From Planktothricoides sp. SR001 (lineage in GTDB: Bacteria > Cyanobacteriota > Cyanobacteriia > Cyanobacteriales > Laspinemataceae): DNA of 64,000 nucleotides. The translations under genes and the position numbers were made by a program. The stretch spans positions 1-64,000 of the forward strand of contig NZ_LIUQ01000031.1 of the NCBI RefSeq assembly GCF_001276715.1, written 5' to 3'. Below, piece by piece: positions 1-64,000 of this stretch (position 1 is the first letter of the stretch; each line of letters opens with the position of its first letter). Under the pieces are notes generated by a model. The model ran no database searches. It worked only from the letters and a program-made list of their open reading frames with translations, and was not told where the DNA came from.

Positions 1-1669
1 CGGTTTTGCCCACCCCGGTCGGCCCAGAGAAGATAAAAGAGGCGATGGGACGGTTGGGGTTTTTCAGTCCGACCCGGGCGCGACGAATGGCGCGGGATAC
101 GGCTTTGACCGCATCGTCTTGTCCGATCATCCGCTGGTGCAGGGTGTCTTCCATGTGCAGTAGTTTTTCCGATTCGGATTCGGTCAGCTTGTTGACCGGG
201 ACGCCAGTCCAGGAGGAGACAATGTGGGCAATGTCTTCTTCGGTGACGACTGGGGCAATTTCCGGGGTTTGGCTGCCGTCTTTCTTTTTGTTTTGCGCGA
301 TCGCCCGAATTTGTTCTTTTATTTCCAATTCGCGATCGCGCAGTTCTCCGGCTTTATCGTAGTCTTGAGAACGCACCGCCTCATCTTTTTCTTTCAGGAC
401 TTGGCGCAGTTCTTTGTCCAATTCCTTCGCAGCAGGAGGCAACTGGGAGTTAATTAAACGGACTCGGGAACCGGCTTCATCAACTAGGTCAATGGCTTTA
501 TCCGGGAGATAGCGGTCGGAAATATAGCGATCGGACAGTTTCGCCGCTGCGTCCAGGGCTTGATCGGAAATTTTCAGTTTATGGTGTTCTTCATAGCGAT
601 CGCGCAAACCAAAGAGGATTTCGATCGTTTCTTCTACGGTCGGTTCGCCTACCATCACCGGCTGAAAACGACGTTCCAGGGCGGCATCCCGTTCGATATG
701 CTTGCGATACTCATCCAGAGTGGTTGCCCCAATGCATTGGAGTTCGCCCCGGGCTAAAGCCGGTTTGAGAATATTCGCCGCATCGATCGCCCCTTCCGCT
801 GCCCCAGCCCCAATCAGGGTATGGACTTCATCAATCACTAGGATAATATCTCCCTGAGAGCGAATCTCATCCATAATGCTTTTCAGCCGTTCTTCAAATT
901 CGCCCCGATACTTGGTTCCCGCCACCAGCAAGCCGATATCCAGAGTGACAACCCGCTTGTTTTCCAGGATGTCGGGGATATCTCCCGTGACAATGCGTTG
1001 GGCCAGACCTTCGGCGATCGCGGTTTTGCCGACCCCCGGTTCTCCAATCAACACGGGATTATTCTTAGTCCGGCGACCGAGAATTTGGATCACCCGTTCA
1101 ATTTCTTTCATCCGACCCACCACGGGATCGAGTTTGCCCTCGACGGCCAATTGGGTTAAATTCGTGCCAAACTCATCCAGAGTGGGAGTTTTTTGTCGGC
1201 CTTTGCTGCCACCAGCCCCAGGGGTGACTTCGGCAGTTTCTCCCAGCATCCGAATCACCTCAGTGCGGACTTTGCTCAGGTCAACTCCCAAATTTTCCAA
1301 CACTCGTGCCGCCACCCCTTCCCCTTCGCGGATCAACCCCAGGAGCAAATGTTCTGTGCCGATATAATTGTGACCTAATTGGCGGGCTTCTTCTAAGGAT
1401 AGTTCTAAAACCCGCTTGGCGCGAGGAGTGAAGGGAATTTCCACCGCCACGAAGCCAGAACCGCGACCAATAATTTTTTCTACTTCAATCCGGGCATCTT
1501 TAAGATTTACCCCCATTGCCTTAAGAACTTTGGCCGCGACCCCAGTTCCTTCTCCAATGACACCCAGTAAGATTTGCTCCGTACCCACGAAGTTATGGCC
1601 CAGACGGCGGGCTTCCTCCTGAGCGAGCATAATCACTTTAATTGCTTTTTCTGTGAAGCGTTCAAACAT
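1..1669 (-). CDS. clpC: ATP-dependent Clp protease ATP-binding subunit ClpC (5' part, runs off window)
   Basis: HSP100/Clp AAA+ unfoldase that feeds substrates to the ClpP/ClpR peptidase in the cytosol. The reading frame starts at the ATG complementary to 1667-1669 ([20 protein letters not shown]) and is open to the window edge, about 556 codons. In order one sees two Clp N repeats (residues ~1-145, each with a [16 protein letters not shown] signature), the first AAA+ module with Walker [10 protein letters not shown] near residue 208 and an IDEVHTL Walker B, a UVR motif ([12 protein letters not shown]) near 446 that separates ClpC from ClpA and ClpB, and the start of the second AAA+ module, whose Walker A GPTGVGKT lies at the very edge. 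The C-terminal third, with the ClpP-contacting loop, is outside the window. Nothing abnormal is visible in the part present. Confidence 0.97.
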
Positions 1670-2163
1670 GGCTTTTTTCCCTCAAGAGACACTTATGGCA
1701 CTAAATTCCCTGCGAAGGTACAGAGATGACTTTTCATATAGTGCTTTAAATTTAGCTCAAATTACAAGGCGGATTACCTCACTGTTTTTAGATATGTTTA
1801 CCGAAGGCAAACCTACTTTCCATGAGATCGATCCCTGTTGTGCCACATTATAGAGTCAATTTGTGTTTCTGGGGGCACGAAATCTGAATGGCTGGTTTTT
1901 GGTCGTCCAGGGAGAATCCGGCGCCGGGGAGTCAGAGCCGGCGATCGCACCGATCCTTCCCTTATCCCTACCATAAACCCTGATGAGCTTCTAAGTTTAC
2001 AGGCAGGAATAAATGCACCACAGACTCCATTAGAAGAAAAACTGTCATTCCCGCGCAGGCGGGAATCCAAAGCTTATCGGCGGGGAACGAAAAGTGCAAT
2101 TAATTATGTTCACCTACTTATGTGATATTTCTGAATAATAAATCGTTGATTCCTGGTTAATCT
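1670..2163. other. Intergenic region upstream of clpC and the hydrolase
   Basis: A 494-bp gap between divergent genes. It must hold the promoters of both clpC and the hydrolase, but no convincing -10/-35 pair stands out. An inverted repeat of the common CATTCCCGC/GCGGGAATCC type lies at about 2046-2070. Short open frames on both strands here show no recognisable protein and are not called. Confidence 0.6.
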
Positions 2164-3024
2164 ATGGCTACACATCAAACATTAAATTTAGGGGATATTC
2201 AGCTTTCTTATTGGGAATGGAACCAAGGGAAAGAACCATTGCTGTTGTTGCATGGGTTGGCTAATCATGCCCTGGTTTGGGCAAGTTTGGCCGAATATTT
2301 ACGCGATCGCTATCATATTGTGGCGGTGGATATGCGCGGACATGGTGATAGCAGTAAGCCCAAAACTGGCTATACCTTTAAAGAGGCGATCGCGGACTTA
2401 GAAGCATTATTAGACCATTTAGGGTGGCAATCTACCCATATCGTCGCTCATTCTTGGTGTGGCAAACTAGCCCCAATTTGGGCAGTAAAATCCCCCCATC
2501 TAATTCGCAGCATGGTATTAGTTGACCCGATTTTCATCACCAAAATGCCAGCGGCCATGAAACTCACCTTTCCTATTTTATATCGAGTCTTACCATCCTT
2601 AAAAGAAATTGAACCAGTCCCCACATATCAAGCCGCAGAAAACCGCGCCAAAGCATTACCCCTTTATCAAGGATGGAGTCTGGAACAACAACAAATATTT
2701 CAAACCGGAATAGAACAAAAACCCGACGGAACTTGGGCAAGTAAATGTACCATTGAAGCCCGAAACGAGATATTTGAAGAAGTAATGCGCGTCCCCGGGC
2801 TTACCGAACCGATTCAGATTCCCACTTTATTTGTGCAACCGGAAAAAGGGGTTAATCGGATGGAATGGCAACTCAAACCTTACAAAACGTACTTAAAAAA
2901 ATTACGCATTTGCCAAGCCCCAGGCAACCATTGGCCATTCTTAGTAGAACCGGCAGCATTTAACCGCATTGTCGAAGAATTTCTAGCCGAACAACAACCC
3001 CAGAAACCGGGTTTCTTCAGATAA
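2164..3024 (+). CDS. Alpha/beta hydrolase fold protein
   Basis: Predicted cytosolic serine hydrolase of 286 residues; substrate unknown. The fold shows in the oxyanion HG pair (residues 30-31), the DMRGHGDS turn (56-63), a nucleophile-elbow-like AHSWCG (95-100, Ser97) and a C-terminal GNHWPF that supplies the likely catalytic His. The elbow departs from the usual G-x-S-x-G: the first Gly is Ala and the second is Cys. It may therefore have altered activity, or belong to a subfamily that tolerates this. The last residues (QKPGFFR and stop) are encoded by the first palindrome of the repeat cluster that follows, so the native C-terminus has probably been replaced or extended by repeat DNA. The ATG at 2164 is the only good start. 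Confidence 0.85.
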   Translation: MATHQTLNLGDIQLSYWEWNQGKEPLLLLHGLANHALVWASLAEYLRDRYHIVAVDMRGHGDSSKPKTGYTFKEAIADLEALLDHLGWQSTHIVAHSWCGKLAPIWAVKSPHLIRSMVLVDPIFITKMPAAMKLTFPILYRVLPSLKEIEPVPTYQAAENRAKALPLYQGWSLEQQQIFQTGIEQKPDGTWASKCTIEARNEIFEEVMRVPGLTEPIQIPTLFVQPEKGVNRMEWQLKPYKTYLKKLRICQAPGNHWPFLVEPAAFNRIVEEFLAEQQPQKPGFFR

Positions 3025-3429
3025 ACTTTGCCACCAACCAACAACTTTTATAGAAACCCGGTTTCTTCTTTGCCGAAGTCAAATAACCCAAAAACCCAAC
3101 CCCAGAAACCGGGTTTCTTCAGACAACCTTTGCCACCAACCAACAACTTTTATAGAAACCCGGTTTCTTCTTTGCCGAAGTCAACTCCCCAGAAACCGGG
3201 TTTCTGCTGTAAATATCAAAGTTATCTGTTTTTAGCGAAAAAGAAACCCGGTTTCTTGAGGTTACTTGCGGGGGTAGAGAAACCGGGTTTCTGTTGTGGA
3301 TATCAAGGTTATCTGTTTTTAGCGAACAAGAAACCCGGTTTCTTGAGGTTGCTTGCTGGGGTAGAGAAACCGGGTTTCTTTAGACAAACTTTGCCACCAA
3401 CAAACAAATGTCATAGAAACCCGGTTTCT
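3002..3429. repeat. Paired-palindrome repeat cluster I (5 pairs)
   Basis: Ten copies of the 15-bp palindrome AGAAACC(G/C)GGTTTCT start at 3002, 3052, 3104, 3154, 3191, 3242, 3278, 3329, 3364 and 3415. They form five pairs, each a G-centred copy followed 50-51 bp later by a C-centred copy. The DNA between paired copies is of two types: a CAGACAA..TTTGCCACCAAC type and a TATCAAAGTTATCTG..AGCGAA type. The cluster overlaps the 3' end of the hydrolase gene. It reads as an open frame only because the repeats lack stops in that frame; no gene is called in it. Confidence 0.95.
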
Positions 3430-3494
3430 TTTTTGCCGAAGTCGAAGCGCCAGAAACCCGCTAGAATAAAATAGCCCTTACCCACATCAAGCAG

Positions 3495-5516
3495 ATGAGT
3501 CTGTGCATCAACCCCAACTGCCAAAAACCGCAAAACCCTGACAATCAGCTATTTTGCCAAACCTGTGGATCGGAACTTCTCCTCGCAGGACACTACAAAG
3601 TCACTCAACTCCTCAGTGACAAAGGAGGTTTTGGCAAGACTTACCAGGTGGAAGATTTATATGACAATAACAAAGTCAAAGTCTTAAAAGTGCTGACTTT
3701 GAACATTGCCAAAGCGGTGGAACTTTTCCAACAAGAAGCAGCAGTTCTCAAGCAACTACGGCATCCAGGAATTCCCCAGGGAGATGGATATATTGAATTT
3801 TTTCCCAAAAATAGCCAAAATCCCGTGCATTGTTTTGTCATGCAATATATCGAGGGGATGGACTTAGAAGAATATCTGGGGCAACGGGGGCGTCCCATTG
3901 ACCAAAAGATGGCTTTAAAGTGGTTAAAAGAAATTGCGGAAATTCTCCAAGTGGTGCATGGAGAGAATTTTTTCCACCGGGATATTAAGCCTTCTAATAT
4001 TATGCTCCAACCTAATGGCAAGTTGGCCTTAATTGATTTTGGCACAGTCAGGGAAATGACCGGGACTTATATGGCTAAACAAAATAGTGGGGCAATTACG
4101 AAAATTAGTTCCGCAGGGTTTACCCCACCGGAACAAGAGAATAACCGGGCAGTTCCCCAGTCGGATTTTTTTGCCTTGGGGCGAACTTTTGTCTATTTGC
4201 TGACGGGGAAACTGCCCACTGACCCGGCAATTTATGATTCCTATAATAATGAGTTAAAGTGGCGGGGGTTTACTAAAGAGATATCGCCACTGTTGGTAGA
4301 TTTTATTGATGAGTTGATGGCAGGAAAAGCCAGTCAGCGACCGGATAATCCCGGAGTGATTTTACAGAGATTAGCAGAAATAGAATATCAGCTTTATCCG
4401 CCACCAAAACCGATACCAAAACCGCAGCCACCAAAACCAAAGACTCAAACAGTTCCTCCTACTCTTGTTTCTCAGCCATTTTTGAGTCGCCGCAAGTTGA
4501 TTAAAATTGCGGGGTTTGCGGGAGTGGGAATTATGGGAGGGTATGTGTGGCAGGAAGTTTGGTCAGATCCCCCCCAACCCCCCCTTAAAAAGGGGGGGCA
4601 AGAAGATTCTCCCCCCGTTTCAAGCGGGGGGCAAGAAGATTCTCCCCCCGTTTCAAGCGGGGGGCAAGAAGATTCTTCCCCCTTTTCAAGGGGGGCAGGG
4701 GGGGATCGCTTTTCTTTTACAACGGTGAAAGTAAATGATCGAGGAGAAAAAATTAACTCCGAATCACTGCAAGCAGAATATTCCAGAGAAGACTTAGGTA
4801 ATGGTGTCACTCTGGATATGGTGGCTATTCCAGGGGGGACATTTATGATGGGTTCCCCAGAAACAGAGAAAGAGAGAAGTAGCAGCGAAGGGTCGCAGCG
4901 TTCGGTGACAGTACCCGCTTTTTTTATGGCTAAATACCCCGTGACTCAGCAGCAGTGGCAAGCAGTGATGGGAAATAATCCCTCTAATTTTAAAGGGCTA
5001 AATCGTCCGGTGGAAAATGTTAGCTGGAATGATGCAGTGGCATTTTGCCAAAAGTTATCGCAAAAAACGGGTAAAAATTATCGTTTGCCTTCGGAAGCAG
5101 AATGGGAATATGCTTGTCGCGCAGGAACTACCACCCCTTTTTATTTTGGGGAAACGATTACTACGGATTTAGCGAATTACGACGGAAACTACACTTATGG
5201 TAATGGGCCAGAAGGGGTATATCGTAGGGAAACTACTGATGTAGGCAGCTTTCCGCCCAATGCTTTTGGACTCTACGATATGCACGGGAATGTCTGGGAA
5301 TGGTGTGCAGACCATTGGCATGAAAATTATAATGGTGCGCCGACCGATGGCAGTGCTTGGACATCTCGGGGAAATTCTAATCTGAGGCTGTTGCGTGGCG
5401 GCTTCTGGTACGACGGTCCCTGGTTTTGCCGTTCGGCGCATCGTAACTACCACGTTCCGGGCCTTCGGTATCGCTTTGTTGGCTTCCGTATTGGGATCTC
5501 CCTGCCGAGAACTTAA
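3495..5516 (+). CDS. Zinc-ribbon / serine-threonine protein kinase / FGE-sulfatase fusion, possible DGR target
   Basis: A 673-residue multidomain protein. A four-cysteine ribbon (Cys4, 9, 21, 24) is followed by a Hanks-type kinase (glycine-rich GGFGKTY near 43-50, HRDIKPSN near 161-168, DFG near 180). Next comes a proline-rich linker, a single hydrophobic segment near 333-352 that should anchor it in the membrane, and a low-complexity SPPVSSGGQED repeat. The C-terminal formylglycine-generating-enzyme-like/C-type-lectin-fold domain (residues ~433-670) begins MVAIPGGTFMMG and contains the EWEYACRAG and MHGNVWEWC motifs. The kinase should be cytoplasmic and the FGE domain on the other side of the membrane. 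The last ~40 residues match the RGG-W...CRSA-R...R...GFR frame of diversity-generating-retroelement variable regions. The linker repeat is made of inverted C/G-run repeats read in frame. Confidence 0.9.
   Translation: MSLCINPNCQKPQNPDNQLFCQTCGSELLLAGHYKVTQLLSDKGGFGKTYQVEDLYDNNKVKVLKVLTLNIAKAVELFQQEAAVLKQLRHPGIPQGDGYIEFFPKNSQNPVHCFVMQYIEGMDLEEYLGQRGRPIDQKMALKWLKEIAEILQVVHGENFFHRDIKPSNIMLQPNGKLALIDFGTVREMTGTYMAKQNSGAITKISSAGFTPPEQENNRAVPQSDFFALGRTFVYLLTGKLPTDPAIYDSYNNELKWRGFTKEISPLLVDFIDELMAGKASQRPDNPGVILQRLAEIEYQLYPPPKPIPKPQPPKPKTQTVPPTLVSQPFLSRRKLIKIAGFAGVGIMGGYVWQEVWSDPPQPPLKKGGQEDSPPVSSGGQEDSPPVSSGGQEDSSPFSRGAGGDRFSFTTVKVNDRGEKINSESLQAEYSREDLGNGVTLDMVAIPGGTFMMGSPETEKERSSSEGSQRSVTVPAFFMAKYPVTQQQWQAVMGNNPSNFKGLNRPVENVSWNDAVAFCQKLSQKTGKNYRLPSEAEWEYACRAGTTTPFYFGETITTDLANYDGNYTYGNGPEGVYRRETTDVGSFPPNAFGLYDMHGNVWEWCADHWHENYNGAPTDGSAWTSRGNSNLRLLRGGFWYDGPWFCRSAHRNYHVPGLRYRFVGFRIGISLPRT
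4567..4711. repeat. C-run/G-run inverted repeats read in frame
   Basis: Four consecutive inverted repeats of the CCCCCC-TTNAAA-GGGGGG type, separated by CAAGAAGATTCT. The two middle units repeat with a 33-bp period, that is 11 codons. Because the period is a multiple of three they sit in frame in the kinase gene and encode repeated SPPVSSGGQED blocks between the membrane segment and the FGE domain. Confidence 0.9.
5378..5495 (+). other. Candidate DGR variable repeat (VR) at the 3' end of the kinase-FGE gene
   Basis: The last codons encode LLRGGFWYDGPWFCRSA and, further on, VGFRIG. In ordinary and DGR-diversified FGE/CLec domains the template form is RGGSW-NNN-CRSA-R-NNN...R-N...GFR. Here nearly every position expected to be Asn carries another residue (Tyr, Asp, Gly, Phe, His, Val, Leu), and those codons end in C or T (TAC, GAC, GGT, TTT, CAT, CAC, GTT, CTT, TAT). 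That is what adenine-directed mutagenesis of AAC/AAT template codons would give. The segment is also more GC-rich than the rest of the gene and is followed by a pyrimidine-rich tract. No template repeat or reverse transcriptase is in this window, so the call rests on pattern alone. Confidence 0.5.
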
Positions 5517-5552
5517 TTTCCCTCTGCTCTTTTTCCCTCTTTCCCTCCCCCC

Positions 5553-5580
5553 TTCGCGCTTTGCGCGAAAAATTTTTTTT
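5553..5580 (+). terminator. GC-rich hairpin plus T-run after the kinase-FGE gene
   Basis: A TTCGCGC / GCGCGAA stem (5553-5559 with 5563-5569) has a 3-base loop and is followed by a long T-run. It is a good rho-independent terminator about 36 bp after the stop. A small GC-rich hairpin just 3' of a variable repeat is also a known feature of DGR targets, so it could serve both roles. Confidence 0.7.
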
Positions 5581-5640
5581 TCAAAAATGGCTGCCAACCT
5601 TATCCGAAAATAAAATATATCCGCGTTTGTCCCTAAGAAA

Positions 5641-6348
5641 AGAAACCGGGTTTCTGTGGTGATATCCGCAGTTATCTGTTTTTCGCGAAAAAGAAACCCG
5701 GTTTCTGGGGGTTTCTTGCGGGGGTAGAGAAACCGGGTTTCTTTTGTGGATATCCGCAGTTATCTGTTTTTTGCGAAAAAGAAACCCGGTTTCTGGGTCC
5801 CAACAGGAGGCGATCGCGACACAAGAAACCGGGTTTCTGTTGTGGATATCCGCAGTTATCTGTTTTTTGCGAAAAAGAAACCCGGTTTCTGGGGGTTGCT
5901 TGCGGGGGTAGAGAAACCGGGTTTCTGTTGTGGATATCCGCAGTTATCTGTTTTTTGCGAAAAAGAAACCCGGTTTCTGGGGGTTTATTGCGGGGGTAGA
6001 GAAACCGGGTTTCTGTTGTGGATATCCGCAGTTATCTGTTTTTTGCGAAAAAGAAACCCGGTTTCTGGGGGTTTCTGGGGGTTGCTTGCGGGGGTAGAGA
6101 AACCGGGTTTCTTTTGTGGATATCCGCAGTTATCTGTTTTCAGCGAAAAAGAAACCCGGTTTCTGGGTCCCAACAGGAGGCGATCGCGACACAAGAAACC
6201 GGGTTTCTGTGGTGGATATCAGAAGTTATCTGTTTTTTGCGAAAAAGAAACCCGGTTTCTGGGGGTTGCTTGCGGGGGTAGAGAAACCGGGTTTCTGTTG
6301 TGGATATCCGCAGTTATCTGTTTTTTGCGAAAAAGAAACCCGGTTTCT
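5641..6348. repeat. Paired-palindrome repeat array II (8 pairs)
   Basis: Sixteen copies of AGAAACC(G/C)GGTTTCT in eight G-centred/C-centred pairs. The G-centred copies start at 5641, 5728, 5824, 5912, 6000, 6098, 6194 and 6282; the C-centred partner lies 51 bp (first pair) or exactly 52 bp (the other seven) downstream. The internal sequence is nearly constant (TGTGGATATCCGCAGTTATC then TGTTTTTTGCGAAAA). Between pairs there are two alternating linkers, GGGGGTTGCTTGCGGGGGTAG-like and GGGTCCCAACAGGAGGCGAT-like, giving periods of 87-98 bp. The array begins shortly after the kinase gene and ends inside the DUF5615 toxin remnant. Confidence 0.95.
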
Positions 6349-6360
6349 GGGGGTTTCTGG

Positions 6361-6453
6361 GGGGTGGGAAAAGATCGCGCATTCTGCCACCAATACATTA
6401 ACATCTTCATCTAAGTACAAACGAATAAATAAACTATTCACAATACTATTCAC
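6361..6453 (-). pseudogene. Truncated DUF5615 PIN-like toxin
   Basis: The frame begins with a GTG that overlaps the stop of the DUF433 gene (TGTGA). It reads VNSIVNSLFIRLYLDEDVNV followed by LVAE, the N-terminus of DUF5615 PIN-like toxins (IRLYLDEDVNVLVA, first acidic active-site residues included). After about 25 residues homology stops and the frame runs into the palindrome array, translating repeats only. A full-length member is about 110-120 residues, so roughly three quarters is missing. The gene order (DUF433 antitoxin then overlapping DUF5615 toxin) is typical, which supports the identification of this stub. Confidence 0.75.
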
Positions 6454-6731
6454 AAATCTCTCACTAATGGATCAATCAGTTCATCGGGAATGCGGTTTTG
6501 CTCGATATAACGATTAATTTCCGCTTGATGATCGCTGTAGTAAGTTAATGCGCCAAAAACTTGTGCTAAAGTTAAATGAGGCATTCCTTTGGAAATTTCT
6601 TCTGGTGCGACACCCATGCGCCAAGTTTCTACAATTGCTCTAACGGGTGTACGAGTGCCTCGGACAATTGGTTCTCCGTGCAAAATCTCATCATCTCGTA
6701 CAATGTAAAGATACTCTGTTGCTTGAACCAT
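6450..6731 (-). CDS. DUF433 family antitoxin-like protein
   Basis: A 93-residue protein of the DUF433 family, small helix-turn-helix proteins usually paired with DUF5615 PIN-like toxins. The ATG at 6731 (MVQATEYLYIVRDDEILHGE) is preceded by AAGG at a good distance and is preferred to the TTG four codons upstream. The family core PIVRGTRTPVRAIVETWRMG and the helical TLAQVFGALTYYSDH stretch are intact. It should bind DNA or the cognate toxin. The partner toxin downstream is truncated by a repeat array, so this antitoxin now appears to stand alone. Confidence 0.85.
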   Translation of the reverse strand: MVQATEYLYIVRDDEILHGEPIVRGTRTPVRAIVETWRMGVAPEEISKGMPHLTLAQVFGALTYYSDHQAEINRYIEQNRIPDELIDPLVRDL

Positions 6732-6861
6732 GATTACCTTCAAAATTCATAAATTATTGATGGGTTAAGGCTCGGTTTTAATTCGCTTTTGAAACCCTAA
6801 ATTTAGGGCAAGCTAACGCACCATACCACTGGCATTTTTATTTTACCATAAAAACTATCCC

Positions 6862-7122
6862 AGAAACCGGGTTTCTGTTGTGGATATCCGCAGTTATCTG
6901 TTTTTTGCGAAAAATAAACCCGGTTTCTGGGGGTTTCTTGGGGTTGCTTGCGGGGGTAGAGAAACCGGGTTTCTGTTGTGGATATCAAAGTTATCTGTTT
7001 TTTGCGAAAAAGAAACCCGGTTTCTGGGGGTTTCTTGGGGTTGCTTGCGGGGGTAGAGAAACCGGGTTTCTATTGTGAATATCAAAGTTATCTGTTTTTA
7101 GCGAACAAGAAACCCGGTTTCT
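6862..7122. repeat. Paired-palindrome repeat cluster III (3 pairs)
   Basis: Six palindrome copies start at 6862, 6914 (one mismatch), 6960, 7011, 7057 and 7108, again as G-centred/C-centred pairs 51-52 bp apart with the TATC..GTTATCTGTTTTT internal segment. The right end lies 8 bp from the stop of the truncated PIN toxin fragment. Between the DUF433 gene and this cluster (6732-6861) no other feature is seen. Confidence 0.95.
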
Positions 7123-7129
7123 TTGTCCG

Positions 7130-7180
7130 CTAAATTAATTCACTAGGAGTCATAATATTGGTATCGATTAAAATCTTCAT
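7130..7180 (-). pseudogene. Truncated PIN-domain (VapC-like) toxin
   Basis: A 16-codon frame, MKILIDTNIMTPSELI, starts with an ATG overlapping the antitoxin stop (ATGA). The first ten residues are the strongly conserved start of VapC PIN toxins, including the first catalytic Asp. The frame then ends at TAG and the palindrome cluster begins. The rest of the toxin (~120 residues) is absent. The ATGA overlap is typical of VapBC operons. Confidence 0.75.
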
Positions 7181-7467
7181 AGGTCGTATTTTTCCTTGAG
7201 GGCTTCCCATCGTGCTTCATCTGCATCGAAATCGGGGGGCGCAGGTTCGGTCTTTTCAAATAAACCGGCAAATGCTTTAATTTTGGAAGCGCGTTTGAGT
7301 TTTGGCTGTTCTGCTGATTGTTCGGGGGCTGACCCGTTAGGTTCTGGATTTGCCGTCATCGATCGCAATAAAATAATTTCTACTTCTCCTGGGGGAATAT
7401 TCAGCGGTTCCGCTAAAATTAAATTACCGGCGCGATCGATGGTTCCTGTGGTTTTGTAAGCTTGCAT
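7177..7467 (-). CDS. VapB-like antitoxin
   Basis: A 96-residue small protein. The N-terminal half (MQAYKTTGTIDRAGNLILAE then PLNIPPGEVEIILL) has the strand-rich, hydrophobic-alternating pattern of cyanobacterial VapB/AbrB-like antitoxins. The C-terminal half is charged and ends in DADEARWEALKEKYDL, the kind of acidic helix that wraps the toxin. The ATG at 7467 follows a GGAGATAAA ribosome-binding site. Its stop overlaps the start of the truncated PIN toxin. With the toxin broken it is probably a solitary antitoxin/regulator. The family call rests on pattern and operon structure. Confidence 0.7.
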   Translation of the reverse strand: MQAYKTTGTIDRAGNLILAEPLNIPPGEVEIILLRSMTANPEPNGSAPEQSAEQPKLKRASKIKAFAGLFEKTEPAPPDFDADEARWEALKEKYDL

Positions 7468-7820
7468 ATTTTATCTCCTTATTTTACCCTCTATTGTAGC
7501 ACTTGGGGGTAGAGAAACCGGGTTTCTGTTGTGAGTATCAAAGTTATCCGTTTTTAGCGAAAAAGAAACCCGGTTTCTGGGGGTTACGATAAAAACCTGT
7601 AGGGGCGAAGCATTCGGGCGATTAATTTTGGCAAAAAACCGATAACCTCATACCCGAATGCTTCGCCCTAATTTTGGGGTGACTGGGTTTGTTCACAATA
7701 TCAGGGCGGCATTGCATTCGGGTATGAAATTATGCTAAATATCGGAGATTAATCGCCCGAATTCTTTGCCCCTACAGACTATCTCAGAAACCGGGTTTCT
7801 TGAGGTTTCTTGGGGTTTCT
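7468..7820. repeat. Intergenic region filled with repeats
   Basis: No gene is seen. One more palindrome pair (7513 and 7564, 51 bp apart) and a single palindrome (7786) are present. Between them, at about 7600-7780, is an imperfect inverted repeat built from GTAGGGGCGAAGCATTCGGG-type sequence and its complement, the first of several copies of that family in the window. Confidence 0.85.
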
Positions 7821-10800
7821 CTATCTTATATCTGATTTACTCTCAATAATTCCCTCCGCTTCTAATACCATATTCCGCAATCCTGAAATCATTGAATCCG
7901 GCGCATTTTGCCATAAACCCCGTTCTTTTGCTTCTAACAACCGTTCCGCCATATCCCGCAATGCCCAAGGATTTTTCTGCTGGATAAAATCCTGCACTTT
8001 CTCATCAAAAATATAGGCATTTGCTACCCCTTCATACATATAGTCTTGCACGCAATTTGCTGTAGCATCGTAGGCAAATAAATAGTCTACAGTCGCGGCA
8101 ATTTCAAACGCCCCTTTATATCCGTGACGCATTACCCCAGCGATCCATTTGGGATTAATTACTCGCGATCGATAGACCTTGGCAATTTCTTCCCGCAATT
8201 GTCGCACTTTCGGTTTTTCGGGAATGGAATTATCCCCAAAATAAGTTTGCGGATTTTTGCCGGTGACAGACCGAACCGCTACGGTTAAACCTCCTTGAAA
8301 TTGATAGTAATCATCGGAGTCTAATAGGTCATGTTCGCGGTTATCTTGGTTATGTAATACTATTTGCATTTCTTTTAACCGCTGGTTAAATGCTTCGGGG
8401 GCAGAATGCCCTTCCACATTGCTAGTAGAAGTGCCGGTATAAGCATAGCTACTCCAATTAATATAAGCCCGGGCTAAGTCTTCATCAGTTAACCAGTTTT
8501 GTTCTTCAATTAACCCTTGCAGTCCAGCCCCATAAGCCCCCGGTTTACTACCAAAAACCCGATAGTGCGATCGCGCCTTTGCCTGTTCTGAATTAAGTCC
8601 TAATTCTTGCCAAATTTTAGTTTCTGTTTGTACTTGAAAAGCCAAAGGATTTTGGTCTGGGGGTTCCTCCAAACTTGCCACCGCATTTACTGCGCGATCG
8701 TATAAATCAATCAAATTCGGAAAGCCATCCCGGAAAAAACCAGAAATTCTTAAAGTCACATCAACCCGAGGACGACCTAACACCGATAAAGGGATAATTT
8801 CTATATCCACTACCCGACGAGAAGGGCCATCCCAAACCGGACGAACGCCTAATAATGCTAACGCTTCGGCAATATCATCTCCCCCGGTTCGCATGGTGGA
8901 AGTTCCCCAAATTGATAACCCTAAAGTTTTGGGATATTCGCCATTTTCTTGAGTATAACGTAAGATGACTTCATCCGCCGCTTTGCGGCCAATATCCCAA
9001 GCGGTTTCTGTGGGAATAGCGCGAATATCTACGGAGTAAAAATTGCGTCCGGTGGGCAATACTTCCGGTCTGCCTCTGGTGGGAGCACCAGAAGCCCCAC
9101 TAGGCACATATCCGCCATTTAATCCATGTATTAATTGGCTAATTTCTTGCGGAGTTTCTTGTAGGGCTGGAAAGAGAAACTGGCGAATCCAGTTTAATTC
9201 TTGTTCCGTGGATTTTCCGGGTATTGCCGATAAATTTATTTTTAGATTATCCTGTAGGGGCGATTCGCGAATCGCCCCTAAATTTAGGGTAAAATTAGAA
9301 AATTTTCCGGGGTTTTGCATCACCTGTTCGACTAATTCGGCGGCGATATTTTCTAACTGTTCGATCGCTTCTCCAATATGCCCATATTGGGGATGGATGA
9401 AAGCGGGATCGACGGTTAAGGGGTCAAAATCTAGCCCTAAATCTTCTGCTAATGCACGAGTTAATCCCATCCGACCCACACCAGGACAACGGGCGATCGC
9501 GACGATTAAATCTCGTAATTGTCTGCCTTGGGGACATTGACCAAATATATGCAGCCCATCGCGAATTTGTGCCTCTTTTAACTCACAGAGATATCCGTCT
9601 AAATTGGCAATAATATCGGTAATTTCATCATCCTTAGCGGCGGATTTTGACTGATTTACATTATTATTATCCGATAAAGATAACTCCTGGTGTAAATTTT
9701 GGTCAAAAATCAACTTACTGAGGCGATCGCGAATAATTGAGACCCGTTTTGGGTCTAAATTTTGGGCTTCGTAATACTCATCAATCAATCTTTCCAATTC
9801 CAACAGCGGCCCATACAACTCAGCGCGAGTCATTGGTGGGGTTAAATGGTCGATAATCACCGCCTGGGCGCGGCGTTTTGCCTGGGAACCTTCCCCTGGG
9901 TCATTGACAATAAACGGATATAAATTTGGCCAAGGCCCAAGGGCAATTTCGGGATAACAATTTTCCGATAAAGCTACCCCTTTACCCGGTAGCCATTCTA
10001 AATTTCCATGTTTGCCGATATGCACCATTGCATCAGCCTGAAAATGCTGTTTTAGCCAATAGTAGAACCCTAAATAATGATGAGTCGGTTCTAAATCCGG
10101 TGCATGATAATTGAAACTAGGGTCAAGGTCATAGCCTCTAGAGGGTTGAATTCCCACAAAGATATTCCCCAACTGAATCCCAGAAATGGGAATATCACTA
10201 TTTAATATAGTCTCTGGATTTTGCCAGCGATCGCTAATTTGGGCTTGCACTTCTGGCGGCAATGTGCTAAAATAACTCTGATACTCTCCCTGGGGTAACT
10301 GTTGCCAAACCGGGCGAAATGTTTGCCCTTCTGGGTCATTAGTAATCCCCGTAGTTAGTCGAGTAATTAACTCATCTCCATCAGCGGGAATATCGCTGAC
10401 AAAATAACCCGCTTTTTGCAAAGCTTTGAGGATTTCCACACAGCTTGCGGGGGTATCCAAACCCACCCCATTCGCTAAACGACCATCACGGGTGGGATAA
10501 TTAGCTAAAATTAAAGCAATTCGGCGTTTTTCTGGAGGAGTTTGCCGCAATTTTGCCCAATTTTTTGCCAAGTCAGCCACAAATTCAATGCGATCGCGCA
10601 CCGGCTGATAAACTACCACGGGAGTTTCAATATTATTATCCTGAGTTTGGACTAATTTAAAAGAAATTGCCCGACTAATAATCCGTCCATCTACCTCTGG
10701 CAATGCCACATTCATCGCCAAATCGCGAGGGGAAAGTCCTTGAAATCCCGATCGCCATTGTTCCTCAGTGCCACTACTCAAAATAACTTGCAAAACTGGC

Positions 10801-11792
10801 ACATCAAGCTGTTGCCAAAATGAGATATTATTTGATGATTTAGTATAATTTTGATCGTTAGACTGAGAATGAGACTGAGAATTACACTGAGAACTAGACA
10901 CAGACTCTTGAGCGATCGCAAATCCGGTAGTATTCAAAATAACTTGAATATCTTGAAAATAAGATAAAATTTCGGCTTGCACATCGCGATCGCGCAAGGA
11001 AGAAACAAACAAAGGCACCGGGTCTAAACCTCTTTTAGCCAATGCCGCACAAAGGGCATCAATGGGGGCCATATTCCCCGCCAAATAATGAGCACGATAA
11101 AATAAAATGCCTATTTTAGAGGCAAGAAACGGGGCAAGAAACCGGGTTTTTTGAAAAAACCCGGTTTCTGAGGTTTCGGCAAGATCCCCGGTTTTTTCAA
11201 AAAACCGGGGATCTAAAAACCCGATATCTGGATTTGTTGACAGCCAATCATATCGACCCACCCTGGGCACCGAAACCGGCGCCGGAGGTTGATAATTTTT
11301 GCCCAAACAATTGTCAGCAATAAATTTCAGGGCATTCCGGGTATTTTCCACCCCGCCCTCGGTCAAATAGCGCCAAACTTGGTTAACCACCCGCAGGGGA
11401 ACCGTGGAATGACCCATTAAATCTGGATCCGGGCGATCGTCTCCCGGCAACACGATCAAATAGCCGCCGGTTTGTTCCACCGTTGCTTTCACCACTTCCA
11501 ACCCATAAGACCAATAAGCGCGACCCCCCAGCAGCCGCAAAATAATCGCCTCAGCCTTAGCCAAAACCTCCTCAGCATAAGTATCAATACTCAACTGCTG
11601 CTGAAGTTGTAACAAATTCGTCACCCGTAACCCAGGGAAATCCTTGGGCAATTGGGTGATAGCGGCAGAAAACACTTGAATATCCGTATCCGCAGCAGTG
11701 AGGAACACCACTGGCGCCGGGGTTTGTTCCACAAAAATGACCCCTTCCGTTTCAGAATTCCAGCCTCCGGGAATTGCAGCGAGACGGTGCAT
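7821..11792 (-). CDS. cobN: Cobaltochelatase subunit CobN
   Basis: Large subunit of the ATP-dependent aerobic cobaltochelatase family, which inserts Co2+ into hydrogenobyrinate a,c-diamide in B12 synthesis; homologous to magnesium chelatase ChlH. It has 1323 residues. The start MHRLAAIPGGWNSETEGVIF matches cyanobacterial CobN, not ChlH. Internal landmarks are HIGKHGNLEWLPGK, RTGGDDIAEALALLG and GHSAPEAFNQRL. Three stretches look foreign to the family. Residues ~189-224 are encoded by palindromic AGAAACCGGG-like repeats. Residues ~296-320 are a Ser/Gln/Asn-rich linker. Residues ~838-846 (GAIRESPLQ) are encoded by a perfect 26-bp palindrome. All keep the frame, so the enzyme is probably functional. 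No cobalamin riboswitch was recognised upstream. Confidence 0.93.
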   Translation of the reverse strand: MHRLAAIPGGWNSETEGVIFVEQTPAPVVFLTAADTDIQVFSAAITQLPKDFPGLRVTNLLQLQQQLSIDTYAEEVLAKAEAIILRLLGGRAYWSYGLEVVKATVEQTGGYLIVLPGDDRPDPDLMGHSTVPLRVVNQVWRYLTEGGVENTRNALKFIADNCLGKNYQPPAPVSVPRVGRYDWLSTNPDIGFLDPRFFEKTGDLAETSETGFFQKTRFLAPFLASKIGILFYRAHYLAGNMAPIDALCAALAKRGLDPVPLFVSSLRDRDVQAEILSYFQDIQVILNTTGFAIAQESVSSSQCNSQSHSQSNDQNYTKSSNNISFWQQLDVPVLQVILSSGTEEQWRSGFQGLSPRDLAMNVALPEVDGRIISRAISFKLVQTQDNNIETPVVVYQPVRDRIEFVADLAKNWAKLRQTPPEKRRIALILANYPTRDGRLANGVGLDTPASCVEILKALQKAGYFVSDIPADGDELITRLTTGITNDPEGQTFRPVWQQLPQGEYQSYFSTLPPEVQAQISDRWQNPETILNSDIPISGIQLGNIFVGIQPSRGYDLDPSFNYHAPDLEPTHHYLGFYYWLKQHFQADAMVHIGKHGNLEWLPGKGVALSENCYPEIALGPWPNLYPFIVNDPGEGSQAKRRAQAVIIDHLTPPMTRAELYGPLLELERLIDEYYEAQNLDPKRVSIIRDRLSKLIFDQNLHQELSLSDNNNVNQSKSAAKDDEITDIIANLDGYLCELKEAQIRDGLHIFGQCPQGRQLRDLIVAIARCPGVGRMGLTRALAEDLGLDFDPLTVDPAFIHPQYGHIGEAIEQLENIAAELVEQVMQNPGKFSNFTLNLGAIRESPLQDNLKINLSAIPGKSTEQELNWIRQFLFPALQETPQEISQLIHGLNGGYVPSGASGAPTRGRPEVLPTGRNFYSVDIRAIPTETAWDIGRKAADEVILRYTQENGEYPKTLGLSIWGTSTMRTGGDDIAEALALLGVRPVWDGPSRRVVDIEIIPLSVLGRPRVDVTLRISGFFRDGFPNLIDLYDRAVNAVASLEEPPDQNPLAFQVQTETKIWQELGLNSEQAKARSHYRVFGSKPGAYGAGLQGLIEEQNWLTDEDLARAYINWSSYAYTGTSTSNVEGHSAPEAFNQRLKEMQIVLHNQDNREHDLLDSDDYYQFQGGLTVAVRSVTGKNPQTYFGDNSIPEKPKVRQLREEIAKVYRSRVINPKWIAGVMRHGYKGAFEIAATVDYLFAYDATANCVQDYMYEGVANAYIFDEKVQDFIQQKNPWALRDMAERLLEAKERGLWQNAPDSMISGLRNMVLEAEGIIESKSDIR
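9255..9280. repeat. Perfect 26-bp palindrome inside cobN
   Basis: Each half is TAGGGGCGATTCG and its complement. It belongs to the same short-palindrome family as 34839-34866 and lies in frame in the cobN coding sequence. Confidence 0.9.
11120..11225. repeat. Palindromic repeats inside cobN
   Basis: Two adjacent inverted repeats: AAGAAACCGGGTTTTTTG with its complement, then GATCCCCGGTTTTTTC with its complement. They encode roughly residues 189-224 (PDIGFLDPRFFEKTGDLAE and onward) without breaking the frame. They resemble degenerate members of the AGAAACC(C/G)GGTTTCT family. Confidence 0.85.
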
Positions 11793-12510
11793 AATAATTG
11801 AATCTCCGAAAGTACAGCAATTCAGTTTAGACCATTTTTGCTGAAGCGGTAGAAAGGAGAAAGGGAAACCAGGTTTTTTCGCGATCGAGAATTTGGCAAA
11901 AACAAGAAAAAATCTGGTTTCTGGGACAAAGACCCCAGACAGATGTGGATAAGTCCTAATTTCTGAAATCTGACCAAAATATTAAAACTTTAGATAGATT
12001 TTTAGATTTTTCTGGATCGATATGGTATATTAAACAGCCAAAATTTACTAAAAACTACTCTGTGATACTCAGAACCCAAACAGGAACTACAATTAATCTG
12101 TATAATCTATAATAGACATTCATCCATCCCATTTACTCGCACTCAAATTAATTCTTTAGGAATAAGTCAGCCATTATCGAAGCGAAATCATTGGCGAAAT
12201 CATCCCTCGACGGTTATATAAATTTAGAATAACTTAATAAATATTAAGGTTTTTTTGCGATCGCCTAAGCTACAATCATTCATTAAATAAAATTATTTGG
12301 TGCTATAATCAATCCAGGTTAAATTTTTCATGGCCTAAATATATGACTTAAAAATTAAAATTTATGAATTATTAATGCTAACCATAATAAAAATCAAACC
12401 CGGAAATTTTAAAGTTAATTATTTTTTTAGATTTTTGCCAGGGTTTGAGAAACTATTCTTTATGGTGTTTTCGCTTTAAATGTAATGTAAAATAAGATCG
12501 TTTTTGAGAT
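11793..12510. other. AT-rich intergenic region
   Basis: About 720 bp between the divergent cobN and histidine kinase genes. It is AT-rich, with one HIP1 site near 12258, and contains no frame with recognisable protein. It should carry both promoters, but none can be placed with confidence. Confidence 0.6.
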
Positions 12511-14823
12511 ATGCTAGATTTCGAGATAAGTTGTGAATTAAGTGGTGATGTAATCCCTCGGTTGTTCCGGGCTTTTGAGGAAATGATTTCCCCTCTAAAT
12601 GCTTTATGGATTAGGGAACATTTGGCGTGTGATTTAGTGGCGACGGTCACCGCAACAAAATGTGAAGATTTTACTTTATTTTTGTCAGAAAAATTTAAAG
12701 CCCTAGTCTTGATTGGTGAAAAATCATCCGCCACCAGCCACCCAAGACAGCGAATTCAGATCGGTTTAACTTTTGAAACCGAGGCGATCGCGAGTTTTTG
12801 TAATCAATTAAGCAGTTTATCAGACTTATCCGGCGATCGCATAGCCGAAATAAAAGCAGCCTGTCAGCCCCTTGAACCCAACGATGCTAAAATCCAAAGT
12901 CAATTTACGATCCGCTTACTAGAACTTATCTCCAGCGAGGGAGCGAGCGAAGCCGAAACATCGCTGCTGAGTTATGAAAATGAATATCCATATGTGTCAA
13001 TTTGTCAACCAATTGAAAATGCCTTACAGCAACAGATTAAACAAGAAAAACTCCTGTATCAAGTCACCACTCAAATTCGCCAAAGCCTAGAATTACCAGT
13101 TATTTTGTCAACAGCGGTTGAAGAAGTGCGGCGGTGTTTAGATGTGGATCGACTTTTAATCTATGAATTCGCTCAAAACCACCTACTTAAAAACTCAGAC
13201 AAGTCATGCAAAAAAGAGCATTCGGCTGTCCCACCGAGTCAGACCGAATCTAATCATTATTGGGGTTGCACAACCTATGAATCGAGAACCTCATCAGAGA
13301 TTCCTTCGATTCTAGAGTTAGAATTGCAAAACGATTTAGTCTCCCATTTAGACTTAAACAATATAACATCTAACCCATTGACTTTAGCCATTAGTGATAT
13401 TAATATCGCCTATAAAAATCAAAAAAAATTATTAGAATTTATGCAAAAAGCTCAGGTGAAGTCTGAGCTATTGTTGCCAATTGTGGTCGAGGAAAAACTT
13501 TGGGGTCTCCTGATTGCTCATCAATGTTCTACAATTCGTGAATGGCAAGAAAACGATCGGCGATTTCTCCGAGATATTGCCGATCATTTGGCGATCGCTA
13601 TTAGTCAAGCCTTGCTATATCGTCAGCTACAGGAACACAAACAAATTTTAGAAGAAAGATTTCACCATCAGAACCAAGACCTACGGGATGCCTTGATTGC
13701 CGCCGAAGCAGCCAGCCGATCTAAAAGTGAATTTTTGGCGGCGATGAGTCACGAATTGCGGACTCCTTTAACTTGCGTAATCGGGATGTCTTCCACCTTG
13801 CTCCGTTGGTCATTTGGTCAACTGAGTGATAAGCAACGCCATTATCTAAAAACCATCCATGATAGCGGCGAACATCTCCTAGAATTGATTAATGATATCC
13901 TGGAAATTTCCCAACTCGAAGCGGGCAACGCTGTGTTAAATCTGCAAAAAATTTCTTTAATTCAAATGGCGGATCAAATGTTGAGTAAAATGTCAGAAGA
14001 AGCCCGTGATAGCGAAATTTCTTTACAGAGAGACTTTCAGCTTAAACCAGAAGAAGACCAGCTAATTGCTGATTCCCGGCGAATTCAACAAATTTTTTAT
14101 AACTTATTAAGTAATGCCATAAAATTCACGCCTGCTGGAGGCAAAGTGACTGTCAGAGTTTGGCGAGAATCTCATCATATGATTTTGCAAGTTGAAGATA
14201 CCGGGGTTGGCATTTCTCCAGAGCATAGACCGCTGATTTTCAATAAATTTCAACAGTTAGACAGTTCATATCATCGCCGATATGAAGGAACGGGACTTGG
14301 TTTGGCTTTAACCAAACAACTCGTAGAACTACATGGCGGTTGGATTAATGTCACTTCAGAAGTGGGATTTGGGTCAATTTTTACCGTAGGATTACCCATT
14401 AAAAAATTTAACCATAATCCATCGGTCAGCGACATGGAAATGAATCATAATCCCCTAGGGGGAATTGTTTTAATTGAAGAAGATGAAGAAACTGCCACAT
14501 TTTTTTGTGACTTGCTCACCAATGCTGGTTATCAAGTGGTTTGGCTGGTTGATGCCATTCATGCTCTAATGAATATAGAAGTGTTACAACCTAAATTAGT
14601 GATTATTGATACTCCTTTATCGGACATTGAAGATTGTGAACTCATCGAAGAGTTACGCAGCAACGACTCAACCAGTTTATTAAAAATATTAGTATTAATG
14701 AGTCCTGAGTTGCTCCCAGAAGATTTGACAAATTTTTGGGAAGCTGGGGCTGATGACTATTTACTTAAACCCATTAATCCAGAGTTTTTTATAAATAAAA
14801 TAAAGGCTTTTTTTGCAAGTTAA
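12511..14823 (+). CDS. GAF-domain hybrid sensor histidine kinase with C-terminal receiver
   Basis: A soluble signalling kinase of 770 residues. The N-terminal ~170 residues have no domain I recognise. Then comes a GAF domain (~183-370, starting LLYQVTTQIRQSLELPVILS) of the type found in cyanobacterial phytochrome-like proteins. No bilin-binding Cys is obvious. A short coiled coil leads to the HisKA domain with the phospho-acceptor His in AAMSHELRTPL (near 414). The HATPase domain follows with N box LSNAIKFTP (~533), DTGVGIS (~563) and GTGLGLAL (~594). The receiver (~651-770) has its phospho-Asp in LVIIDTPL (~700) and the conserved Lys in DDYLLKP. No partner regulator is adjacent. The start is the first ATG of the frame; a weak ribosome site leaves it slightly uncertain. 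Confidence 0.9.
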   Translation: MLDFEISCELSGDVIPRLFRAFEEMISPLNALWIREHLACDLVATVTATKCEDFTLFLSEKFKALVLIGEKSSATSHPRQRIQIGLTFETEAIASFCNQLSSLSDLSGDRIAEIKAACQPLEPNDAKIQSQFTIRLLELISSEGASEAETSLLSYENEYPYVSICQPIENALQQQIKQEKLLYQVTTQIRQSLELPVILSTAVEEVRRCLDVDRLLIYEFAQNHLLKNSDKSCKKEHSAVPPSQTESNHYWGCTTYESRTSSEIPSILELELQNDLVSHLDLNNITSNPLTLAISDINIAYKNQKKLLEFMQKAQVKSELLLPIVVEEKLWGLLIAHQCSTIREWQENDRRFLRDIADHLAIAISQALLYRQLQEHKQILEERFHHQNQDLRDALIAAEAASRSKSEFLAAMSHELRTPLTCVIGMSSTLLRWSFGQLSDKQRHYLKTIHDSGEHLLELINDILEISQLEAGNAVLNLQKISLIQMADQMLSKMSEEARDSEISLQRDFQLKPEEDQLIADSRRIQQIFYNLLSNAIKFTPAGGKVTVRVWRESHHMILQVEDTGVGISPEHRPLIFNKFQQLDSSYHRRYEGTGLGLALTKQLVELHGGWINVTSEVGFGSIFTVGLPIKKFNHNPSVSDMEMNHNPLGGIVLIEEDEETATFFCDLLTNAGYQVVWLVDAIHALMNIEVLQPKLVIIDTPLSDIEDCELIEELRSNDSTSLLKILVLMSPELLPEDLTNFWEAGADDYLLKPINPEFFINKIKAFFAS

Positions 14824-14972
14824 TTTTATGGAGATGGGGAATGTTTTTGAGGGGATATTACGGCGGTACAATATGACAGGTTCACCGAAGAGTAACATCC
14901 GGCGAAAACGCCCCTTTTTGCCCTCGTCCGATTCCACTTCCTTTAGCCTACCGGCAACCAAATAGTAGTTAA

Positions 14973-15020
14973 AGAGGCGATCGCGCCTCTGGATCCGATC
15001 AAAGCGGCATCGCGCTTTTT
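14973..15020 (+). terminator. Two hairpins downstream of the histidine kinase
   Basis: AGAGGCG-ATCG-CGCCTCT (14973-14990, centred on a HIP1 site) is followed by AAAGCG-6 bases-CGCTTT running into TTTTT (15001-15020). The second has the shape of a rho-independent terminator, though it lies 180 bp from the stop. Confidence 0.5.
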
Positions 15021-15129
15021 AAAGTATAGGGAAGTGGTGCGATCGCGCCTCACCACCTTCCGATATTTTCTCAGCAATATATTATGCTTAAACTAGACAG
15101 TATGTTAACGGTCAAGCCTGAACATCAGT

Positions 15130-15350
15130 TAGTTGAGTTATGAACAAGATTCAAAATTTCTGATGGTTTCAAAGGATTTACTTTTGGGATTCCCTGAAAA
15201 TGAGTAATATTGTAAGTAGCCAAATAATCAATTTTGTAAACATCAAAGCCGCTATCCGAATATCGAATATTTTAGCTGAAGTGATGTTATGATTTACTGC
15301 TAACTCTAAGACTTTTTATACTCTCTCTTCAGTAGAATAAAGAATTTCAA
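15130..15350 (-). pseudogene. Decayed PIN-domain toxin remnant
   Basis: Directly after the antitoxin stop, the minus strand reads the back half of a PIN toxin in pieces. FEILYSTEERV-stop-KVLELAV and then ITSAKIFDIRIAALMFTK are in one frame. After a frameshift near 15248 it continues as IDYLATYNITHFQGIP and PLKPSEILNLV. These match the conserved C-terminal half of VapC/PIN toxins (the D-x-x-I-A-A helix, then D-Y-L-x-T-Y-N). The N-terminal half is deleted, and one stop and at least one frameshift are present, so it cannot be functional. Confidence 0.7.
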
Positions 15351-15352
15351 AA

Positions 15353-15598
15353 TTACTGTTCAAAATTCTGGTTAAAATAAGTAGCTTGAATTAATTCTTT
15401 TCTATCCAACAATAAATTTTTTTCATATATTTTTTCCCGATTCAGATATTCGTCTTTAACTCCTAACTGAAATGTAGGAAAAGGATATGTTTTCTGTGGT
15501 TTGATGGCAATTGAAACATCTACTTCATCACCTTCTCGGAGATTTTCCGGCAAGGGTTCTATGAGAATAATGGTTTGTCCTTGTATGTAGCCTTTCAT
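15353..15598 (-). CDS. VapB-type antitoxin
   Basis: An 81-residue protein. MKGYIQGQTIILIEPLPENL then REGDEVDVSI is the AbrB-like strand-rich N-terminus of a common cyanobacterial antitoxin family. The second half (FQLGVKDEYLNREKIYEKN) is the toxin-binding extension. The ATG at 15598 is chosen over an upstream extension because family members begin at MKGYIQGQ. The toxin that should follow is a frameshifted half-gene, so this antitoxin is an orphan. The full frame is intact. Confidence 0.75.
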   Translation of the reverse strand: MKGYIQGQTIILIEPLPENLREGDEVDVSIAIKPQKTYPFPTFQLGVKDEYLNREKIYEKNLLLDRKELIQATYFNQNFEQ

Positions 15599-15888
15599 GG
15601 GGTTGAGGATATGATAAGGTTTAACTTCTATGATTATAGAACAGAATTTACCAGCGATCGCGCCTATAAGATGGAAGGGCAAAGCATTCGGGGAATTATT
15701 TTAACTGTGAAAACGCGATTAACTGCCGGTAAGGGCAAAGCATTCGGGTAAAAAATTACCTGTAAAAACCGAGAATTAGCTGCCCGAATGCTTTGCCCCT
15801 ACACCCCTACTATCCTACCTCAGCAATATCGTCCATCAACAATCAACCAACAACAAACAACAAACAACCAACAACAATCAACAATCAA
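15599..15888. repeat. Intergenic repeats of the GGGCAAAGCATTCGGG family
   Basis: Three copies of the AGGGCAAAGCATTCGGG sequence, the last inverted (CCCGAATGCTTTGCCCCTAC), lie at about 15673-15803. They are followed by a CAACAAACAACAA low-complexity tract up to the murJ stop. No gene is seen. Confidence 0.85.
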
Positions 15889-17544
15889 CTATCGCCCTAA
15901 CTTTTGCCGCACACGGTCTACAAAAATATCCACTTCTTCTAACTTTAATTGGGTGGCAATTAAGGCAAATACCGCTAACCCTCCTAAACCCGCGATCGCT
16001 AATTCTAAAATCACAATTAGGAAACCCTGAGTGCCTAAAATTTGCTCAATACCCCACAAGATGCCCCAACTGGCAGCCCCGGCAACGAAACTGGCAGCAG
16101 TTAAAGAGGCGATCGCGCCACTCCAACTTAAAATCGGCAACCCATTTAATTTCCGGTCTAGCAACCACAACAATGCCACCATCGAGGTAATATTCACCCC
16201 AACTGTTGCCAAAACCAAACCCGGTGCCCCAAGACTTTGGACGAACAAATAATCGAGAATAGCATTGAGGACAATATTTACCATACTGACGCGAAATGGC
16301 GTTTCCCCATCTCCCAACGCATAAAACACGCGCACCACCACATCACGACCGAGATAAAAAAACATCCCCACCCCATAAGCCATCAACATGGGGGCGACAA
16401 ACGCCGAAGCTTCTGGATTAAAAGCCCCCCGTTCATACACCACCCGGACAATGGGCACCGCCAAAACAATCATTAAAATGCCCATTGGTAGCATAGTAAT
16501 TCCCGTCAACACTAACCCTTGGCGAATGCGGTCTTTTAATTCCGGCCAATTTTGCGGGTCGGCTAACCGGGAAAACACCGGCATTAAGGGCACCAACAAC
16601 ATATTAGAAATAATTCCTAACGGGGTTTGCACTAATAAACCGGCATAACCCAACGCGGCAGCCGCTTGAGGAATAAACGAGGCAAACCATAAATCCGTAT
16701 AAACATTAATATGCAGCATCCCGGAGGAAAGGGTGGCCGGACCCATTACCTGCATCACTTCTTTCACTCCGGGACGGTTAAATTCAAACCGCAGCCGCAA
16801 TGTACCCAAACCGCTACGCCATTGGGCAATTAACTGGACTAACCATTGCAAAATTGCCCCAGCGAGGGTGCCCCAAGCCAAGACTCTACCACCGAGTAAG
16901 GCATATTCTGGGGCAGTAATTTGGCTACCGAGATCCAAGGCTAAAATCCCGATCGCGCCAATTAAGGCCACACTAGAAAATAGGGGACTAATGGACGGCA
17001 ACCAATATTGATCCGCAGCGTTTAAGGTGCCAAACCCAATGCCAATTAAACCCGCTAACATGGCCAACGGTGCCATAATTCTAAATTGTTCAATGGCAAT
17101 ATCTTTGGTCATTTGTAGGGTTTGAAAATTTTCCGGGGTCATGCCCTGGGCTAATGCTTGGGCTTCGGTAATATTCAATCCGGGCGCTACCAAAGTCATC
17201 AGAGGTTCGGCAAATATGACTAAGGCGATCGTCACCAGCAGCAATAAGCTAGTGACTAAGGTATTGATGGTTTCTACCAAGGGCCCGGCTTCTTCTTTGT
17301 CCCGCTTCGCCAATACACTGATGATGGCACTGTGAAATGGGCCATTAATTCCACCAAGGAGGATTAACAAAAATCCGGGAATTACATAGGCGTAATTATA
17401 GGCATCGAAGGCGGCACCTACCCCAAAAGCAGCGGCGATCGCTACTTGACGGACTAAGCCAAAAACTTTACTAATCAATGTGGCTACGGCCACAATTCCG
17501 GCAATTCCCGCTAAAGAACGAGCGGCTTTTTTCTGTTCAGACAC
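15889..17544 (-). CDS. murJ: Lipid II flippase MurJ (MviN family)
   Basis: Integral membrane flippase that moves lipid II across the cytoplasmic membrane for peptidoglycan synthesis. It has 551 residues. After a short charged N-terminus (MSEQKKAARSLAGIAGIVAV) about 14 hydrophobic segments follow. Family landmarks are SKVFGLVRQVAIAAAFG near 24-40, the GINGPFHSAIISVLAK loop near 65-80, LYGALLVQTPLG-like GYAGLLVQTPLG in the middle, and the MLPMGILMIVLAVPIVRVVYERGAF segment. The length fits the family. It stands alone; the neighbour upstream is an acnB remnant. Confidence 0.93.
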   Translation of the reverse strand: MSEQKKAARSLAGIAGIVAVATLISKVFGLVRQVAIAAAFGVGAAFDAYNYAYVIPGFLLILLGGINGPFHSAIISVLAKRDKEEAGPLVETINTLVTSLLLLVTIALVIFAEPLMTLVAPGLNITEAQALAQGMTPENFQTLQMTKDIAIEQFRIMAPLAMLAGLIGIGFGTLNAADQYWLPSISPLFSSVALIGAIGILALDLGSQITAPEYALLGGRVLAWGTLAGAILQWLVQLIAQWRSGLGTLRLRFEFNRPGVKEVMQVMGPATLSSGMLHINVYTDLWFASFIPQAAAALGYAGLLVQTPLGIISNMLLVPLMPVFSRLADPQNWPELKDRIRQGLVLTGITMLPMGILMIVLAVPIVRVVYERGAFNPEASAFVAPMLMAYGVGMFFYLGRDVVVRVFYALGDGETPFRVSMVNIVLNAILDYLFVQSLGAPGLVLATVGVNITSMVALLWLLDRKLNGLPILSWSGAIASLTAASFVAGAASWGILWGIEQILGTQGFLIVILELAIAGLGGLAVFALIATQLKLEEVDIFVDRVRQKLGR

Positions 17545-17719
17545 GAATGGTTACGAGTTCCTATAGTGGTTTTCCTTATTTAAGCGTTAATTGGCAGTAT
17601 TCTGATGGGTGAAGGGAGAAATTTTTATGATTAGTAATGTGATATGAATTACTCTTGGGGTTTAATTATATAGATATAGGGCGTTGTCCGACTTGGCGAT
17701 TTATGGTATCTTATCTTTG

Positions 17720-18059
17720 TATTGGTCAGAAATACCCGAATGTTCTCCATGTATGGGAAATCAAGCCCGTGTAGAGGATAATCTCACTGTATTCTTTACC
17801 TCAACCCGTAATTTTAATCATCATCTGGGTAAGGGAGCGCAAGTCTATTTAGGTTCGGCGGAATTAGCGGCGGTTTGTGCTATACTAGGTAAGATTGCCA
17901 CTCTTGAGGAATATATGACGATTGTGGCGCTTTCATGTTAATCCGTTTAAGGGTGATTTATACCCTTATCTCAATTTTGATGAGATTGAGGGTTTTGAGG
18001 ATCTCGGACGGGTGATTCCTGTGGACAAGATGTTTAAGTTGGGGGATGTTTTGGTTTAG
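17720..18059 (+). pseudogene. acnB: Remnant of aconitate hydratase B (acnB C-terminus)
   Basis: [18 protein letters not shown] leads into [11 protein letters not shown] and [20 protein letters not shown] in one frame. After the stop at ~17941 the match continues in another frame as NPFKGDLYPYLNFDEIEGFE then DLGRVIPVDKM. This is the conserved C-terminal end of AcnB, including a cysteine-containing CMGNQARV motif of the Fe-S/active-site region. Everything upstream of about residue 700 of the usual ~860 is missing and there is a frameshift. The window shows no complete copy; presumably the functional gene is elsewhere. Confidence 0.85.
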
Positions 18060-18450
18060 TATAGTTATGGAGTCAGTTGTCATAACTCACTCCTTCAGTT
18101 ACTTTATAATATCAGGTAAAACTAATTTAAAGATTAATTTATATGAAGTTAATTATCAAAAATTTAGGATCGATTTAGTGCATAGTGGGGGCGGCTAGAA
18201 CTGAGATTTCAAATAAAAAATCGCCTAAAAGCTTTGTCAAGTAAACTTTTGAGCCTAATTTTTGCAATTGGATTTGCATAATTTTGGCTACTAGCCCCGA
18301 TATTAAGAATAAGGAGGATTTTTTACCCCCCATGTCTTATCGTTCTATTTGTAAAGTTTTGTAAGTTTTGTAAGTGTTGTAATTTTAATCCGCCAACCTC
18401 AATAGTGTAGCCCTAGACTATCAGATTTTACCAGGAGAGGAATTTTAACT
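18060..18450. other. Intergenic region before the protease-GUN4 cluster
   Basis: 390 bp without a gene, AT-rich, containing a short AAGTTTTGTAAGTTTTGTAAG direct repeat near 18353-18376. It should hold the promoter of the three-gene cluster. The only clear signal is the strong ribosome site GGAGAGG just before the ATG at 18451. Confidence 0.6.
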
Positions 18451-19611
18451 ATGTTTTCACCAATTCCCCTGACTCCCGTCTTTTTCAATCCCAATGATTC
18501 CCAAGATGGGAATAGTTCACCGGATTTTGGACATGATAATCATACACATATCGATACTTCTCATAACCTAAATGAACAGCATAGTAATCTGCTCTCTAAT
18601 AATGACTATTATGGAGATAGCTATGGACTAAACCATAATAGTTTTAATGATTTAGATGCTCATCAACATTTTGATCCCAATCATCCTCATGGGATCGTTA
18701 TCGGTAATCCAGCGGAAGAAATGAACAATTGGCATCAACAAATATCGTCAGATGCTTGTGGTATTGCTACTCAACAAAGTGCGATCGAACATATTAATCA
18801 TCAATCTTATTCTCAAGAACAATTACTAAATCATGCTCAAGAAAATCATTGGTATAGCTCCCATATTGGTACACCTGCGGAAGATTTTGGTAAATTAATT
18901 ACTGAACAAACTGGTGTAAATGTAGAGCATCACTATGGCGTTACAATTGATGAAATAGCTACTAAATTAAATCAACATGAGGAAGTTTTTGTAGGAGTAA
19001 GTGCCGATATAATTAACTTACCAGATCATAACTCAATTCTAGGACAAACCGCGCCTGATTTATTTGATACTCATCAATATCAAGGAGCAGAAGCTAATCA
19101 TGTTGTGCAGGTAATTGGTGTTGAACTTGACCCAATTAATTCTCATAATTCCTACGTTATTGTTAATGATTCTTCATCACCAGATGGACGAGGTTTAGAA
19201 ATTCCTTTTGATCAGTTTCAGGAAGCAATGAACGCTAGTCATGGTTATATTGCTTCTACTGAAATTCATCACAATAATTTAGCAGAAAACCACGATCATG
19301 GTATGGCATTCAGAGGCTGTGATGATTATGGATTTGGTAGCGATCGCAAGGATTTCTATATAGATGGACATATTCGGGGTCATTGTGTAGGACGCAAATT
19401 TTATACTGATTCATCATATCATGGTACTTATACTACTTACAAAGGTCGTATTGGTACAGATATGAATATTTACGATTCTCAAGATATTAAAGTTGGCTAT
19501 ATAGATGATTGTGGTCGTATTCATAATGCTCAGGGAGTAATGGTAATTTCAGACACTAATCATAGTGGTTTTGCTAATGCAGCTTATTATTTACTAAATT
19601 TGATAGGATAG
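18451..19611 (+). CDS. C39-like cysteine protease domain protein
   Basis: A 386-residue protein. The first ~85 residues are a His/Asn/Asp-rich low-complexity leader without a signal peptide. Residues ~95-270 resemble a C39-type papain-fold peptidase: DACGIATQQ with candidate nucleophile Cys103, NHVVQVIGVEL with candidate His217, and YVIVND with candidate Asn239/Asp240. The C-terminal ~90 residues carry short strand-turn repeats (MNIYDSQDIKVGYID, RIHNAQGVMV) that recall beta-flower repeats in secreted bacterial proteins. C39 domains process double-glycine leader peptides in exporters, but no ABC transporter or precursor is adjacent, so here it may be a stand-alone protease or effector. It is first in a same-strand cluster with the coiled-coil and GUN4 genes. 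Confidence 0.65.
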   Translation: MFSPIPLTPVFFNPNDSQDGNSSPDFGHDNHTHIDTSHNLNEQHSNLLSNNDYYGDSYGLNHNSFNDLDAHQHFDPNHPHGIVIGNPAEEMNNWHQQISSDACGIATQQSAIEHINHQSYSQEQLLNHAQENHWYSSHIGTPAEDFGKLITEQTGVNVEHHYGVTIDEIATKLNQHEEVFVGVSADIINLPDHNSILGQTAPDLFDTHQYQGAEANHVVQVIGVELDPINSHNSYVIVNDSSSPDGRGLEIPFDQFQEAMNASHGYIASTEIHHNNLAENHDHGMAFRGCDDYGFGSDRKDFYIDGHIRGHCVGRKFYTDSSYHGTYTTYKGRIGTDMNIYDSQDIKVGYIDDCGRIHNAQGVMVISDTNHSGFANAAYYLLNLIG

Positions 19612-19703
19612 GTGTATAGTTATGTTTTATTTCTCAATGTTTTTTTGAGAAAATTATGACTAAAACCCTAGAAAAATCTCAGGTAATTATATTTTAGAAA
19701 ATA

Positions 19704-19731
19704 GGTTGGGTTAAGCGTAGCGCAACCCAAC
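19704..19731. repeat. GGTTGGGTT hairpin between the protease and coiled-coil genes
   Basis: Inverted repeat GTTGGGTT..AACCCAAC. The same element occurs in the next intergenic gap (21160-21188) and, in longer form, beside the RAYT transposase (23449-23526) and at 33256-33287. Confidence 0.85.
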
Positions 19732-19767
19732 ATCAAAACAAAACAAAACAAAAAAAGTTTTAATTTT

Positions 19768-21153
19768 ATGAGTCTTGGTTCTATTATTAATGGTATTGCT
19801 AAAGTAGCAAGCGCGATCGCCCCCGGATTAATGGCAATTAATCAAACCCGCTCTATAACTACTCAAGCTAAATCTGTAGAATTAGCTCAACAGCGAGATC
19901 ATGCTAACTTTGAGCTTGGTATTAAACGCATGGAATTTGACGCTAAAATGGAATTAGCACGTCAAGCAGTGAGAGCAAGAGAGCGTCAAGAAGACAAAGA
20001 ATTTAGCTTACAACTTAAACAAATTGAAGCAGAAACCCTAATTCAACAAGAAAAAATGCGTCAAGTATTTAACGCATTAGAAGCCCAAAAACAAAGGGAA
20101 TTTACTGAGTCGATCGAACAATTCAAAGCAGAATTACAAATAGCACTCCAAGCTGATAGTATCGCCTTTCAACGCTGGAAAACCGAAACAGATCGCCAAT
20201 TTTCCCTAGAAATTACCTTACTTAATGCTCAAATTAACCGTCAAAGAGACAAACAAAACCGAGATGATCAAAGGCGCGATCGCAATAATCCCGTCTTTTC
20301 TGTAGCTGATGACATCCTCAAAACCGTTGAAAATCGCTCAGAAATTCCCTTAACTGTCTTCTTTTCTCCACCCGTCTTACGTTACGATCCCCTACCTAAT
20401 GCTACCGCCCAGAGTCAATTTCCTATGATGGAAGCCACCCTTTCAGGAGCATTACGGGAATTATTCGAGCAATATACCCAGAAACAACGCCCCATTAAAT
20501 TTATGGCGGGGGAATGGGTGACTAAAAATCGCCGTGCGGAGTCAGCAGTTAATGATATCTTCAGGGAATTAAATTCTATTCCCGTATTAGTCTTAGAAAC
20601 GGAAGTAGAAGAATCATTTTTCAACATTAATATCGGTTTTTGGAATAATGACTTTGATGACGCAAGATTTAAAACCGTAGTGCGTAAATTCCGCTGGCAA
20701 GATACAATTAGCGAAATTTCCCAGAATCTCCTCAAAAAATGGCAACTTGAAGGGCGACAAATTCAAACAGACTACGATCGCGCGGAATTTAGTCGCCGTA
20801 GTAGAGAAACCTTCACCCATTATATGGAGCTTTTACACTGTATTCATGTGGGGATGGTGACAGATGAATATTTCTTAATTTACGCCCCAAATCGTCAATT
20901 ACCCCTCTTACCTAGCCTATTGTCTGATTTATTCGATGAAGCTAATCTTCCTGATGAGGAGCGTTTAAATCTCACTAAAGCCGTGATCGACTATTCTAAT
21001 CAATTGTTTGATGCTTTAGAGCAAATAGAACCAGCGATTATGATAGATTTACGTTTACAATGGGCAAATATTCTCCAAAATATTCCTTCTCGTTATACCT
21101 TTGAGGAGCAGGTAGAAAAAATCATGCAAACTTGGTTAAAACAAAGAAAGTAG
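19768..21153 (+). CDS. Uncharacterised coiled-coil protein
   Basis: 461 residues; family not recognised. Residues 1-30 contain a mildly hydrophobic segment (IINGIAKVASAIAPGLMAIN). From ~35 to 175 there is a long, highly charged helix with heptad character (RQEDKEFSLQLKQIEAETLI, EKMRQVFNALEAQKQREF). After ~180 a globular alpha/beta region begins (PVFSVADDILKTVENRSEIP, PIKFMAGEWVTKNRRAESAV), containing IPVLVLETEVEESFFNINIG and ending in helices. No catalytic motif or NTP-binding site is visible. It could be a scaffold or filament-forming partner of the GUN4 or protease proteins; this is inference from order alone. The ATG lacks a strong ribosome site. Confidence 0.8.
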   Translation: MSLGSIINGIAKVASAIAPGLMAINQTRSITTQAKSVELAQQRDHANFELGIKRMEFDAKMELARQAVRARERQEDKEFSLQLKQIEAETLIQQEKMRQVFNALEAQKQREFTESIEQFKAELQIALQADSIAFQRWKTETDRQFSLEITLLNAQINRQRDKQNRDDQRRDRNNPVFSVADDILKTVENRSEIPLTVFFSPPVLRYDPLPNATAQSQFPMMEATLSGALRELFEQYTQKQRPIKFMAGEWVTKNRRAESAVNDIFRELNSIPVLVLETEVEESFFNINIGFWNNDFDDARFKTVVRKFRWQDTISEISQNLLKKWQLEGRQIQTDYDRAEFSRRSRETFTHYMELLHCIHVGMVTDEYFLIYAPNRQLPLLPSLLSDLFDEANLPDEERLNLTKAVIDYSNQLFDALEQIEPAIMIDLRLQWANILQNIPSRYTFEEQVEKIMQTWLKQRK

Positions 21154-21159
21154 AAAGTA

Positions 21160-21188
21160 GGTTGGGTTAAGCGACAGCGCAACCCAAC
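21160..21188. repeat. GGTTGGGTT hairpin between the coiled-coil and GUN4 genes
   Basis: Same inverted repeat as at 19704-19731, 7 bp after the stop of the coiled-coil gene. It may act as an intercistronic RNA hairpin. Confidence 0.85.
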
Positions 21189-21220
21189 AAAAAACGCCCA
21201 AAAAACTTTGGAGGTCAAAA

Positions 21221-22297
21221 ATGACTAATCAACTTACTAGAGAGGAGCTTATTACTGAAATTAGCAAGAATCTTTTACCAGAAGATGCTAATTTTGTCAA
21301 GTCTCTTAATCAATTGTTGCAAAACTTAGGAGAAACCCATTTTCTCAATATTGCTACATCCTGTTATCAGCGTGGTTTGGAGCATTTACAAGCAAAAAAC
21401 TATGATTTTGCTCGTCTTGACTTCGATCGCACTATGAAACTTAATCCTCAAGCGGATGTCTATTACCAGCGTGCTAAGGCTTTTTATGGTTTAGAAAACT
21501 ATCAAAATGCGATCGCAGATTTAGATAAAGCCACTACTTTACAACCCCAACGAGCAGAATTTTACGATTTACGGGGAGATGCTTATGTAAAATTAAGGAA
21601 TTATGAGATGGCTTTAGCTAACTATAATCAAGCGGTAACTTTAGGATATTCTAGTCAGAAATTGACTGATTTACAACAAGAATGGAATAATAAACTCCGT
21701 CAAGAAGAGGAAAAACGCCAAGCTGAGGCTAAACGTAAGGCTGAAGAAGAAAAACGGAAACGAGAAGCTGAGGCTAAACGTAAGATCGAGGAAGAAGCAA
21801 GACGTAAGGCTGAGGAAGAAGAATTAAATCAGTTAAAATCAGAGAAAGGCATTGATTATCGTCCATTACGGGATTATTTGAAAAATGGTGAATGGCAAAA
21901 AGCTGATGAGGAAACCTCAGCCCGAATGTTAGAAGCTATGGGCAAGTCTAGTTGGGGTAGTGTTTATAGTAGCGATCTACAGAATTTTCCTCGCACTGAT
22001 CTACGCACTATGGATAAGCTATGGCTTAAGTATAGTGATGGTAAGTTTGGTTTTTCTGTGCAAAGGGATATCTGGACTTCCCCGCAAGTTGGTGGTAAAG
22101 TAGGTGAGTTAGATTATGATAAATATTGTAAACTCGCCGATATCGTTGGTTGGCGCAAAGGAGGAAATTGGTTGAGCTATCCCTCTGGTTTCACTTTTAA
22201 TACAAATACACTACCCGGACACCTCCCGGGGGCGTTTGGGGGTATTGTGGGGGCGGCAAACCGTAATAGTTTCTCTTTTCTCTGCTCTAGACTATAG
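21221..22297 (+). CDS. TPR protein with C-terminal GUN4 domain
   Basis: 358 residues. TPR units span ~40-150 (SCYQRGLEHLQAKNYDFARL, YYQRAKAFYGLENYQNAIAD, YDLRGDAYVKLRNYEMALAN). A very charged single helix, ~155-203, is made of KRKAEEEKRKREAEAK-type repeats. The GUN4 domain covers ~212-356, recognised by DYRPLRDYLKNGEWQKADEE, FPRTDLRTMDKLW, FGFSVQRDIW and GWRKGGNWLSYPSGFTFN. GUN4 proper binds porphyrins and stimulates Mg-chelatase; in cyanobacteria the domain is also fused to kinases, proteases and TPRs, where its ligand is unknown. The residues after FTFN look normal for the family. The ATG follows GGAGGT, the best ribosome site of the cluster. It probably acts with the two upstream genes. 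Confidence 0.88.
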   Translation: MTNQLTREELITEISKNLLPEDANFVKSLNQLLQNLGETHFLNIATSCYQRGLEHLQAKNYDFARLDFDRTMKLNPQADVYYQRAKAFYGLENYQNAIADLDKATTLQPQRAEFYDLRGDAYVKLRNYEMALANYNQAVTLGYSSQKLTDLQQEWNNKLRQEEEKRQAEAKRKAEEEKRKREAEAKRKIEEEARRKAEEEELNQLKSEKGIDYRPLRDYLKNGEWQKADEETSARMLEAMGKSSWGSVYSSDLQNFPRTDLRTMDKLWLKYSDGKFGFSVQRDIWTSPQVGGKVGELDYDKYCKLADIVGWRKGGNWLSYPSGFTFNTNTLPGHLPGAFGGIVGAANRNSFSFLCSRL

Positions 22298-22593
22298 CAC
22301 ATAAAGCTTTTACGGAAAAATAAGTATTTTTTATCAAAGGTTTTGGCACGGTGTGTCAGGTTTGTAGGGTTTCATTACCTGTTAGGGGGGCGTTAAAAAG
22401 TCGGGGATTTGCAAAAATTTATGCTTCCAAAATTAAGCTATTTAAAATCTCCGACTTTTTGGAGTTAAATTGTAGCATATTATACATAAAATATGTCATA
22501 AATCTGTATTTAGACACAAGAATCCCTTGTAGGGGCATGACATCAATTTCTCCTTGACACCAGTGAACGATGCCATACCCCAGAGCGTGAAAA
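22298..22593. other. Intergenic region with a long-loop inverted repeat
   Basis: Just under 300 bp. It contains an inverted repeat of 16 bp, AAAAAGTCGGGGATTT (22395-22410) against AAATCTCCGACTTTTT (22445-22460), one mismatch, with a 34-bp loop. It may terminate the GUN4 cluster or be an end of the RAYT-carrying element. No gene is called. Confidence 0.7.
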
Positions 22594-23421
22594 TCAATAA
22601 TATTCATAATTATTGAGAAATTCCCCGACATGGTGAGGATTATAACAATTAGCAAAGATAAATTTTTCAGCTACCTCAATAATTTCAGGATTATTTTCTC
22701 GCCATATTTCATATTGTTGTTTAGCTTCCTCATCAACTTTTTTATTTTTGTTATTTTGCTTATTTTTATTATTAGTTGATTTCTTTTTTCTGGCTAATTT
22801 AGGTAACAACTTACTACCCCAATGAAAACCTTTAGATTTTTTTTCTTGAGGTTGATATTGATAACAAAACTTGCGATATTTTTCACTACATTCCGTTAAG
22901 TTTTCTCCCAATGCAAGGAAGGCTGGATGCCAAGTAGTTAAACCATCATCACCTAGTCTTTCATAGACTCCATAATTACTAAAATCATAGAAAAAACCCT
23001 TTTGCATACCTGCCGCTTGAGGGTTAGCATGAATATATCTAAGAGTATTTAAACCCCGTCTTAGATCGCTATTAGAAAAGCTAGTAGAATGATATCTTTT
23101 TTCCCAAAAATGTCCTGTGCGGTTTAACATTCGATTAAAACACATAGCAGAAAACCAGTTAAGATAGTGCATAATTTTTGGTATATCTTCTGTTTTTTGT
23201 GGCTCTATTAAATAATGAATATGATTAGACATTATACATAAACAATAGAGCTTAAATTTATATTTTTGTATAGCTTTTTTAAGGATATATAAAAATACTT
23301 GACGACATTCTAAACGGGTTAAGCGAAATTCACGATTATTACAACGGGAGGTAATATGAAAACAAGAGTTACAATAATTTTTAACCATGACATGACATTC
23401 AATCATTTTGATATCAACCAT
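22594..23421 (-). CDS. REP-associated tyrosine transposase (RAYT, IS200-like Y1)
   Basis: 275-residue HUH/Y1-type single-strand transposase. The N-terminal FHITSRCNNREF, the metal-binding HUH motif in CIMSNHIHYLIEPQ (near residue 66), GHFWEKRYHSTSF and LRYIHANPQAAGM are hallmarks of the RAYT branch of the IS200/IS605 superfamily. The C-terminal ~80 residues are Lys/Asn-rich (KKKSTNNKNKQNNKNKK) and may contact DNA or RNA. RAYTs are domesticated or non-autonomous enzymes that mobilise short palindromic REP elements. Several ATGs lie in the first 12 codons, so the exact start is uncertain. No IS ends are seen; palindromic GGTTGGGT and GTCGGGGATTT repeats lie on the two sides. Confidence 0.88.
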   Translation of the reverse strand: MVDIKMIECHVMVKNYCNSCFHITSRCNNREFRLTRLECRQVFLYILKKAIQKYKFKLYCLCIMSNHIHYLIEPQKTEDIPKIMHYLNWFSAMCFNRMLNRTGHFWEKRYHSTSFSNSDLRRGLNTLRYIHANPQAAGMQKGFFYDFSNYGVYERLGDDGLTTWHPAFLALGENLTECSEKYRKFCYQYQPQEKKSKGFHWGSKLLPKLARKKKSTNNKNKQNNKNKKVDEEAKQQYEIWRENNPEIIEVAEKFIFANCYNPHHVGEFLNNYEYY

Positions 23422-23448
23422 TAAATCACAATTTTAAACTATTCAGCA

Positions 23449-23526
23449 GTAGGTTGGGTGGAACGAAAGTGAAACCCAAGCCGATCTAAGGGTGTTTGTT
23501 GGGTTTCGTACCTCAACCCAACCTAC
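23449..23526. repeat. Long GTAGGTTGGGT inverted repeat beside the RAYT gene
   Basis: GTAGGTTGGGTGGAACGAAA and, 40 bp on, GGGTTTCGTACC followed by CAACCCAACCTAC form a 78-bp inverted repeat just upstream of the transposase. Shorter relatives sit in both gaps of the neighbouring GUN4 cluster and at 33256-33287. It is a candidate substrate family for the RAYT. Confidence 0.85.
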
Positions 23527-24005
23527 TAAAAATACTGGTAGGTTATTAGTAAGGCGATCGCTTTTCTGGTAGGAAGATGGGCGATCGCTATTTTATTTTT
23601 GGATAAGCGATCGCTTTTTTATTGGGCAGTGTGCGATCGCTATTCTGTGGCAAAGGTGCGATCGCCTGTGGTTCAGAGACCGGGTTTCTTTTTGGAATTC
23701 TCGGTCGGGAGGCAAAAACAACGGAGAACCCGGTTCTCTCCTTGTGGGCAAAAAGGCGATCGCCCCTTGGCTGAATTCTTTGTGTCCTTCGTGTCTCTGT
23801 GGTTCAATTCTTAAAAAATTATCTTGGCGATCGCTATTTTATTTTTGGATAAGTGATCGCTAGTCAGAAACCGGGTTTCTTATTTTAAATCTCGGTATTG
23901 TGACAAAAGTTATCTCAGAAACCCGGTTTCTTTTCTTTCTTGTCCCCTATGAAACCCTCCTGCCGCAGCAGAAACCCTTATTTCCTGCTCCTGGTACTCT
24001 TTTGT
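23527..24005. repeat. Intergenic region with clustered HIP1 and palindrome repeats
   Basis: No gene. Seven complete GCGATCGC octamers, or close variants, lie between 23552 and 23840, including two copies of GCGATCGCTATTTTATTTTTGG. A palindrome pair AGAAACC(G/C)GGTTTCT starts at 23876 and 23917, and a TTTGTGTCCTTCGTGTCTCT repeat lies near 23779. Confidence 0.85.
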
Positions 24006-24749
24006 TTAAGAAAATAATAGCTGATTCAATAAAAAACAGAAAGCGGCACTACCCAGAGGCACAGTCAGGTTATCAATCCCAATTTTAGAAAAAGCTTCTA
24101 AGACTGTCGCAAGAAAGGCAACCGCGATCGCACTGAGCCAAATTTGCCAATGATTTCCCTGCACCGAGCATAAAATTAACACCGTAAGTCCATAACTAAT
24201 CAAAGCCATCGTTAGTGACCCTTCAATACTCTTTTTTTCCCCCCACAATTGATAGGGATGTTTACCAAATTTTCGACCAATTAAGGCGGCAAAACCATCC
24301 CCAAACGCCATAATTAAAATCCCGATCGCCGCATAATAGGGTTTTTCCAAAGGCCAAAACCAGGCAATTAATAGGCCAATACTCACCGCATAGAAAAAAG
24401 TCCCCCAACTGTGGCGACCGACACTATTAATCCCAGGAAATAAGGGTAAAATATAAGATAATAAGGCGATCGCTGCTGCAAAAACCGAGGCAGCAATCCC
24501 CACCCAAGCGGGAACCTGCAACCACCAGGCGAAAAGAATCACATTACCAGTGCCAATGTGAACGATTTTGCGGACAATTTCTGACTCTGCATCGGTGACT
24601 TGATACAGCGCTTCCGCTAAAACCAACACAAAACCCAACCAAATACCGACCACGGTAATTTGTACCCATAAACCGGGAACCGATGGCAATTCCAAGAGTG
24701 AAGTGAACAAGGTAAGAATTAAACTAATAACAACCACAAACATTATCAC
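24006..24749 (-). CDS. Phytol/dolichol kinase family membrane protein
   Basis: 247-residue CTP-dependent polyprenol-kinase family protein with about seven membrane segments. The family signature is EIVRKIVHIGTGNVILFAWW, followed by INSVGRHSWGTFFYAVSIG, FGDGFAALIGRKFGKHPY and GEKKSIEGSLTM. In cyanobacteria and plants such proteins (VTE5-like) phosphorylate phytol released from chlorophyll so that it can be reused for tocopherol and phylloquinone. Dolichol or undecaprenol kinase activity cannot be excluded. It is divergent from yidD, with only ~35 bp between starts. Confidence 0.85.
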   Translation of the reverse strand: MIMFVVVISLILTLFTSLLELPSVPGLWVQITVVGIWLGFVLVLAEALYQVTDAESEIVRKIVHIGTGNVILFAWWLQVPAWVGIAASVFAAAIALLSYILPLFPGINSVGRHSWGTFFYAVSIGLLIAWFWPLEKPYYAAIGILIMAFGDGFAALIGRKFGKHPYQLWGEKKSIEGSLTMALISYGLTVLILCSVQGNHWQIWLSAIAVAFLATVLEAFSKIGIDNLTVPLGSAAFCFLLNQLLFS

Positions 24750-24784
24750 TCTATTAGACTATATTAGACTATGGGGCTGAGGCT

Positions 24785-25006
24785 ATGAAAAAATTAATGA
24801 TTACCTTGATTCACGGTTATCGATCGCTCATTTCGCCGCTATTTCCACCCAGTTGCCGATTCCACCCCACTTGCTCTCAATACGCGATCGAGGCGATCGA
24901 GCGTTTTGGCGCTATTCGTGGAGGTTGGTTAGCCACGAAACGGATTCTGCGGTGTAATCCTTTCCACCCAGGGGGCTATGACCCAGTGCCAGAAAAGATA
25001 GATTGA
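24785..25006 (+). CDS. yidD: Membrane protein insertion efficiency factor YidD
   Basis: 73-residue peripheral membrane protein that aids the YidC/Oxa1 insertase. The family pattern is complete: [40 protein letters not shown], and [18 protein letters not shown] with all three conserved cysteines. In most bacteria it neighbours rnpA and yidC; here it stands apart, as is common in cyanobacteria. Confidence 0.96.
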
Positions 25007-25019
25007 TATTTGAAGAGAG

Positions 25020-25208
25020 GGTGTAGGGTGTAGGGTGTAGGGTGTAGGGAAGCGGGGGTGCAGAGGGGCGGCGGTTCGGCTTCGCTCACCGACCGAGGAG
25101 CTTCTGGAGCAGAGGCGAAAAAGAACACCCCAGCACCCCAGCACCCCTTCCGGTTCCCTGTTCCCTGTTCCCTGTTCCCTGTTCCCTGTTCCCTGTTCCC
25201 TGTTCCCC
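25020..25208. repeat. Two 7-bp tandem repeats after yidD
   Basis: Four copies of GTGTAGG at 25021-25049 and eight copies of GTTCCCT (last imperfect) at 25153-25208. The phase of such arrays varies by slippage between strains. The overlapping open frames (repeated TGNREQ-like translation) are not genes. Confidence 0.95.
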
Positions 25209-25242
25209 AACCAACAACAAACAAATAACAATTATTTTCGCT

Positions 25243-25866
25243 ATGATGATACGGTCAAAAAAAAGTGAAAAAAAGAGTTTTACCACGATCGCTGGTAAAC
25301 TTGATCCCAGATTATGTGGCGATATTCATGGTAAAAAACTAAAACGATTATCGGTAACTTTGTTATTTCTATATTTAATTATAGCTGGGAGTAGCGTAAA
25401 AGCATCAAATGCTCAAATTGCTAACGGGGAAACACTCAGAGAACCTCCTTTAGATTTGAGATTTTTAGAACTGGGTATTCCCACGGAACCAGAAAATGTT
25501 ATCACTGCTAATAATATTGCCGAAAGTGGTTTAACAATTCCTAGTTTGTGGTGGGTGAAAGAACAATTTGCAGGTAAACTTTTAGATAATTGGTTAGCGT
25601 ATCCCAATAGAAATCAACCGGGAGGTCGTGTGGATTTGGTGGTGAACCGACAAGTTTGGAGTTTGTTGGATTATTTACAGCGCTATGAATTCGTAAACCA
25701 TTTTGGCACGGCGGCTAAAGAACAGCAGTATAATACGAGAGTTTTTAACCGACAGGGCGGACTGTTGGCGGCTTATACTTGTGATTTTAATGTAGAACCT
25801 TCGGTTTGTGAAATTTGGCTGGATTCTTCGGGTTTCCAAGGCACTCGTCAACCACTCAGTCCATAA
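25243..25866 (+). CDS. Exported protein of unknown function
   Basis: 207 residues, family not named by me. A charged stretch (MMIRSKKSEKKSFTT...) precedes a hydrophobic segment LSVTLLFLYLIIAGSSVKAS that looks like a signal peptide or anchor, so the mature part (from ~NAQIANGETL) should be periplasmic. The soluble part has conserved-looking patterns (SLWWVKEQFAGKLLDNWLAY, VDLVVNRQVWSLLDYLQRYE) and two cysteines (YTCDFN, PSVCEIW) that could form a disulfide. It appears to be a cyanobacterial family. The start could be 25243 or 25246; the ~30 residues before the signal are unusually long. Confidence 0.75.
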   Translation: MMIRSKKSEKKSFTTIAGKLDPRLCGDIHGKKLKRLSVTLLFLYLIIAGSSVKASNAQIANGETLREPPLDLRFLELGIPTEPENVITANNIAESGLTIPSLWWVKEQFAGKLLDNWLAYPNRNQPGGRVDLVVNRQVWSLLDYLQRYEFVNHFGTAAKEQQYNTRVFNRQGGLLAAYTCDFNVEPSVCEIWLDSSGFQGTRQPLSP

Positions 25867-25945
25867 ATGAAGTATTCTAGAAAATTGGCATTTTGATGGC
25901 TCGGAAAAATTTCAGACAAAACCTAAAATAAAGAAGCAAATTATA

Positions 25946-26419
25946 ATGATTAAATCTTGGATGGCGATCGCGGCAATAACTGTTTTAGTAGCGATCGCGG
26001 TAAATCGACTAAATGTGGATGATGTTCGCTGGTTTAATCGGCTACAACGACCAAAATGGCTGACTTTTGAACGCTTAATTCCTTTAATTTGGACAATTAT
26101 TTTTATTTGCGGGGCTTGGTCAGCGGTGATTGTGTGGGAAAGCCGCCCTGGAACCCTAAGAACTTGGGTATTTATGGCCTTTTATTTAGGGTTAGAAATG
26201 GTGACAATTGCCTATACTCCCGTGATGTGTAAACTCCAAAGTTTAAAAGCCGGAACAATTATTGGGGGAACCGGGGCAATTTTAAGTGTAATGTTAGCGG
26301 TCAGCGTTTTTCCGGTGTCTTCTTGGGCATCTATTTTACTCTTGCCTTATGTGCTTTGGAGTCCCATTGGTACTTATACAACTTGGGCAATGATTGGGTT
26401 AAATCCTGATAGTGAATAA
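25946..26419 (+). CDS. TspO/MBR-like membrane protein
   Basis: 157 residues with five hydrophobic segments. The first loop contains WFNRLQRPKWLTFERLIPLIWTI, the position of the conserved PPGWVFGPVW-type motif of TspO/peripheral benzodiazepine receptor proteins, and the last segment has LPYVLWSPIGTYTTWAMIGLN. TspO proteins bind tetrapyrroles and influence stress signalling. This is a divergent member, so the functional analogy is weak. Confidence 0.75.
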   Translation: MIKSWMAIAAITVLVAIAVNRLNVDDVRWFNRLQRPKWLTFERLIPLIWTIIFICGAWSAVIVWESRPGTLRTWVFMAFYLGLEMVTIAYTPVMCKLQSLKAGTIIGGTGAILSVMLAVSVFPVSSWASILLLPYVLWSPIGTYTTWAMIGLNPDSE

Positions 26420-26453
26420 GCATCTATTAATGTTATTCTTTATTGGTTATTTT

Positions 26454-26592
26454 TTACAGCGTTTTTCATCTGAATAGAATAAGTAAGGGCGAAGCATGAC
26501 CGGATTAAATGTCTGCTTTTAAGCCACAAATATCTGCGGTCATGCTTCGCCCCTACGAAAATTTGTGGTTTAGCAACCTGAAAACCGCTGTA
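26454..26592. mobile_element. MITE-like element, copy 1
   Basis: 139 bp bounded by TTACAGCG.TTTTCA and its inverted partner TGAAAACCGCTGTA. Inside is an inverted pair of AGGGCGAAGCATGACCGG. The ends match those of the elements at 44968-45221 and 63776-63934. No coding capacity. Confidence 0.75.
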
Positions 26593-26663
26593 TTCGGCTC
26601 GGCAAACAACAAACAACAAACAACCAATAACCAATAACCAATAACTATTCGATAAAAGTTCTT

Positions 26664-27515
26664 TTAATTTCTACCTTCTTCTTCTTGCTGTTCGTGTTCG
26701 ACGACAAAAACATTAGAATAAAGGTTGGCAATAATTTGTTGACCGTGCTGAGTTAAGGAGAGATAACTTAAAGCATCTTTCACATAAGGATAAACCCCAT
26801 GCCAATAAAACTTAGCATAATTTTTTCGCAAGTCTCCGGGATGCCGATACCCTAAAGCTTTGTTGGTTCCGGTTTCTTCAAATTCATAAAATAATGCGCC
26901 AATTTTCTTTAAATAACGGGGATCGCTGAGTTGACCAATTAAATCAGCGGCTCGGACTAACCCCGGAGAGTTGATGGTATCTTGATGATCTTCGGCTTTG
27001 GGAACGGGAAAACGAGTCAGTTCTATATTTTGTTTAATTAATTCCGCATCGATTAATTTATGACCGCCAAATCTTTCATCAATAAACAGTTTCGCCCGGT
27101 CTACATGATAAGGAGTTAAGCTGGCATCGGATGCCCCCGGTTGAAGATAAACCATGTCGCCATTTTTTCCGGTGGCATAATATCCGTTTTTATCTTGGCG
27201 ACAAACTCCCTTGACATAGCCGATGTCATGGCAGACTAAGGAAATAATATAGTGTAACCAATCTTCGCAGGAAATGCCCCCTTCCCGAATATGTTTTCCT
27301 CGGAGAATTTCCTGACCCACTAGGGTGACTAAAATGGTGTGTTCGACATTATGGTATAAGGCGTCACTATTGGCAATATTTTCTAAGGCCATAGACCCAG
27401 CCCAGGCAATAATTTCCGCATAGTCTGGTTTGTAGCCTCCGTAGGTTCGACGGTAGCCATCTTGGATTTTTTGCACAAAGGAGTCAATCAGTAGTTCAGT
27501 CGCGTTAAAAAACAT
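26664..27515 (-). CDS. HD-domain metalloprotein (Npun_R2479-like)
   Basis: 283 residues from the preferred ATG at 27515 (MFFNATELLIDSFVQKIQDG); a TTG 30 codons upstream would add a tail that I do not consider native. Metal-binding HD-phosphohydrolase motifs are present: an upstream His in YHNVEHTILV, the HD doublet in ISLVCHDIGYVKG, and a later RAADLIGQLSDPRYL. The family is widespread in cyanobacteria as a predicted metal-dependent phosphohydrolase; its substrate is unknown. It ends in a short acidic tail (EHEQQEEEGRN). Confidence 0.8.
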   Translation of the reverse strand: MFFNATELLIDSFVQKIQDGYRRTYGGYKPDYAEIIAWAGSMALENIANSDALYHNVEHTILVTLVGQEILRGKHIREGGISCEDWLHYIISLVCHDIGYVKGVCRQDKNGYYATGKNGDMVYLQPGASDASLTPYHVDRAKLFIDERFGGHKLIDAELIKQNIELTRFPVPKAEDHQDTINSPGLVRAADLIGQLSDPRYLKKIGALFYEFEETGTNKALGYRHPGDLRKNYAKFYWHGVYPYVKDALSYLSLTQHGQQIIANLYSNVFVVEHEQQEEEGRN

Positions 27516-28066
27516 ATTTTTTGACAACGAGAAATTGTGACGATAGACGATCGCAGAGGCGAGACCTTTCCCTTTTTTTGGGTGATACCAAATTCGCTGG
27601 CTCAATAAACCATTTTATTATAATCCCCTAAAATACTTATGGATTCCCGCTTTCGCGGGAATGACATATTACTTTATCAGTGGGTTTTGCGAACCGTATT
27701 TGGTACGGTTTATTCGGGAAATTATGCCATCTCTGGATCTAATTTAACAGAGAAACTGTGATGCCGGTTTGGTGGGATTGGGGGTTGGGGTCTTTACCCC
27801 TCAATTGCCCGATCGCCCATAGCGTCCCGTAGGAAATCGCCTCTTGCTTCTGGGATGGCTTTACTGGTTGTTCAACCAGCCACTTGACACTGTTGAAAGC
27901 CGACGAAGAATCCCTACCCGATTTACTGGGCGATCGCCTCTAAGTTTTTCTGCTTACGGCAATCGATGCCAGACGGCACAGGACTGAATATGAACAATCT
28001 AAAATTTTGGCAACTTTTCTTTACATTACGTTAATATTAGTTACATGGTCGTCAAGGGAAAGAATC
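27516..28066. other. Intergenic region with a few repeats
   Basis: About 550 bp between divergent genes. It contains a GGATTCCCGC-TTTC-GCGGGAATGACA inverted repeat (27642-27666) and a GCGTCCCGTAGGAAATCGCC sequence (27812-27831) that recurs near 35136. No convincing gene is seen. The promoter of the efflux operon should lie near its right end. Confidence 0.65.
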
Positions 28067-29998
28067 ATGGGCTATGAATCTTTATCAAATCTAGAAGACG
28101 CAGTTAAAGAGGATCCTAAGCGTCAGGAAACTGCCGATTCCGCGATAGCGGAGGCTTTTGCGAATCGCACTGAGGATCTAGCCGCAACATCCGAGATTGA
28201 TGGGGATGAAATAGGCGATTCCCTACCGGGATCCGCTTTGCGCCATCGCGCCGCTGATGTAGCGGAGGATGAAGACGAAGCGGAGGATGAAGTCGAGAAA
28301 AAATCAGAATGGTTGTTACGATCGCTGCCGACAATGGCGGTAGGCATCGTCATTGGGGTGGCGATCGCCCTTGGTGGCATGGGTTTTGCCGATACAGGTA
28401 AGGGTAATGCCCCCGCAACTAATTCCGATGGGAAAGTGGCTGCTGCCGGTGCAACCGGGGCAGCACAAGTAAACCTTCCAGGAGCCAGCCAAACTGTCAC
28501 CGTGGCAGGGGTGAAAAGCGATCGCATTGCGCGAGCCATGGAAGCCACTGGAACGGTTCAAGCCTTAGATTTGCTGCCGATTTTGCCCCAATCTCCTGGC
28601 TTACAAATTCAACAAGTTTTAGTCGATGAAGGGGATTTTGTCACCGCTGGTCAAGTCATGGCCATTTTGGATGACTCCGTAGTGCGATCGCAGATATTAG
28701 ATGCCCAAGCCCAGGTAGAATCCCTGCGTTCTAGCCAAATCCAAACCGAAGCCGGGGTATGGCAGGCGAAATCCGCTTTGGAACAAGCGCAAGCCGGTGA
28801 AAGCGAGGCACAGGCAGCAATTTCCCAAGCACAGGCGGCGAAATCAGAAGCGGAAGCAGGACTAAGAAGCGCGATCGCTGCCAAGTCGGAAGTTGAAGCC
28901 GCCCTAGCTGGAGCACAAGCGGCGAAAGTGGAAGCCGAAGCCGGACGAGCGCAAGCGGTGGCCAATCTTGCCAGAGCCAAAGCCGAATTAGCCCAAGCAG
29001 AACGGGAGTTACAACGCTATCAATCATTAGCCAGTGCGGGCGCCATTTCTCAACAAGAACTCGATAACCGCCTGACTACAGTGGAAAATGCCCTGGAAGC
29101 GGTGCGGGTGGCGGAGGCCAATATTAAAAGTGCCGATGCCCGAATTCAAAGCGCCGTGGCTAATATCAGCAGTACCGAAGCGCGGGTCAAGAGTGTCGAA
29201 TCCAATGTCAGCAGTGCCGCCGCCAGAGTAGAAAGTGCCGTGGCTAACATTCGTAATGCCGAAGCCCGACTGGAAAGAGCCGCAGCCAACGTCACCAGCG
29301 CTCAGTCCCAGGTAGAAAGCGCCCGCGCTACGGTCAACAGTGCGGCGGCCAATGTTATAAGCAGTCAAGCCAGGGCAGAACAAGTCCAAACTCAGGGCGA
29401 TCGAACCCTGGTTCGGGCTCCCGCCAGTGGCATTGTGGCCGAACGAATTGCCCGCGTGGGGGATGTCACCAGTGGCTCTGGCAAACTTTTTTCGATTATT
29501 GCTAATGGTGAGTTAGAACTCCATGTCAAAGTCCCGGAAACCCAGTTACCTCTGGTCAAAATTGGCGCTAGTGTCAAAGTGACATCGGATGCAGACTCGC
29601 GAATTGACCTACAGGGAACCGTGCGAGAAATTTCCCCTTTGATTGATGCCAATAGTCGTCAAGCCACGGTCAAGGTTAGTTTACCAAGTAGCGATTTGTT
29701 GCGATCGGGGATGTTTTTGCGGGCGGCTTTAACCACCAGTACCACGGAGGGATTAATTGTCCCGGCAAAAGCTGTGTTACCTCAAGCCGATGGCAGTTCG
29801 ATTGTTTATCGCCTTAAGGACAACGACATCGTAGAAGCACAACCTGTTCAGGTTGGTCAAGTCATTAACGCTGTGGGTAATGACCTATCCAAGGCCACTA
29901 TAGAAATTCAGTCGGGTTTAGAGGTAGGCGATGCCATTGTAGTTGATGGGGCGGCTTTTGTGAAAAATGGCGATCGCGTCAAAGTAGTTGATAATTGA
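28067..29998 (+). CDS. RND efflux periplasmic adaptor (membrane fusion protein)
   Basis: 643 residues from the ATG at 28067, which follows AAGGGAA. An acidic cytoplasmic leader (~85 residues) precedes one membrane helix (TMAVGIVIGVAIALGGMGFA). Then come the usual half-lipoyl motif (QVLVDEGDFVTAGQVMAILD), a very long alanine-rich helical hairpin (SAVANIRNAEARLERAAANV and similar heptads, ~250 residues), the returning half-lipoyl (RTLVRAPASGIVAERIARVG) and the beta-barrel/membrane-proximal domains (LHVKVPETQLPLVKIGASVK). The adaptor links the inner-membrane pump to an outer-membrane channel. It is longer than AcrA because of the leader and the long hairpin. The pump gene follows within 100 bp. 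Confidence 0.93.
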   Translation: MGYESLSNLEDAVKEDPKRQETADSAIAEAFANRTEDLAATSEIDGDEIGDSLPGSALRHRAADVAEDEDEAEDEVEKKSEWLLRSLPTMAVGIVIGVAIALGGMGFADTGKGNAPATNSDGKVAAAGATGAAQVNLPGASQTVTVAGVKSDRIARAMEATGTVQALDLLPILPQSPGLQIQQVLVDEGDFVTAGQVMAILDDSVVRSQILDAQAQVESLRSSQIQTEAGVWQAKSALEQAQAGESEAQAAISQAQAAKSEAEAGLRSAIAAKSEVEAALAGAQAAKVEAEAGRAQAVANLARAKAELAQAERELQRYQSLASAGAISQQELDNRLTTVENALEAVRVAEANIKSADARIQSAVANISSTEARVKSVESNVSSAAARVESAVANIRNAEARLERAAANVTSAQSQVESARATVNSAAANVISSQARAEQVQTQGDRTLVRAPASGIVAERIARVGDVTSGSGKLFSIIANGELELHVKVPETQLPLVKIGASVKVTSDADSRIDLQGTVREISPLIDANSRQATVKVSLPSSDLLRSGMFLRAALTTSTTEGLIVPAKAVLPQADGSSIVYRLKDNDIVEAQPVQVGQVINAVGNDLSKATIEIQSGLEVGDAIVVDGAAFVKNGDRVKVVDN

Positions 29999-30050
29999 TA
30001 ATTGATAATTGATAATTGTCAATTATTAATTATTAATTATCAATTAATGC
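29990..30050. repeat. TTGATAATTG tandem/inverted repeat between adaptor and pump genes
   Basis: Four to five copies of a 10-bp TTGATAATTG-like unit followed by its inverted TCAATTATTAATTATTAATT counterpart, able to fold into an AT-rich hairpin in the efflux operon's spacer. Confidence 0.85.
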
Positions 30051-30091
30051 CAACCACCAACAATCAACCACCAACCACCAACAAATAATAA

Positions 30092-33000
30092 ATGTCATTT
30101 AATATTTCTGCTTGGTCGATTAAAAAACCCGTCCCGGTCTTGGTCATGTTTATGATCATGACTTTTGTTGGCTTAATGTCCTTTAGTCAATTGGGCATTG
30201 ATTCTAATCCCAATATTGATATCCCGATAGTCAGTGTCACTGTCACCCAACCGGGGGCAGGCCCTGTAGAGTTAGAATCCCAAGTCACGAAAAAAGTTGA
30301 AGACGCGGTGGCGGGCTTGGGTAATATTGACGAACTGAGTTCAACAGTCACCGATGGGGTTTCTACCACGGTGATTAATTTTGTCTTGGGAACGGATACC
30401 GATCGCGCCACCAATGATGTTCGCAATGCGGTTTCCCAAATTCGTCAAGAATTGCCCCAAGATGTGAATGACCCGATCGTGCAACGGTTGGAATTTGCCG
30501 GTGGGCCAATTATGACTTACGCGGTGGTGTCGGAGCGGCGATCGGTGGAAGAACTGAGCGATTTAACCGATCGCACCATTGCCCGTGCCTTGTTGCAAGT
30601 GCCAGGAGTGGCGCAGGTGAATCGGTTGGGTGGGGTTGACCGAGAAATTCGGGTGAATTTAAACCCCAAACGGTTGCAAGCCTTGGGCATCACTGCCACC
30701 GATGTGAATAATCAAATTCGGGCGTTTAACATTAACTTACCTGGTGGGCGATCGGACAGTGCCGGAGTCGAACGCAATATCCGCACCCTGGGTTCTGCCC
30801 CCACCGTGAACACCCTGAAAAGCTACGGCATTATCTTACCTAGTGGCGAGTCAGTCCCCTTGGAAAGTTTAGCGGAAGTGGAAGATGGGGTGGCGGAAAT
30901 TCGCCAATCCGCTCGCTACAATGGTCAGCCCGTAGTCACGTTCTCGGTATTACGCAGCAGTGGCAGCACCTTGGTCAGCGTGGAAGAAGGGGTGCGCGAG
31001 GTAGTGGCGGAATTAGAAAAAACCCTCCCTGAAGATATCAACTTCGAGTTGATTGTCACCAGGGCCGACTCAATTCGCGAATCTTATCAAGGATCCGTTG
31101 AGTCTTTGATCATGGCCTGTGTGCTGACTACGATTACCGTCGGGATATTTTTGAAAAATTGGCGATCGACCTTAATTACCGGGAGTTCCTTGCCCCTGTC
31201 GATTATTCCTACCTTTGCCGTGATGAAATCCCTGGACTATACCCTCAATGGGATGACTTTGCTGGCTCTATCTTTGGCGGTGGGTAACTTGGTGGACGAT
31301 ACCATCTGCATGATTGAAAATATCGACACTCACCTGAATATGGGCAAACGTCCTTTTCAGGCTGCCCTCGATGCCACATCAGAGCTTGGTTTTGCCGTAG
31401 TTGCCACCACTGCCACCATTGTGGCAGTCTTTTTGCCCGTGGCTTTTATGGGTGGAGTACCGGGTCAGTTTTTCCAACCGTTTGGGGTGACGATCGCCGT
31501 TTCCAGTATGTTTTCTACCCTGGTCGCCATCACTATCACCCCGATCTTCAGTGCTTATTTACTGAAAGAGAGAAACTCGGATTCTGAAAGAAACCCGGTT
31601 TCTGGGGTTTCTAAAATTCAACCCTATCGCCGCTTGCTCACTTGGGCTTTAAAGCATCGGATTACTACCTTATTAATGGCCTTAGCATTTTTTATTGGCA
31701 GTTTGCAGCTAGTCCCCTATATTCCCAAAGGTCTATTTAGTAGCGGCGATATTGGTTTAAGTACGGTCAATATTGAATTGCCCCCTGGTTCTACTTTGCA
31801 GGATACGGAAATCGTGGCGCAACGCACCACGGCACTATTGCAGGAAGAACCAGCCGTAAAAAGTATTTTGGAAACGGTTGGCAGTGGGGGAAGCGATCGC
31901 AGTGTTAACAACGCTGTAATCTATGTGAATTTAGTTCCCAAGAGCGATCGGGAAATGTCGCAACAAGAATTTGAGCAGCAAATGCGATCCAAGTTTAAAG
32001 AAATTCCCGGCGCGAGAATTAGTTTTGCCTCCAGAGGTGCCCGCAGTCAAAGCAAGGACTTATCCATTGTGCTGAAAAGCAATAATCCCCAAGAATTGAA
32101 AATGGCGGCAGATACGGTGGAAACCCAAATGCGTCAAATCCCCGGATTAGTAGAAGTCTCATCTTCAGCTTCTTTAGTTAAACCAGAGATTTTGATTAAA
32201 CCCGACCCCCAGCGGGCCGCAGATTTAGGAGTTTCCGTACAGGCGATCGCCCGGACTGCTTCCCTAGCCACTATTGGGGATACGGAATCCAACCTGGCCA
32301 AATTTGACTTGAGCGATCGGCAAATTCCCATCCGAGTGCAGTTAGCCCAGGAATATCGCGACAACCTCGAACTGCTGAAAAATCTGCAAATCCCCAGCCA
32401 AAAGGGAATTTTGGTGCCCTTGTCTGCGGTCGCTGATATTACTCTGGGGAGTGGACCCGCACAAATTGAACGATTTGATCGTGCCCGACAAGTTACACTG
32501 GCCGCCAATTTAGAAGGCATATCCCTGGGACAAGGACTCGCCGCTGTCCGAGCATTACCGGCAATGAGTTCTCTGCCCCCTAGTGTAGAGGAACAGCCTT
32601 CGGGCAATGCCGAAATTATGCAAGATATTTTCGGTCGTTTCTTAGGCGCACTTTTCCTGGCGATACTTTGTATCTATGCCATTTTAGTCTTGCTTTACAA
32701 CAATTTCTTGCATCCTATCACCATTCTGGTATCTTTGCCTTTATCTGTGGGCGGAGCGTTTTTAGCCCTATTAATTACTCAGAAAGAGTTAGGATTATTT
32801 GCCCTAATTGGTATGGTGTTATTGATGGGGTTAGTAACAAAAAATGCCATTTTGTTAGTAGATTGCACGTTAGCCAACCAAGAAGAAGGATTAAAGCAGT
32901 TTAAAGCCGTATTAGAGGCGGGAGTTTCTCGCTTACGACCGATTTTAATGACTGCCTTTTCGACAATTGTAGGGATGATTCCCAATGCTTTGGAAATTGG

Positions 33001-33214
33001 GGCGGGGGCTGAGGTCAATTCCCCAATGGCGATCGCGGTTCTTGGCGGTTTTTCCACTTCCACCCTACTAACTTTAGTGGTCGTGCCGGTTTTATTCACT
33101 TATATTGATGGGTTCCAGCGGTGGTTTTTTGGTCTATTTACTGGTAAAAATCGGCGGCGTCGCTTAAAATCTGTAGCGAAAGCTAGGAAAAAACAGGTCA
33201 AACAGAATGCTTGA
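30092..33214 (+). CDS. RND efflux pump permease (AcrB/HAE family)
   Basis: 1040-residue proton-driven resistance-nodulation-division transporter. N-terminal membrane start ISAWSIKKPVPVLVMFMIMT, PGAGPVELESQVTKKVEDAV in the porter domain, GNLVDDTICMIENID in the fourth membrane helix (the Asp pair of the proton relay) and GLVTKNAILLVDCTLANQEEG in the C-terminal half are all visible. Two repeats of six membrane helices plus two periplasmic porter/docking regions fit the family length. At residues ~491-508, in the cytoplasmic loop between the two halves, ERNSDSERNPVSGVSKI is encoded by a palindromic repeat. It forms a two-gene operon with the adaptor; no outer-membrane channel gene is near. Confidence 0.95.
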   Translation: MSFNISAWSIKKPVPVLVMFMIMTFVGLMSFSQLGIDSNPNIDIPIVSVTVTQPGAGPVELESQVTKKVEDAVAGLGNIDELSSTVTDGVSTTVINFVLGTDTDRATNDVRNAVSQIRQELPQDVNDPIVQRLEFAGGPIMTYAVVSERRSVEELSDLTDRTIARALLQVPGVAQVNRLGGVDREIRVNLNPKRLQALGITATDVNNQIRAFNINLPGGRSDSAGVERNIRTLGSAPTVNTLKSYGIILPSGESVPLESLAEVEDGVAEIRQSARYNGQPVVTFSVLRSSGSTLVSVEEGVREVVAELEKTLPEDINFELIVTRADSIRESYQGSVESLIMACVLTTITVGIFLKNWRSTLITGSSLPLSIIPTFAVMKSLDYTLNGMTLLALSLAVGNLVDDTICMIENIDTHLNMGKRPFQAALDATSELGFAVVATTATIVAVFLPVAFMGGVPGQFFQPFGVTIAVSSMFSTLVAITITPIFSAYLLKERNSDSERNPVSGVSKIQPYRRLLTWALKHRITTLLMALAFFIGSLQLVPYIPKGLFSSGDIGLSTVNIELPPGSTLQDTEIVAQRTTALLQEEPAVKSILETVGSGGSDRSVNNAVIYVNLVPKSDREMSQQEFEQQMRSKFKEIPGARISFASRGARSQSKDLSIVLKSNNPQELKMAADTVETQMRQIPGLVEVSSSASLVKPEILIKPDPQRAADLGVSVQAIARTASLATIGDTESNLAKFDLSDRQIPIRVQLAQEYRDNLELLKNLQIPSQKGILVPLSAVADITLGSGPAQIERFDRARQVTLAANLEGISLGQGLAAVRALPAMSSLPPSVEEQPSGNAEIMQDIFGRFLGALFLAILCIYAILVLLYNNFLHPITILVSLPLSVGGAFLALLITQKELGLFALIGMVLLMGLVTKNAILLVDCTLANQEEGLKQFKAVLEAGVSRLRPILMTAFSTIVGMIPNALEIGAGAEVNSPMAIAVLGGFSTSTLLTLVVVPVLFTYIDGFQRWFFGLFTGKNRRRRLKSVAKARKKQVKQNA
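31570..31603. repeat. AGAAACCCGGTTTCT repeat inside the RND pump gene
   Basis: A degenerate copy (AGAAACTCGGATTCT, 31571) is followed by a perfect C-centred copy (31589-31603), in frame, in the loop joining the two halves of the pump. Confidence 0.9.
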
Positions 33215-33452
33215 GTAGGGGGCGGGTTCATGCCCGCCTTTACCCAGTTGTAGTTGTAGGTTGGGTAGAGCGAAGCGAAACCCAACCCCCGCTCCTTTGT
33301 GTCCTTCGTGTCTTTGTGGTGAATCATTCATTATTGAAGGAATAATTTATATTTTAAGTTGTAGCAGTTTCCGCTCCTTTGTGTCCTTCGTGTCTTTGTG
33401 GTGAATCATTCATTATTAAAGCAATAATTTATATTTTAAAATGCTCAAATGG
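33215..33452. repeat. Intergenic GTAGGTTGGG repeat and an ~82-bp direct duplication
   Basis: A GTAGGTTGGG...CCCAAC inverted repeat lies at 33256-33287. A block beginning CGCTCCTTTGTGTCCTTCGT and ending AATAATTTATATTTTAA occurs twice with an 82-bp period (about 33290-33358 and 33372-33440), with few differences. No gene. Confidence 0.85.
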
Positions 33453-33821
33453 TCATTGTTTCCATACGACTAAAATTACCCCATTGACAATCAGACTCAA
33501 GCCGAGAATACGAGTGAGGGGAATGGTTTCTTTGAAGATCCAATAACCCAGTACCACGGCAAAAACATAGCTGAGGGCAGTACATGGGCCAACAATACTC
33601 AGTTTTACACGGGTGAGGACTAAAATATAGGCGATCGCGCCCAAACCGTAGCAAGTCAAACCCACCATTAACTCTGGAATTGTCACGATATTTAATACAT
33701 GAGTAAATAAATTACTCAGATTAACTTTTCCCAGTTTCAAAGCCCCAGACTTTAAAAAAAACTGTCCGGATACGTTAGCGATAATAGACATTAATAATAA
33801 GCAAATTTCGGCAAATTTCAT
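33453..33821 (-). CDS. SMR/EamA-like small membrane transporter
   Basis: 122 residues, four membrane helices. The start MKFAEICLLLMSIIANVSGQ and the pattern YGLGAIAYILVLTRVKLSIV, then ALSYVFAVVLGYWIFKETIP fit the four-helix small-multidrug-resistance/EamA half-unit fold. The gene lies downstream of a GT2 glycosyltransferase on the same strand, 70 bp apart. Such pairs often include an ArnE/ArnF-like subunit that flips a polyprenyl-linked sugar, so a lipid-sugar flippase role is more likely than drug export. This is inference from context. Confidence 0.8.
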   Translation of the reverse strand: MKFAEICLLLMSIIANVSGQFFLKSGALKLGKVNLSNLFTHVLNIVTIPELMVGLTCYGLGAIAYILVLTRVKLSIVGPCTALSYVFAVVLGYWIFKETIPLTRILGLSLIVNGVILVVWKQ

Positions 33822-33891
33822 GGAAATAAATATTTTTTTGTTCGTGTTTGTTCCTTGTTACATTAAGCAAATAAAGACCAATGAGATTAGA

Positions 33892-34827
33892 TCATTGATG
33901 CTTTGGTAAAGAATAAGCCAGATAGACCATCCGTTTAAATTCCCTCCGACCGCGAGCCACTGAATCTAAAATTAACCCACAAGTTAAGCTTAAAAAAGCT
34001 AACAACATAATCGAAGCGGCCAAAATTGCCGTAGGAAATCTGGGTACTAATCCGGTTTCCAGAAAGGTGGCAATCACCGGAAAACCCAGTATCAAGGAAA
34101 TGAGTGCCAAAACGATAGCAATGATACCAAAAAACAAGAAAGGCTGAATTTCTTTAAAAAGCAATAAAGCCGTTCCTAAGACACGAAATCCATCGGTAAA
34201 AGTTCTGAGTTTGCTACTTGAATCGGGATGTCTTTCTGTGTAAATCGTGGGTTCTTCCCCAAAGGGAATCCTTAATTCTAAAGCATGAATGGTTAACTCT
34301 GTTTCCGTTTCAAATCCACTGGATAAAGCGGGAAAAGATTTCACAAATCGATGGGAAAATACTCGATAACCGGACAGCATATCTTGTAGTTTAGCGCCAA
34401 ACAGAAATTGCACGCAGCCGGTTAAAAATAAGTTGCCCGCCCGATGACCGGGACGAAAGGAAATAAAGTCCCCTGTGAGCGATCGCCTGATACCTACTAC
34501 CATATCTAATCTTTCATTTAATAGACGTTGGATTAGTCGGGAAACTGCGGCGACTTCATAAGTATTATCCCCATCGGCCATAACATAAATATCCGCTTCA
34601 ATATCCGCAAACATTCGCCGAATTACATTCCCTTTTCCCTTTTGGGGTTCAAAGCGGACGATTGCGCCCGCTGCTGCTGCTTGGGTGGCTGTATCATCCG
34701 TGGAACGGTTATCGTAAACATAAATCTTGGCTTCGGGAAGTACCGCCCGAAAATCATTGACCACTTGGGCAATGGTTAACCCTTCGTTATGGCAAGGGAG
34801 CAAAACCGCAATCTCCTTTTCTGTCAT
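33892..34827 (-). CDS. GT2-family glycosyltransferase (DPM1/polyprenyl-phosphate type)
   Basis: 311 residues from the ATG at 34827 (MTEKEIAVLLPCHNEG), which follows a GAGGT ribosome site. The upstream in-frame extension would translate a palindromic repeat and is rejected. The GT-A fold shows VLLPCHNEGLTI, YDNRSTDDT, and the DGD metal/nucleotide motif at 85-87 (MADGDNTY). LSGYRVFSHRFVKSFPAL and two C-terminal membrane helices (FLFFGIIAIVLALISLILGF and ILAASIMLLAFLSLTCGLIL) mark it as a membrane-anchored enzyme that loads sugar onto a polyprenyl phosphate. Together with the small membrane protein downstream it suggests envelope glycoconjugate modification. Confidence 0.88.
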   Translation of the reverse strand: MTEKEIAVLLPCHNEGLTIAQVVNDFRAVLPEAKIYVYDNRSTDDTATQAAAAGAIVRFEPQKGKGNVIRRMFADIEADIYVMADGDNTYEVAAVSRLIQRLLNERLDMVVGIRRSLTGDFISFRPGHRAGNLFLTGCVQFLFGAKLQDMLSGYRVFSHRFVKSFPALSSGFETETELTIHALELRIPFGEEPTIYTERHPDSSSKLRTFTDGFRVLGTALLLFKEIQPFLFFGIIAIVLALISLILGFPVIATFLETGLVPRFPTAILAASIMLLAFLSLTCGLILDSVARGRREFKRMVYLAYSLPKHQ

Positions 34828-34838
34828 TTTTACCTCAT

Positions 34839-34928
34839 GTAGGGTTGATTCGCGAATCAACCCTACAATATATTTGTGGTTCACTTGAATAGAAAGCGCT
34901 GTAGGGGCGAATGGCCATTCGCCCCTAC
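34839..34928. repeat. Two perfect palindromes upstream of the GT2 gene
   Basis: A 28-bp palindrome with half-site GTAGGGTTGATTCG (34839-34866) is followed by a 28-bp palindrome with half-site GTAGGGGCGAATGG (34901-34928). The first is close to the GT2 ribosome site and could form a hairpin in its leader. The region up to 35166 holds no gene; a GGCAAAGCATTCG-type repeat lies near 35039. Confidence 0.9.
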
Positions 34929-35166
34929 ATGATTCGTTGCATCATATCAAGGGCTGCTATTACTCAGGATGATTAGTGCTGTTTCATTTATTAATTTTCT
35001 GTAATATTACTTAAGAAAAGTTATTACAATATAGTAGGGGCAAAGCATTCGCGTAACAATCTTGGCGATTCTCCAATCAAATTTCAGCGCGGTAAGCTTT
35101 GCCTTTACGGTGGGCGATCGCCGTTCAGGAAACGTCCCGTAGGGAATCGCCGAAAAATCATAACCG

Positions 35167-36420
35167 TTGGATGAGGTGGATGCTTTGAAGGTTTTTAGTC
35201 AGTTGGAGCCGCACTTGCGCCGCAGCTTGTTAACCTTATTTGCTGCGGGCTTATTATTTTGGTCAAGTATTGCTGCTTTACTGCCCACGTTGCCTTTGTA
35301 TATTCAATTCGTGGGGGGCAACAGCCAGCAAATAGGTATTGTCATGGGTTCCTTTGCCATTGGACTGCTGCTGTTTCGTCCCATGTTGGGGCGCATGGCA
35401 GACGATCGCAGTCGCAAGTTAGTCCTATTAATTGGCGTTGCGGTGGTAGCGATCGCCCCCTTGGGCTATCTATTTATCACATCCATTCCCTTATTAATGG
35501 TCTTGCGGGCATTTCATGGCATCAGTGTCGCCGCTTTCACCACCGGGTTTAGTGCCTTAGTTGCCGACCTCTCACCGCCAAACCAACGGGGTGAATTAAT
35601 TGGCTATATGAGTTTAGTCAATCCCATCGGAGTGGCGATCGGGCCTGCCCTGGGCGGATTTATCCAAGCTGGTTATGGCTACCCGCCATTATTTATCACT
35701 TCATTTGCCCTAGGAGTCGTGGGGTTGTTTTGTGCCAACCAAATCACCGAAGTCAAAGGGGAACCAAAAGATAGCCATCTTTCCCCTCAGCAGCAGCCAT
35801 CATTTTGGGGACTGTTGCTGACCGACCGACTCCGCATTCCGTTTGTGGTCATGTTAATGATTGGCTTAGTCTTCGGAATTATCAGTACCTTTATCCCCTT
35901 GTTCATCCAAGAGAGCAAAATTGACTTAAATCCTGGATTATTTTATAGCGCTGCTGCGGTTTCCAGTTTTAGCCTGCGGTTTGTTACGGGTCGTGCTTCC
36001 GATCGCTACGGTAGAGGACTATTTATTACCGCCAGCTTAGTCTGCTACACCATCGCCATGATCGTGCTCGGTTTCGCCCATTCACCCCATAGCGTGCTGG
36101 CAGCAGCGGTCATTGAAGGAGCGGGGGCGGGTACATTGATTCCGATGATGGTAGCACTAATGGCCGATCGCTCCTTAGCCAAAGAACGGGGTCAAGTCTT
36201 TTCTCTTTGTATTGGTGGATTTGATTTGGGAATTGCCTTGGCAGGGCCAATTTTAGGCTCTTTTGCCGATCTGTTGGGGTATCGGACTTTATTTGCGATC
36301 GCTGCTGGTCTAGCGGTGGCAGCATTAATCGTTTTCCTGACTCTATCCAGCAAAGACTTGCGACATTCTTTTAAGTTTGCGCTGGGTCGAGAAAAAGATA
36401 TCTATGCTTTGAGCGAATAA
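35167..36420 (+). CDS. MFS transporter
   Basis: About 410-417 residues, 12 predicted membrane helices, major facilitator superfamily. Motif A appears in the first half as GRMADDRSRKLVLLIGV and again in the second half as GRASDRYGRGLFITA. The middle loop (EVKGEPKDSHLSPQQQPSF) is cytoplasmic. It resembles YfcJ/Bcr-like drug or metabolite exporters; the substrate is unknown. The annotated start is a TTG at 35167. A TTG at 35185 (MKVFSQLEPHLRRS) with GAGGTGG just before it is an equally plausible start. Confidence 0.88.
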   Translation: MDEVDALKVFSQLEPHLRRSLLTLFAAGLLFWSSIAALLPTLPLYIQFVGGNSQQIGIVMGSFAIGLLLFRPMLGRMADDRSRKLVLLIGVAVVAIAPLGYLFITSIPLLMVLRAFHGISVAAFTTGFSALVADLSPPNQRGELIGYMSLVNPIGVAIGPALGGFIQAGYGYPPLFITSFALGVVGLFCANQITEVKGEPKDSHLSPQQQPSFWGLLLTDRLRIPFVVMLMIGLVFGIISTFIPLFIQESKIDLNPGLFYSAAAVSSFSLRFVTGRASDRYGRGLFITASLVCYTIAMIVLGFAHSPHSVLAAAVIEGAGAGTLIPMMVALMADRSLAKERGQVFSLCIGGFDLGIALAGPILGSFADLLGYRTLFAIAAGLAVAALIVFLTLSSKDLRHSFKFALGREKDIYALSE

Positions 36421-36444
36421 ACCTAACCATAAACCTAACAATAA

Positions 36445-36476
36445 AAAAGCCAAAACAATATAATGCTTTGGCTTTT
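36445..36476 (+). terminator. Terminator of the MFS gene
   Basis: AAAAGCCAAA and CTTTGGCTTTT form a hairpin 25 bp after the stop, ending in a short T-run. Confidence 0.7.
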
Positions 36477-36498
36477 ATCAATTATCAATGATCCATAA

Positions 36499-36770
36499 TC
36501 AATTATCCATTATCCATATTTCATCAATAGGGTTAGAGCTAAAATAGACAGATGCGACGATGTAAACCCAACTCTTTCGTTCATGGTTAATCTTTAGTGG
36601 CTGAACCCCGCAACTCGCTATCTCCTCGACATAGGTGAATACCTCTGGAGAATACGTTCGTAGGATATTGAGGCTACGGTTAATATCGGCATTAATGACT
36701 CGATTAGTAATTGTCGGTATTTCTGCCAGTCTAGAATTGCTCTTGCTTCGCCTTTGGGGAGTTTTTATGG
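36499..36770 (-). pseudogene. C-terminal remnant of an IS200/IS605-type TnpB
   Basis: The minus strand reads ITNRVINADINRSLNILR, then SPEVFTYVEEIASCGVQPLK and a short tail to the stop at 36499. The (V/I)NADINGSLNI(L/G)R signature, with the third RuvC Asp, and the following ...HPLK-like end are the C-terminus of TnpB/OrfB. The Gly of the signature is Arg here. The rest of the gene, and any TnpA, is missing, so it is a dead fragment. Confidence 0.65.
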
Positions 36771-36786
36771 TTGTCGATCGCCCGAA

Positions 36787-37662
36787 TCAATTTTTCTGTT
36801 GCCTGTTGCCTGTAAATTCGGGAAATCTCTTTTTAAATTCATTAATAATATTCTGTTGTTTGCTAGTATCTAGAACAGAAAACAATACGGTTTTAAATTT
36901 ATTGGCAAATTGACCGTTGGGTAATAAGTAATCGCCGAACATTTGAGCGACGATCGCCGGGTCATTTCTAAAGACTCCACAGCCCCAAGCGCCTAATATT
37001 AGAACATCGCATTGATAACTAGCAGCTAAACTTAAAATCTTGGCACCGCGATCCCGCAATACTTCAGGGATTTTGTTCATATCTTCCGGTTGATTTCTAG
37101 CAATCATTCCCGCATTCGGGGCGGCACTGGTAATAAAATCAACCCGATAAGGGGTTTCTAATAAAGTTCCGTCATCTTTACGGAATACTGGACAACCGGG
37201 AGAATAAATCATCCGATTAGAATATAAAAGCGATCGATTAGCCCGATGAAATTCATAGTATTGAGGACAGTTTAAAAGGCTTGGATAAAGTGCGGAACTT
37301 CGGGCTAAACTTTCTTCTTGGGCTTGGGCTCCATTGAGAAATCCACCGCCCGGATTTTTCGCCGAAGCAAAATTCAGGACAGCAATTTTCCTGATTTGTT
37401 TTTCAGTGAGCGATCGCGCCATCCGTTCTGCACCCATCAGGGTAGTTTCATTTCTCACCTCAAATTCCGTGCTAGAAAATGCCCCTGGTTGGGATAAAAC
37501 CTCTGTTTCTAAAGTAGATAAACTATCAGGATCATAGTATTTTGTGGCCGCGACACAAGCTGTTATATGATGACCAATTTTAATTTCTGTACCCTTGAGG
37601 TTCAGGTAGTAACCTGTTTTGAGAATATTCAGAGTATCTTGGGCGATCGCCTTTCGGTTCAT
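36787..37662 (-). CDS. TIGR02452 family protein, microbial PARG-like (macro fold)
   Basis: 291 residues of the TIGR02452/DUF2263 family, whose macro-domain fold resembles poly(ADP-ribose) glycohydrolase. The catalytic signature GGGFLNGAQAQEES (near 104-117) contains the Gly-rich loop and the QEE-type glutamates needed for ADP-ribose-chain hydrolysis. VLNFASAKNPGGG precedes it and LGAWGCGVFRNDP follows, lining the ADP-ribose pocket. It should remove ADP-ribose from proteins or nucleic acids. No ADP-ribosyltransferase lies beside it. It sits between a dead TnpB fragment and a tRNA pair, an accessory position. Confidence 0.85.
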   Translation of the reverse strand: MNRKAIAQDTLNILKTGYYLNLKGTEIKIGHHITACVAATKYYDPDSLSTLETEVLSQPGAFSSTEFEVRNETTLMGAERMARSLTEKQIRKIAVLNFASAKNPGGGFLNGAQAQEESLARSSALYPSLLNCPQYYEFHRANRSLLYSNRMIYSPGCPVFRKDDGTLLETPYRVDFITSAAPNAGMIARNQPEDMNKIPEVLRDRGAKILSLAASYQCDVLILGAWGCGVFRNDPAIVAQMFGDYLLPNGQFANKFKTVLFSVLDTSKQQNIINEFKKRFPEFTGNRQQKN

Positions 37663-37750
37663 AATGATTAGCTCCGATTTACAGTGACTAATTCAATGGT
37701 AGCCAATTCACTGACAACGGCACCGCGACCAACTCCCATCACATCTTTAA

Positions 37751-37822
37751 TGGCGGGGGTAGGAGTCGAACCTACTTATTTCAGCTTCTGAGACTGACAA
37801 GCTACCGTAGCTTATCCCCGCA
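37751..37822 (-). tRNA. Atypical tRNA with CAG anticodon (Leu by codon)
   Basis: The 72-nt minus-strand sequence folds as a class I cloverleaf. D stem AAGC/GCTT, anticodon stem TCAGT/GCTGA with loop CTCAGAA, 5-nt variable loop, T stem GTAGG/CCTAC with loop TTCGACT, and an acceptor of six pairs plus a T1-C72 mismatch. The anticodon is CAG, which reads the Leu codon CUG, but bacterial tRNA-Leu is class II with a long variable arm. The identity is therefore uncertain, and it may be a degenerate or specialised tRNA. Confidence 0.7.
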
Positions 37823-37831
37823 TTTCATCAA

Positions 37832-37903
37832 TAGCCCCAACGGGATTTGAACCCGTGTTTTCTGATCGAAAGTCAGAAATCCTCACCACTAGACGATGGG
37901 GCC
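37832..37903 (-). tRNA. tRNA-Glu (TTC)
   Basis: The 72-nt minus-strand sequence folds into a standard cloverleaf. It has the Glu-type D arm (TCGTCTAGTGG), anticodon loop CTTTCGA (anticodon TTC) on a TCTGA/TCAGA stem extendable by two A-T pairs, and T arm ACGGG-TTCAAAT-CCCGT. It is 9 bp upstream of the CAG tRNA on the same strand. The anticodon stem differs from the usual ACCTCC/GGAGGT, so it may be a second, divergent tRNA-Glu. Confidence 0.9.
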
Positions 37904-38448
37904 TTTGTAATTGGCGCAAATTCTCCGAAGAATGAATCTTTTTAAAGATTTATCCGCAGGATTTGGGCTTTTTTTGGACGTAGCAGCAGTGAGCGATCGC
38001 TTTTTTTGGGTTTTGCTGGATTGGCTGCTTAAGCCGTTTGGCTCTCTCCTGTCCCTCACATTTGTATACTACATTATATACTACATATTGTCAATGGGTG
38101 GGACGAAAAAATTTTTATTTAAAGAGTGCTTCTCTAGATATCAGGCTAAAACTCTTGTTTTATAAGGATTTAAATAAAGATTTATGAAAAAATACGCAGA
38201 GATTACAGGGTGAAAACGGCTAAAATGATGTAGTATGCGTAAGTACAGGTTGGCAATTTATATATTAAGTAAAGATTAAACCGTGAGGGGCGATCGCCCT
38301 AGATTTCCGTGGGACAATATGCTACAAATGAGGGGTCAGACCCATCAGGGTGCTAGGTCGATGAATAGAGACAGCACTCGAAGATCGGTGGCATCCACAA
38401 AATTTCTCAGTCACTTGTGAATGATTCACCCCAAGAGAGTTCTCAATT
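37904..38448. other. Intergenic region, no gene seen
   Basis: 545 bp, AT-rich in the middle, with two HIP1 sites. Nothing with protein-like composition was found. A small RNA cannot be excluded in the more GC-rich part near 38290-38400, but there is no specific evidence for one. Confidence 0.5.
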
Positions 38449-38654
38449 ATGAATACTCACGCTCGCTGTACCCTGTCTCAGTTAACCAGTAGCCAATTGA
38501 ATGTATTTTGAACAGTGGTCGAATTACTCGCGCCGATCAAAATGCGTTGCTGAAAATTTTTGCCTGGGAAAATCCCATGAGTAAAGAAGACCAAAGGCGA
38601 CTTAAACAAGTTTTTGATAGTCTGGATATGGGGTTATTGCAAGTAATTGATTAG
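38449..38654 (+). pseudogene. Frameshifted small cyanobacterial protein gene
   Basis: The frame starts MNTHARCTLSQLTSSQLNVF and stops. With one extra T in the TTTT run near 38508 it would continue LNSGRITRADQNALLKIFAW, then SKEDQRRLKQVFDSLDMGLL and QVID. The composite of ~68 residues resembles small helical proteins common in cyanobacteria (acidic, R-I-T-R-A-D-Q pattern). A single-base deletion has apparently broken it. A sequencing error would give the same picture. Confidence 0.5.
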
Positions 38655-39000
38655 TGGTATGGCATCAGTTAAAGATTGAATCTGAGTGAGTCATAATGTT
38701 TGGTTTGGTATCCCTGATGAGCGATTGATTTCAGCTTTTTTATGACGATTCTTCTCCAGATATTTTTTGATATTTTTATAATGAGCAATTTTTTGGATTT
38801 TACCTGATGTGTTTTTTCAAATTTAATATGATTCAATATCCCAAGGGGCGCACAATGTTGTGCGCCCTTGATATTTTCTGGAAAATTTTGCGGTTTTTCG
38901 GAATGTAGGGGTCAACAGCCGTTGACCCCTACATGACGCAATTTTCTAGACGCAATTTTCTAGACGCAATTTTCTAGACGCAATTTTCTATAATTGCGAT
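38655..39000. repeat. Intergenic hairpins and a 14-bp tandem repeat
   Basis: A hairpin with arms CAAGGGGCGCACA and its complement lies at 38843-38871. A second, with arm GTAGGGGTCAA, is at 38905-38932. Four copies of GACGCAATTTTCTA follow at 38935-38990, just after the stop of the 131-residue minus-strand gene. No gene. Confidence 0.9.
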
Positions 39001-39396
39001 TTAATCGACTTCTTTGAGCAAAGATGCGCCGGTTTGAGCCTGTTCCCAGCATTTAAACAGATATAATTCCGTGCGATCGCTCATTACCGTGAGAAATAAA
39101 CCCTCAGCCGTATGGGAATTAGAAGCAATCCAAGTCCCTTGTAAAGTGACTTCGATGTAATCTTCATCGGCAACAGACAACTCGATTTTTTCACTGTCAT
39201 AACGCAGGGCCTCTGTATGAAGCACATTCACCAAAGGCAAATCTGCGGGCAGCAAAAACGACGCTTTGCTGGGTTCGACGAGGACACTTTGACCAACTCG
39301 CATAGCCAAAATAACTCGCCGCACAACTAACTGCTCCAGGGAGTCAGCCAGAAGCTCTAGGTTAAAGCCGGTTTCTGTATATGTAATCTTCAACAT
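39001..39396 (-). CDS. Conserved hypothetical protein, 131 aa
   Basis: No named family recognised. A soluble, strand-rich protein (LELLADSLEQLVVRRVILAM, SVLVEPSKASFLLPADLP, VNVLHTEALRYDSEKIELSV) with three clear beta-alternating blocks and no signal peptide. It lies downstream of the HNH endonuclease gene on the same strand, 67 bp away, possibly cotranscribed. The start ATG (MLKITYTETGFNLELL) is the only one in the frame. Codon use is ordinary. Confidence 0.75.
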   Translation of the reverse strand: MLKITYTETGFNLELLADSLEQLVVRRVILAMRVGQSVLVEPSKASFLLPADLPLVNVLHTEALRYDSEKIELSVADEDYIEVTLQGTWIASNSHTAEGLFLTVMSDRTELYLFKCWEQAQTGASLLKEVD

Positions 39397-39462
39397 TTCC
39401 GGGTAGGGATTCTTTTCCTGTGAGAGTGCTTAATCTCTTGGCTGAGGGTAAAAAAACATTTC

Positions 39463-39990
39463 TCAGCCTGATAACTGCTGTTCCCGCCAAAAATGTTCGG
39501 CAAAAGCAACAGCGGGGTGGATAGGGGCGCGTGGTTTGGTTAACAGTGGCATTCCCGCTTGTTGCGGAGTGCGATCGCCCTTGCGGCAATTGCAAGAATT
39601 GCAAGCAGTGATGACGTTATCCCAAGTATGACTACCCCCTTTGGATCGGGGAATTACGTGATCTAAAGTTAAATTTTTGTGACTGCCACAATATTGGCAC
39701 TGGTGACGATCGCGCCTAAGTACCTCTCGACGGTTCACTGGTGGCACTTTCCAGATCCGTTCATTCCCGGTAAAGGTTAAACGAATTTGAGTGGGTACTT
39801 GCATCACTAGAGAAGGCGATCGCACCGCTATACAGGTGCAGCCGATCTCCGAAGGGCTGAAATCCAAAGGTTCAGCTTTTCCGGTCACTAACAGCGCGAT
39901 CGCTCGTTTAATATTGACCCGACTAATCGGTAAATAATTTTTAGAAAAAACCACCACCGACTTACTTAAGACGTCTGTTATCCCAGTCAC
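39463..39990 (-). CDS. HNH endonuclease
   Basis: 175 residues. The C-terminal HNH nuclease has both zinc-binding CxxC pairs (CQYCGSHKNLTLDHVIP and CNSCNCRKGDRTP) and the HNH core LDHVIPRSKGGSHTWDNVIT. The N-terminal ~75 residues (VVFSKNYLPISRVNIKRAIA) form the lead domain typical of a conserved cyanobacterial/plant HNH family, distinct from phage terminase-associated or intron HNH enzymes. It is probably a DNA repair or recombination nuclease rather than a homing enzyme, since no intron or intein is nearby. Confidence 0.9.
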   Translation of the reverse strand: MTGITDVLSKSVVVFSKNYLPISRVNIKRAIALLVTGKAEPLDFSPSEIGCTCIAVRSPSLVMQVPTQIRLTFTGNERIWKVPPVNRREVLRRDRHQCQYCGSHKNLTLDHVIPRSKGGSHTWDNVITACNSCNCRKGDRTPQQAGMPLLTKPRAPIHPAVAFAEHFWREQQLSG

Positions 39991-40012
39991 GACTTTGCTC
40001 CTGATTAAAATA

Positions 40013-40040
40013 GCCCCCGCTTCACCAAGAAAGCGGGGGC
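40013..40040 (-). terminator. Terminator after the 92-aa gene
   Basis: Hairpin GCCCCCGCTT / AAGCGGGGGC with an 8-base loop. On the minus strand it is followed by TATTTTAA. It lies between the stop at 40065 and the HNH start. Confidence 0.8.
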
Positions 40041-40064
40041 TAGAGAATTTAAAGTCTTTTAAGC

Positions 40065-40343
40065 CTATACTGGCACAGCATAATTATGGCTGTACCTCCC
40101 GCGATATCTATTCAGTTGTGGTCTATCCAACCGATAGTCTTCGGTTGAATCTAAATTTTCATTAATCTCTTCTACAGCATTGACTGCTGTAAACAGGCAC
40201 GATGCTCCCTGTTTCTCGCCACCGGGCTCAAAATGGCATATCCCCAGCATAGCGGTTGTCCAGATGCCATTGATGTCATCTAGACCACTGCCAAAGCTAC
40301 TGGCGAAATGCCGTGTGAGTGAATAGGTGGATGAGTATGTCAC
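40065..40343 (-). CDS. Small hypothetical protein, 92 aa
   Basis: Starts with GTG (MTYSSTYSLTRHFASSFGSG) after a GAGGAAA ribosome site and ends just before a good terminator, which supports a real gene. The sequence (HFEPGGEKQGASCLFTAVNA, then Tyr/Arg-rich RLDRPQLNRYRGRYSHNYAV) shows no known domain or signal peptide. It is divergent from the ribbon-helix-helix-like gene at 40435, sharing a 91-bp promoter region. Confidence 0.6.
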   Translation of the reverse strand: MTYSSTYSLTRHFASSFGSGLDDINGIWTTAMLGICHFEPGGEKQGASCLFTAVNAVEEINENLDSTEDYRLDRPQLNRYRGRYSHNYAVPV

Positions 40344-40368
40344 AGGTTTCCTCGTTGAAAGCTACTAC

Positions 40369-40396
40369 TTGAATCCTACAAAAAACATACTACACT
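40369..40396 (+). promoter_or_regulatory. Possible promoter of the 111-aa gene
   Basis: TTGAAT (40369-40374) and TACACT (40391-40396) are separated by 16 bp, 38 bp before the ATG. AGAGGAAAA is a clear ribosome site. The promoter call is only pattern-based. Confidence 0.35.
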
Positions 40397-40434
40397 AATA
40401 ATACAGATATGTCTACCCATAAGAGGAAAAAATT

Positions 40435-40770
40435 ATGTCCGCAATCACAAAAACCCCAACCACCGAAATGGAAGTCACCAGCATCCGTCTAGAGAGAGAG
40501 CTAAAAAACCAACTCAAAGCGATCGCCGGGAATCAAGGCTATCAAGCACTAATTCGGGAAGTGCTCTGGAAGTTCGTGCAGCATAAATCTGGAGATGTGA
40601 AATCTTACCTTTCGCGATCGGATATTCGAGCCAGCTTTGATGCTACAGCGCAACATGAGGAACGGTGCGCCATTACTGGCAAGATTATTCGACCCAATGA
40701 ACCGATGTTACTTGGACTGACCGTGACCGGAGAAATGATACCCCTCAGCAAAGAGAGTTTAGCTGGCTAG
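40435..40770 (+). CDS. Ribbon-helix-helix-like small protein
   Basis: 111 residues. VTSIRLERELKNQLKAIAGN followed by GYQALIREVLWKFV is a strand-helix-helix of the CopG/Arc/MetJ type, expected to bind DNA as a dimer. The second half contains EERCAITGKIIRPNEPMLLG, where the cysteine and I-T-G-K-x-I turn recall a small zinc-ribbon-like knuckle with one Cys left. This architecture is common in cyanobacteria. It may regulate the divergent 92-aa gene or itself. No toxin is adjacent. Confidence 0.75.
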   Translation: MSAITKTPTTEMEVTSIRLERELKNQLKAIAGNQGYQALIREVLWKFVQHKSGDVKSYLSRSDIRASFDATAQHEERCAITGKIIRPNEPMLLGLTVTGEMIPLSKESLAG

Positions 40771-40820
40771 GGCTGATGCTCCCCCGTGCCGAACGTCTGG
40801 CGATCGGGGGAGCCGTTTTG
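40771..40820 (+). terminator. Terminator after the ribbon-helix-helix gene
   Basis: GCTCCCCCG (40778-40786) pairs with CGGGGGAGC (40805-40813), followed by CGTTTTG. It lies between convergent genes and may serve both. Confidence 0.7.
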
Positions 40821-40824
40821 TCGA

Positions 40825-41748
40825 TCATAGATTTCCGGCGCTTAAAATTGCCCGAACTGCCGCTAACAGCTTGCCATGACTAGACCCATTACTGCCAATC
40901 AAGCAGCCCCATTGGTTCACATCCTCGGAATCATAACTCAGGGGTTCCCCGTTGAGATGGGTTAATTTTCCCCCCGCTTCGGTGAGAATTAATTCCGGGG
41001 CTGCCAAGTCCCAATGTTTAGGGGCTGATTTTCCCGAAAAGGAAATATAAATATCCCCTTGTTGTTCCACGATCGCCGCAATGCGGCAACCAATACTGCC
41101 GATTTGATATTCTTGGCGACAGGGTAAAGTATGTAAGATTTTTTTAAATTCTGGGGTTTGCCGGTGTTTTGTCACTAAAATGGTTAAGTCTTCCAGGCGA
41201 TCGCGCTGAGAAACTTGTAGCTGCTTCACCTCACCACTGCGAGTTTCTACAAAAGCCCCCATACCTTTTTGAGCATAATATAATTTCCCCGCTTCTGGAA
41301 CCACGACCACCGCTAACATGGGTCTGCCTTCATAGACCAAGGCAATATGCACCGCATAGTAATCATTATGGTGAATAAAACCCCCGGTTCCATCGAGGGG
41401 GTCAATAATCCATAACCAGGAATTTTCGCCTTTAAACGCTTGATGGTGATCGGTTTCTTCGCTGAGATAACTAAATTCTTCCTGACCGAAGGCAATGCGT
41501 AATTTTCTTAGGATATACTCATTGGCCGCTAAATCCGCAGCAGTCACTACCCCATCTTTTTTTTGTTGAATTCCCAGGGTTAAATTCGCGGTTCCGTGAT
41601 AGTAACCTTGCAGAATATCCGCCGCACCCCAACCAACTTGACGGGCGATCGCGCCGATTTGTTTTAGTTGTTCATCTGTCAAACCAAGCACGATATTATC
41701 CCTTTTAAAAATTTGGTGGCTTTTAGCAATATCGGCTTCATTTATCAA
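40825..41748 (-). CDS. cysQ: 3'(2'),5'-bisphosphate nucleotidase / inositol-monophosphatase family (CysQ-like)
   Basis: 307 residues. Mg2+-dependent phosphatase of the IMPase superfamily. The metal site is complete: SEETDHH (first Glu), IIDPLDGTGGF near 115-125 and WDLAAPELILTEAGG near the C-terminus. The D-P-L-D-G-T-x-x-F spacing and AANEYILRKL place it with CysQ-type enzymes that remove the 3' phosphate of PAP (and PAPS) in sulfur assimilation. Inositol phosphatase activity is possible. It has an N-terminal extension of about 25 residues compared with short IMPases. Confidence 0.85.
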   Translation of the reverse strand: MINEADIAKSHQIFKRDNIVLGLTDEQLKQIGAIARQVGWGAADILQGYYHGTANLTLGIQQKKDGVVTAADLAANEYILRKLRIAFGQEEFSYLSEETDHHQAFKGENSWLWIIDPLDGTGGFIHHNDYYAVHIALVYEGRPMLAVVVVPEAGKLYYAQKGMGAFVETRSGEVKQLQVSQRDRLEDLTILVTKHRQTPEFKKILHTLPCRQEYQIGSIGCRIAAIVEQQGDIYISFSGKSAPKHWDLAAPELILTEAGGKLTHLNGEPLSYDSEDVNQWGCLIGSNGSSHGKLLAAVRAILSAGNL

Positions 41749-41823
41749 ATGAGCCGTTGGCTATTGGCTGTTTTCTTCTATCATTGCACGGTTATTTTAT
41801 CACAATTTATTAATAAAAAAACC

Positions 41824-41851
41824 AGAGGGGCGATGTAGCGATCGCCCCTCT
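41824..41851 (-). terminator. Terminator of the PEP-CTERM gene
   Basis: AGAGGGGCGAT / ATCGCCCCTCT hairpin with a 6-base loop. On the minus strand it is followed by GGTTTTTTTATT, a classic U-run. Confidence 0.85.
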
Positions 41852-41904
41852 GCTTTGATTTATTTAACCAGGCCGGTTATTTTCAACTGGCTATGGTTGA
41901 GGAA

Positions 41905-42720
41905 TTAGCTGGCTTTGTTGGCTTTGCGTTTGCGAGCCGCAACTAAAGCACCACCACCGAGAACAGTTCCTAAGATAGTCAGAGGTTCTGGTGCAGCTTC
42001 GGAAACCATGCCGCCACCTTCGTCACCACCACCGCTGGATACTGGAGTGCTAGGAATAGAAGGTTCTTCGACAACCGCCGGTGGTGTGCTGCCACCAGTG
42101 CTAGGGGTCGTGCTACTATCATAGTTACCAGGGATAGCAGCGCTGCCGGTTTTGCTGCTTTCAGCACGGCCATTAGAGGTATTGCCAACACTCATCAGAC
42201 GAGTACCAATCATGTCAGAGCTAAAGTCAGCGAGGGAAACCCCAGAGAGTTTGAATGTAGCAGTTTGATAGTCGTCTTTGCCGCCTTTGAGACCTTCGGA
42301 GCCGATTTCCACCCCTAAGTTGAAGCTGGCTTTCATGCCGTTTAGATCCGCACTGTTGCTAACTCCGCCCTTCGTGGCATTGCTGGCACCGCTGATACCT
42401 GTCACCGGGCCACCACCGGCACCTCTGACACTGACTCCACCGGCATTGGGAAGGTTAAACCAAACAGCCCGCAAGTCGCCAGTCCATCCTGCGGAACTCG
42501 GTACGACGTTAACTTTGACTTCTACTCCTCCGTTGACTTCTTTTAAGTTGACGCTGACGGTGGGATAGTCTTGGGTATTCGAGTTGGTCTTGTCGGTGAG
42601 GGTCAGGGTTTTTTCAGCGGCTTGGGCTGGCATGACTGATAACATGGCAGAGGCGATCGCCATCGTTCCAGCAAGTACAGCACCTTTAGATGTAAAAAGT
42701 TTAGTGGTCATCATGGTCAT
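41905..42720 (-). CDS. PEP-CTERM-type exported protein
   Basis: 271 residues. Signal peptide: MTMMTTKLFTSKGAVLAGTM with cleavage after AQA. The mature part is a strand-rich domain (VNLKEVNGGVEVKVNVVPSS, FKLSGVSLADFSSDM). Then a Ser/Thr/Pro/Gly-rich linker (~200-240) and a C-terminal tripartite tail: the PEP motif (PEPLTILGTVLGG), a hydrophobic helix and a basic end (ARKRKANKAS). Such tails direct proteins to the exosortase pathway and the cell surface. The domain resembles cohesin-like secreted proteins but I cannot name it. No exosortase gene is in the window. A strong downstream terminator and a long leader region suggest solid expression. Confidence 0.85.
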   Translation of the reverse strand: MTMMTTKLFTSKGAVLAGTMAIASAMLSVMPAQAAEKTLTLTDKTNSNTQDYPTVSVNLKEVNGGVEVKVNVVPSSAGWTGDLRAVWFNLPNAGGVSVRGAGGGPVTGISGASNATKGGVSNSADLNGMKASFNLGVEIGSEGLKGGKDDYQTATFKLSGVSLADFSSDMIGTRLMSVGNTSNGRAESSKTGSAAIPGNYDSSTTPSTGGSTPPAVVEEPSIPSTPVSSGGGDEGGGMVSEAAPEPLTILGTVLGGGALVAARKRKANKAS

Positions 42721-43457
42721 TTCTCCTGTTCTTTGGTAGCGAATCTCAATGCGTGAGTAGTTTTCTAACGGTGGAGGGTGTTATTGCCTAGCATCGGTGT
42801 TGTTGTAGAACTACCACATTGCCGAAGATATATTTTTCACCCTGAGAACATCTGGAGCCTGATAAAGAAATCCCTGGACATCTAAAATAATTAAAGAGCA
42901 CACCCGTTAACAGTCACCTGGTTATTTTTATTTTAAGCAATTGCTCCAGATAGTTCGTTATTTATCTGATTTGCTTCATTTGCTCCGATCATAGCAACAT
43001 TCATCGGGGTTTGGCAAGGGGTAATCTCGAATTTTACAAAAAAAATATAATTCCTTGATAATTGTAGAAATTTAGGAAAATTTTTAAGTATTGTACTCAG
43101 TAGCGATCGCCTTAATGCTTAATTAAATTTTCTGCCTTCGGTTTATATACCGACTTTTTATTCCGTGATTATACGGATATGATATCAATGATTTACGGAG
43201 AAAATTTTTAATTTTTTACTAAAAAACATTTTGATAGCTTTTGTTTCACATAGCTGGCAATCAGGCACTCTGTCATAATCATCCTATGTTCCATCAAAAA
43301 TGCAACCGTAAGGGCGCGAAACCTTGTCGTTCTTAGGGCGCAACCATTGCGCCCCTACGCCCAAATCCTTATTTTTACGGAGACGGTAAAAATCCAATCA
43401 GGCCAGACGATCGCTCCTGAGTAGCCCCTGAGTGGTCTGGCCCCCTAAGTATAAAAC
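42721..43457. other. Long intergenic region upstream of the PEP-CTERM gene
   Basis: 737 bp, AT-rich between 42880 and 43260. An AGGGCGCAACCATTGCGCCCCT hairpin sits near 43336-43357. No gene-like frame is seen. The PEP-CTERM promoter and any long 5' leader must lie in the left part. Confidence 0.6.
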
Positions 43458-44834
43458 TTACTTGAGAAATTCCAGGCAGAGTTGCCGGAAATGATCCCCC
43501 CGTTGCTCAAAATTTTGATATTGATCAAAACTGGCACAAGCGGGAGAGAGTAATACTACCTTAGCTCCAAGTTCTTGAGCCAATTGAGCCGCCCTGGGAA
43601 CAGCACGATCCATTGTGCCAACAATTTCATAACGTTGATGGCCAACTTCTTGCAAGCGTTGGGCAAATTGCGCGGCGGCATCCCCAATTAATAACACTGC
43701 TGCGGCTTTGGTTTGAATGATTCTGTACCACCCCGTATCATCCCCAGTTTTGGGATCCCCACCGGCAATGAGAATCACTGGCGCTGCTACGGATTTTAAC
43801 CCGACTTCGGCGGCGTCGTAGTTGGTGGCTTTGCTATCATTAATAAACTCAATGCCTTGCCAAGTGGTAATCAGTTCTAAGCGGTGGGGGACTCCGGGGA
43901 ATTCCGCAATGGCTTGGGCGATCGCCTCTTTTTTGATCCCCGCCAAACTAGCGGTAGCCACTGCCATCAGCAAATTTTGTTGATTATGGTCGCCACACAT
44001 TCGCAAAGCATCAGCCCGGACGATTTTTTCTCCTTTAAATATCACCCAGCCATTTTCAATATAAGCGCCCTTTTCTGGATCGCCTAATAGGTGACTTTTT
44101 CCCTGGGTGCTAGTCCAACAAGCATCGGGCCAACGAGTAGCTAAATGTTGCCGTAAATAGGGGTCATCGCCATTAATTACCCGATACTCAGACCGTTCTA
44201 ATAGAGAAGCTTTGATGTTGAAATAGTTCTCGATAGTATAGTGGCGACTCAGATGATCGGGAGTTAAGGTGGTAAAAACGCCAATTCTCGGCGCTAAAGA
44301 ATTAGAAGATTCAATTTGATAACTGCTAATTTCCGCAATCATCCAATCAATCGGTTTCACCGATGCTGATTTTTGGGGATTGACCGATTCCCAAACCAGT
44401 TCACAGGTGGCATAGCCGATATTGCCACAAGCCGGGGCATTAAATCCAGCGGTTTGGAAAATAGCCGCAATTAAAGCTGTTGTGGTGGTTTTGCCATTAG
44501 TGCCCGTAATACCCACCCAGGGGGCTTGGTTCAAATGACGCCAAGCGAGTTCCATTTCGCCAATAGTTTCAATGCCCATTTCTCGCGCTTTCACCAGGGG
44601 AGGAATATCCCAAGGAACTCCGGGACTGACTACTACTAATTCCAGGGATTTATCTGGGGTAAAAACATGGTCTAAATTGACTTCGATGCCAATGGCAGTA
44701 AGTTGTTGTTGTTGTTGGCGCAAACTGTCAGAATTGCCGCGATCGCTCACGGTGACTTGCCAAGCTTTTTGTTGCAATAACTTCGCTGCGGCAATTCCTG
44801 ATTTTCCTAAACCGATGATATGGGCTTTTGACAT
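43458..44834 (-). CDS. murD: UDP-N-acetylmuramoylalanine--D-glutamate ligase
   Basis: Adds D-Glu to UDP-MurNAc-L-Ala in the cytosol during peptidoglycan precursor synthesis. 458 residues. The three-domain Mur-ligase layout is visible: an N-terminal Rossmann domain ([20 protein letters not shown]), the ATP loop [17 protein letters not shown] near 110-125, NLTPDHL-equivalent [10 protein letters not shown] near 210, and the C-terminal domain with [18 protein letters not shown] and [19 protein letters not shown]. The length and all motifs are typical. Confidence 0.95.
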
Positions 44835-44967
44835 AGACGGGATATTTGATGAATGAAGATGACTGATGAGCAGCCGACGGAGGTTAAAACCTCCGTCTCA
44901 TAGCTCAAGTCCATTAAAATGGACTGAAGCGAACAGTTTAAGATAATTACAGTCGTCTTTAGAGGAC
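44835..44967. repeat. Two short hairpins upstream of murD
   Basis: GACGGAGGTT-AA-AACCTCCGTC (about 44877-44898) and CAAGTCCATT-AA-AATGGACTGAAG (about 44905-44928). The second resembles AAGTCAGTTAAAACTGACT near 62011. No gene. Confidence 0.8.
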
Positions 44968-45221
44968 TTACAGCAATTTTCTCCGCGAATAAACCACAAA
45001 TTTTTGTAGGGGCGAAGCATTCCGGCAGATAATTTATTACTTAGAATATTGTACAGGCCCGCGCATTCCGTAGGGGCGAATGGCCATTCGCCCGTACAAG
45101 GGCGAATGGCCATTCGCCCCTACAATATTTTAAGCAATAAGCTATCTACCGGAATGCGCGGGTCCCTACTGCCGGAATGCGCGGGTCATACCGTGGTTTA
45201 GTAATCTGAAAACCGCTGTAA
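44968..45221. mobile_element. MITE-like element, copy 2
   Basis: 254 bp bounded by TTACAGCAATTTTC and GAAAACCGCTGTAA. It contains nested palindromes with half-site GGGCGAATGG and several GCGCATTCCG motifs. Its two ends match, in inverted orientation, those of the element at 63776-63934, including GAATAAACCAC/GTGGTTTA-type subterminal sequence and ACCGTGGTTTAGTAATCTGA. No coding capacity; probably moved in trans by a transposase. Confidence 0.8.
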
Positions 45222-45328
45222 GCTTTTAGCAGGGGGTTTATAGCCCCCTGCGGGTGATGACTGCGGGTGAGGACTGCGGGTGATAACTGCGGGTGATAAC
45301 TGCGAGTTATGAGTGCGAGTGTTGCTAT
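45222..45328. repeat. Short tandem repeat upstream of the glyS stop
   Basis: Imperfect tandem copies of ACTGCGGGTGATA (about 45253-45306) follow a GCAGGGGGTTTATAGCCCCCTGC hairpin (about 45229-45251). The hairpin is a plausible terminator for glyS. Confidence 0.7.
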
Positions 45329-47500
45329 CTAACTTTTAACGATCGCGCCAAAATCTGCTAAAACACGAGCATGATTCCGCAATAATCCCAAAAGATTTAA
45401 GCGGTTGCGTTGAATTGCCGGATCTGAATCCATCACTAGGACACTTTCTGGGCCATCAAAAAAGTTGCTGACCGTTGGGGCAATTTCTGCTAAAGCATCG
45501 ACTAATTTTTGATAATCTCGTGCTTCACGGGCGGCTTGGGTTTTGGGAACTAATTGCACCAGAGAATCATAAAATTCTTGTTCAGAAGATTTTTGGAATA
45601 GTTTGGGATCGATCGCTTGCTTAGGTTCTAATTCAATGGTATCGAGTTCTCCTTGTTTGGCTAAACGGGAGGAACGGTTTACGGTTTCATAGATATTATT
45701 TAGGATGCCATTATTGCGGATAGATTGCAAGAATAAGGCGCGATCGCGCAAATCCAACAAATCTTTTAATCCCCGTTCCGTATATTCTGGGTCATTTTCC
45801 CCTAATACCGCATTCACCAAATCATAATCAACTCCGCGCTCTTCTTGCAACAGAGTTCTAATCCGTTGTAAGAAAAAGTCATACAATTGTGACAATAAAT
45901 CTGGGGAAGTATCGGGGTAAATTGTGCTAAATTCACAGGCGGCTTGTTCTAGCAAATGATATAAATTAAGGGGTAAATCTGCCGCCCAAATAATATTCAC
46001 GATCGCCGTAGCTGCCCGACGCAAGGCAAACGGGTCGGAAGAACCAGTAGGCAACATTCCCAAGCCAAAAATACTGACCAATGTATCCAGTTTATCCGCT
46101 AAAGCGATCGCTTGCCCTGTGATAGTATCTGGCAAACTATCACTAGCGCCCCGTGGCAAATAATGCTCAAAAATTGCCGTAGCTACTGCCTCGGTTTCCC
46201 CAGAAATGCGGGCATATTTTTCACCCATCACCCCTTGCAATTCAGGAAATTCATAAACCATCTGGCTGACTAAATCCGCTTTACAAAGTAATGCAGCCCG
46301 TTGGATATCTTTAGCTTTTTCGGCGCTGAGGGATAATTGATCTGTAATGAAACTGGCAATTTTGATAATGCGGTTGACTTTCTCCCGCACCGAGCCTAAT
46401 TTTTCTTGGAAAGTGACAGTTTCTAACTGGGCAACATAACTTTCTAAAGGTTTGGCGATATCGGATTTGTAGAAAAACTGGCCATCAGCTAACCGGGCTC
46501 TAATTACTCGTTCGTTGCCATTAGCAATAATTGCTGATTTTGCCGGATCGCCGTTAGAAATGGTGATAAAATAAGGGAGTAATTCTGTAATTTGCTTACC
46601 CGTTTTATCTCCATTTGTCTGATTTTTTAATACCGGAAAATACCGCTGGTGTGTCACCATAACCGTAGTAATTACTTCCGGCGGTAAAATTAAAAAGTCG
46701 TCGTCAAATTTGCCGATGACCGCTGTAGGCCATTCGACTAAGTTGGTGACTTCGGTGAGTAAATCGGCGGAAATTTCCGCAATGCCACCGACGTTTTCGG
46801 CGGTGGCTTTGACTTCCGCAATGATTTTTTCTTGGCGTTTTTCTGGGTCTACTTCAATATAAGCTTGCCGTAAAGTTTCGGCATAATCTGCGGCGTTAGC
46901 AATTTCCACGGGTTGAGGATGAAGGACGCGATGACCGCTAGAAATGCGATCGCTTTTGAGAGTTTCTGAGCCATTTTCTATGGCGATGGGCAGAATTTCT
47001 CGGTCTAATAATGCCACCAACCAACGCAACGGGCGAGAAAATCTTAAATCCCCATTTGCCCAGCGCATAAACCGTTTGCCTTCTAGTTTATTAATCCATT
47101 GGGGGACGAGTTCCGTGAGAATTTCCGCTGTAGTGCGTCCGGTAATTTTTTTGTTGACAAAGACAAAATCGCCTTTGTCCGTGGGGCGAATTTCTAAGTC
47201 GCTTAACTCGACGCCCTGTTTGCGGGCAAATCCTTCCGCAGCTTTGGTGGGTTTCCCATCTTTAAAGGCTGCTTGGGCTGGTGGGCCTTTAATTTCCTCT
47301 TCGCGATCGGGCTGCTGGGTGGGCAAACCAGAGATTAAAACGGCCAAACGGCGCGGGGTGCCATAGACTTGGGTGGCTTTGGGGGTGAGAAAGTTTTCTG
47401 CCAGGGTGTCCGGAATGAGCGATCGCCACTGAGAAATCGCTGTTTCGACAAAGCTTGCGGGTAATTCTTCTGTACCGACTTCTAATAAAAATGTAGTCAT
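45329..47500 (-). CDS. glyS: Glycine--tRNA ligase beta subunit
   Basis: Beta subunit of the tetrameric (alpha2beta2) bacterial glycyl-tRNA synthetase. 723 residues. N-terminal [20 protein letters not shown] and [14 protein letters not shown] are the family start. [28 protein letters not shown]-like [16 protein letters not shown], and the HD-like/anticodon-binding C-terminus ([37 protein letters not shown]) follow in the normal order. The length is normal. The alpha subunit is not in the window, as usual for cyanobacteria where the two genes are separate. Confidence 0.97.
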
Positions 47501-47940
47501 ATTCGATCGGGATAACCGCTTGGGGTTTAAGGTTCGTTAGAATAGTGTACCGTGGCTTGATGTTTCACGATTCTACAGTGGCAGGTTTTTCCTAGTGGGG
47601 CGGGTTTCGGGGTGCGATCGGATTTCTAAGCTGTTATGGATTTACCAGCAGGATTTTCGCGTAGGGGCTGTCGCCAAGCCCTCTCGCGTAAGTCCTGAAA
47701 TTTAATAAAAAGTAAAGGATCTTATAAAACTTGTTCTGATATACTTTAAGGCATAAATTTCAAAATTGCAGACCTCTAAACTGATTCAGATATTGCGTGA
47801 ACCTTTAAGACTCTTTGACAAGAAACTCGCCGCTCAGTTAAGTCAGTTTTTCCTACCCGTTAACTGATGATTTGATGAGAGGGTTGAGGTCAAATATTCA
47901 GACATGGCAATGAAGTTGATCAACTAAAGACAGGTAAAAT
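47501..47940. other. Intergenic region at the left edge of the defence genes
   Basis: 440 bp between divergent glyS and the DUF262 gene. One GTAGGGGCTGTCGCCAAGCC-like repeat lies near 47662. No gene or clear promoter is visible. Confidence 0.55.
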
Positions 47941-50109
47941 ATGAAATACCAGACTGAAACTTTGAAAGAAATATTTCAGGCAGATTCAAATAATAAATTA
48001 GTTTTGCCTGATTTTCAAAGAGATTTTGTGTGGGAGCTAGAAAAACAAAAAGGGCTTATTTCTTCATTGTTAGTAGGTCTTCCTATTGGTAGTATTCTTA
48101 TTGTCGAAGGCAAAAAAGATGATTTTCCTTCAAGGCCACTAATTTTTACAGAAAGGATAACGCCAAAAGAAGACTGTAATTTTCTTCTAGATGGTCAGCA
48201 GCGACTATCTTGCCTTAAAAGCATCTTTGATGATTTATTTACAAGGAATGATGATTGGAATGATGTTATAAAAAAGTTATATGGAAAATTGCAAAATCGA
48301 TGGTTTCTTAAAATGAAACCTGATGAGGGTTTAGATGATATTTTTGGCTGGGAAAAACTAAAATTCGCTAAAAAGGATTTAGAAAAGTATGATCCCGATC
48401 AAATACAAGATTTTGTTGTTTGTTATAAAATTTTTGTTAAAGATAAAGATAAAGCTTGGTATCATCCTGCTTATCAAGTTGTTCAGTCTTCAGCAAACGA
48501 ACAACCTGGTTTGTATGAGCGCAAGAACCTGTTAGCTAAAGAGTATGCGAAACACGGAGTTGTCCCTTTATTTGAGATATATCCTGAGAATGGTAATGAT
48601 CTTTCATTGCATTCTTTGACTTTACGTGCAATTGCCAATAATAGAAGGGACGAGCTTAAAGCAAAAGTACAAGATGGAAAGTTTTCAGTTGAGGATCTAT
48701 TAGGGCATTTTAATTCAGATATTTCAAATCTTACAGAGGATGAAATAGATGAGTTTTGGAGTGACTTGGCATCAGAATGGCGGACTAATATAAAAAACGC
48801 CTTGGACAGTTTGTTAGAGCAAAAAGTATCTGAAATCTTATTACCCTCTGAGGAAATATCAAGAGCCGCATCAATATTTGAAAAAAGTAATGAGGGAGGT
48901 ACTCGTCTTAGTAATTTTGATTTAATCGTTGCAAAAAATGCTAAAACCGGAACAGAATCTTTGTCTGATACCTTTAAACAATTGCTCCAAGAAAATCTTG
49001 AAATTCCTGATTCTATTTGTTATAGCAAGAATAAGGATTGGCAATTAAATTATATGGAAGCAATGCAAGAAAGTTTAATCAATAAAGTTATTACAGATCA
49101 GTTTCTCCTTTTATTATCACTTCTTTCTTCTCAAACTGAAGCAGAGAATGGAGTTGATCACCTTAAATTAGAATATCTTAAGCAAACTACAATCCTAAAA
49201 TTAAAGCCAGATCAAATTGTTAAACACTCTAAACGAGCCATGAAATCTTTGATTAAAGCTTTTGCCTTTCTACAGCATCGTTGTGGAATTGTATATATCA
49301 AAGATTTATCTTATAAATTGATGCTGCTTCCTATTGCTTATCTTTTCTCTATAGAAGAGCCTATTGAGGAAGAGTCGATCAATGAAGAATCCATCAATGT
49401 AACTATATGGACTGATGAAAAGCAGATTAATAAAATAGAATATTGGTATTGGTCTAGTTTATTTAGTGGAAGTTATAAAGATAAGCAAAATGAGCGCTGT
49501 TTAGAAGATATTAAGTCTCTTTATAAATGGATATTAAATGAAACTGCGAATCCCTTTAAACCACGGGCAGATAAAGTATTTGACCAGCGTGATTATTCAG
49601 ACGATAAAGTGCTTCTTCTTCAGAATGAACAAACACCTCCAACAGCAATACAAGATGGGATTTTGCAATATATTTTAAGTCAACAACCAAAAGATTTTCT
49701 TTTGGATCCTAAATCACCACCTACTAAGCTCAAAGCTTGGGACATTGCGAAAGAAGCCAAAAAACTTGAAAAACATCATATTGTTCCTCTAGGTTGTGTA
49801 ACTGATATTGGAGAAAATACAAAGTCTTTGCGAAATGACAAAAAACACTTACTCAATAGTCCTCTGAATTTGACCTATATTTCCAAACAAGCTAATAAAC
49901 AGATAACAGATAAAGAACCCTCTCAGTATTTATCTCTCTTATTGGAGACTATAGTAGATGGTCATCAAATTTCACCCAACATGATTCATGAGATCAAAGA
50001 ACGTAGACCTTCAAATTATGATGAAGAATTTTATAGGAAAGTGTTTCGAGATAGATTTGATACACTTAAACGGGCAGTAAAAGTAGAGCTAGAATCTTTA
50101 ATTGATTGA
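47941..50109 (+). CDS. DUF262 / HNH (DUF1524-like) protein, GmrSD-like
   Basis: 722 residues. N-terminal DUF262 (ParB/Srx-like NTPase-nuclease fold): LPDFQRDFVWELEKQKGLIS near 22-41, LPIGSILIV, and the catalytic FLLDGQQRLSCLKSIF near 81-95. The middle is a long helical region. The C-terminus (~605-690) has a degenerate HNH of the DUF1524 type: KKLEKHHIVPLGCVTDIG followed by NSPLNLTYISKQANKQI, where H-H...N...N fits the nuclease core. Single-chain GmrSD-like proteins are modification-dependent restriction or NTP-sensing antiphage factors. It is the first gene of the defence cluster and is convergent with the next gene. Confidence 0.88.
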   Translation: MKYQTETLKEIFQADSNNKLVLPDFQRDFVWELEKQKGLISSLLVGLPIGSILIVEGKKDDFPSRPLIFTERITPKEDCNFLLDGQQRLSCLKSIFDDLFTRNDDWNDVIKKLYGKLQNRWFLKMKPDEGLDDIFGWEKLKFAKKDLEKYDPDQIQDFVVCYKIFVKDKDKAWYHPAYQVVQSSANEQPGLYERKNLLAKEYAKHGVVPLFEIYPENGNDLSLHSLTLRAIANNRRDELKAKVQDGKFSVEDLLGHFNSDISNLTEDEIDEFWSDLASEWRTNIKNALDSLLEQKVSEILLPSEEISRAASIFEKSNEGGTRLSNFDLIVAKNAKTGTESLSDTFKQLLQENLEIPDSICYSKNKDWQLNYMEAMQESLINKVITDQFLLLLSLLSSQTEAENGVDHLKLEYLKQTTILKLKPDQIVKHSKRAMKSLIKAFAFLQHRCGIVYIKDLSYKLMLLPIAYLFSIEEPIEEESINEESINVTIWTDEKQINKIEYWYWSSLFSGSYKDKQNERCLEDIKSLYKWILNETANPFKPRADKVFDQRDYSDDKVLLLQNEQTPPTAIQDGILQYILSQQPKDFLLDPKSPPTKLKAWDIAKEAKKLEKHHIVPLGCVTDIGENTKSLRNDKKHLLNSPLNLTYISKQANKQITDKEPSQYLSLLLETIVDGHQISPNMIHEIKERRPSNYDEEFYRKVFRDRFDTLKRAVKVELESLID

Positions 50110-50167
50110 AGAAATTAATGATGGTCATCTAAATTAAATAAGCACTACATTCTGAGAACTTGTTGGA

Positions 50168-50295
50168 GAAAGTCGCATTCCTTTGTGGTTTGCGACGAGT
50201 ATTCTCTTCTTATCTCTCTATTTCTTTTAAAGAAAGTCGCATTCCTTTGTGGTTTGCGACGAGTATTCTCTTCTTATCTCTCTATTTCTTTTGCT
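50168..50295. repeat. 64-bp tandem duplication with hairpin between convergent defence genes
   Basis: Two nearly identical 64-bp copies (50168-50231, 50232-50295). Each contains GTCGCA-13 bases-TGCGAC, a hairpin that could act as a bidirectional terminator. The second copy includes the last codons (KEIER-stop) of the gene on the minus strand; the first copy is a non-coding duplicate of that end. Confidence 0.95.
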
Positions 50296-51335
50296 ATAGC
50301 CATAATTTTCTGTTGGTCTAATTCTATTCTTTCACTTAAGTTATATGTAGGCCAGTTCATGTATGAATATTCAAAATTAAACCATTTATGTGAAAAAAAC
50401 TGTTTCCATAGTGATGGATTTACTGGCTTTTGGCTCCAGGGGTTTTCCAAAATTACAATATCTCTCTCAAATGAGATAATTGCCGCATCTATTTTAGTTT
50501 TGGGATCTGTGAAACGTCCACAATGACTCATTTTATTGAAATCATAAGGCAGATTCAAACTAAAATTTTCAAAAATAGGAGCACCTTTCCATCCATAAAA
50601 AGCATACCAAATATCTCCAGAATAGAAAGCTCCATTTGCAGACATTACAGGTAAAGTTTTCTTAACCATAAGACTTGACAGCATATCCCAACTCTCATCC
50701 TGAAAATCTAACCATAGAATAGATGGAGCGTTTTCACTAAATTGACCTTCATTATTTTTTCTTTGATCTATCTTACTGATTACATTTTCTGTAACACTTT
50801 CACGAAGTTTTGGCTTGCCAAAAGGGGTACAAATATGTTCGGCAACCGAGACTTTACACTTTTTATTACTATAAGTATTCCCTGTTTTGCTGGCGAACGG
50901 ATTCTTTATAAATGCACTTAGACTTTTAGCTTCTTCATTATTGATTTGTTTTGCGTGTACTTCTATAAAAACTTTTGGATCCTGATTCATCACTACGAAC
51001 TCAGGAGTTTTCTTGGATTTACTTGTAATAACTGGCTCGACGGATATTCCACACATTAATAAGTCCCCAAAAGCTCTTATTTCACTTAATGCACTTGAAG
51101 AATGCGAATAATCATCTAGAGCTAATAACCTTTTTTTTAATTTTAAAATCCAGTCTCGGTGTTTGGGCAAAATATGCCTTATGGCTATTTCTGTATTAAT
51201 AGAAACTTGTGAATCTCTTTCTACTTCAGGAAATAGTAATCTTTTTAATGGGTGCTTTCTATCTTGGTTAGGAGCCTTCTTTATAGATTCTAGTTCTTCT
51301 TGTTCAAAAATAGAGGTTAGGAACTCTGAGTTCAT
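50274..51335 (-). CDS. Unrecognised protein in defence cluster, possible PD-(D/E)XK fold
   Basis: 353 residues from the ATG at 51335 (MNSEFLTSIFEQEELESIKK), preceded by GGAG; a TTG four codons earlier is less likely. I do not recognise the family. Residues ~82-130 resemble a PD-(D/E)XK nuclease core: a helix with Glu (SALSEIRAFGDLL), a strand with TPEFVV, then VFIEVHAKQ, where Glu125 and Lys129 could be the last two metal ligands, although the usual Asp is Glu112. Later segments ILWLDFQDESWD and FERDIVILENPWS look like core strands. Flanking genes all belong to restriction or defence families, so a nuclease or sensor role is plausible. Nothing here proves activity. Confidence 0.7.
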   Translation of the reverse strand: MNSEFLTSIFEQEELESIKKAPNQDRKHPLKRLLFPEVERDSQVSINTEIAIRHILPKHRDWILKLKKRLLALDDYSHSSSALSEIRAFGDLLMCGISVEPVITSKSKKTPEFVVMNQDPKVFIEVHAKQINNEEAKSLSAFIKNPFASKTGNTYSNKKCKVSVAEHICTPFGKPKLRESVTENVISKIDQRKNNEGQFSENAPSILWLDFQDESWDMLSSLMVKKTLPVMSANGAFYSGDIWYAFYGWKGAPIFENFSLNLPYDFNKMSHCGRFTDPKTKIDAAIISFERDIVILENPWSQKPVNPSLWKQFFSHKWFNFEYSYMNWPTYNLSERIELDQQKIMAIAKEIER

Positions 51336-51514
51336 TTTATTCTCCAATTATTTAAGTACCGATTGCTTCTTCTGTAGAAACAGCAAATATAGATCCGGTT
51401 TTATGCGGTAAAAAGTGTGACTCTATTATAATATAATATAAACCGATTATGACCGATCATTAAAACAGTCTTCACCAGAGAACTCACCAACCATACCGCC
51501 AAGGAGGACGCAGC

Positions 51515-52561
51515 GTGAGTAATATCGAACCTATCAAAGATCGCCAACTATTCCAAGAGATTCGCCAACTTATAGACACGGCCAAACAACGCGCCGCCGT
51601 TGCTGTTAATGCTGAACTTACCCTGCTTTATTGGCAAGTCGGTCAACGCATCCAAACCCAAATTCTTCAAGGCGATCGCGCTGAATACGGCAAACAAATT
51701 ATTAACACCCTTTCTGAACAACTAACCCAAACCTACGGGAAAGGTTGGAGTGAGAAACAACTCCGGCATTGTGTCCACTTTGCTGAAACTTTCCCAGACC
51801 TAGAGATTGTCTCCACACTGGGGAGACAATTAAGCTGGACACATCTCAAAACCCTTATGTATGTTGATGATGAATTGAAACGAGACTTTTACATCGAACT
51901 GGCACAACTGGAAAAATGGAGCGTTCGTCAACTACAAGAGCGAATGAACTCTATGCTTTATGAACGGACTGCACTTTCGCGTAAACCCGAAGAGACGATC
52001 CGCCACGACCTCGACCAACTGCGGAAAATGAAGCAAGTTACCCCAGACTTACTTCTCAAAGACCCCTACATTTTGGACTTCTTGCAGCTTAATGATCGCT
52101 ACCTCGAAAAAGATATCGAAGATGCTATCCTGCGAGATATCGAGCAATTTCTCCTAGAATTGGGAGCAGGATTTGCTTTTCTTGCTAGACAAAAACACCT
52201 GCAAATTGATGGAGATGACTTTTATCTCGATCTCCTTTTCTATAATCGCAAATTGAAACGCCTCGTGGCGCTCGACCTTAAACTCGGCAGCTTTGAAGCA
52301 GGATACAAAGGACAGATGGAACTGTATTTGCGCTGGCTGGCCAAACACGAACAAGAACCAGACGAAAAACCTCCCCTCGGTATAATTCTTTGTGCGGGAA
52401 AAAAACAAGAACAGATCGAACTTCTAGAGTTAGATAAAAGCGGCATTCACGTTGCCGAGTATCTCACCGTCTTGCCTCCGAAAGAAGTGCTGCAAGCGAA
52501 ACTCCAACAAGCGATCGTCGATGCCAGACACCGACTTGCCAGCGAGGAGCAATCCCAATGA
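51515..52561 (+). CDS. DUF1016 PD-(D/E)XK nuclease-domain protein (YhcG-like)
   Basis: 348 residues beginning with GTG after a perfect AAGGAGG site. The N-terminal helical DUF1016 domain (ELTLLYWQVGQRIQTQILQG, YGKGWSEKQLRHCVHFAETF, LSWTHLKTLM) is followed by the nuclease domain with GAGFAFLARQKHLQIDGDDF, FYLDLLFYNRKLKRLVALDL, where LDLLFYN and ALDLKLG carry the Asp and D-x-K ligands (~236 and ~254). The end is KPPLGIILCAGKKQEQIELL. Family members lie in restriction-modification and other defence islands and are considered nucleases of the Holliday-resolvase-like fold. It is 120 bp upstream of the methyltransferase. Confidence 0.92.
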   Translation: MSNIEPIKDRQLFQEIRQLIDTAKQRAAVAVNAELTLLYWQVGQRIQTQILQGDRAEYGKQIINTLSEQLTQTYGKGWSEKQLRHCVHFAETFPDLEIVSTLGRQLSWTHLKTLMYVDDELKRDFYIELAQLEKWSVRQLQERMNSMLYERTALSRKPEETIRHDLDQLRKMKQVTPDLLLKDPYILDFLQLNDRYLEKDIEDAILRDIEQFLLELGAGFAFLARQKHLQIDGDDFYLDLLFYNRKLKRLVALDLKLGSFEAGYKGQMELYLRWLAKHEQEPDEKPPLGIILCAGKKQEQIELLELDKSGIHVAEYLTVLPPKEVLQAKLQQAIVDARHRLASEEQSQ

Positions 52562-52677
52562 AGGAAGCCTAAACTTTGATTCGAGCAGCCTTTGAACCCT
52601 TTGAACATTTTGGCGACTTGTAGTTTGCTATTCTGTAACCCAGAATCATTAACCTGTAGTAGTAGAATATCATATTA

Positions 52678-53787
52678 ATGCAGAAATTATCGAATATGCA
52701 AAAAAGTATTCAGCTAAATTTATTCGAGCCTTTATTAGAGATTCCCTACCATTCTCCTGACATTCCATTTCAACCCAAAAAAACCGTGAAGGCGATCGAG
52801 CTGTTTGCCGGGGCAGGGGGTCTAGCATTAGGATTAGAAAAAGCTGGCTTAAAAACCCAGTTTTTAGTAGAAATCGATAAAGATGCCGTGGCTACTTTAC
52901 GACACAATCGACCTGATTGGCATATTATCCATGATGATATTTCTAAAGTTTCGTTTAAACAAATGTCGGCAGATGTAGTTACAGGAGGATTTCCTTGTCA
53001 ATCATTTAGTTATGCCGGTAAAAAGCTAGGGCTGGAAGATACCAGAGGAACTTTATTCTATGAATTTGCTCGATGCGTTCAAGAAATTAAACCCAAATTA
53101 TTCTTAGCGGAAAATGTCCGGGGCTTAATCAGTCATCAACAAGGGGAAACTTTAAAAATTATTTTAGCAATTTTAGAGTCTTTGGGTTATCAAGTTCAAT
53201 ATCGATTGCTGAATGCAGTGAATTATGATGTCCCCCAAAAGCGAGAAAGAATTATTATTGTGGGGACTCGTTCCGATCTAAATGTTCAGTTTTTTTATCC
53301 TGAACCTTCTCAAAAAATTCTCACCTTAAGAGATGCTCTAAACAATGTTCCGCCCTCCGCAGGAGTCAAATACAGTAAAAAGAAAGCAGAAGTGTTAAAA
53401 TTAGTGCCGCCGGGGGGATGCTGGAGAGATTTACCGGAAAATATCCAAAAAGAATATATGATGAAAAGTTATTATTTGGGTGGGGGTAAAACTGGGATGG
53501 CACGTCGGATTTCTTGGGATGAACCGAGTTTAACTTTGACCACTTCTCCTTCTCAAAAACAAACCGATCGCTGTCATCCCGACGAAACGCGACCTTTTAC
53601 CGTCCGGGAATATGCCAGAATTCAAACGTTTCCTGATGATTGGGAATTTATGGGAGGGATTACATCACAATATAAACAAATCGGAAATGCGATTCCGGTA
53701 AATTTTGCCTATCATTTAGGACGCTCAATTATATCCGCTTTGACAGGATGTTTTGGCGAAAAAATTAATCGAGCGTTTTTTAATTAA
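52678..53787 (+). CDS. DNA (cytosine-5) methyltransferase
   Basis: 369 residues. All main C5-MTase motifs are present. Motif I IELFAGAGGLALGLE near 40-54, motif IV GGFPCQSFSYAGKK near 102-115 with the catalytic Cys, motif VI ENVRGL near 145, motif VIII QKRERIIIVG near 183, and motif X GNAIPVNFAYHLG near 340. The target-recognition region (SYYLGGGKTGMARRISWDEP, SLTLTTSPSQKQTDRCHPDE) is short, as in Dcm-like enzymes; the specificity cannot be read from sequence. An ATG at 52696 is an alternative start. No classical cognate restriction enzyme is adjacent; the DUF1016 protein, the unknown protein or the DUF262 protein may be the partner, or it is a solitary methylase. Confidence 0.95.
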   Translation: MQKLSNMQKSIQLNLFEPLLEIPYHSPDIPFQPKKTVKAIELFAGAGGLALGLEKAGLKTQFLVEIDKDAVATLRHNRPDWHIIHDDISKVSFKQMSADVVTGGFPCQSFSYAGKKLGLEDTRGTLFYEFARCVQEIKPKLFLAENVRGLISHQQGETLKIILAILESLGYQVQYRLLNAVNYDVPQKRERIIIVGTRSDLNVQFFYPEPSQKILTLRDALNNVPPSAGVKYSKKKAEVLKLVPPGGCWRDLPENIQKEYMMKSYYLGGGKTGMARRISWDEPSLTLTTSPSQKQTDRCHPDETRPFTVREYARIQTFPDDWEFMGGITSQYKQIGNAIPVNFAYHLGRSIISALTGCFGEKINRAFFN

Positions 53788-53804
53788 TTCGAGTCAAAGT
53801 AAAA

Positions 53805-53833
53805 GTAGGGTGGGCAAAATTTGCCCACCCTAC
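53805..53833. terminator. Bidirectional terminator between methyltransferase and small exported protein
   Basis: GTAGGGTGGGCA / TGCCCACCCTAC hairpin with a 5-base loop, between convergent genes. It also resembles the cyanobacterial GTAGGGTGGGCAAAATTTGC repeat family. Confidence 0.8.
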
Positions 53834-53847
53834 GGGATCAACCGAAT

Positions 53848-54075
53848 TTATTGATCGGAAGATGTGTCATTTTCGTGTTCCCCATTACAGTGTTCTTCAC
53901 AGTTATCGTGACAGTTATTGCGAAGTTCAGTGTTAAAAGGGTTGTCCTGTTTAGTTAAGGAAACTTGAGCGCTGGCAGGTTCAACGACGAATCCCCCGAA
54001 GCTAAACCCAGTGGCGATCGCGCCACTCACCGCCGTTAAAACGATTTTAACTAAAGTCGCTTTCATGTTAGACAA
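53848..54075 (-). CDS. Small exported Cys/His-containing protein
   Basis: 75 residues. A lipid-free signal peptide (MSNMKATLVKIVLTAVSGAI, then TGFSFGGFVVEPASA) with cleavage after ASA leaves a ~38-residue mature peptide. It is acidic and contains NNCHDNCEEHCNGEHEND: three Cys and two His in a compact cluster. This could bind metal or form disulfides. No family is recognised; similar small cyanobacterial peptides exist as hypotheticals. The ATG choice could also be the fourth residue. Confidence 0.7.
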   Translation of the reverse strand: MSNMKATLVKIVLTAVSGAIATGFSFGGFVVEPASAQVSLTKQDNPFNTELRNNCHDNCEEHCNGEHENDTSSDQ

Positions 54076-54279
54076 ACTCCTAAATCGATATTTTAAGCAT
54101 AGAGAACAAAAATGAAATCAGGATGAAATTGCGATCTTCAGGTAAAAAGCGATCTACAAACGGGATGATAGAAATCGGGTTTCTTTTGGGGATATTAAAA
54201 GTTGTCTTCGCAACCCACAAAAGAAATTCGATTTCTTTTTCCCTGTCACCAGAAAGCGAGACTGCCTCTACAAATCTCC

Positions 54280-57200
54280 TCATTGAGGCGATTCCCCCCC
54301 GCCGAAGAGGGGGCAAGCTTCGGGATCCGCTTCGCGGAATCGCAGAAACCCGTTGGCTGACCCGACCAATATTACCGACCCATCGGCATTCATCACCCAT
54401 CCGGTAGCTTCCACAATGGGGGGACTAGAAACCCGGTTTCTTGAAGAAACCGGGTTTCTTGAATAACTTGAAGAAACCGGGTTTATTGAATCACCCCGGT
54501 TGGTTTGACTTTTGTCCTCTATTTCCAGCGATCGCAAATCCTGCCAAACTGTTTGACCCCACAGCATTTCTGTGGGACTTTGGGGCAGACCACCGCGTCC
54601 GACGATATAAAACTCATTGTCTTGATTGGCAACACAACCGGAAGTAATTCGATCGCTCGGATCAACCAAAGCTGAGGATAATTCTACCAATCCTGCGGCT
54701 GGGTTGGCATCGGGATTATTAATTTCCACGGTGCCATCTACCCCCAACTCAGAACTAGCGGTAATATCGCTTTTAGGGGTTAAAGTAGGGCGAAACTCTG
54801 AGCCAAAAATGCCCCGACTGGTAATGTTAATATTGCCGCCATTGCCCCCCACCGCATTAGCGATAATATCGCTATTTTCTAAGGCCACAATTATATCGGC
54901 ATTAATGGTTAAGTTGCCGCCATCCCCGATATCGCCTTTGGCTTCCACATTGATTTGACTGCCGTTGCGTAAACTTAATAAATCACGCACGTTAATTTCT
55001 ACGTCGCCGCCAAAGCCAAACGCTGTTGTGGCATTAATATTTCCGCCGCTTTCTAAATTGAGGCGATCGACATTTATTTGCAGCCGTCCTGCGTTGCCAG
55101 TTCCTTGATGGTCTACGCGGATTTGTCCGCCGTTGGCGATCGTGAGGCGATCGCTATTCACCGTTAATTCTCCTGTCTTTCCCGTAGGAATTGGCGCAGC
55201 AAAGAAAACTTGTTGAATATCTTCTGCCCCCGCAAAAGCATCCGCACTTAGGGAAGAAGGAATGCCAAGACTTGCCTTGCCAGAGATGAAAATATCCGCA
55301 GCATTGATCGTTGAATTTCCGGCATTTCCCGCACCCACAGTCCCCGCAGCAACACTCCCTCCGTCTTGCAAAATCAGACGTGGGGTATTGATGACTAAAT
55401 ATCCAGCTTGCCCCAGACCAAAGCTTTGGTTGCCGATTAAACTGAGAATGTTCGGCATCAATGAACTGTAACCATAAATTTCAATTGACTCAGACGCATT
55501 AACGGTCAAATTACCACCGTTTCCCGTTCCCGAACCGGGCAGCGGTTCCCCTAATGTAGAGGTGGAAAACAGTCCGACATTTAATATTTCTGCGCCTTCA
55601 AGAATTCGCATTTGTCGAGTTGAGATATTCACATCCCCCGCATCCGCTCGGCCAAATGTTAAGCTGCCAATTAAGGTAATATGATCCAGGGCTAAAGGAC
55701 TAATTCCAGTTAACTCAATGGTGTCGGCATTGATGATGATATCTCCTGCATTGCCCGTACCACCTTCGGGGACAGAAATGCCAACTAATTCCATTAAAGT
55801 TCGCGAACTAATCTGTGCCCCGTCAGAAAGGTTAATTTTGCCCGTTGATACTTGAATATTACCGCCGTTTCCCGAACCAAGGGCGATCGATGTAATCCCA
55901 CTGTCAGCTATGGGGAAAAGCGGGTTAACTCCTCGACTGGCGATCGCGTCTGTGGCATTAACCAAAATATCTCCACCCTTGCCACTTCCTTGAGTCCAAG
56001 AAAACAAAAATGCCCCATCTCTAAAACTTAAATTTTCCGCTGAAATATTCAAGTTTCCTCCGGCAGCTTGCCCTGATGTATAGGTGGCAATTCCACTGAC
56101 AAATATAGGATTAAATGGCAGTGAATTTTCAGCGGTTATCCCTTGGGCAATCACGTTAATATTGCCACTATTGCCGGTAGCTTGTGACCCCGCTAAAGTA
56201 GCAATTTGTCCCCCAGATAAAAAAGTCGCTTGTTTGGTAGCAACGCTGATATTTCCTCCAGCACCACTGGCAAAGTTTTCGCTAGAAATCCGACTATTGG
56301 TATTTTGTTCTAGCCAAGTTTCTGGATCTATCGCCTCTAAGTTGATTTCTCCTAAATTAAATCCGGGCGGTAAAGCAAATCCGTCAACTATCATTGATTC
56401 CGTAGCTTCTACCTGAATATTGCCTGCGGTTCCCGCCCCTTGGGTTAAAGTCTGGATTCTTGCCCCATTATTAATCGATAAATTCGCCGATTTTACCTCA
56501 ATATCCCCACTATTACCCGTGGCATTAGGTGCTACTTGGTTGACAATCCAAGCACTAAAAGGAAAAGCGGCTACAGTTCCGCCTAATGATAACGATTCAG
56601 CGGCATTAATGGTAATCTTGCCACTGTTAGCATCTCCATTAGTTAGGGAGACAATTTGCGACCCCTCTAAGGCAATATTTTTACCTGTAACGGTGATTTG
56701 ACTCAGAGGATTATTCACCACAGCGGGAGAAAATATGGCGGAACGATTCGCTAAATTAATATTGGCAAATTCATTGACTAAATCATAGTTAACGACTAAT
56801 CCAATCGGAGTTGGCATTATTCCCACGGTGCCATTTGCTACGCTGCCGATTTGAATTATTCCCGATGGGGCAGTGACAATTCCTCCGTTAAAGTTAATCC
56901 CATTTCCGATTAAGGCGAAGGTTTGACCGGGGGCAACGGTTAAGCCTAAATTATCGGTGGGGATGATATCAGTAATGCCGGTGCCATTGACAGAAATTGC
57001 TGCCGAATTTTCTCCCATTTGTAACCCAATGGGCACATTAACAGATAGTAGGGGCAATTCCCCCGTGGTTGCCCCCGTTTCGCGAACCGCCCCTACATTT
57101 GCCGGAAATTCTCCGTCGGGAAATAACACGCTATTAGCGGTACTGCCAAAGAAAGAACCACCGATCGCTAATCGGGCATTGTTGCCAAATATTAGCCCAT

Positions 57201-57546
57201 TGGGGTTAATTAAAAATAAGTTGGCGGTGCCATTGGCACGAATCAAGCCATCAATATTAGATAGATTATTTCCGGTGACACGAGTCAGGATATTTTGAAT
57301 GTTGAGGGCATTGTTAAACAACACTTCGGTGCCGGTATTCACGGAAAAATCCGAGAAACTATGAAATAAGTTATTTCCGGCTGCGGTGCCTCCGTCAATT
57401 GTAATTAAATTGGCTTCAGGGGTGACGATACTGTTGTTGGGCAGAGTGCCATCAGGGATAATTTGAGCAACAGCGATAGCAGGCCAAAACCAGGGGCATA
57501 ATAACAAGACAAACCAGAATCGCTTTGATTCTAATATTGGTTTCAT
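54280..57546 (-). CDS. Filamentous-haemagglutinin-like two-partner-secretion protein
   Basis: 1088 residues from the ATG at 57546 (MKPILESKRFWFVLLLCPWF); an upstream extension is rejected because the family begins at the signal peptide. Signal cleavage should be after AVAQ. The TPS/haemagglutination-activity domain follows at once (IDGGTAAGNNLFHSFSDFSV, NIDGLIRANGTANLFLINPN, GLIFGNNARLAIGGSFFGS). Then come a long right-handed beta-helix of ~20-residue rungs rich in GNGGNI/GNAGDI, and a short C-terminal domain (ITSGCVANQDNEFYIVGRGG). It should be exported across the outer membrane by a TpsB transporter, not encoded here. Residues ~1020-1040 (NPVSSSYSRNPVSSRNRVSS) are encoded by inserted palindromic repeats. 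Confidence 0.92.
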   Translation of the reverse strand: MKPILESKRFWFVLLLCPWFWPAIAVAQIIPDGTLPNNSIVTPEANLITIDGGTAAGNNLFHSFSDFSVNTGTEVLFNNALNIQNILTRVTGNNLSNIDGLIRANGTANLFLINPNGLIFGNNARLAIGGSFFGSTANSVLFPDGEFPANVGAVRETGATTGELPLLSVNVPIGLQMGENSAAISVNGTGITDIIPTDNLGLTVAPGQTFALIGNGINFNGGIVTAPSGIIQIGSVANGTVGIMPTPIGLVVNYDLVNEFANINLANRSAIFSPAVVNNPLSQITVTGKNIALEGSQIVSLTNGDANSGKITINAAESLSLGGTVAAFPFSAWIVNQVAPNATGNSGDIEVKSANLSINNGARIQTLTQGAGTAGNIQVEATESMIVDGFALPPGFNLGEINLEAIDPETWLEQNTNSRISSENFASGAGGNISVATKQATFLSGGQIATLAGSQATGNSGNINVIAQGITAENSLPFNPIFVSGIATYTSGQAAGGNLNISAENLSFRDGAFLFSWTQGSGKGGDILVNATDAIASRGVNPLFPIADSGITSIALGSGNGGNIQVSTGKINLSDGAQISSRTLMELVGISVPEGGTGNAGDIIINADTIELTGISPLALDHITLIGSLTFGRADAGDVNISTRQMRILEGAEILNVGLFSTSTLGEPLPGSGTGNGGNLTVNASESIEIYGYSSLMPNILSLIGNQSFGLGQAGYLVINTPRLILQDGGSVAAGTVGAGNAGNSTINAADIFISGKASLGIPSSLSADAFAGAEDIQQVFFAAPIPTGKTGELTVNSDRLTIANGGQIRVDHQGTGNAGRLQINVDRLNLESGGNINATTAFGFGGDVEINVRDLLSLRNGSQINVEAKGDIGDGGNLTINADIIVALENSDIIANAVGGNGGNINITSRGIFGSEFRPTLTPKSDITASSELGVDGTVEINNPDANPAAGLVELSSALVDPSDRITSGCVANQDNEFYIVGRGGLPQSPTEMLWGQTVWQDLRSLEIEDKSQTNRGDSINPVSSSYSRNPVSSRNRVSSPPIVEATGWVMNADGSVILVGSANGFLRFREADPEACPLFGGGESPQ
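54427..54486. repeat. Three AGAAACC(C/G)GGTTTCT repeats inside the haemagglutinin-like gene
   Basis: Copies at 54427-54441 (C-centred), 54445-54459 (G-centred) and 54472-54486 (G-centred, one mismatch), all in frame near the 3' end. Confidence 0.9.
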
Positions 57547-57773
57547 ATTCAATCTATTCTTTAATCTCATCAGGGATACGCGATCGCTTTTCCGTAACAC
57601 CCTGAAAAAAAAGCGATCGCTGCGATCGGGCATTTTAACTAATATGCATGATTATAGCGGTAGCAATGCGGATTACAGAAGTTTTCTGGATTCTAGCGGG
57701 CGCGGGAATGACAGATTTTATTTGTACTTCATAACTCTGACAAGTTCTCTATCCTTGGGCAAACAATAAAAAT

Positions 57774-57803
57774 CCCACACCATGAATATACTGATGGTGT
57801 GGG
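57774..57803 (-). terminator. Terminator of uppS
   Basis: CCCACACCAT / ATGGTGTGGG hairpin with a 10-base loop. On the minus strand it is followed by ATTTTTATTG. It ends the cdaA-uppS unit. Confidence 0.85.
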
Positions 57804-57829
57804 GATATGGATGTCGTTGCAATTGAGTT

Positions 57830-58579
57830 TTAAACTTTACCAAACCGGCGATCGCGCTTTTGATAAGCCAACAATGCCTGATGAAACTCTTGGCGATTAA
57901 AATCTGGCCAAAGAGTATTAGTAACATACAATTCAGCATAAGCAACTTGCCAGAGGAGAAAATTGCTCAGACGCATTTCCCCACTGGTTCTAATCAACAA
58001 ATCGGGATCCGCCTGTTCAGCGGTATAGAGATGACGAGCAAACATAGACTCGTCAATTTGTTCGGGAGTAATCAGACCTTGCTGTACTTTTTCCGCGATC
58101 GCCCGACAAGCGTGGACAATTTCTTGACGGGCGCCGTAATTCGTCGCTACAGTAAACTCAATCCCCTGATTATTTCGGGTTTCGGTCATCGAGCGAGAAA
58201 TCTCCGCTTGCAGTGACTCTGGCAGCGCTTGTAAATTCCCCACAAAGCGAATCTTGACATTTTCTGCCATCATTTCTTGGAGTTCTTGCCGCAATACCCG
58301 CTCAAACAGAGTCATCAAAAAATTGACTTCATCCAGAGGGCGGCCCCAATTCTCGCTAGAAAAGGCATAAGCCGTCAACGCGCAAATTCCCCAATCCTTG
58401 CAGCAGCGCAGCAGGTCTTTTAGTGAGTCAACTCCCCGCCGATGTCCCATAATTCTGGGCAGTCCTTGCCGTTTTGCCCAACGACCATTTCCATCCATAA
58501 TCACTGCGACATGTTTGGGCAATCGCGCCGAATCTAGATCAGCGGGTAACTGTTGCAGTGTCGTTTGCTTAACAATCAT
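57830..58579 (-). CDS. uppS: Isoprenyl transferase (undecaprenyl-diphosphate synthase family)
   Basis: cis-Prenyltransferase that elongates farnesyl-PP to the C55 carrier lipid for cell-wall synthesis. 249 residues. [20 protein letters not shown] near 23-42 contains the catalytic Asp and diphosphate-binding residues. [34 protein letters not shown], and the C-terminal [19 protein letters not shown] and [15 protein letters not shown] complete the family's five conserved regions. Its ATG overlaps the cdaA stop by four bases, so the two genes are translationally coupled. Confidence 0.97.
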
Positions 58580-59535
58580 TTTTTCTCTCGAGAGGAAGCC
58601 GATGATGGAAGACGGAGTAAACGCACGGCTAGTGCGACTCCAGAGGATCCTAACTTACGCGTAATTTGCCGCAAGTCAGGGGCAACTACTTCACGATCCG
58701 CCGATTGGGAAAATCGAGCTTCTAGTAGTTCTTTGAGTTTACTACTGGTTAACGGTCGATTCAGTGTACCCCGTTCAGCCAAAGAAATAGAGCCTGTTTC
58801 TTCAGATACAACCACACAGATGCAATTTTCGACTCGCTCAGTAATTCCCATTGCCGCACGATGCCTGGTTCCCAGTTGCCGGGAGGCTTTCCGGTCTGAC
58901 AAAGGCAGAATTACTCCCGCTGCCATAATTCGGGCTTCGCGAATCAATACTGCGCCATCGTGTAGTAGGGTTGATGTCTGAAACAGAGTTTGCAATAGTT
59001 CTTTAGAAACTTCTGCATTCAATTTCACACCGGGGACAGAAAAATCTCGCTCATCAATCGGCTCACTGGTTTCTAGAATCATTAATGCTCCCGTGCGGTT
59101 TTGCGAGAGTTCTTTAACCGCTTCGACTATTTGATCGATGACGCTATCGGATTTGGGAATCGCTTTGCGCGATGATTGAAATAATTGGAGCAGTTCTCCT
59201 TTGCCTAGTTGCTCTAGTAATCGGCGAAATTCCGATTGCAATAGCACGGCCATGGCTACGGCAGATCCAATCACCAAATTATTTAACACAAAACTCAGCA
59301 GCCTGAGCTCTAATTTGGTGCTGACTGCCGCTGCTACCATGAGCAGTATAAACCCCCGCACCATCCACAGGGTTCGCCGTTCACCGATGATGATCAACAC
59401 CATATAAGTGAGTATCACTACGAGCAATATGTCGATGGGGTCTTTGAGCCATTGCTGCCAAATTTCGGCAAGCTGAAGCGCCAAGGACTGAGTCCAAGTC
59501 GGATTGATTAGCAATTGTTTCCATGTATATCCCAT
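58576..59535 (-). CDS. cdaA: Diadenylate cyclase CdaA
   Basis: Makes cyclic di-AMP from two ATP at the membrane; c-di-AMP controls osmolyte and potassium uptake and cell-wall homeostasis. 319 residues. Three N-terminal membrane helices (~35-105: [20 protein letters not shown] and following) precede the DAC domain, with LHDGAVLIR near 190-198 and [12 protein letters not shown] near 222-233, the DGA and RHR catalytic motifs. [16 protein letters not shown] follows. The C-terminal tail (~270-319) is longer than in Bacillus. It overlaps uppS and lies downstream of lysA. Confidence 0.95.
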
Positions 59536-59637
59536 TGGCTCAGGATTGACCTTGCGCTTAAAGAAGTTTTTTGATTAGAAACGGTGCGGATGCGTGGCTG
59601 ACGCGGCTCCCGATCTTTTATACTGCATCTGAGTCCG

Positions 59638-61047
59638 TTAGACCTGTGGAATCGTCAGTCTTTCGGGCAGGCGATCGTGTTGAATCAGATCGTCATAAGT
59701 TTCTCGTTGCAGAATCAGATTCGCTTCCCCTTGGCAGACTAAGACCGCTGCCGGTCGCGGCTGCCGATTATAGTTAGAGGCCATACTGCAATTGTAGGCG
59801 CCCGTGGCCATGACGATGAGAATGTCGCCGGTTTCTAGCTTGGGCAGTTGGGCGTCTTTGATTAAAATATCCCCAGATTCGCAGTGTTTTCCGGCAATGG
59901 TGATGGTTTCGGTATGTTCGGCAGACATCCGATTGGCGATCGCTGCCCGATAGACGGATTGGTAGGTAATGGGTCGGGGATTATCGGACATTCCGCCATC
60001 GACGGAGACATAAGTGCGAATGCCGGGAATTTCTTTTTTGGCACCCACGGTGTAAGCGGTGATACAGCTTGAGCCAATCAGCGATCGCCCTGGTTCGCAC
60101 AAGAGTTTTGGTAAGTGTACCCCACGAGACTGACAAGCAGCAGCGATCGCTTGACTCACCACTTTCACCCACTCAGAGATACTCGGTGGATCGTCCGCTT
60201 CTGTATAACGAATCCCTAAGCCACCGCCCACATTTAACTCGCTGACGGGCAGTCCATATTCTGCGGCTTTTTCCAGCCATTCTACCAACACCCCTGCCAA
60301 ATCCTGATGGGGGTTTAATTCAAAAATTTGTGAGCCGATATGAGCGTGTAAGCCAATACAATTTAAACTGGGTTGCTGGCGAACAAAGGCAAACACTTGA
60401 TCCACTTGTTCCGGATCAAAGCCAAATTTACTATCTAAATGGCCGGTGCGGATATACTCGTGGGTGTGGCATTCGATCCCAGGGGTTAAGCGCAACATGA
60501 TTCGCACTGGGTGAGAAGAATATTCCGCAATGGCTGCCAAGGTTTCCAACTCTAACCAGTTGTCTACCACAATGGTGCAACCGGAACCGACCGCTAGTTT
60601 TAATTCGGTTTCTGATTTGTTGTTCCCGTGGAAATAAATTTTTTCCGGGCTGACGTTGGCACAAAGGGCGGTGTAGAGTTCGCAACCTGTGACTACATCA
60701 ATGCCTAAGCCTTCGGAAGCCGCGATCGCGCATATTGCGAGGCAGTTCCAGGCTTTAGAAGCATACAACACCAGAGTTTTGCCGGGATAATATTCTTCAA
60801 AGGCTTGACGATACTGTCTGCAAGCGGTTCTCAGAGTTGCTTCATCCACAATATAAAGCGGTGAACCATATTGCTGTACCAAAGTCACCACATCACAACC
60901 ACCAATTTCTAGGCGATCGGCGCTGTTGACCTTTGCGGTCAAAGGCAGCAACTCTTGATTCGGTGAGCGCAATTCAGGGTTAATCCCGGAAGCGTGTAAG
61001 TATTGACGGCCAGATTTTTCGGCAACGCGAGGAGGAGTAGATACCAT
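59638..61047 (-). CDS. lysA: Diaminopimelate decarboxylase
   Basis: PLP enzyme of the alanine-racemase/ornithine-decarboxylase fold that makes L-lysine from meso-diaminopimelate. 469 residues. PLP Lys is in TLVLYASKAWNCLAICAIA near 97. GLGIDVVTGCELYTAL, IYFHGNNKSETELKLAVGSG, GLHAHIGSQIF and LNVGGGLGIRY follow. The dimer-interface residues are in KLLCEPGRSLIGSS and CESGDIL, the latter with the substrate-contacting Cys. About 45 residues before the catalytic domain form the usual cyanobacterial extension. About 100 bp upstream of cdaA on the same strand; likely cotranscribed. Confidence 0.95.
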   Translation of the reverse strand: MVSTPPRVAEKSGRQYLHASGINPELRSPNQELLPLTAKVNSADRLEIGGCDVVTLVQQYGSPLYIVDEATLRTACRQYRQAFEEYYPGKTLVLYASKAWNCLAICAIAASEGLGIDVVTGCELYTALCANVSPEKIYFHGNNKSETELKLAVGSGCTIVVDNWLELETLAAIAEYSSHPVRIMLRLTPGIECHTHEYIRTGHLDSKFGFDPEQVDQVFAFVRQQPSLNCIGLHAHIGSQIFELNPHQDLAGVLVEWLEKAAEYGLPVSELNVGGGLGIRYTEADDPPSISEWVKVVSQAIAAACQSRGVHLPKLLCEPGRSLIGSSCITAYTVGAKKEIPGIRTYVSVDGGMSDNPRPITYQSVYRAAIANRMSAEHTETITIAGKHCESGDILIKDAQLPKLETGDILIVMATGAYNCSMASNYNRQPRPAAVLVCQGEANLILQRETYDDLIQHDRLPERLTIPQV

Positions 61048-61152
61048 AATTTAATCAATCGATCCTAAGTTTAGAGCGTTTGGGTGAGGAGTTCTCGTTT
61101 TCCAGTGTACAATTTGCCATTGTGATTTCTCTGTTTTAATTTTGTAGTTTTT

Positions 61153-61725
61153 GTGACTTTTTTCAGAATTGATCCCCTGACCCCAGAATTTCTGACTGCC
61201 GTAGCCGAATTGGACAAGTCTTGTTTCGGTGGGATTTGGAGTTTGGACAACTATCGCCAGGAAATGGAAAGTCCCAACAGTGATTTACTGGTAGTTTCCG
61301 TGACTCCCGCCCCGTCCGCCGCCGATCGCCCCTCCCGAACCTCATCTCCACCCATACTTGTTGGGGTGGGCTGTTTGTGGTCAATTTTAGAGGAAGCGCA
61401 TATTACCCTATTGGCGATCGCGCCTAATTATCAAGGTCAAGGGTTGGGTCAAGCTATGCTCTACCAATTACTCTTTTGTGCGTGGCAACGGCAACTAGAA
61501 TGGGCCACCCTGGAGGTGCGGGTTTCTAACACACCAGCCATTTCTCTTTACAAAAAATTCGGCTTTCAGGATGTCGGTCGCCGCCGTCGCTATTATCAAG
61601 ATACGGGAGAAGATGCCCTGATTCTGTGGCGCTATGGGTTACATCACCCTGGGTTTAAGAATTGGTTGGCGGAATGGAAACCCCAAATCTGCGATCGCCT
61701 CACCCGGTCAGGCTTTCGTATCTAA
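61153..61725 (+). CDS. rimI: Ribosomal-protein-alanine N-acetyltransferase RimI-like (GNAT)
   Basis: 190 residues. Acetyl-CoA-dependent N-terminal acetyltransferase; the acetyl-CoA loop is LLAIAPNYQGQGLGQAMLYQ (Q/R-x-x-G-x-G/A), followed by WATLEVRVSNTPAISLYKKF and GFQDVGRRRRYYQDTGEDAL, the RimI-type ending. A Pro/Ser-rich insertion (PAPSAADRPSRTSSPP) sits in the beta4 region and is longer than in E. coli RimI. The start is GTG at 61153. Divergent from lysA with ~105 bp between starts. Confidence 0.9.
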   Translation: MTFFRIDPLTPEFLTAVAELDKSCFGGIWSLDNYRQEMESPNSDLLVVSVTPAPSAADRPSRTSSPPILVGVGCLWSILEEAHITLLAIAPNYQGQGLGQAMLYQLLFCAWQRQLEWATLEVRVSNTPAISLYKKFGFQDVGRRRRYYQDTGEDALILWRYGLHHPGFKNWLAEWKPQICDRLTRSGFRI

Positions 61726-62355
61726 GCTTATTTGTTGTTTGTTGTTGGCTATTTGTTGTTGGTTATTGGTTATTTGTTGTCTGTTGTTTGCCAAGAACAG
61801 TGAACCGTCAACAAAGAACAAATAACAGTAAACAGCCCACTATAAATAGTTAATTAGTAAATTAATATTAATAAAATCTGTATATTTACTTACTGCCATG
61901 ATAAACAGTGGTAAGATTATATCAAATACATGATTCAGACCGATAGGCCAAGCGCGAATAAGTGCTGCCTTTGCCATAACCCGCCAGAGCATAAATTCTC
62001 TGGCTAATAGCTCAAGTCAGTTAAAACTGACTAGCCAAATCTCTAAATAATATCACCATGAATATCCCAGTGAGAAAAACTCGGAATTTTTCGACCGATT
62101 AGACTCTTAGGACTGACTTTTTGGGATGATGTTTGGGATGATGTTTGGGATGATGTTTGGGATGATTTTTGGGATGATTTTTGGGATGATTTTCAATATT
62201 TTGGGATGACTTTCAATATGTAGAGGCAAGGCATTTAGAGGCAAGGCATGAATTGCCGATCGCTGATATGGCGGCGATGCTTAAATCCTGACCTGGCACT
62301 GCGCTTGAAAAGGGCTGATTCGGCACCGAGAATGATAAGTCTCGTGAGGTTTTTT
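61726..62355. repeat. Intergenic region with low-complexity and 12-bp tandem repeats
   Basis: 630 bp without a gene. A GTTGTTTGTTGTTGG low-complexity tract lies at 61730-61790, a CAAGTCAGTT-AAA-ACTGACT hairpin near 62010-62033, and six copies of a 12-bp GGGATGATGTTT/GGGATGATTTTT unit at 62123-62194. AGAGGCAAGGCAT occurs twice just after. Confidence 0.9.
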
Positions 62356-63609
62356 ATGAATAAAATCACACTTTTTGGGATGCCCGCAGAAAAAGGTCGT
62401 TGGCTACTAATTCCCCTCGGCCTGACCGTTTACCTCTGTTTGGGTACAGTCTATTCTTGGAGTATTTTTAGGAAACCTTTAGAAGATTTCCTCAACATTG
62501 GCGCTACGCAAAGTTTACTGCCGTTTACGGTGCTCTTGGTGGTCTTTGCTATGCTGATGCCGATTACAGGTTTTTACATTGATAAAATCGGCGTGCGCCA
62601 AATTACGGCCATTGGTGGAGTCGTGATGGGACTGGGTTATATTCTGTCTAGCTTTGCCTCAAATTTGCCCATTTTGGTGGTGACTTATGGGGCGATCGCA
62701 GGGGCTGGAGTTGGCATTGCTTACGGAGTGCCGATCGCCGTGGTAGCGAAATGGTTTCCCGATCGCAAAGGACTCGCAGTAGGTTTAACGGTAATTGGCT
62801 TTGGTTTGTCGCCATTAGTGACTGCACCGTTAGCCCGCATTGCGATCGCTGCTTATGGACTAATGCCCACTTTTGCCATTTTGGGTGTTGCCTTTACCGC
62901 GATGATTTTAGCCATTTCCACCCAATTAAAAATACCGCCTAAAGGATGGCAACCTGCCGGTTGGCAACCGAATATTGTTCAAAACCCCGCCTTGATCGCC
63001 CAAGAAAGAGATCGTTTGCTGCGATCGCCGGAATTTTACGGCCTCTGGTTGTGCTATATCATTGGCACTTTTGTCGGACTCTCTGCGATTGGCATTTCCA
63101 GTCCCGTTGCCCAAGAAATTATTAAACTTGACTCAGGGTTAGCGGCAATGGCGGTTTCCTTGTTTGCCGTGTTTAATGGTGTAGGTCGTCCCCTGTTTGG
63201 TTGGTTAACTGACCGGATTCATCCCCAAAACGCAGCGATCGCCTCTTATGTGCTGATTTTGATTGCTTCGATTATGATGATCAATGCCACTGAAGGTCAG
63301 ACAATCACCTATTTAATTGCCTTTTCCTTATTCTGGTTATCCCTAGGCGGCTGGTTAGCGATCGCCCCCACCGCCACCTTAAGCTTATTTAAACCAGAAA
63401 ATTACGCCAAAAACTACGGAATTGTCTTCACTGCTTACGGGGTTGGCGCATTATTAGGCACCTTGGTTGCCGGACAAATCCGAGATATTTTTGGCACCTA
63501 TACTTATGCCTTTTATGCCACTGCCGCATTAGCGATCGTTGGCATCATCATCGCCGAATTCATGCTGAAAAAACATCATCCGAAACCGACTAAACCGGCT
63601 ACCGTATAA
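62356..63609 (+). CDS. MFS transporter, OFA (oxalate/formate antiporter-like) family
   Basis: 417 residues from the ATG at 62356 (MNKITLFGMPAEKGRWLLIP), which follows GAGG; the longer frame upstream lacks family sequence. Twelve membrane helices. The OFA pattern is clear: LGLTVYLCLGTVYSWSIFRK in the first helix, GAIAGAGVGIAYGVPIAVVAKW-FPDRKGLAVGL, and GVGRPLFGWLTDRI opening the second half, plus AYGVGALLGTLVAGQIRD near the end. Members carry oxalate/formate or other carboxylates such as pyruvate; the substrate here is unknown. Confidence 0.9.
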   Translation: MNKITLFGMPAEKGRWLLIPLGLTVYLCLGTVYSWSIFRKPLEDFLNIGATQSLLPFTVLLVVFAMLMPITGFYIDKIGVRQITAIGGVVMGLGYILSSFASNLPILVVTYGAIAGAGVGIAYGVPIAVVAKWFPDRKGLAVGLTVIGFGLSPLVTAPLARIAIAAYGLMPTFAILGVAFTAMILAISTQLKIPPKGWQPAGWQPNIVQNPALIAQERDRLLRSPEFYGLWLCYIIGTFVGLSAIGISSPVAQEIIKLDSGLAAMAVSLFAVFNGVGRPLFGWLTDRIHPQNAAIASYVLILIASIMMINATEGQTITYLIAFSLFWLSLGGWLAIAPTATLSLFKPENYAKNYGIVFTAYGVGALLGTLVAGQIRDIFGTYTYAFYATAALAIVGIIIAEFMLKKHHPKPTKPATV

Positions 63610-63775
63610 TAAAATTCAACAATTTCAGCAATCATCATGTTTGGGTCTAAATCCCTTGATTAAAACAATTAAATAAACCCTTGTCGGGATTTATGTTGAT
63701 TTAGGCGCGTTCTCTCATTCGCCCTTACATGAACATAAATCCCAATCGGGTATAAAATTAATATTGACATCCAAT

Positions 63776-63934
63776 TTACAGCGGTTTTCAGACTAATGAA
63801 CCACGGTATGGCCCGCGCATTCCGGTAGGGGCCCTTACAATATTGTAAGGGCGAATGCGCTCGTCGCCCCTACTGCCGGAATGCGCGGGCTACTACAGAT
63901 AGTTCTGGTTTACTCGCGGAGAAAATTGCTGTAA
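63776..63934. mobile_element. MITE-like element, copy 3
   Basis: 159 bp bounded by TTACAGCGGTTTTCAGA and GGAGAAAATTGCTGTAA. It carries CCACGGTATGGCCCGCGCAT and CTGCCGGAATGCGCGGGC, matching copy 2 (44968-45221) in inverted orientation. The rest of 63610-63957 holds no gene. Confidence 0.8.
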
Positions 63935-63957
63935 TCATCATCGAGGAGCGCATAAAC

Positions 63958-64000
63958 ATGAAATACTTATTATTAATGGGCTTAATGGTTTTTTTTCTCC
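63958..64000 (+). CDS. Start of an exported or membrane protein (truncated by window end)
   Basis: ATG at 63958 follows GAGGAGCG at a good spacing. The 14 codons present read MKYLLLMGLMVFFL, the start of a signal peptide or membrane helix. Nothing more can be said. Confidence 0.55.
   Translation, partial: MKYLLLMGLMVFFL

Follow-up and report, generated by a model that had tools for sequence, protein, structure and literature searches.

A kinase-FGE gene of Planktothricoides sp. SR001 as a remote target of a diversity-generating retroelement, with a candidate address tract behind cyanobacterial variable repeats

In the BPP-1 diversity-generating retroelement (DGR), a complex of reverse transcriptase (RT) and Avd copies template RNA with errors at A, and the cDNA replaces a variable repeat (VR) (PMC3240598, PMC12875486). 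BPP-1-type sites have an IMH-like 3' end and, 4-34 bp from the VR, a GC hairpin with a 7-10 bp stem and a 4-nt GRNA loop (PMC3240598). Remote kinase-CLec (C-type-lectin-fold) targets are already known in cyanobacteria, where 76 remote targets are listed for DGRs by Vallota-Eastman et al. (2020; PMC7517822). The systems described there comprise an RT, a template repeat (TR), a CLec VR at the 3' end of the target gene, an N-terminal Ser/Thr kinase, and dispersed remote paralogues, and ligand-gated kinase signalling was proposed for the kinase-CLec proteins. Remote targeting was inferred in that paper from TR/VR similarity, with cis features only speculated on. In Trichodesmium, at least 11 of 18 TR/VR loci are hypervariable in metagenomes (Paul and Eren, 2022; PMC8867640). 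Nostoc punctiforme has an active DGR, with reported diversity at A sites (PMC12691664). In Thiohalocapsa PB-PSB1, VRs at loci without an RT match a distant TR at all non-adenine sites, and antigen sensing within conflict systems was proposed (Dore et al., 2024; PMC10907252).

Here, we describe a target gene in a 64,000-nt stretch of the Planktothricoides sp. SR001 genome (GCF_001276715.1, contig NZ_LIUQ01000031.1, positions 1 to 64,000, forward strand; the whole stretch is called the window). The 3' end of the kinase-FGE gene at 3495-5516 is almost certainly the VR of a remote (trans) target of the genome's single DGR, and the gene is an additional member of the class described in PMC7517822, whose architecture it shares. 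What is added to that paper here is a pair of congeneric genomes whose differing TRs show that the gene is overwritten in trans, together with a specific tract in cis that accompanies the VRs. As in Thiohalocapsa, VRs match a distant TR at non-adenine sites, although that system belongs to another phylum and has other target architectures. Trichodesmium, like Planktothricoides, is a cyanobacterium with remote targets; activity was shown there by read recruitment, and overwriting since the species split is shown here by a comparison of two species.

The variable repeat, its template and the target protein

The gene (3495-5516, + strand; 673 aa) encodes a Ser/Thr kinase domain (Pkinase, aa 43-284, 3621-4346, +; PF00069, 102 bits) and an FGE-sulfatase domain of the CLec fold (aa 441-666, 4815-5492, +; PF03781, 196.6 bits), as identified by ORF and Pfam searches, and its protein terminates in LLRGGFWYDGPWFCRSAHRNYHVPGLRYRFVGFRIGISLPRT. 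A sequence-only reading of the window had proposed a DGR target at the 3' end of this gene, and comparison with the TR bears this out: the VR occupies 5387-5514 (+), with 86% identity to a 128-bp TR on another contig (G000:C88:32013-32140, where G000 is this genome), and within its first 112 bp substitutions affect 17 of the 27 adenines of the TR, with all 85 remaining positions left unaltered. Over 129 bp, 18 of 19 mismatches fall on TR adenines (hypergeometric p = 3e-13), and a chance origin of A-restricted mismatches is excluded. For the other three VRs of the genome, the p values are 4e-8, 1e-9 and 9e-6. In the first 112 bp, non-A differences to the TR number 0 in the VR on contig C88, 0 in that on C144 and 4 in that on C159. 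Within the TR match, the hypermutated span runs from the first to the last A-site substitution (5402-5478, +), followed by an IMH-like invariant 3' end (5479-5516, +). The sole non-A difference in the match is C -> A at 5510, a difference fixed between all VRs and TRs of this genome and of a congeneric genome, G001. Transfer therefore stops within about TCTCCCTGCCGAG, since 5510 is the first VR/TR difference common to all VRs, and this position is the putative IMH/IMH* boundary.

Relative to the TR, 13 codons of the VR are changed, and in 12 the change is at A. Seven were Asn codons (AAC/AAT) in the TR, which have become Phe, Asp, Gly, Phe, Leu, Tyr and Phe and all end in C or T, as had been predicted for former Asn codons. 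Further changes are Arg>Trp, Asp>Val, His>Arg and Ile>Val. The residues earlier listed in place of Asn (Tyr, Asp, Gly, Phe, His, Val and Leu) are mostly right, except that His already stands at its place in the TR and that Val has arisen from Asp or Ile. The VR is also GC-richer than the rest of the gene, as had been remarked (58.6 vs 45.8%), but this is weak evidence and no proof of a VR, because 4% of 128-nt windows of the gene are equally GC-rich.

The genome is a 7.07-Mb draft (99.5% complete) in which the window is contig C94. A Pfam RT search yields five RT-like stretches, of which the DGR RT lies on C88 (G000:C88:31030-31671; RVT_1, 75.7 bits; motifs IGNLTSQ and YVDD), with cyanobacterial DGR RTs that adjoin TR/VR pairs as its relatives. 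Its ORF has 387 aa and a TTG start, Met36 being the likelier start, as in the sister genome G001. An Avd gene (bAvd PF22296, 64.8 bits) overlaps the RT ORF, the TR follows downstream of the RT, and a local kinase-FGE target lies beyond the TR in opposite orientation. The near-copy that the sequence-only reading had expected elsewhere in the genome, differing only at its A positions and next to an RT, is thus present beside RT and Avd, and a DGR-type RT, an Avd and a TR/VR pair differing at TR adenines are found together. A whole-genome TR search gives exactly four VRs (C94, the window; C88; C144; C159), all at the ends of kinase-FGE genes. As the reading had said of the window, there is no RT or template nearby: whole-genome TR and RT searches match no place on C94 other than the VR itself. 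With the TR only on C88 and the VR on C94, the DGR acts on the window gene at a distance, and the window protein is a remote variable protein, separated from the TR by at least about 37 kb as computed from the contig ends of the draft genome with contigs assumed to abut. Judged by eye, a REP/IS200-type transposase look-alike lies near the remote target on C144 (L012 4479-5039, -), and an IS607-like resolvase with a TnpB remnant near that on C159 (L013 8418-9735, -); such transposase-like neighbours agree with the transposon-linked dispersal of remote targets proposed in PMC7517822. A conserved, structured-looking spacer 3' of the TR (CAGARYTG...ATGGGAAT...CGGGCGTG...GAAGAGTCCAG...TTCCGGTGAT) is seen in nearly all cyanobacterial DGRs (L011, L042-L089); Rfam returns only a sub-threshold tRNA-like match on the TR region of this genome, leaving the spacer without a family.

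Relatives of known structure for the FGE domain are Pseudomonas PvdO (5hha), Treponema TvpA (2y3c, E 5e-29) and the formylglycine-generating enzyme (SUMF1, 1y1e). PvdO and TvpA have the CLec/FGE fold in common with the window protein, although their matched chains have no kinase domain; TvpA is itself a DGR variable protein, and its C-terminus aligns with the window VR. The variable residues of the window protein sit in its C-terminal PF03781 domain, with the CLec fold assigned from sequence matches. SUMF1 belongs to the same FGE-sulfatase family, but the window protein lacks the full catalytic Cys pair: in the SUMF1 alignment, at what we take to be the positions of this pair, one of the two is a variable residue, Asp in the window VR. 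Enzymatic FGE activity is thus unlikely, and the CLec domain is likely a binding domain rather than an enzyme. Between the kinase and FGE domains, a Tat-like SRRKLIK motif and a moderately hydrophobic segment (aa 331-355, 4485-4559, +; motif and hydropathy scan) form a candidate membrane anchor or export segment, also found in the G001 orthologue; the 19-residue hydropathy maximum is only 1.18 in the window protein and 1.79 in the orthologue, and the same scan detects neither motif nor segment in the other three targets. From motif and hydropathy, it is plausible, as the sequence-only reading had supposed, that the FGE domain of the window kinase lies outside the cytoplasm, as an external sensor of an internal kinase.

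A pyrimidine tract and hairpin behind the variable repeats

Behind the window VR lie a pyrimidine tract, TTTCCCTCTGCTCTTTTTCCCTCTTTCCCTCCCCCC (5517-5552, +), and a GC hairpin, TTCGCGC-TTT-GCGCGAA (5553-5569, +), followed by an A run and then a T run; tract and hairpin had both been seen in the earlier reading. The tract is the genus variant of a cyanobacterial DGR-target tract (four genome copies; family model R1). In the genus, TTTCCCTYTRCTCTTTTTCYCTYTTTCCCT stands behind every VR, in decayed form on contig C11 of G001, and in most the GC hairpin comes next, that behind the G001 orthologue of the window gene being identical to the window hairpin. With up to 3 mismatches allowed, the tract occurs at exactly four places in the 7.07 Mb of G000, all behind VRs, and at three places in G001, behind three of its four VRs; a control search of both genomes with the reversed pattern gave 0 matches. 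The tract is absent at the TR and behind non-target FGE paralogues. The G001 C11 VR combines a decayed tract with no hairpin and three non-A mismatches, and the C159 VR has the tract, a broken hairpin and four non-A mismatches. Across the genus, an intact hairpin goes with a clean VR in 6/6 cases and a lost hairpin with an unclean VR in 2/2 (p = 0.036), which is suggestive only. The likeness to the Bordetella hairpin drawn in the earlier reading is one of kind: as in BPP-1, an IMH-like 3' end and a GC hairpin are present, but the window hairpin is not of the BPP-1 type: its stem is 7 bp long, its 3-nt loop reads TTT (AAA on the complementary strand), and 38 bp, including the tract, separate it from the VR. 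The sites described here differ from that type in their 5-7 bp stem, 3-nt loop, distance of about 30-65 bp and intervening periodic pyrimidine tract.

Of 55 cyanobacterial RT loci, 35 yielded a TR/VR pair, and 34 of these are independent. VR flanks are 81% pyrimidine, compared with 40% for TR flanks and 55% for other gene ends, and show an excess of matches at lags of 7, 8 and 15 nt (z = 11.5 for lag 7). Twenty-nine flanks align, almost gapless, to GTAGCCCTTTACnCTTTTGCCCTnTTGCCCTTT; because its starts were set by manual trimming, what the alignment establishes is the fixed spacing and not the start. A tract model built from sequence only (R1) finds flanks in loci outside its training set. Searched against whole DGR genomes, 35 of 36 inspected matches (E up to 1e-3; some are training flanks) lie directly behind a CLec C-terminus, many matches being on contigs other than that of the RT, and in five of these genomes the tract is present at 9/9 genuine VRs vs 0/14 non-VR FGE genes. 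From 99 related genomes, 30 loci were fetched, each the best match in one of 30 genomes (a few of which overlap the training set), and 29 lie behind hypervariable CLec ends, 26 called by motif and three by eye. Conservation of the tract spans RTs with about 60-70% identity. Two decayed VRs (L217, L234) have intermediate tract scores, and the L209 VR has a strong tract despite 13/20 changes at A and seven non-A mismatches. Of 50 flanks, 30 contain a perfect GC hairpin (stem of at least 5 bp, 3-5-nt loop), against an expectation of 0.6; as a target marker the hairpin alone was rejected, being common but less universal than the tract, and some perfect VRs (L067) have the tract with an unclear hairpin. 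One exact-pattern scan of viral contigs found no tract, weak evidence given the strict pattern. In Scytonema (L191, G059:C29:29761-29790), a tract is followed some 200 nt later by a second copy, which no CLec end immediately precedes.

We read the tract as an address because it is conserved across RTs, goes with VRs and not with FGE genes as such, and tends to be decayed where the VR is. From this correlative support, we propose with moderate confidence that tract and hairpin mark DGR targets. The broader rule, that cyanobacterial DGRs recognise their targets, distant genes included, by a pyrimidine tract of roughly 30-60 nt with a fixed 7-8-nt period and a GC hairpin, whose decay would end target status and which together with VR and IMH would confer it on another gene, is one we favour by a small measure. 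Tract and hairpin may instead be a transcription terminator or an mRNA 3'-end element unrelated to target recognition, which we consider possible but doubtful: a T run follows the hairpin in most members, and terminator-like hairpins are known to adjoin group IIC introns as well as DGRs (PMC3240598), whereas non-target FGE genes lack the tract, almost no copies occur elsewhere in the genomes, and decayed VRs (L217, L234, G001 C11) carry decayed tracts. A terminator role of hairpin and T run can also coexist with an address role.

A conserved pyrimidine tract of 7-8-nt period behind cyanobacterial VRs is apparently undescribed; it goes unmentioned where the open text of PMC3240598, PMC3521204, PMC7517822, PMC8144416, PMC10907252 (Thiohalocapsa), PMC12875486, PMC8867640 (Trichodesmium) and PMC6642488 deals with hairpins, IMH and downstream elements. 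The tract is a specific candidate for the feature by which cellular DGRs select targets at scattered sites. As a 39-nt fingerprint, it finds hypermutated genes without knowledge of TR or RT, a kind of target finding for which VR motifs are too weak according to PMC6642488. If the address reading is true, remote targets missed by locus-based surveys, a limit stated in PMC8144416, could be listed genome by genome, and the targeting rules of cyanobacterial DGRs would become testable.

Overwriting in trans in two genomes

The congeneric genome G001 carries four VRs and a TR of its own. Between this TR and that of G000, 21 of 112 positions differ, and at 18 of these the G000 TR has a base other than A. 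The G001 orthologue of the window gene, on contig C14, has 87% amino-acid identity to it and 95.7% nucleotide identity in the 5' half; its VR differs from the G001 TR by 13 A changes and no others, and from the G000 TR by 18 non-A differences. Three of four VRs in G001 (C14 included) and three of four in G000 have 0 non-A mismatches to their own TR, and each VR carries its own set of A changes and elsewhere matches the TR of its own genome. In the window pair, the C-terminal 42 codons have 31.7% site divergence vs 8.3% in the gene body; 27 of these codons differ, 18 with a change of amino acid, and so the orthologues do not show the same residues at the variable end; identical residues there are what the sequence-only reading had named as counting against a DGR target. 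Two other target pairs diverge by 29.4 and 28.6% in the VR vs 4.3 and 6.8% in the body, respectively, and a control pair of non-target FGE paralogues by 0.8% at the C-terminal end vs 3.0% in the body. The control copy is a tandem FGE-kinase paralogue adjoining a target (L013 2019-3911, -; L094 8280-10184, +), whose VR-like C-terminus is identical in both species and appears as a frozen non-target.

Since the VRs follow their respective, differing TRs, the window gene has been rewritten from the template of its own genome in each lineage; overwriting in trans since their split is thereby shown for both. The pair is a natural experiment for trans hypermutation, in which related genomes have different templates and the same remote gene follows its own. 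The TR itself seems to have been replaced or to be fast-evolving, with all targets carried along. The sequence just 3' of the TR core is almost identical in the two genomes (L011 and L094), despite the 21/112 core differences.

That the window gene is a former target, its VR written by the DGR in the past and now frozen, is unlikely. Two of the eight VRs in the genus do look retired, with three to four non-A mismatches and a lost or broken hairpin, but at 85 sites the window VR has no non-A mismatch, its tract and hairpin are both intact, and it has been overwritten since the lineages of G000 and G001 separated.

For a target still in use, DGR biology suggests that the error-prone complex of RT and Avd would copy TR RNA into cDNA mutagenised at adenines, which would replace the VR from its 3' IMH-like end leftward. 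The tract and hairpin would be the cis-acting address by which the element finds four scattered genes and ignores other FGE paralogues, and the address might be read through an open sense strand or by binding of an RT-Avd-RNA particle. The product would be a family of kinases with a repeatedly reshuffled ligand-binding CLec face. A tract that acts as an antisense-strand G-quadruplex or by pairing with TR RNA is highly improbable: antisense G runs recur every 7-8 nt in many flanks, but a canonical G4 is present in only 4/34, and no conserved complementary stretch occurs within 300 nt of the TR, so neither readout is supported. A reading of the VRs that does without retrohoming, by passive paralogy or by ordinary gene conversion between FGE paralogues, can be set aside with near certainty, for although the targets are paralogues and some cassette copying must once have spread VR and 3' flank, the window mismatches to the TR are restricted to adenines, the VRs have individual A-change sets yet all match their own TR elsewhere, and the conversion-like effect extends neither past the edges of the VR nor to non-target FGE paralogues.

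Dense AGAAACCGGGTTTCT palindromic repeats lie on both sides of the window gene (3000-3446 and 5636-6363), and in G001 the target gene is on C14 and the alpha/beta hydrolase that is its neighbour in the window (2164-3024) is on C46. Given the flanking repeats and separate G001 contigs, the target gene has apparently been relocated between repeat clusters. Palindromic repeats are also inserted in frame in the kinase-FGE linker of the window gene (4570-4707; CCCCCCTT...AAGGGGGG), and the linker of the C88 target (L011 8518-10749, -) contains tandem PVIPAQAGIHS repeats.
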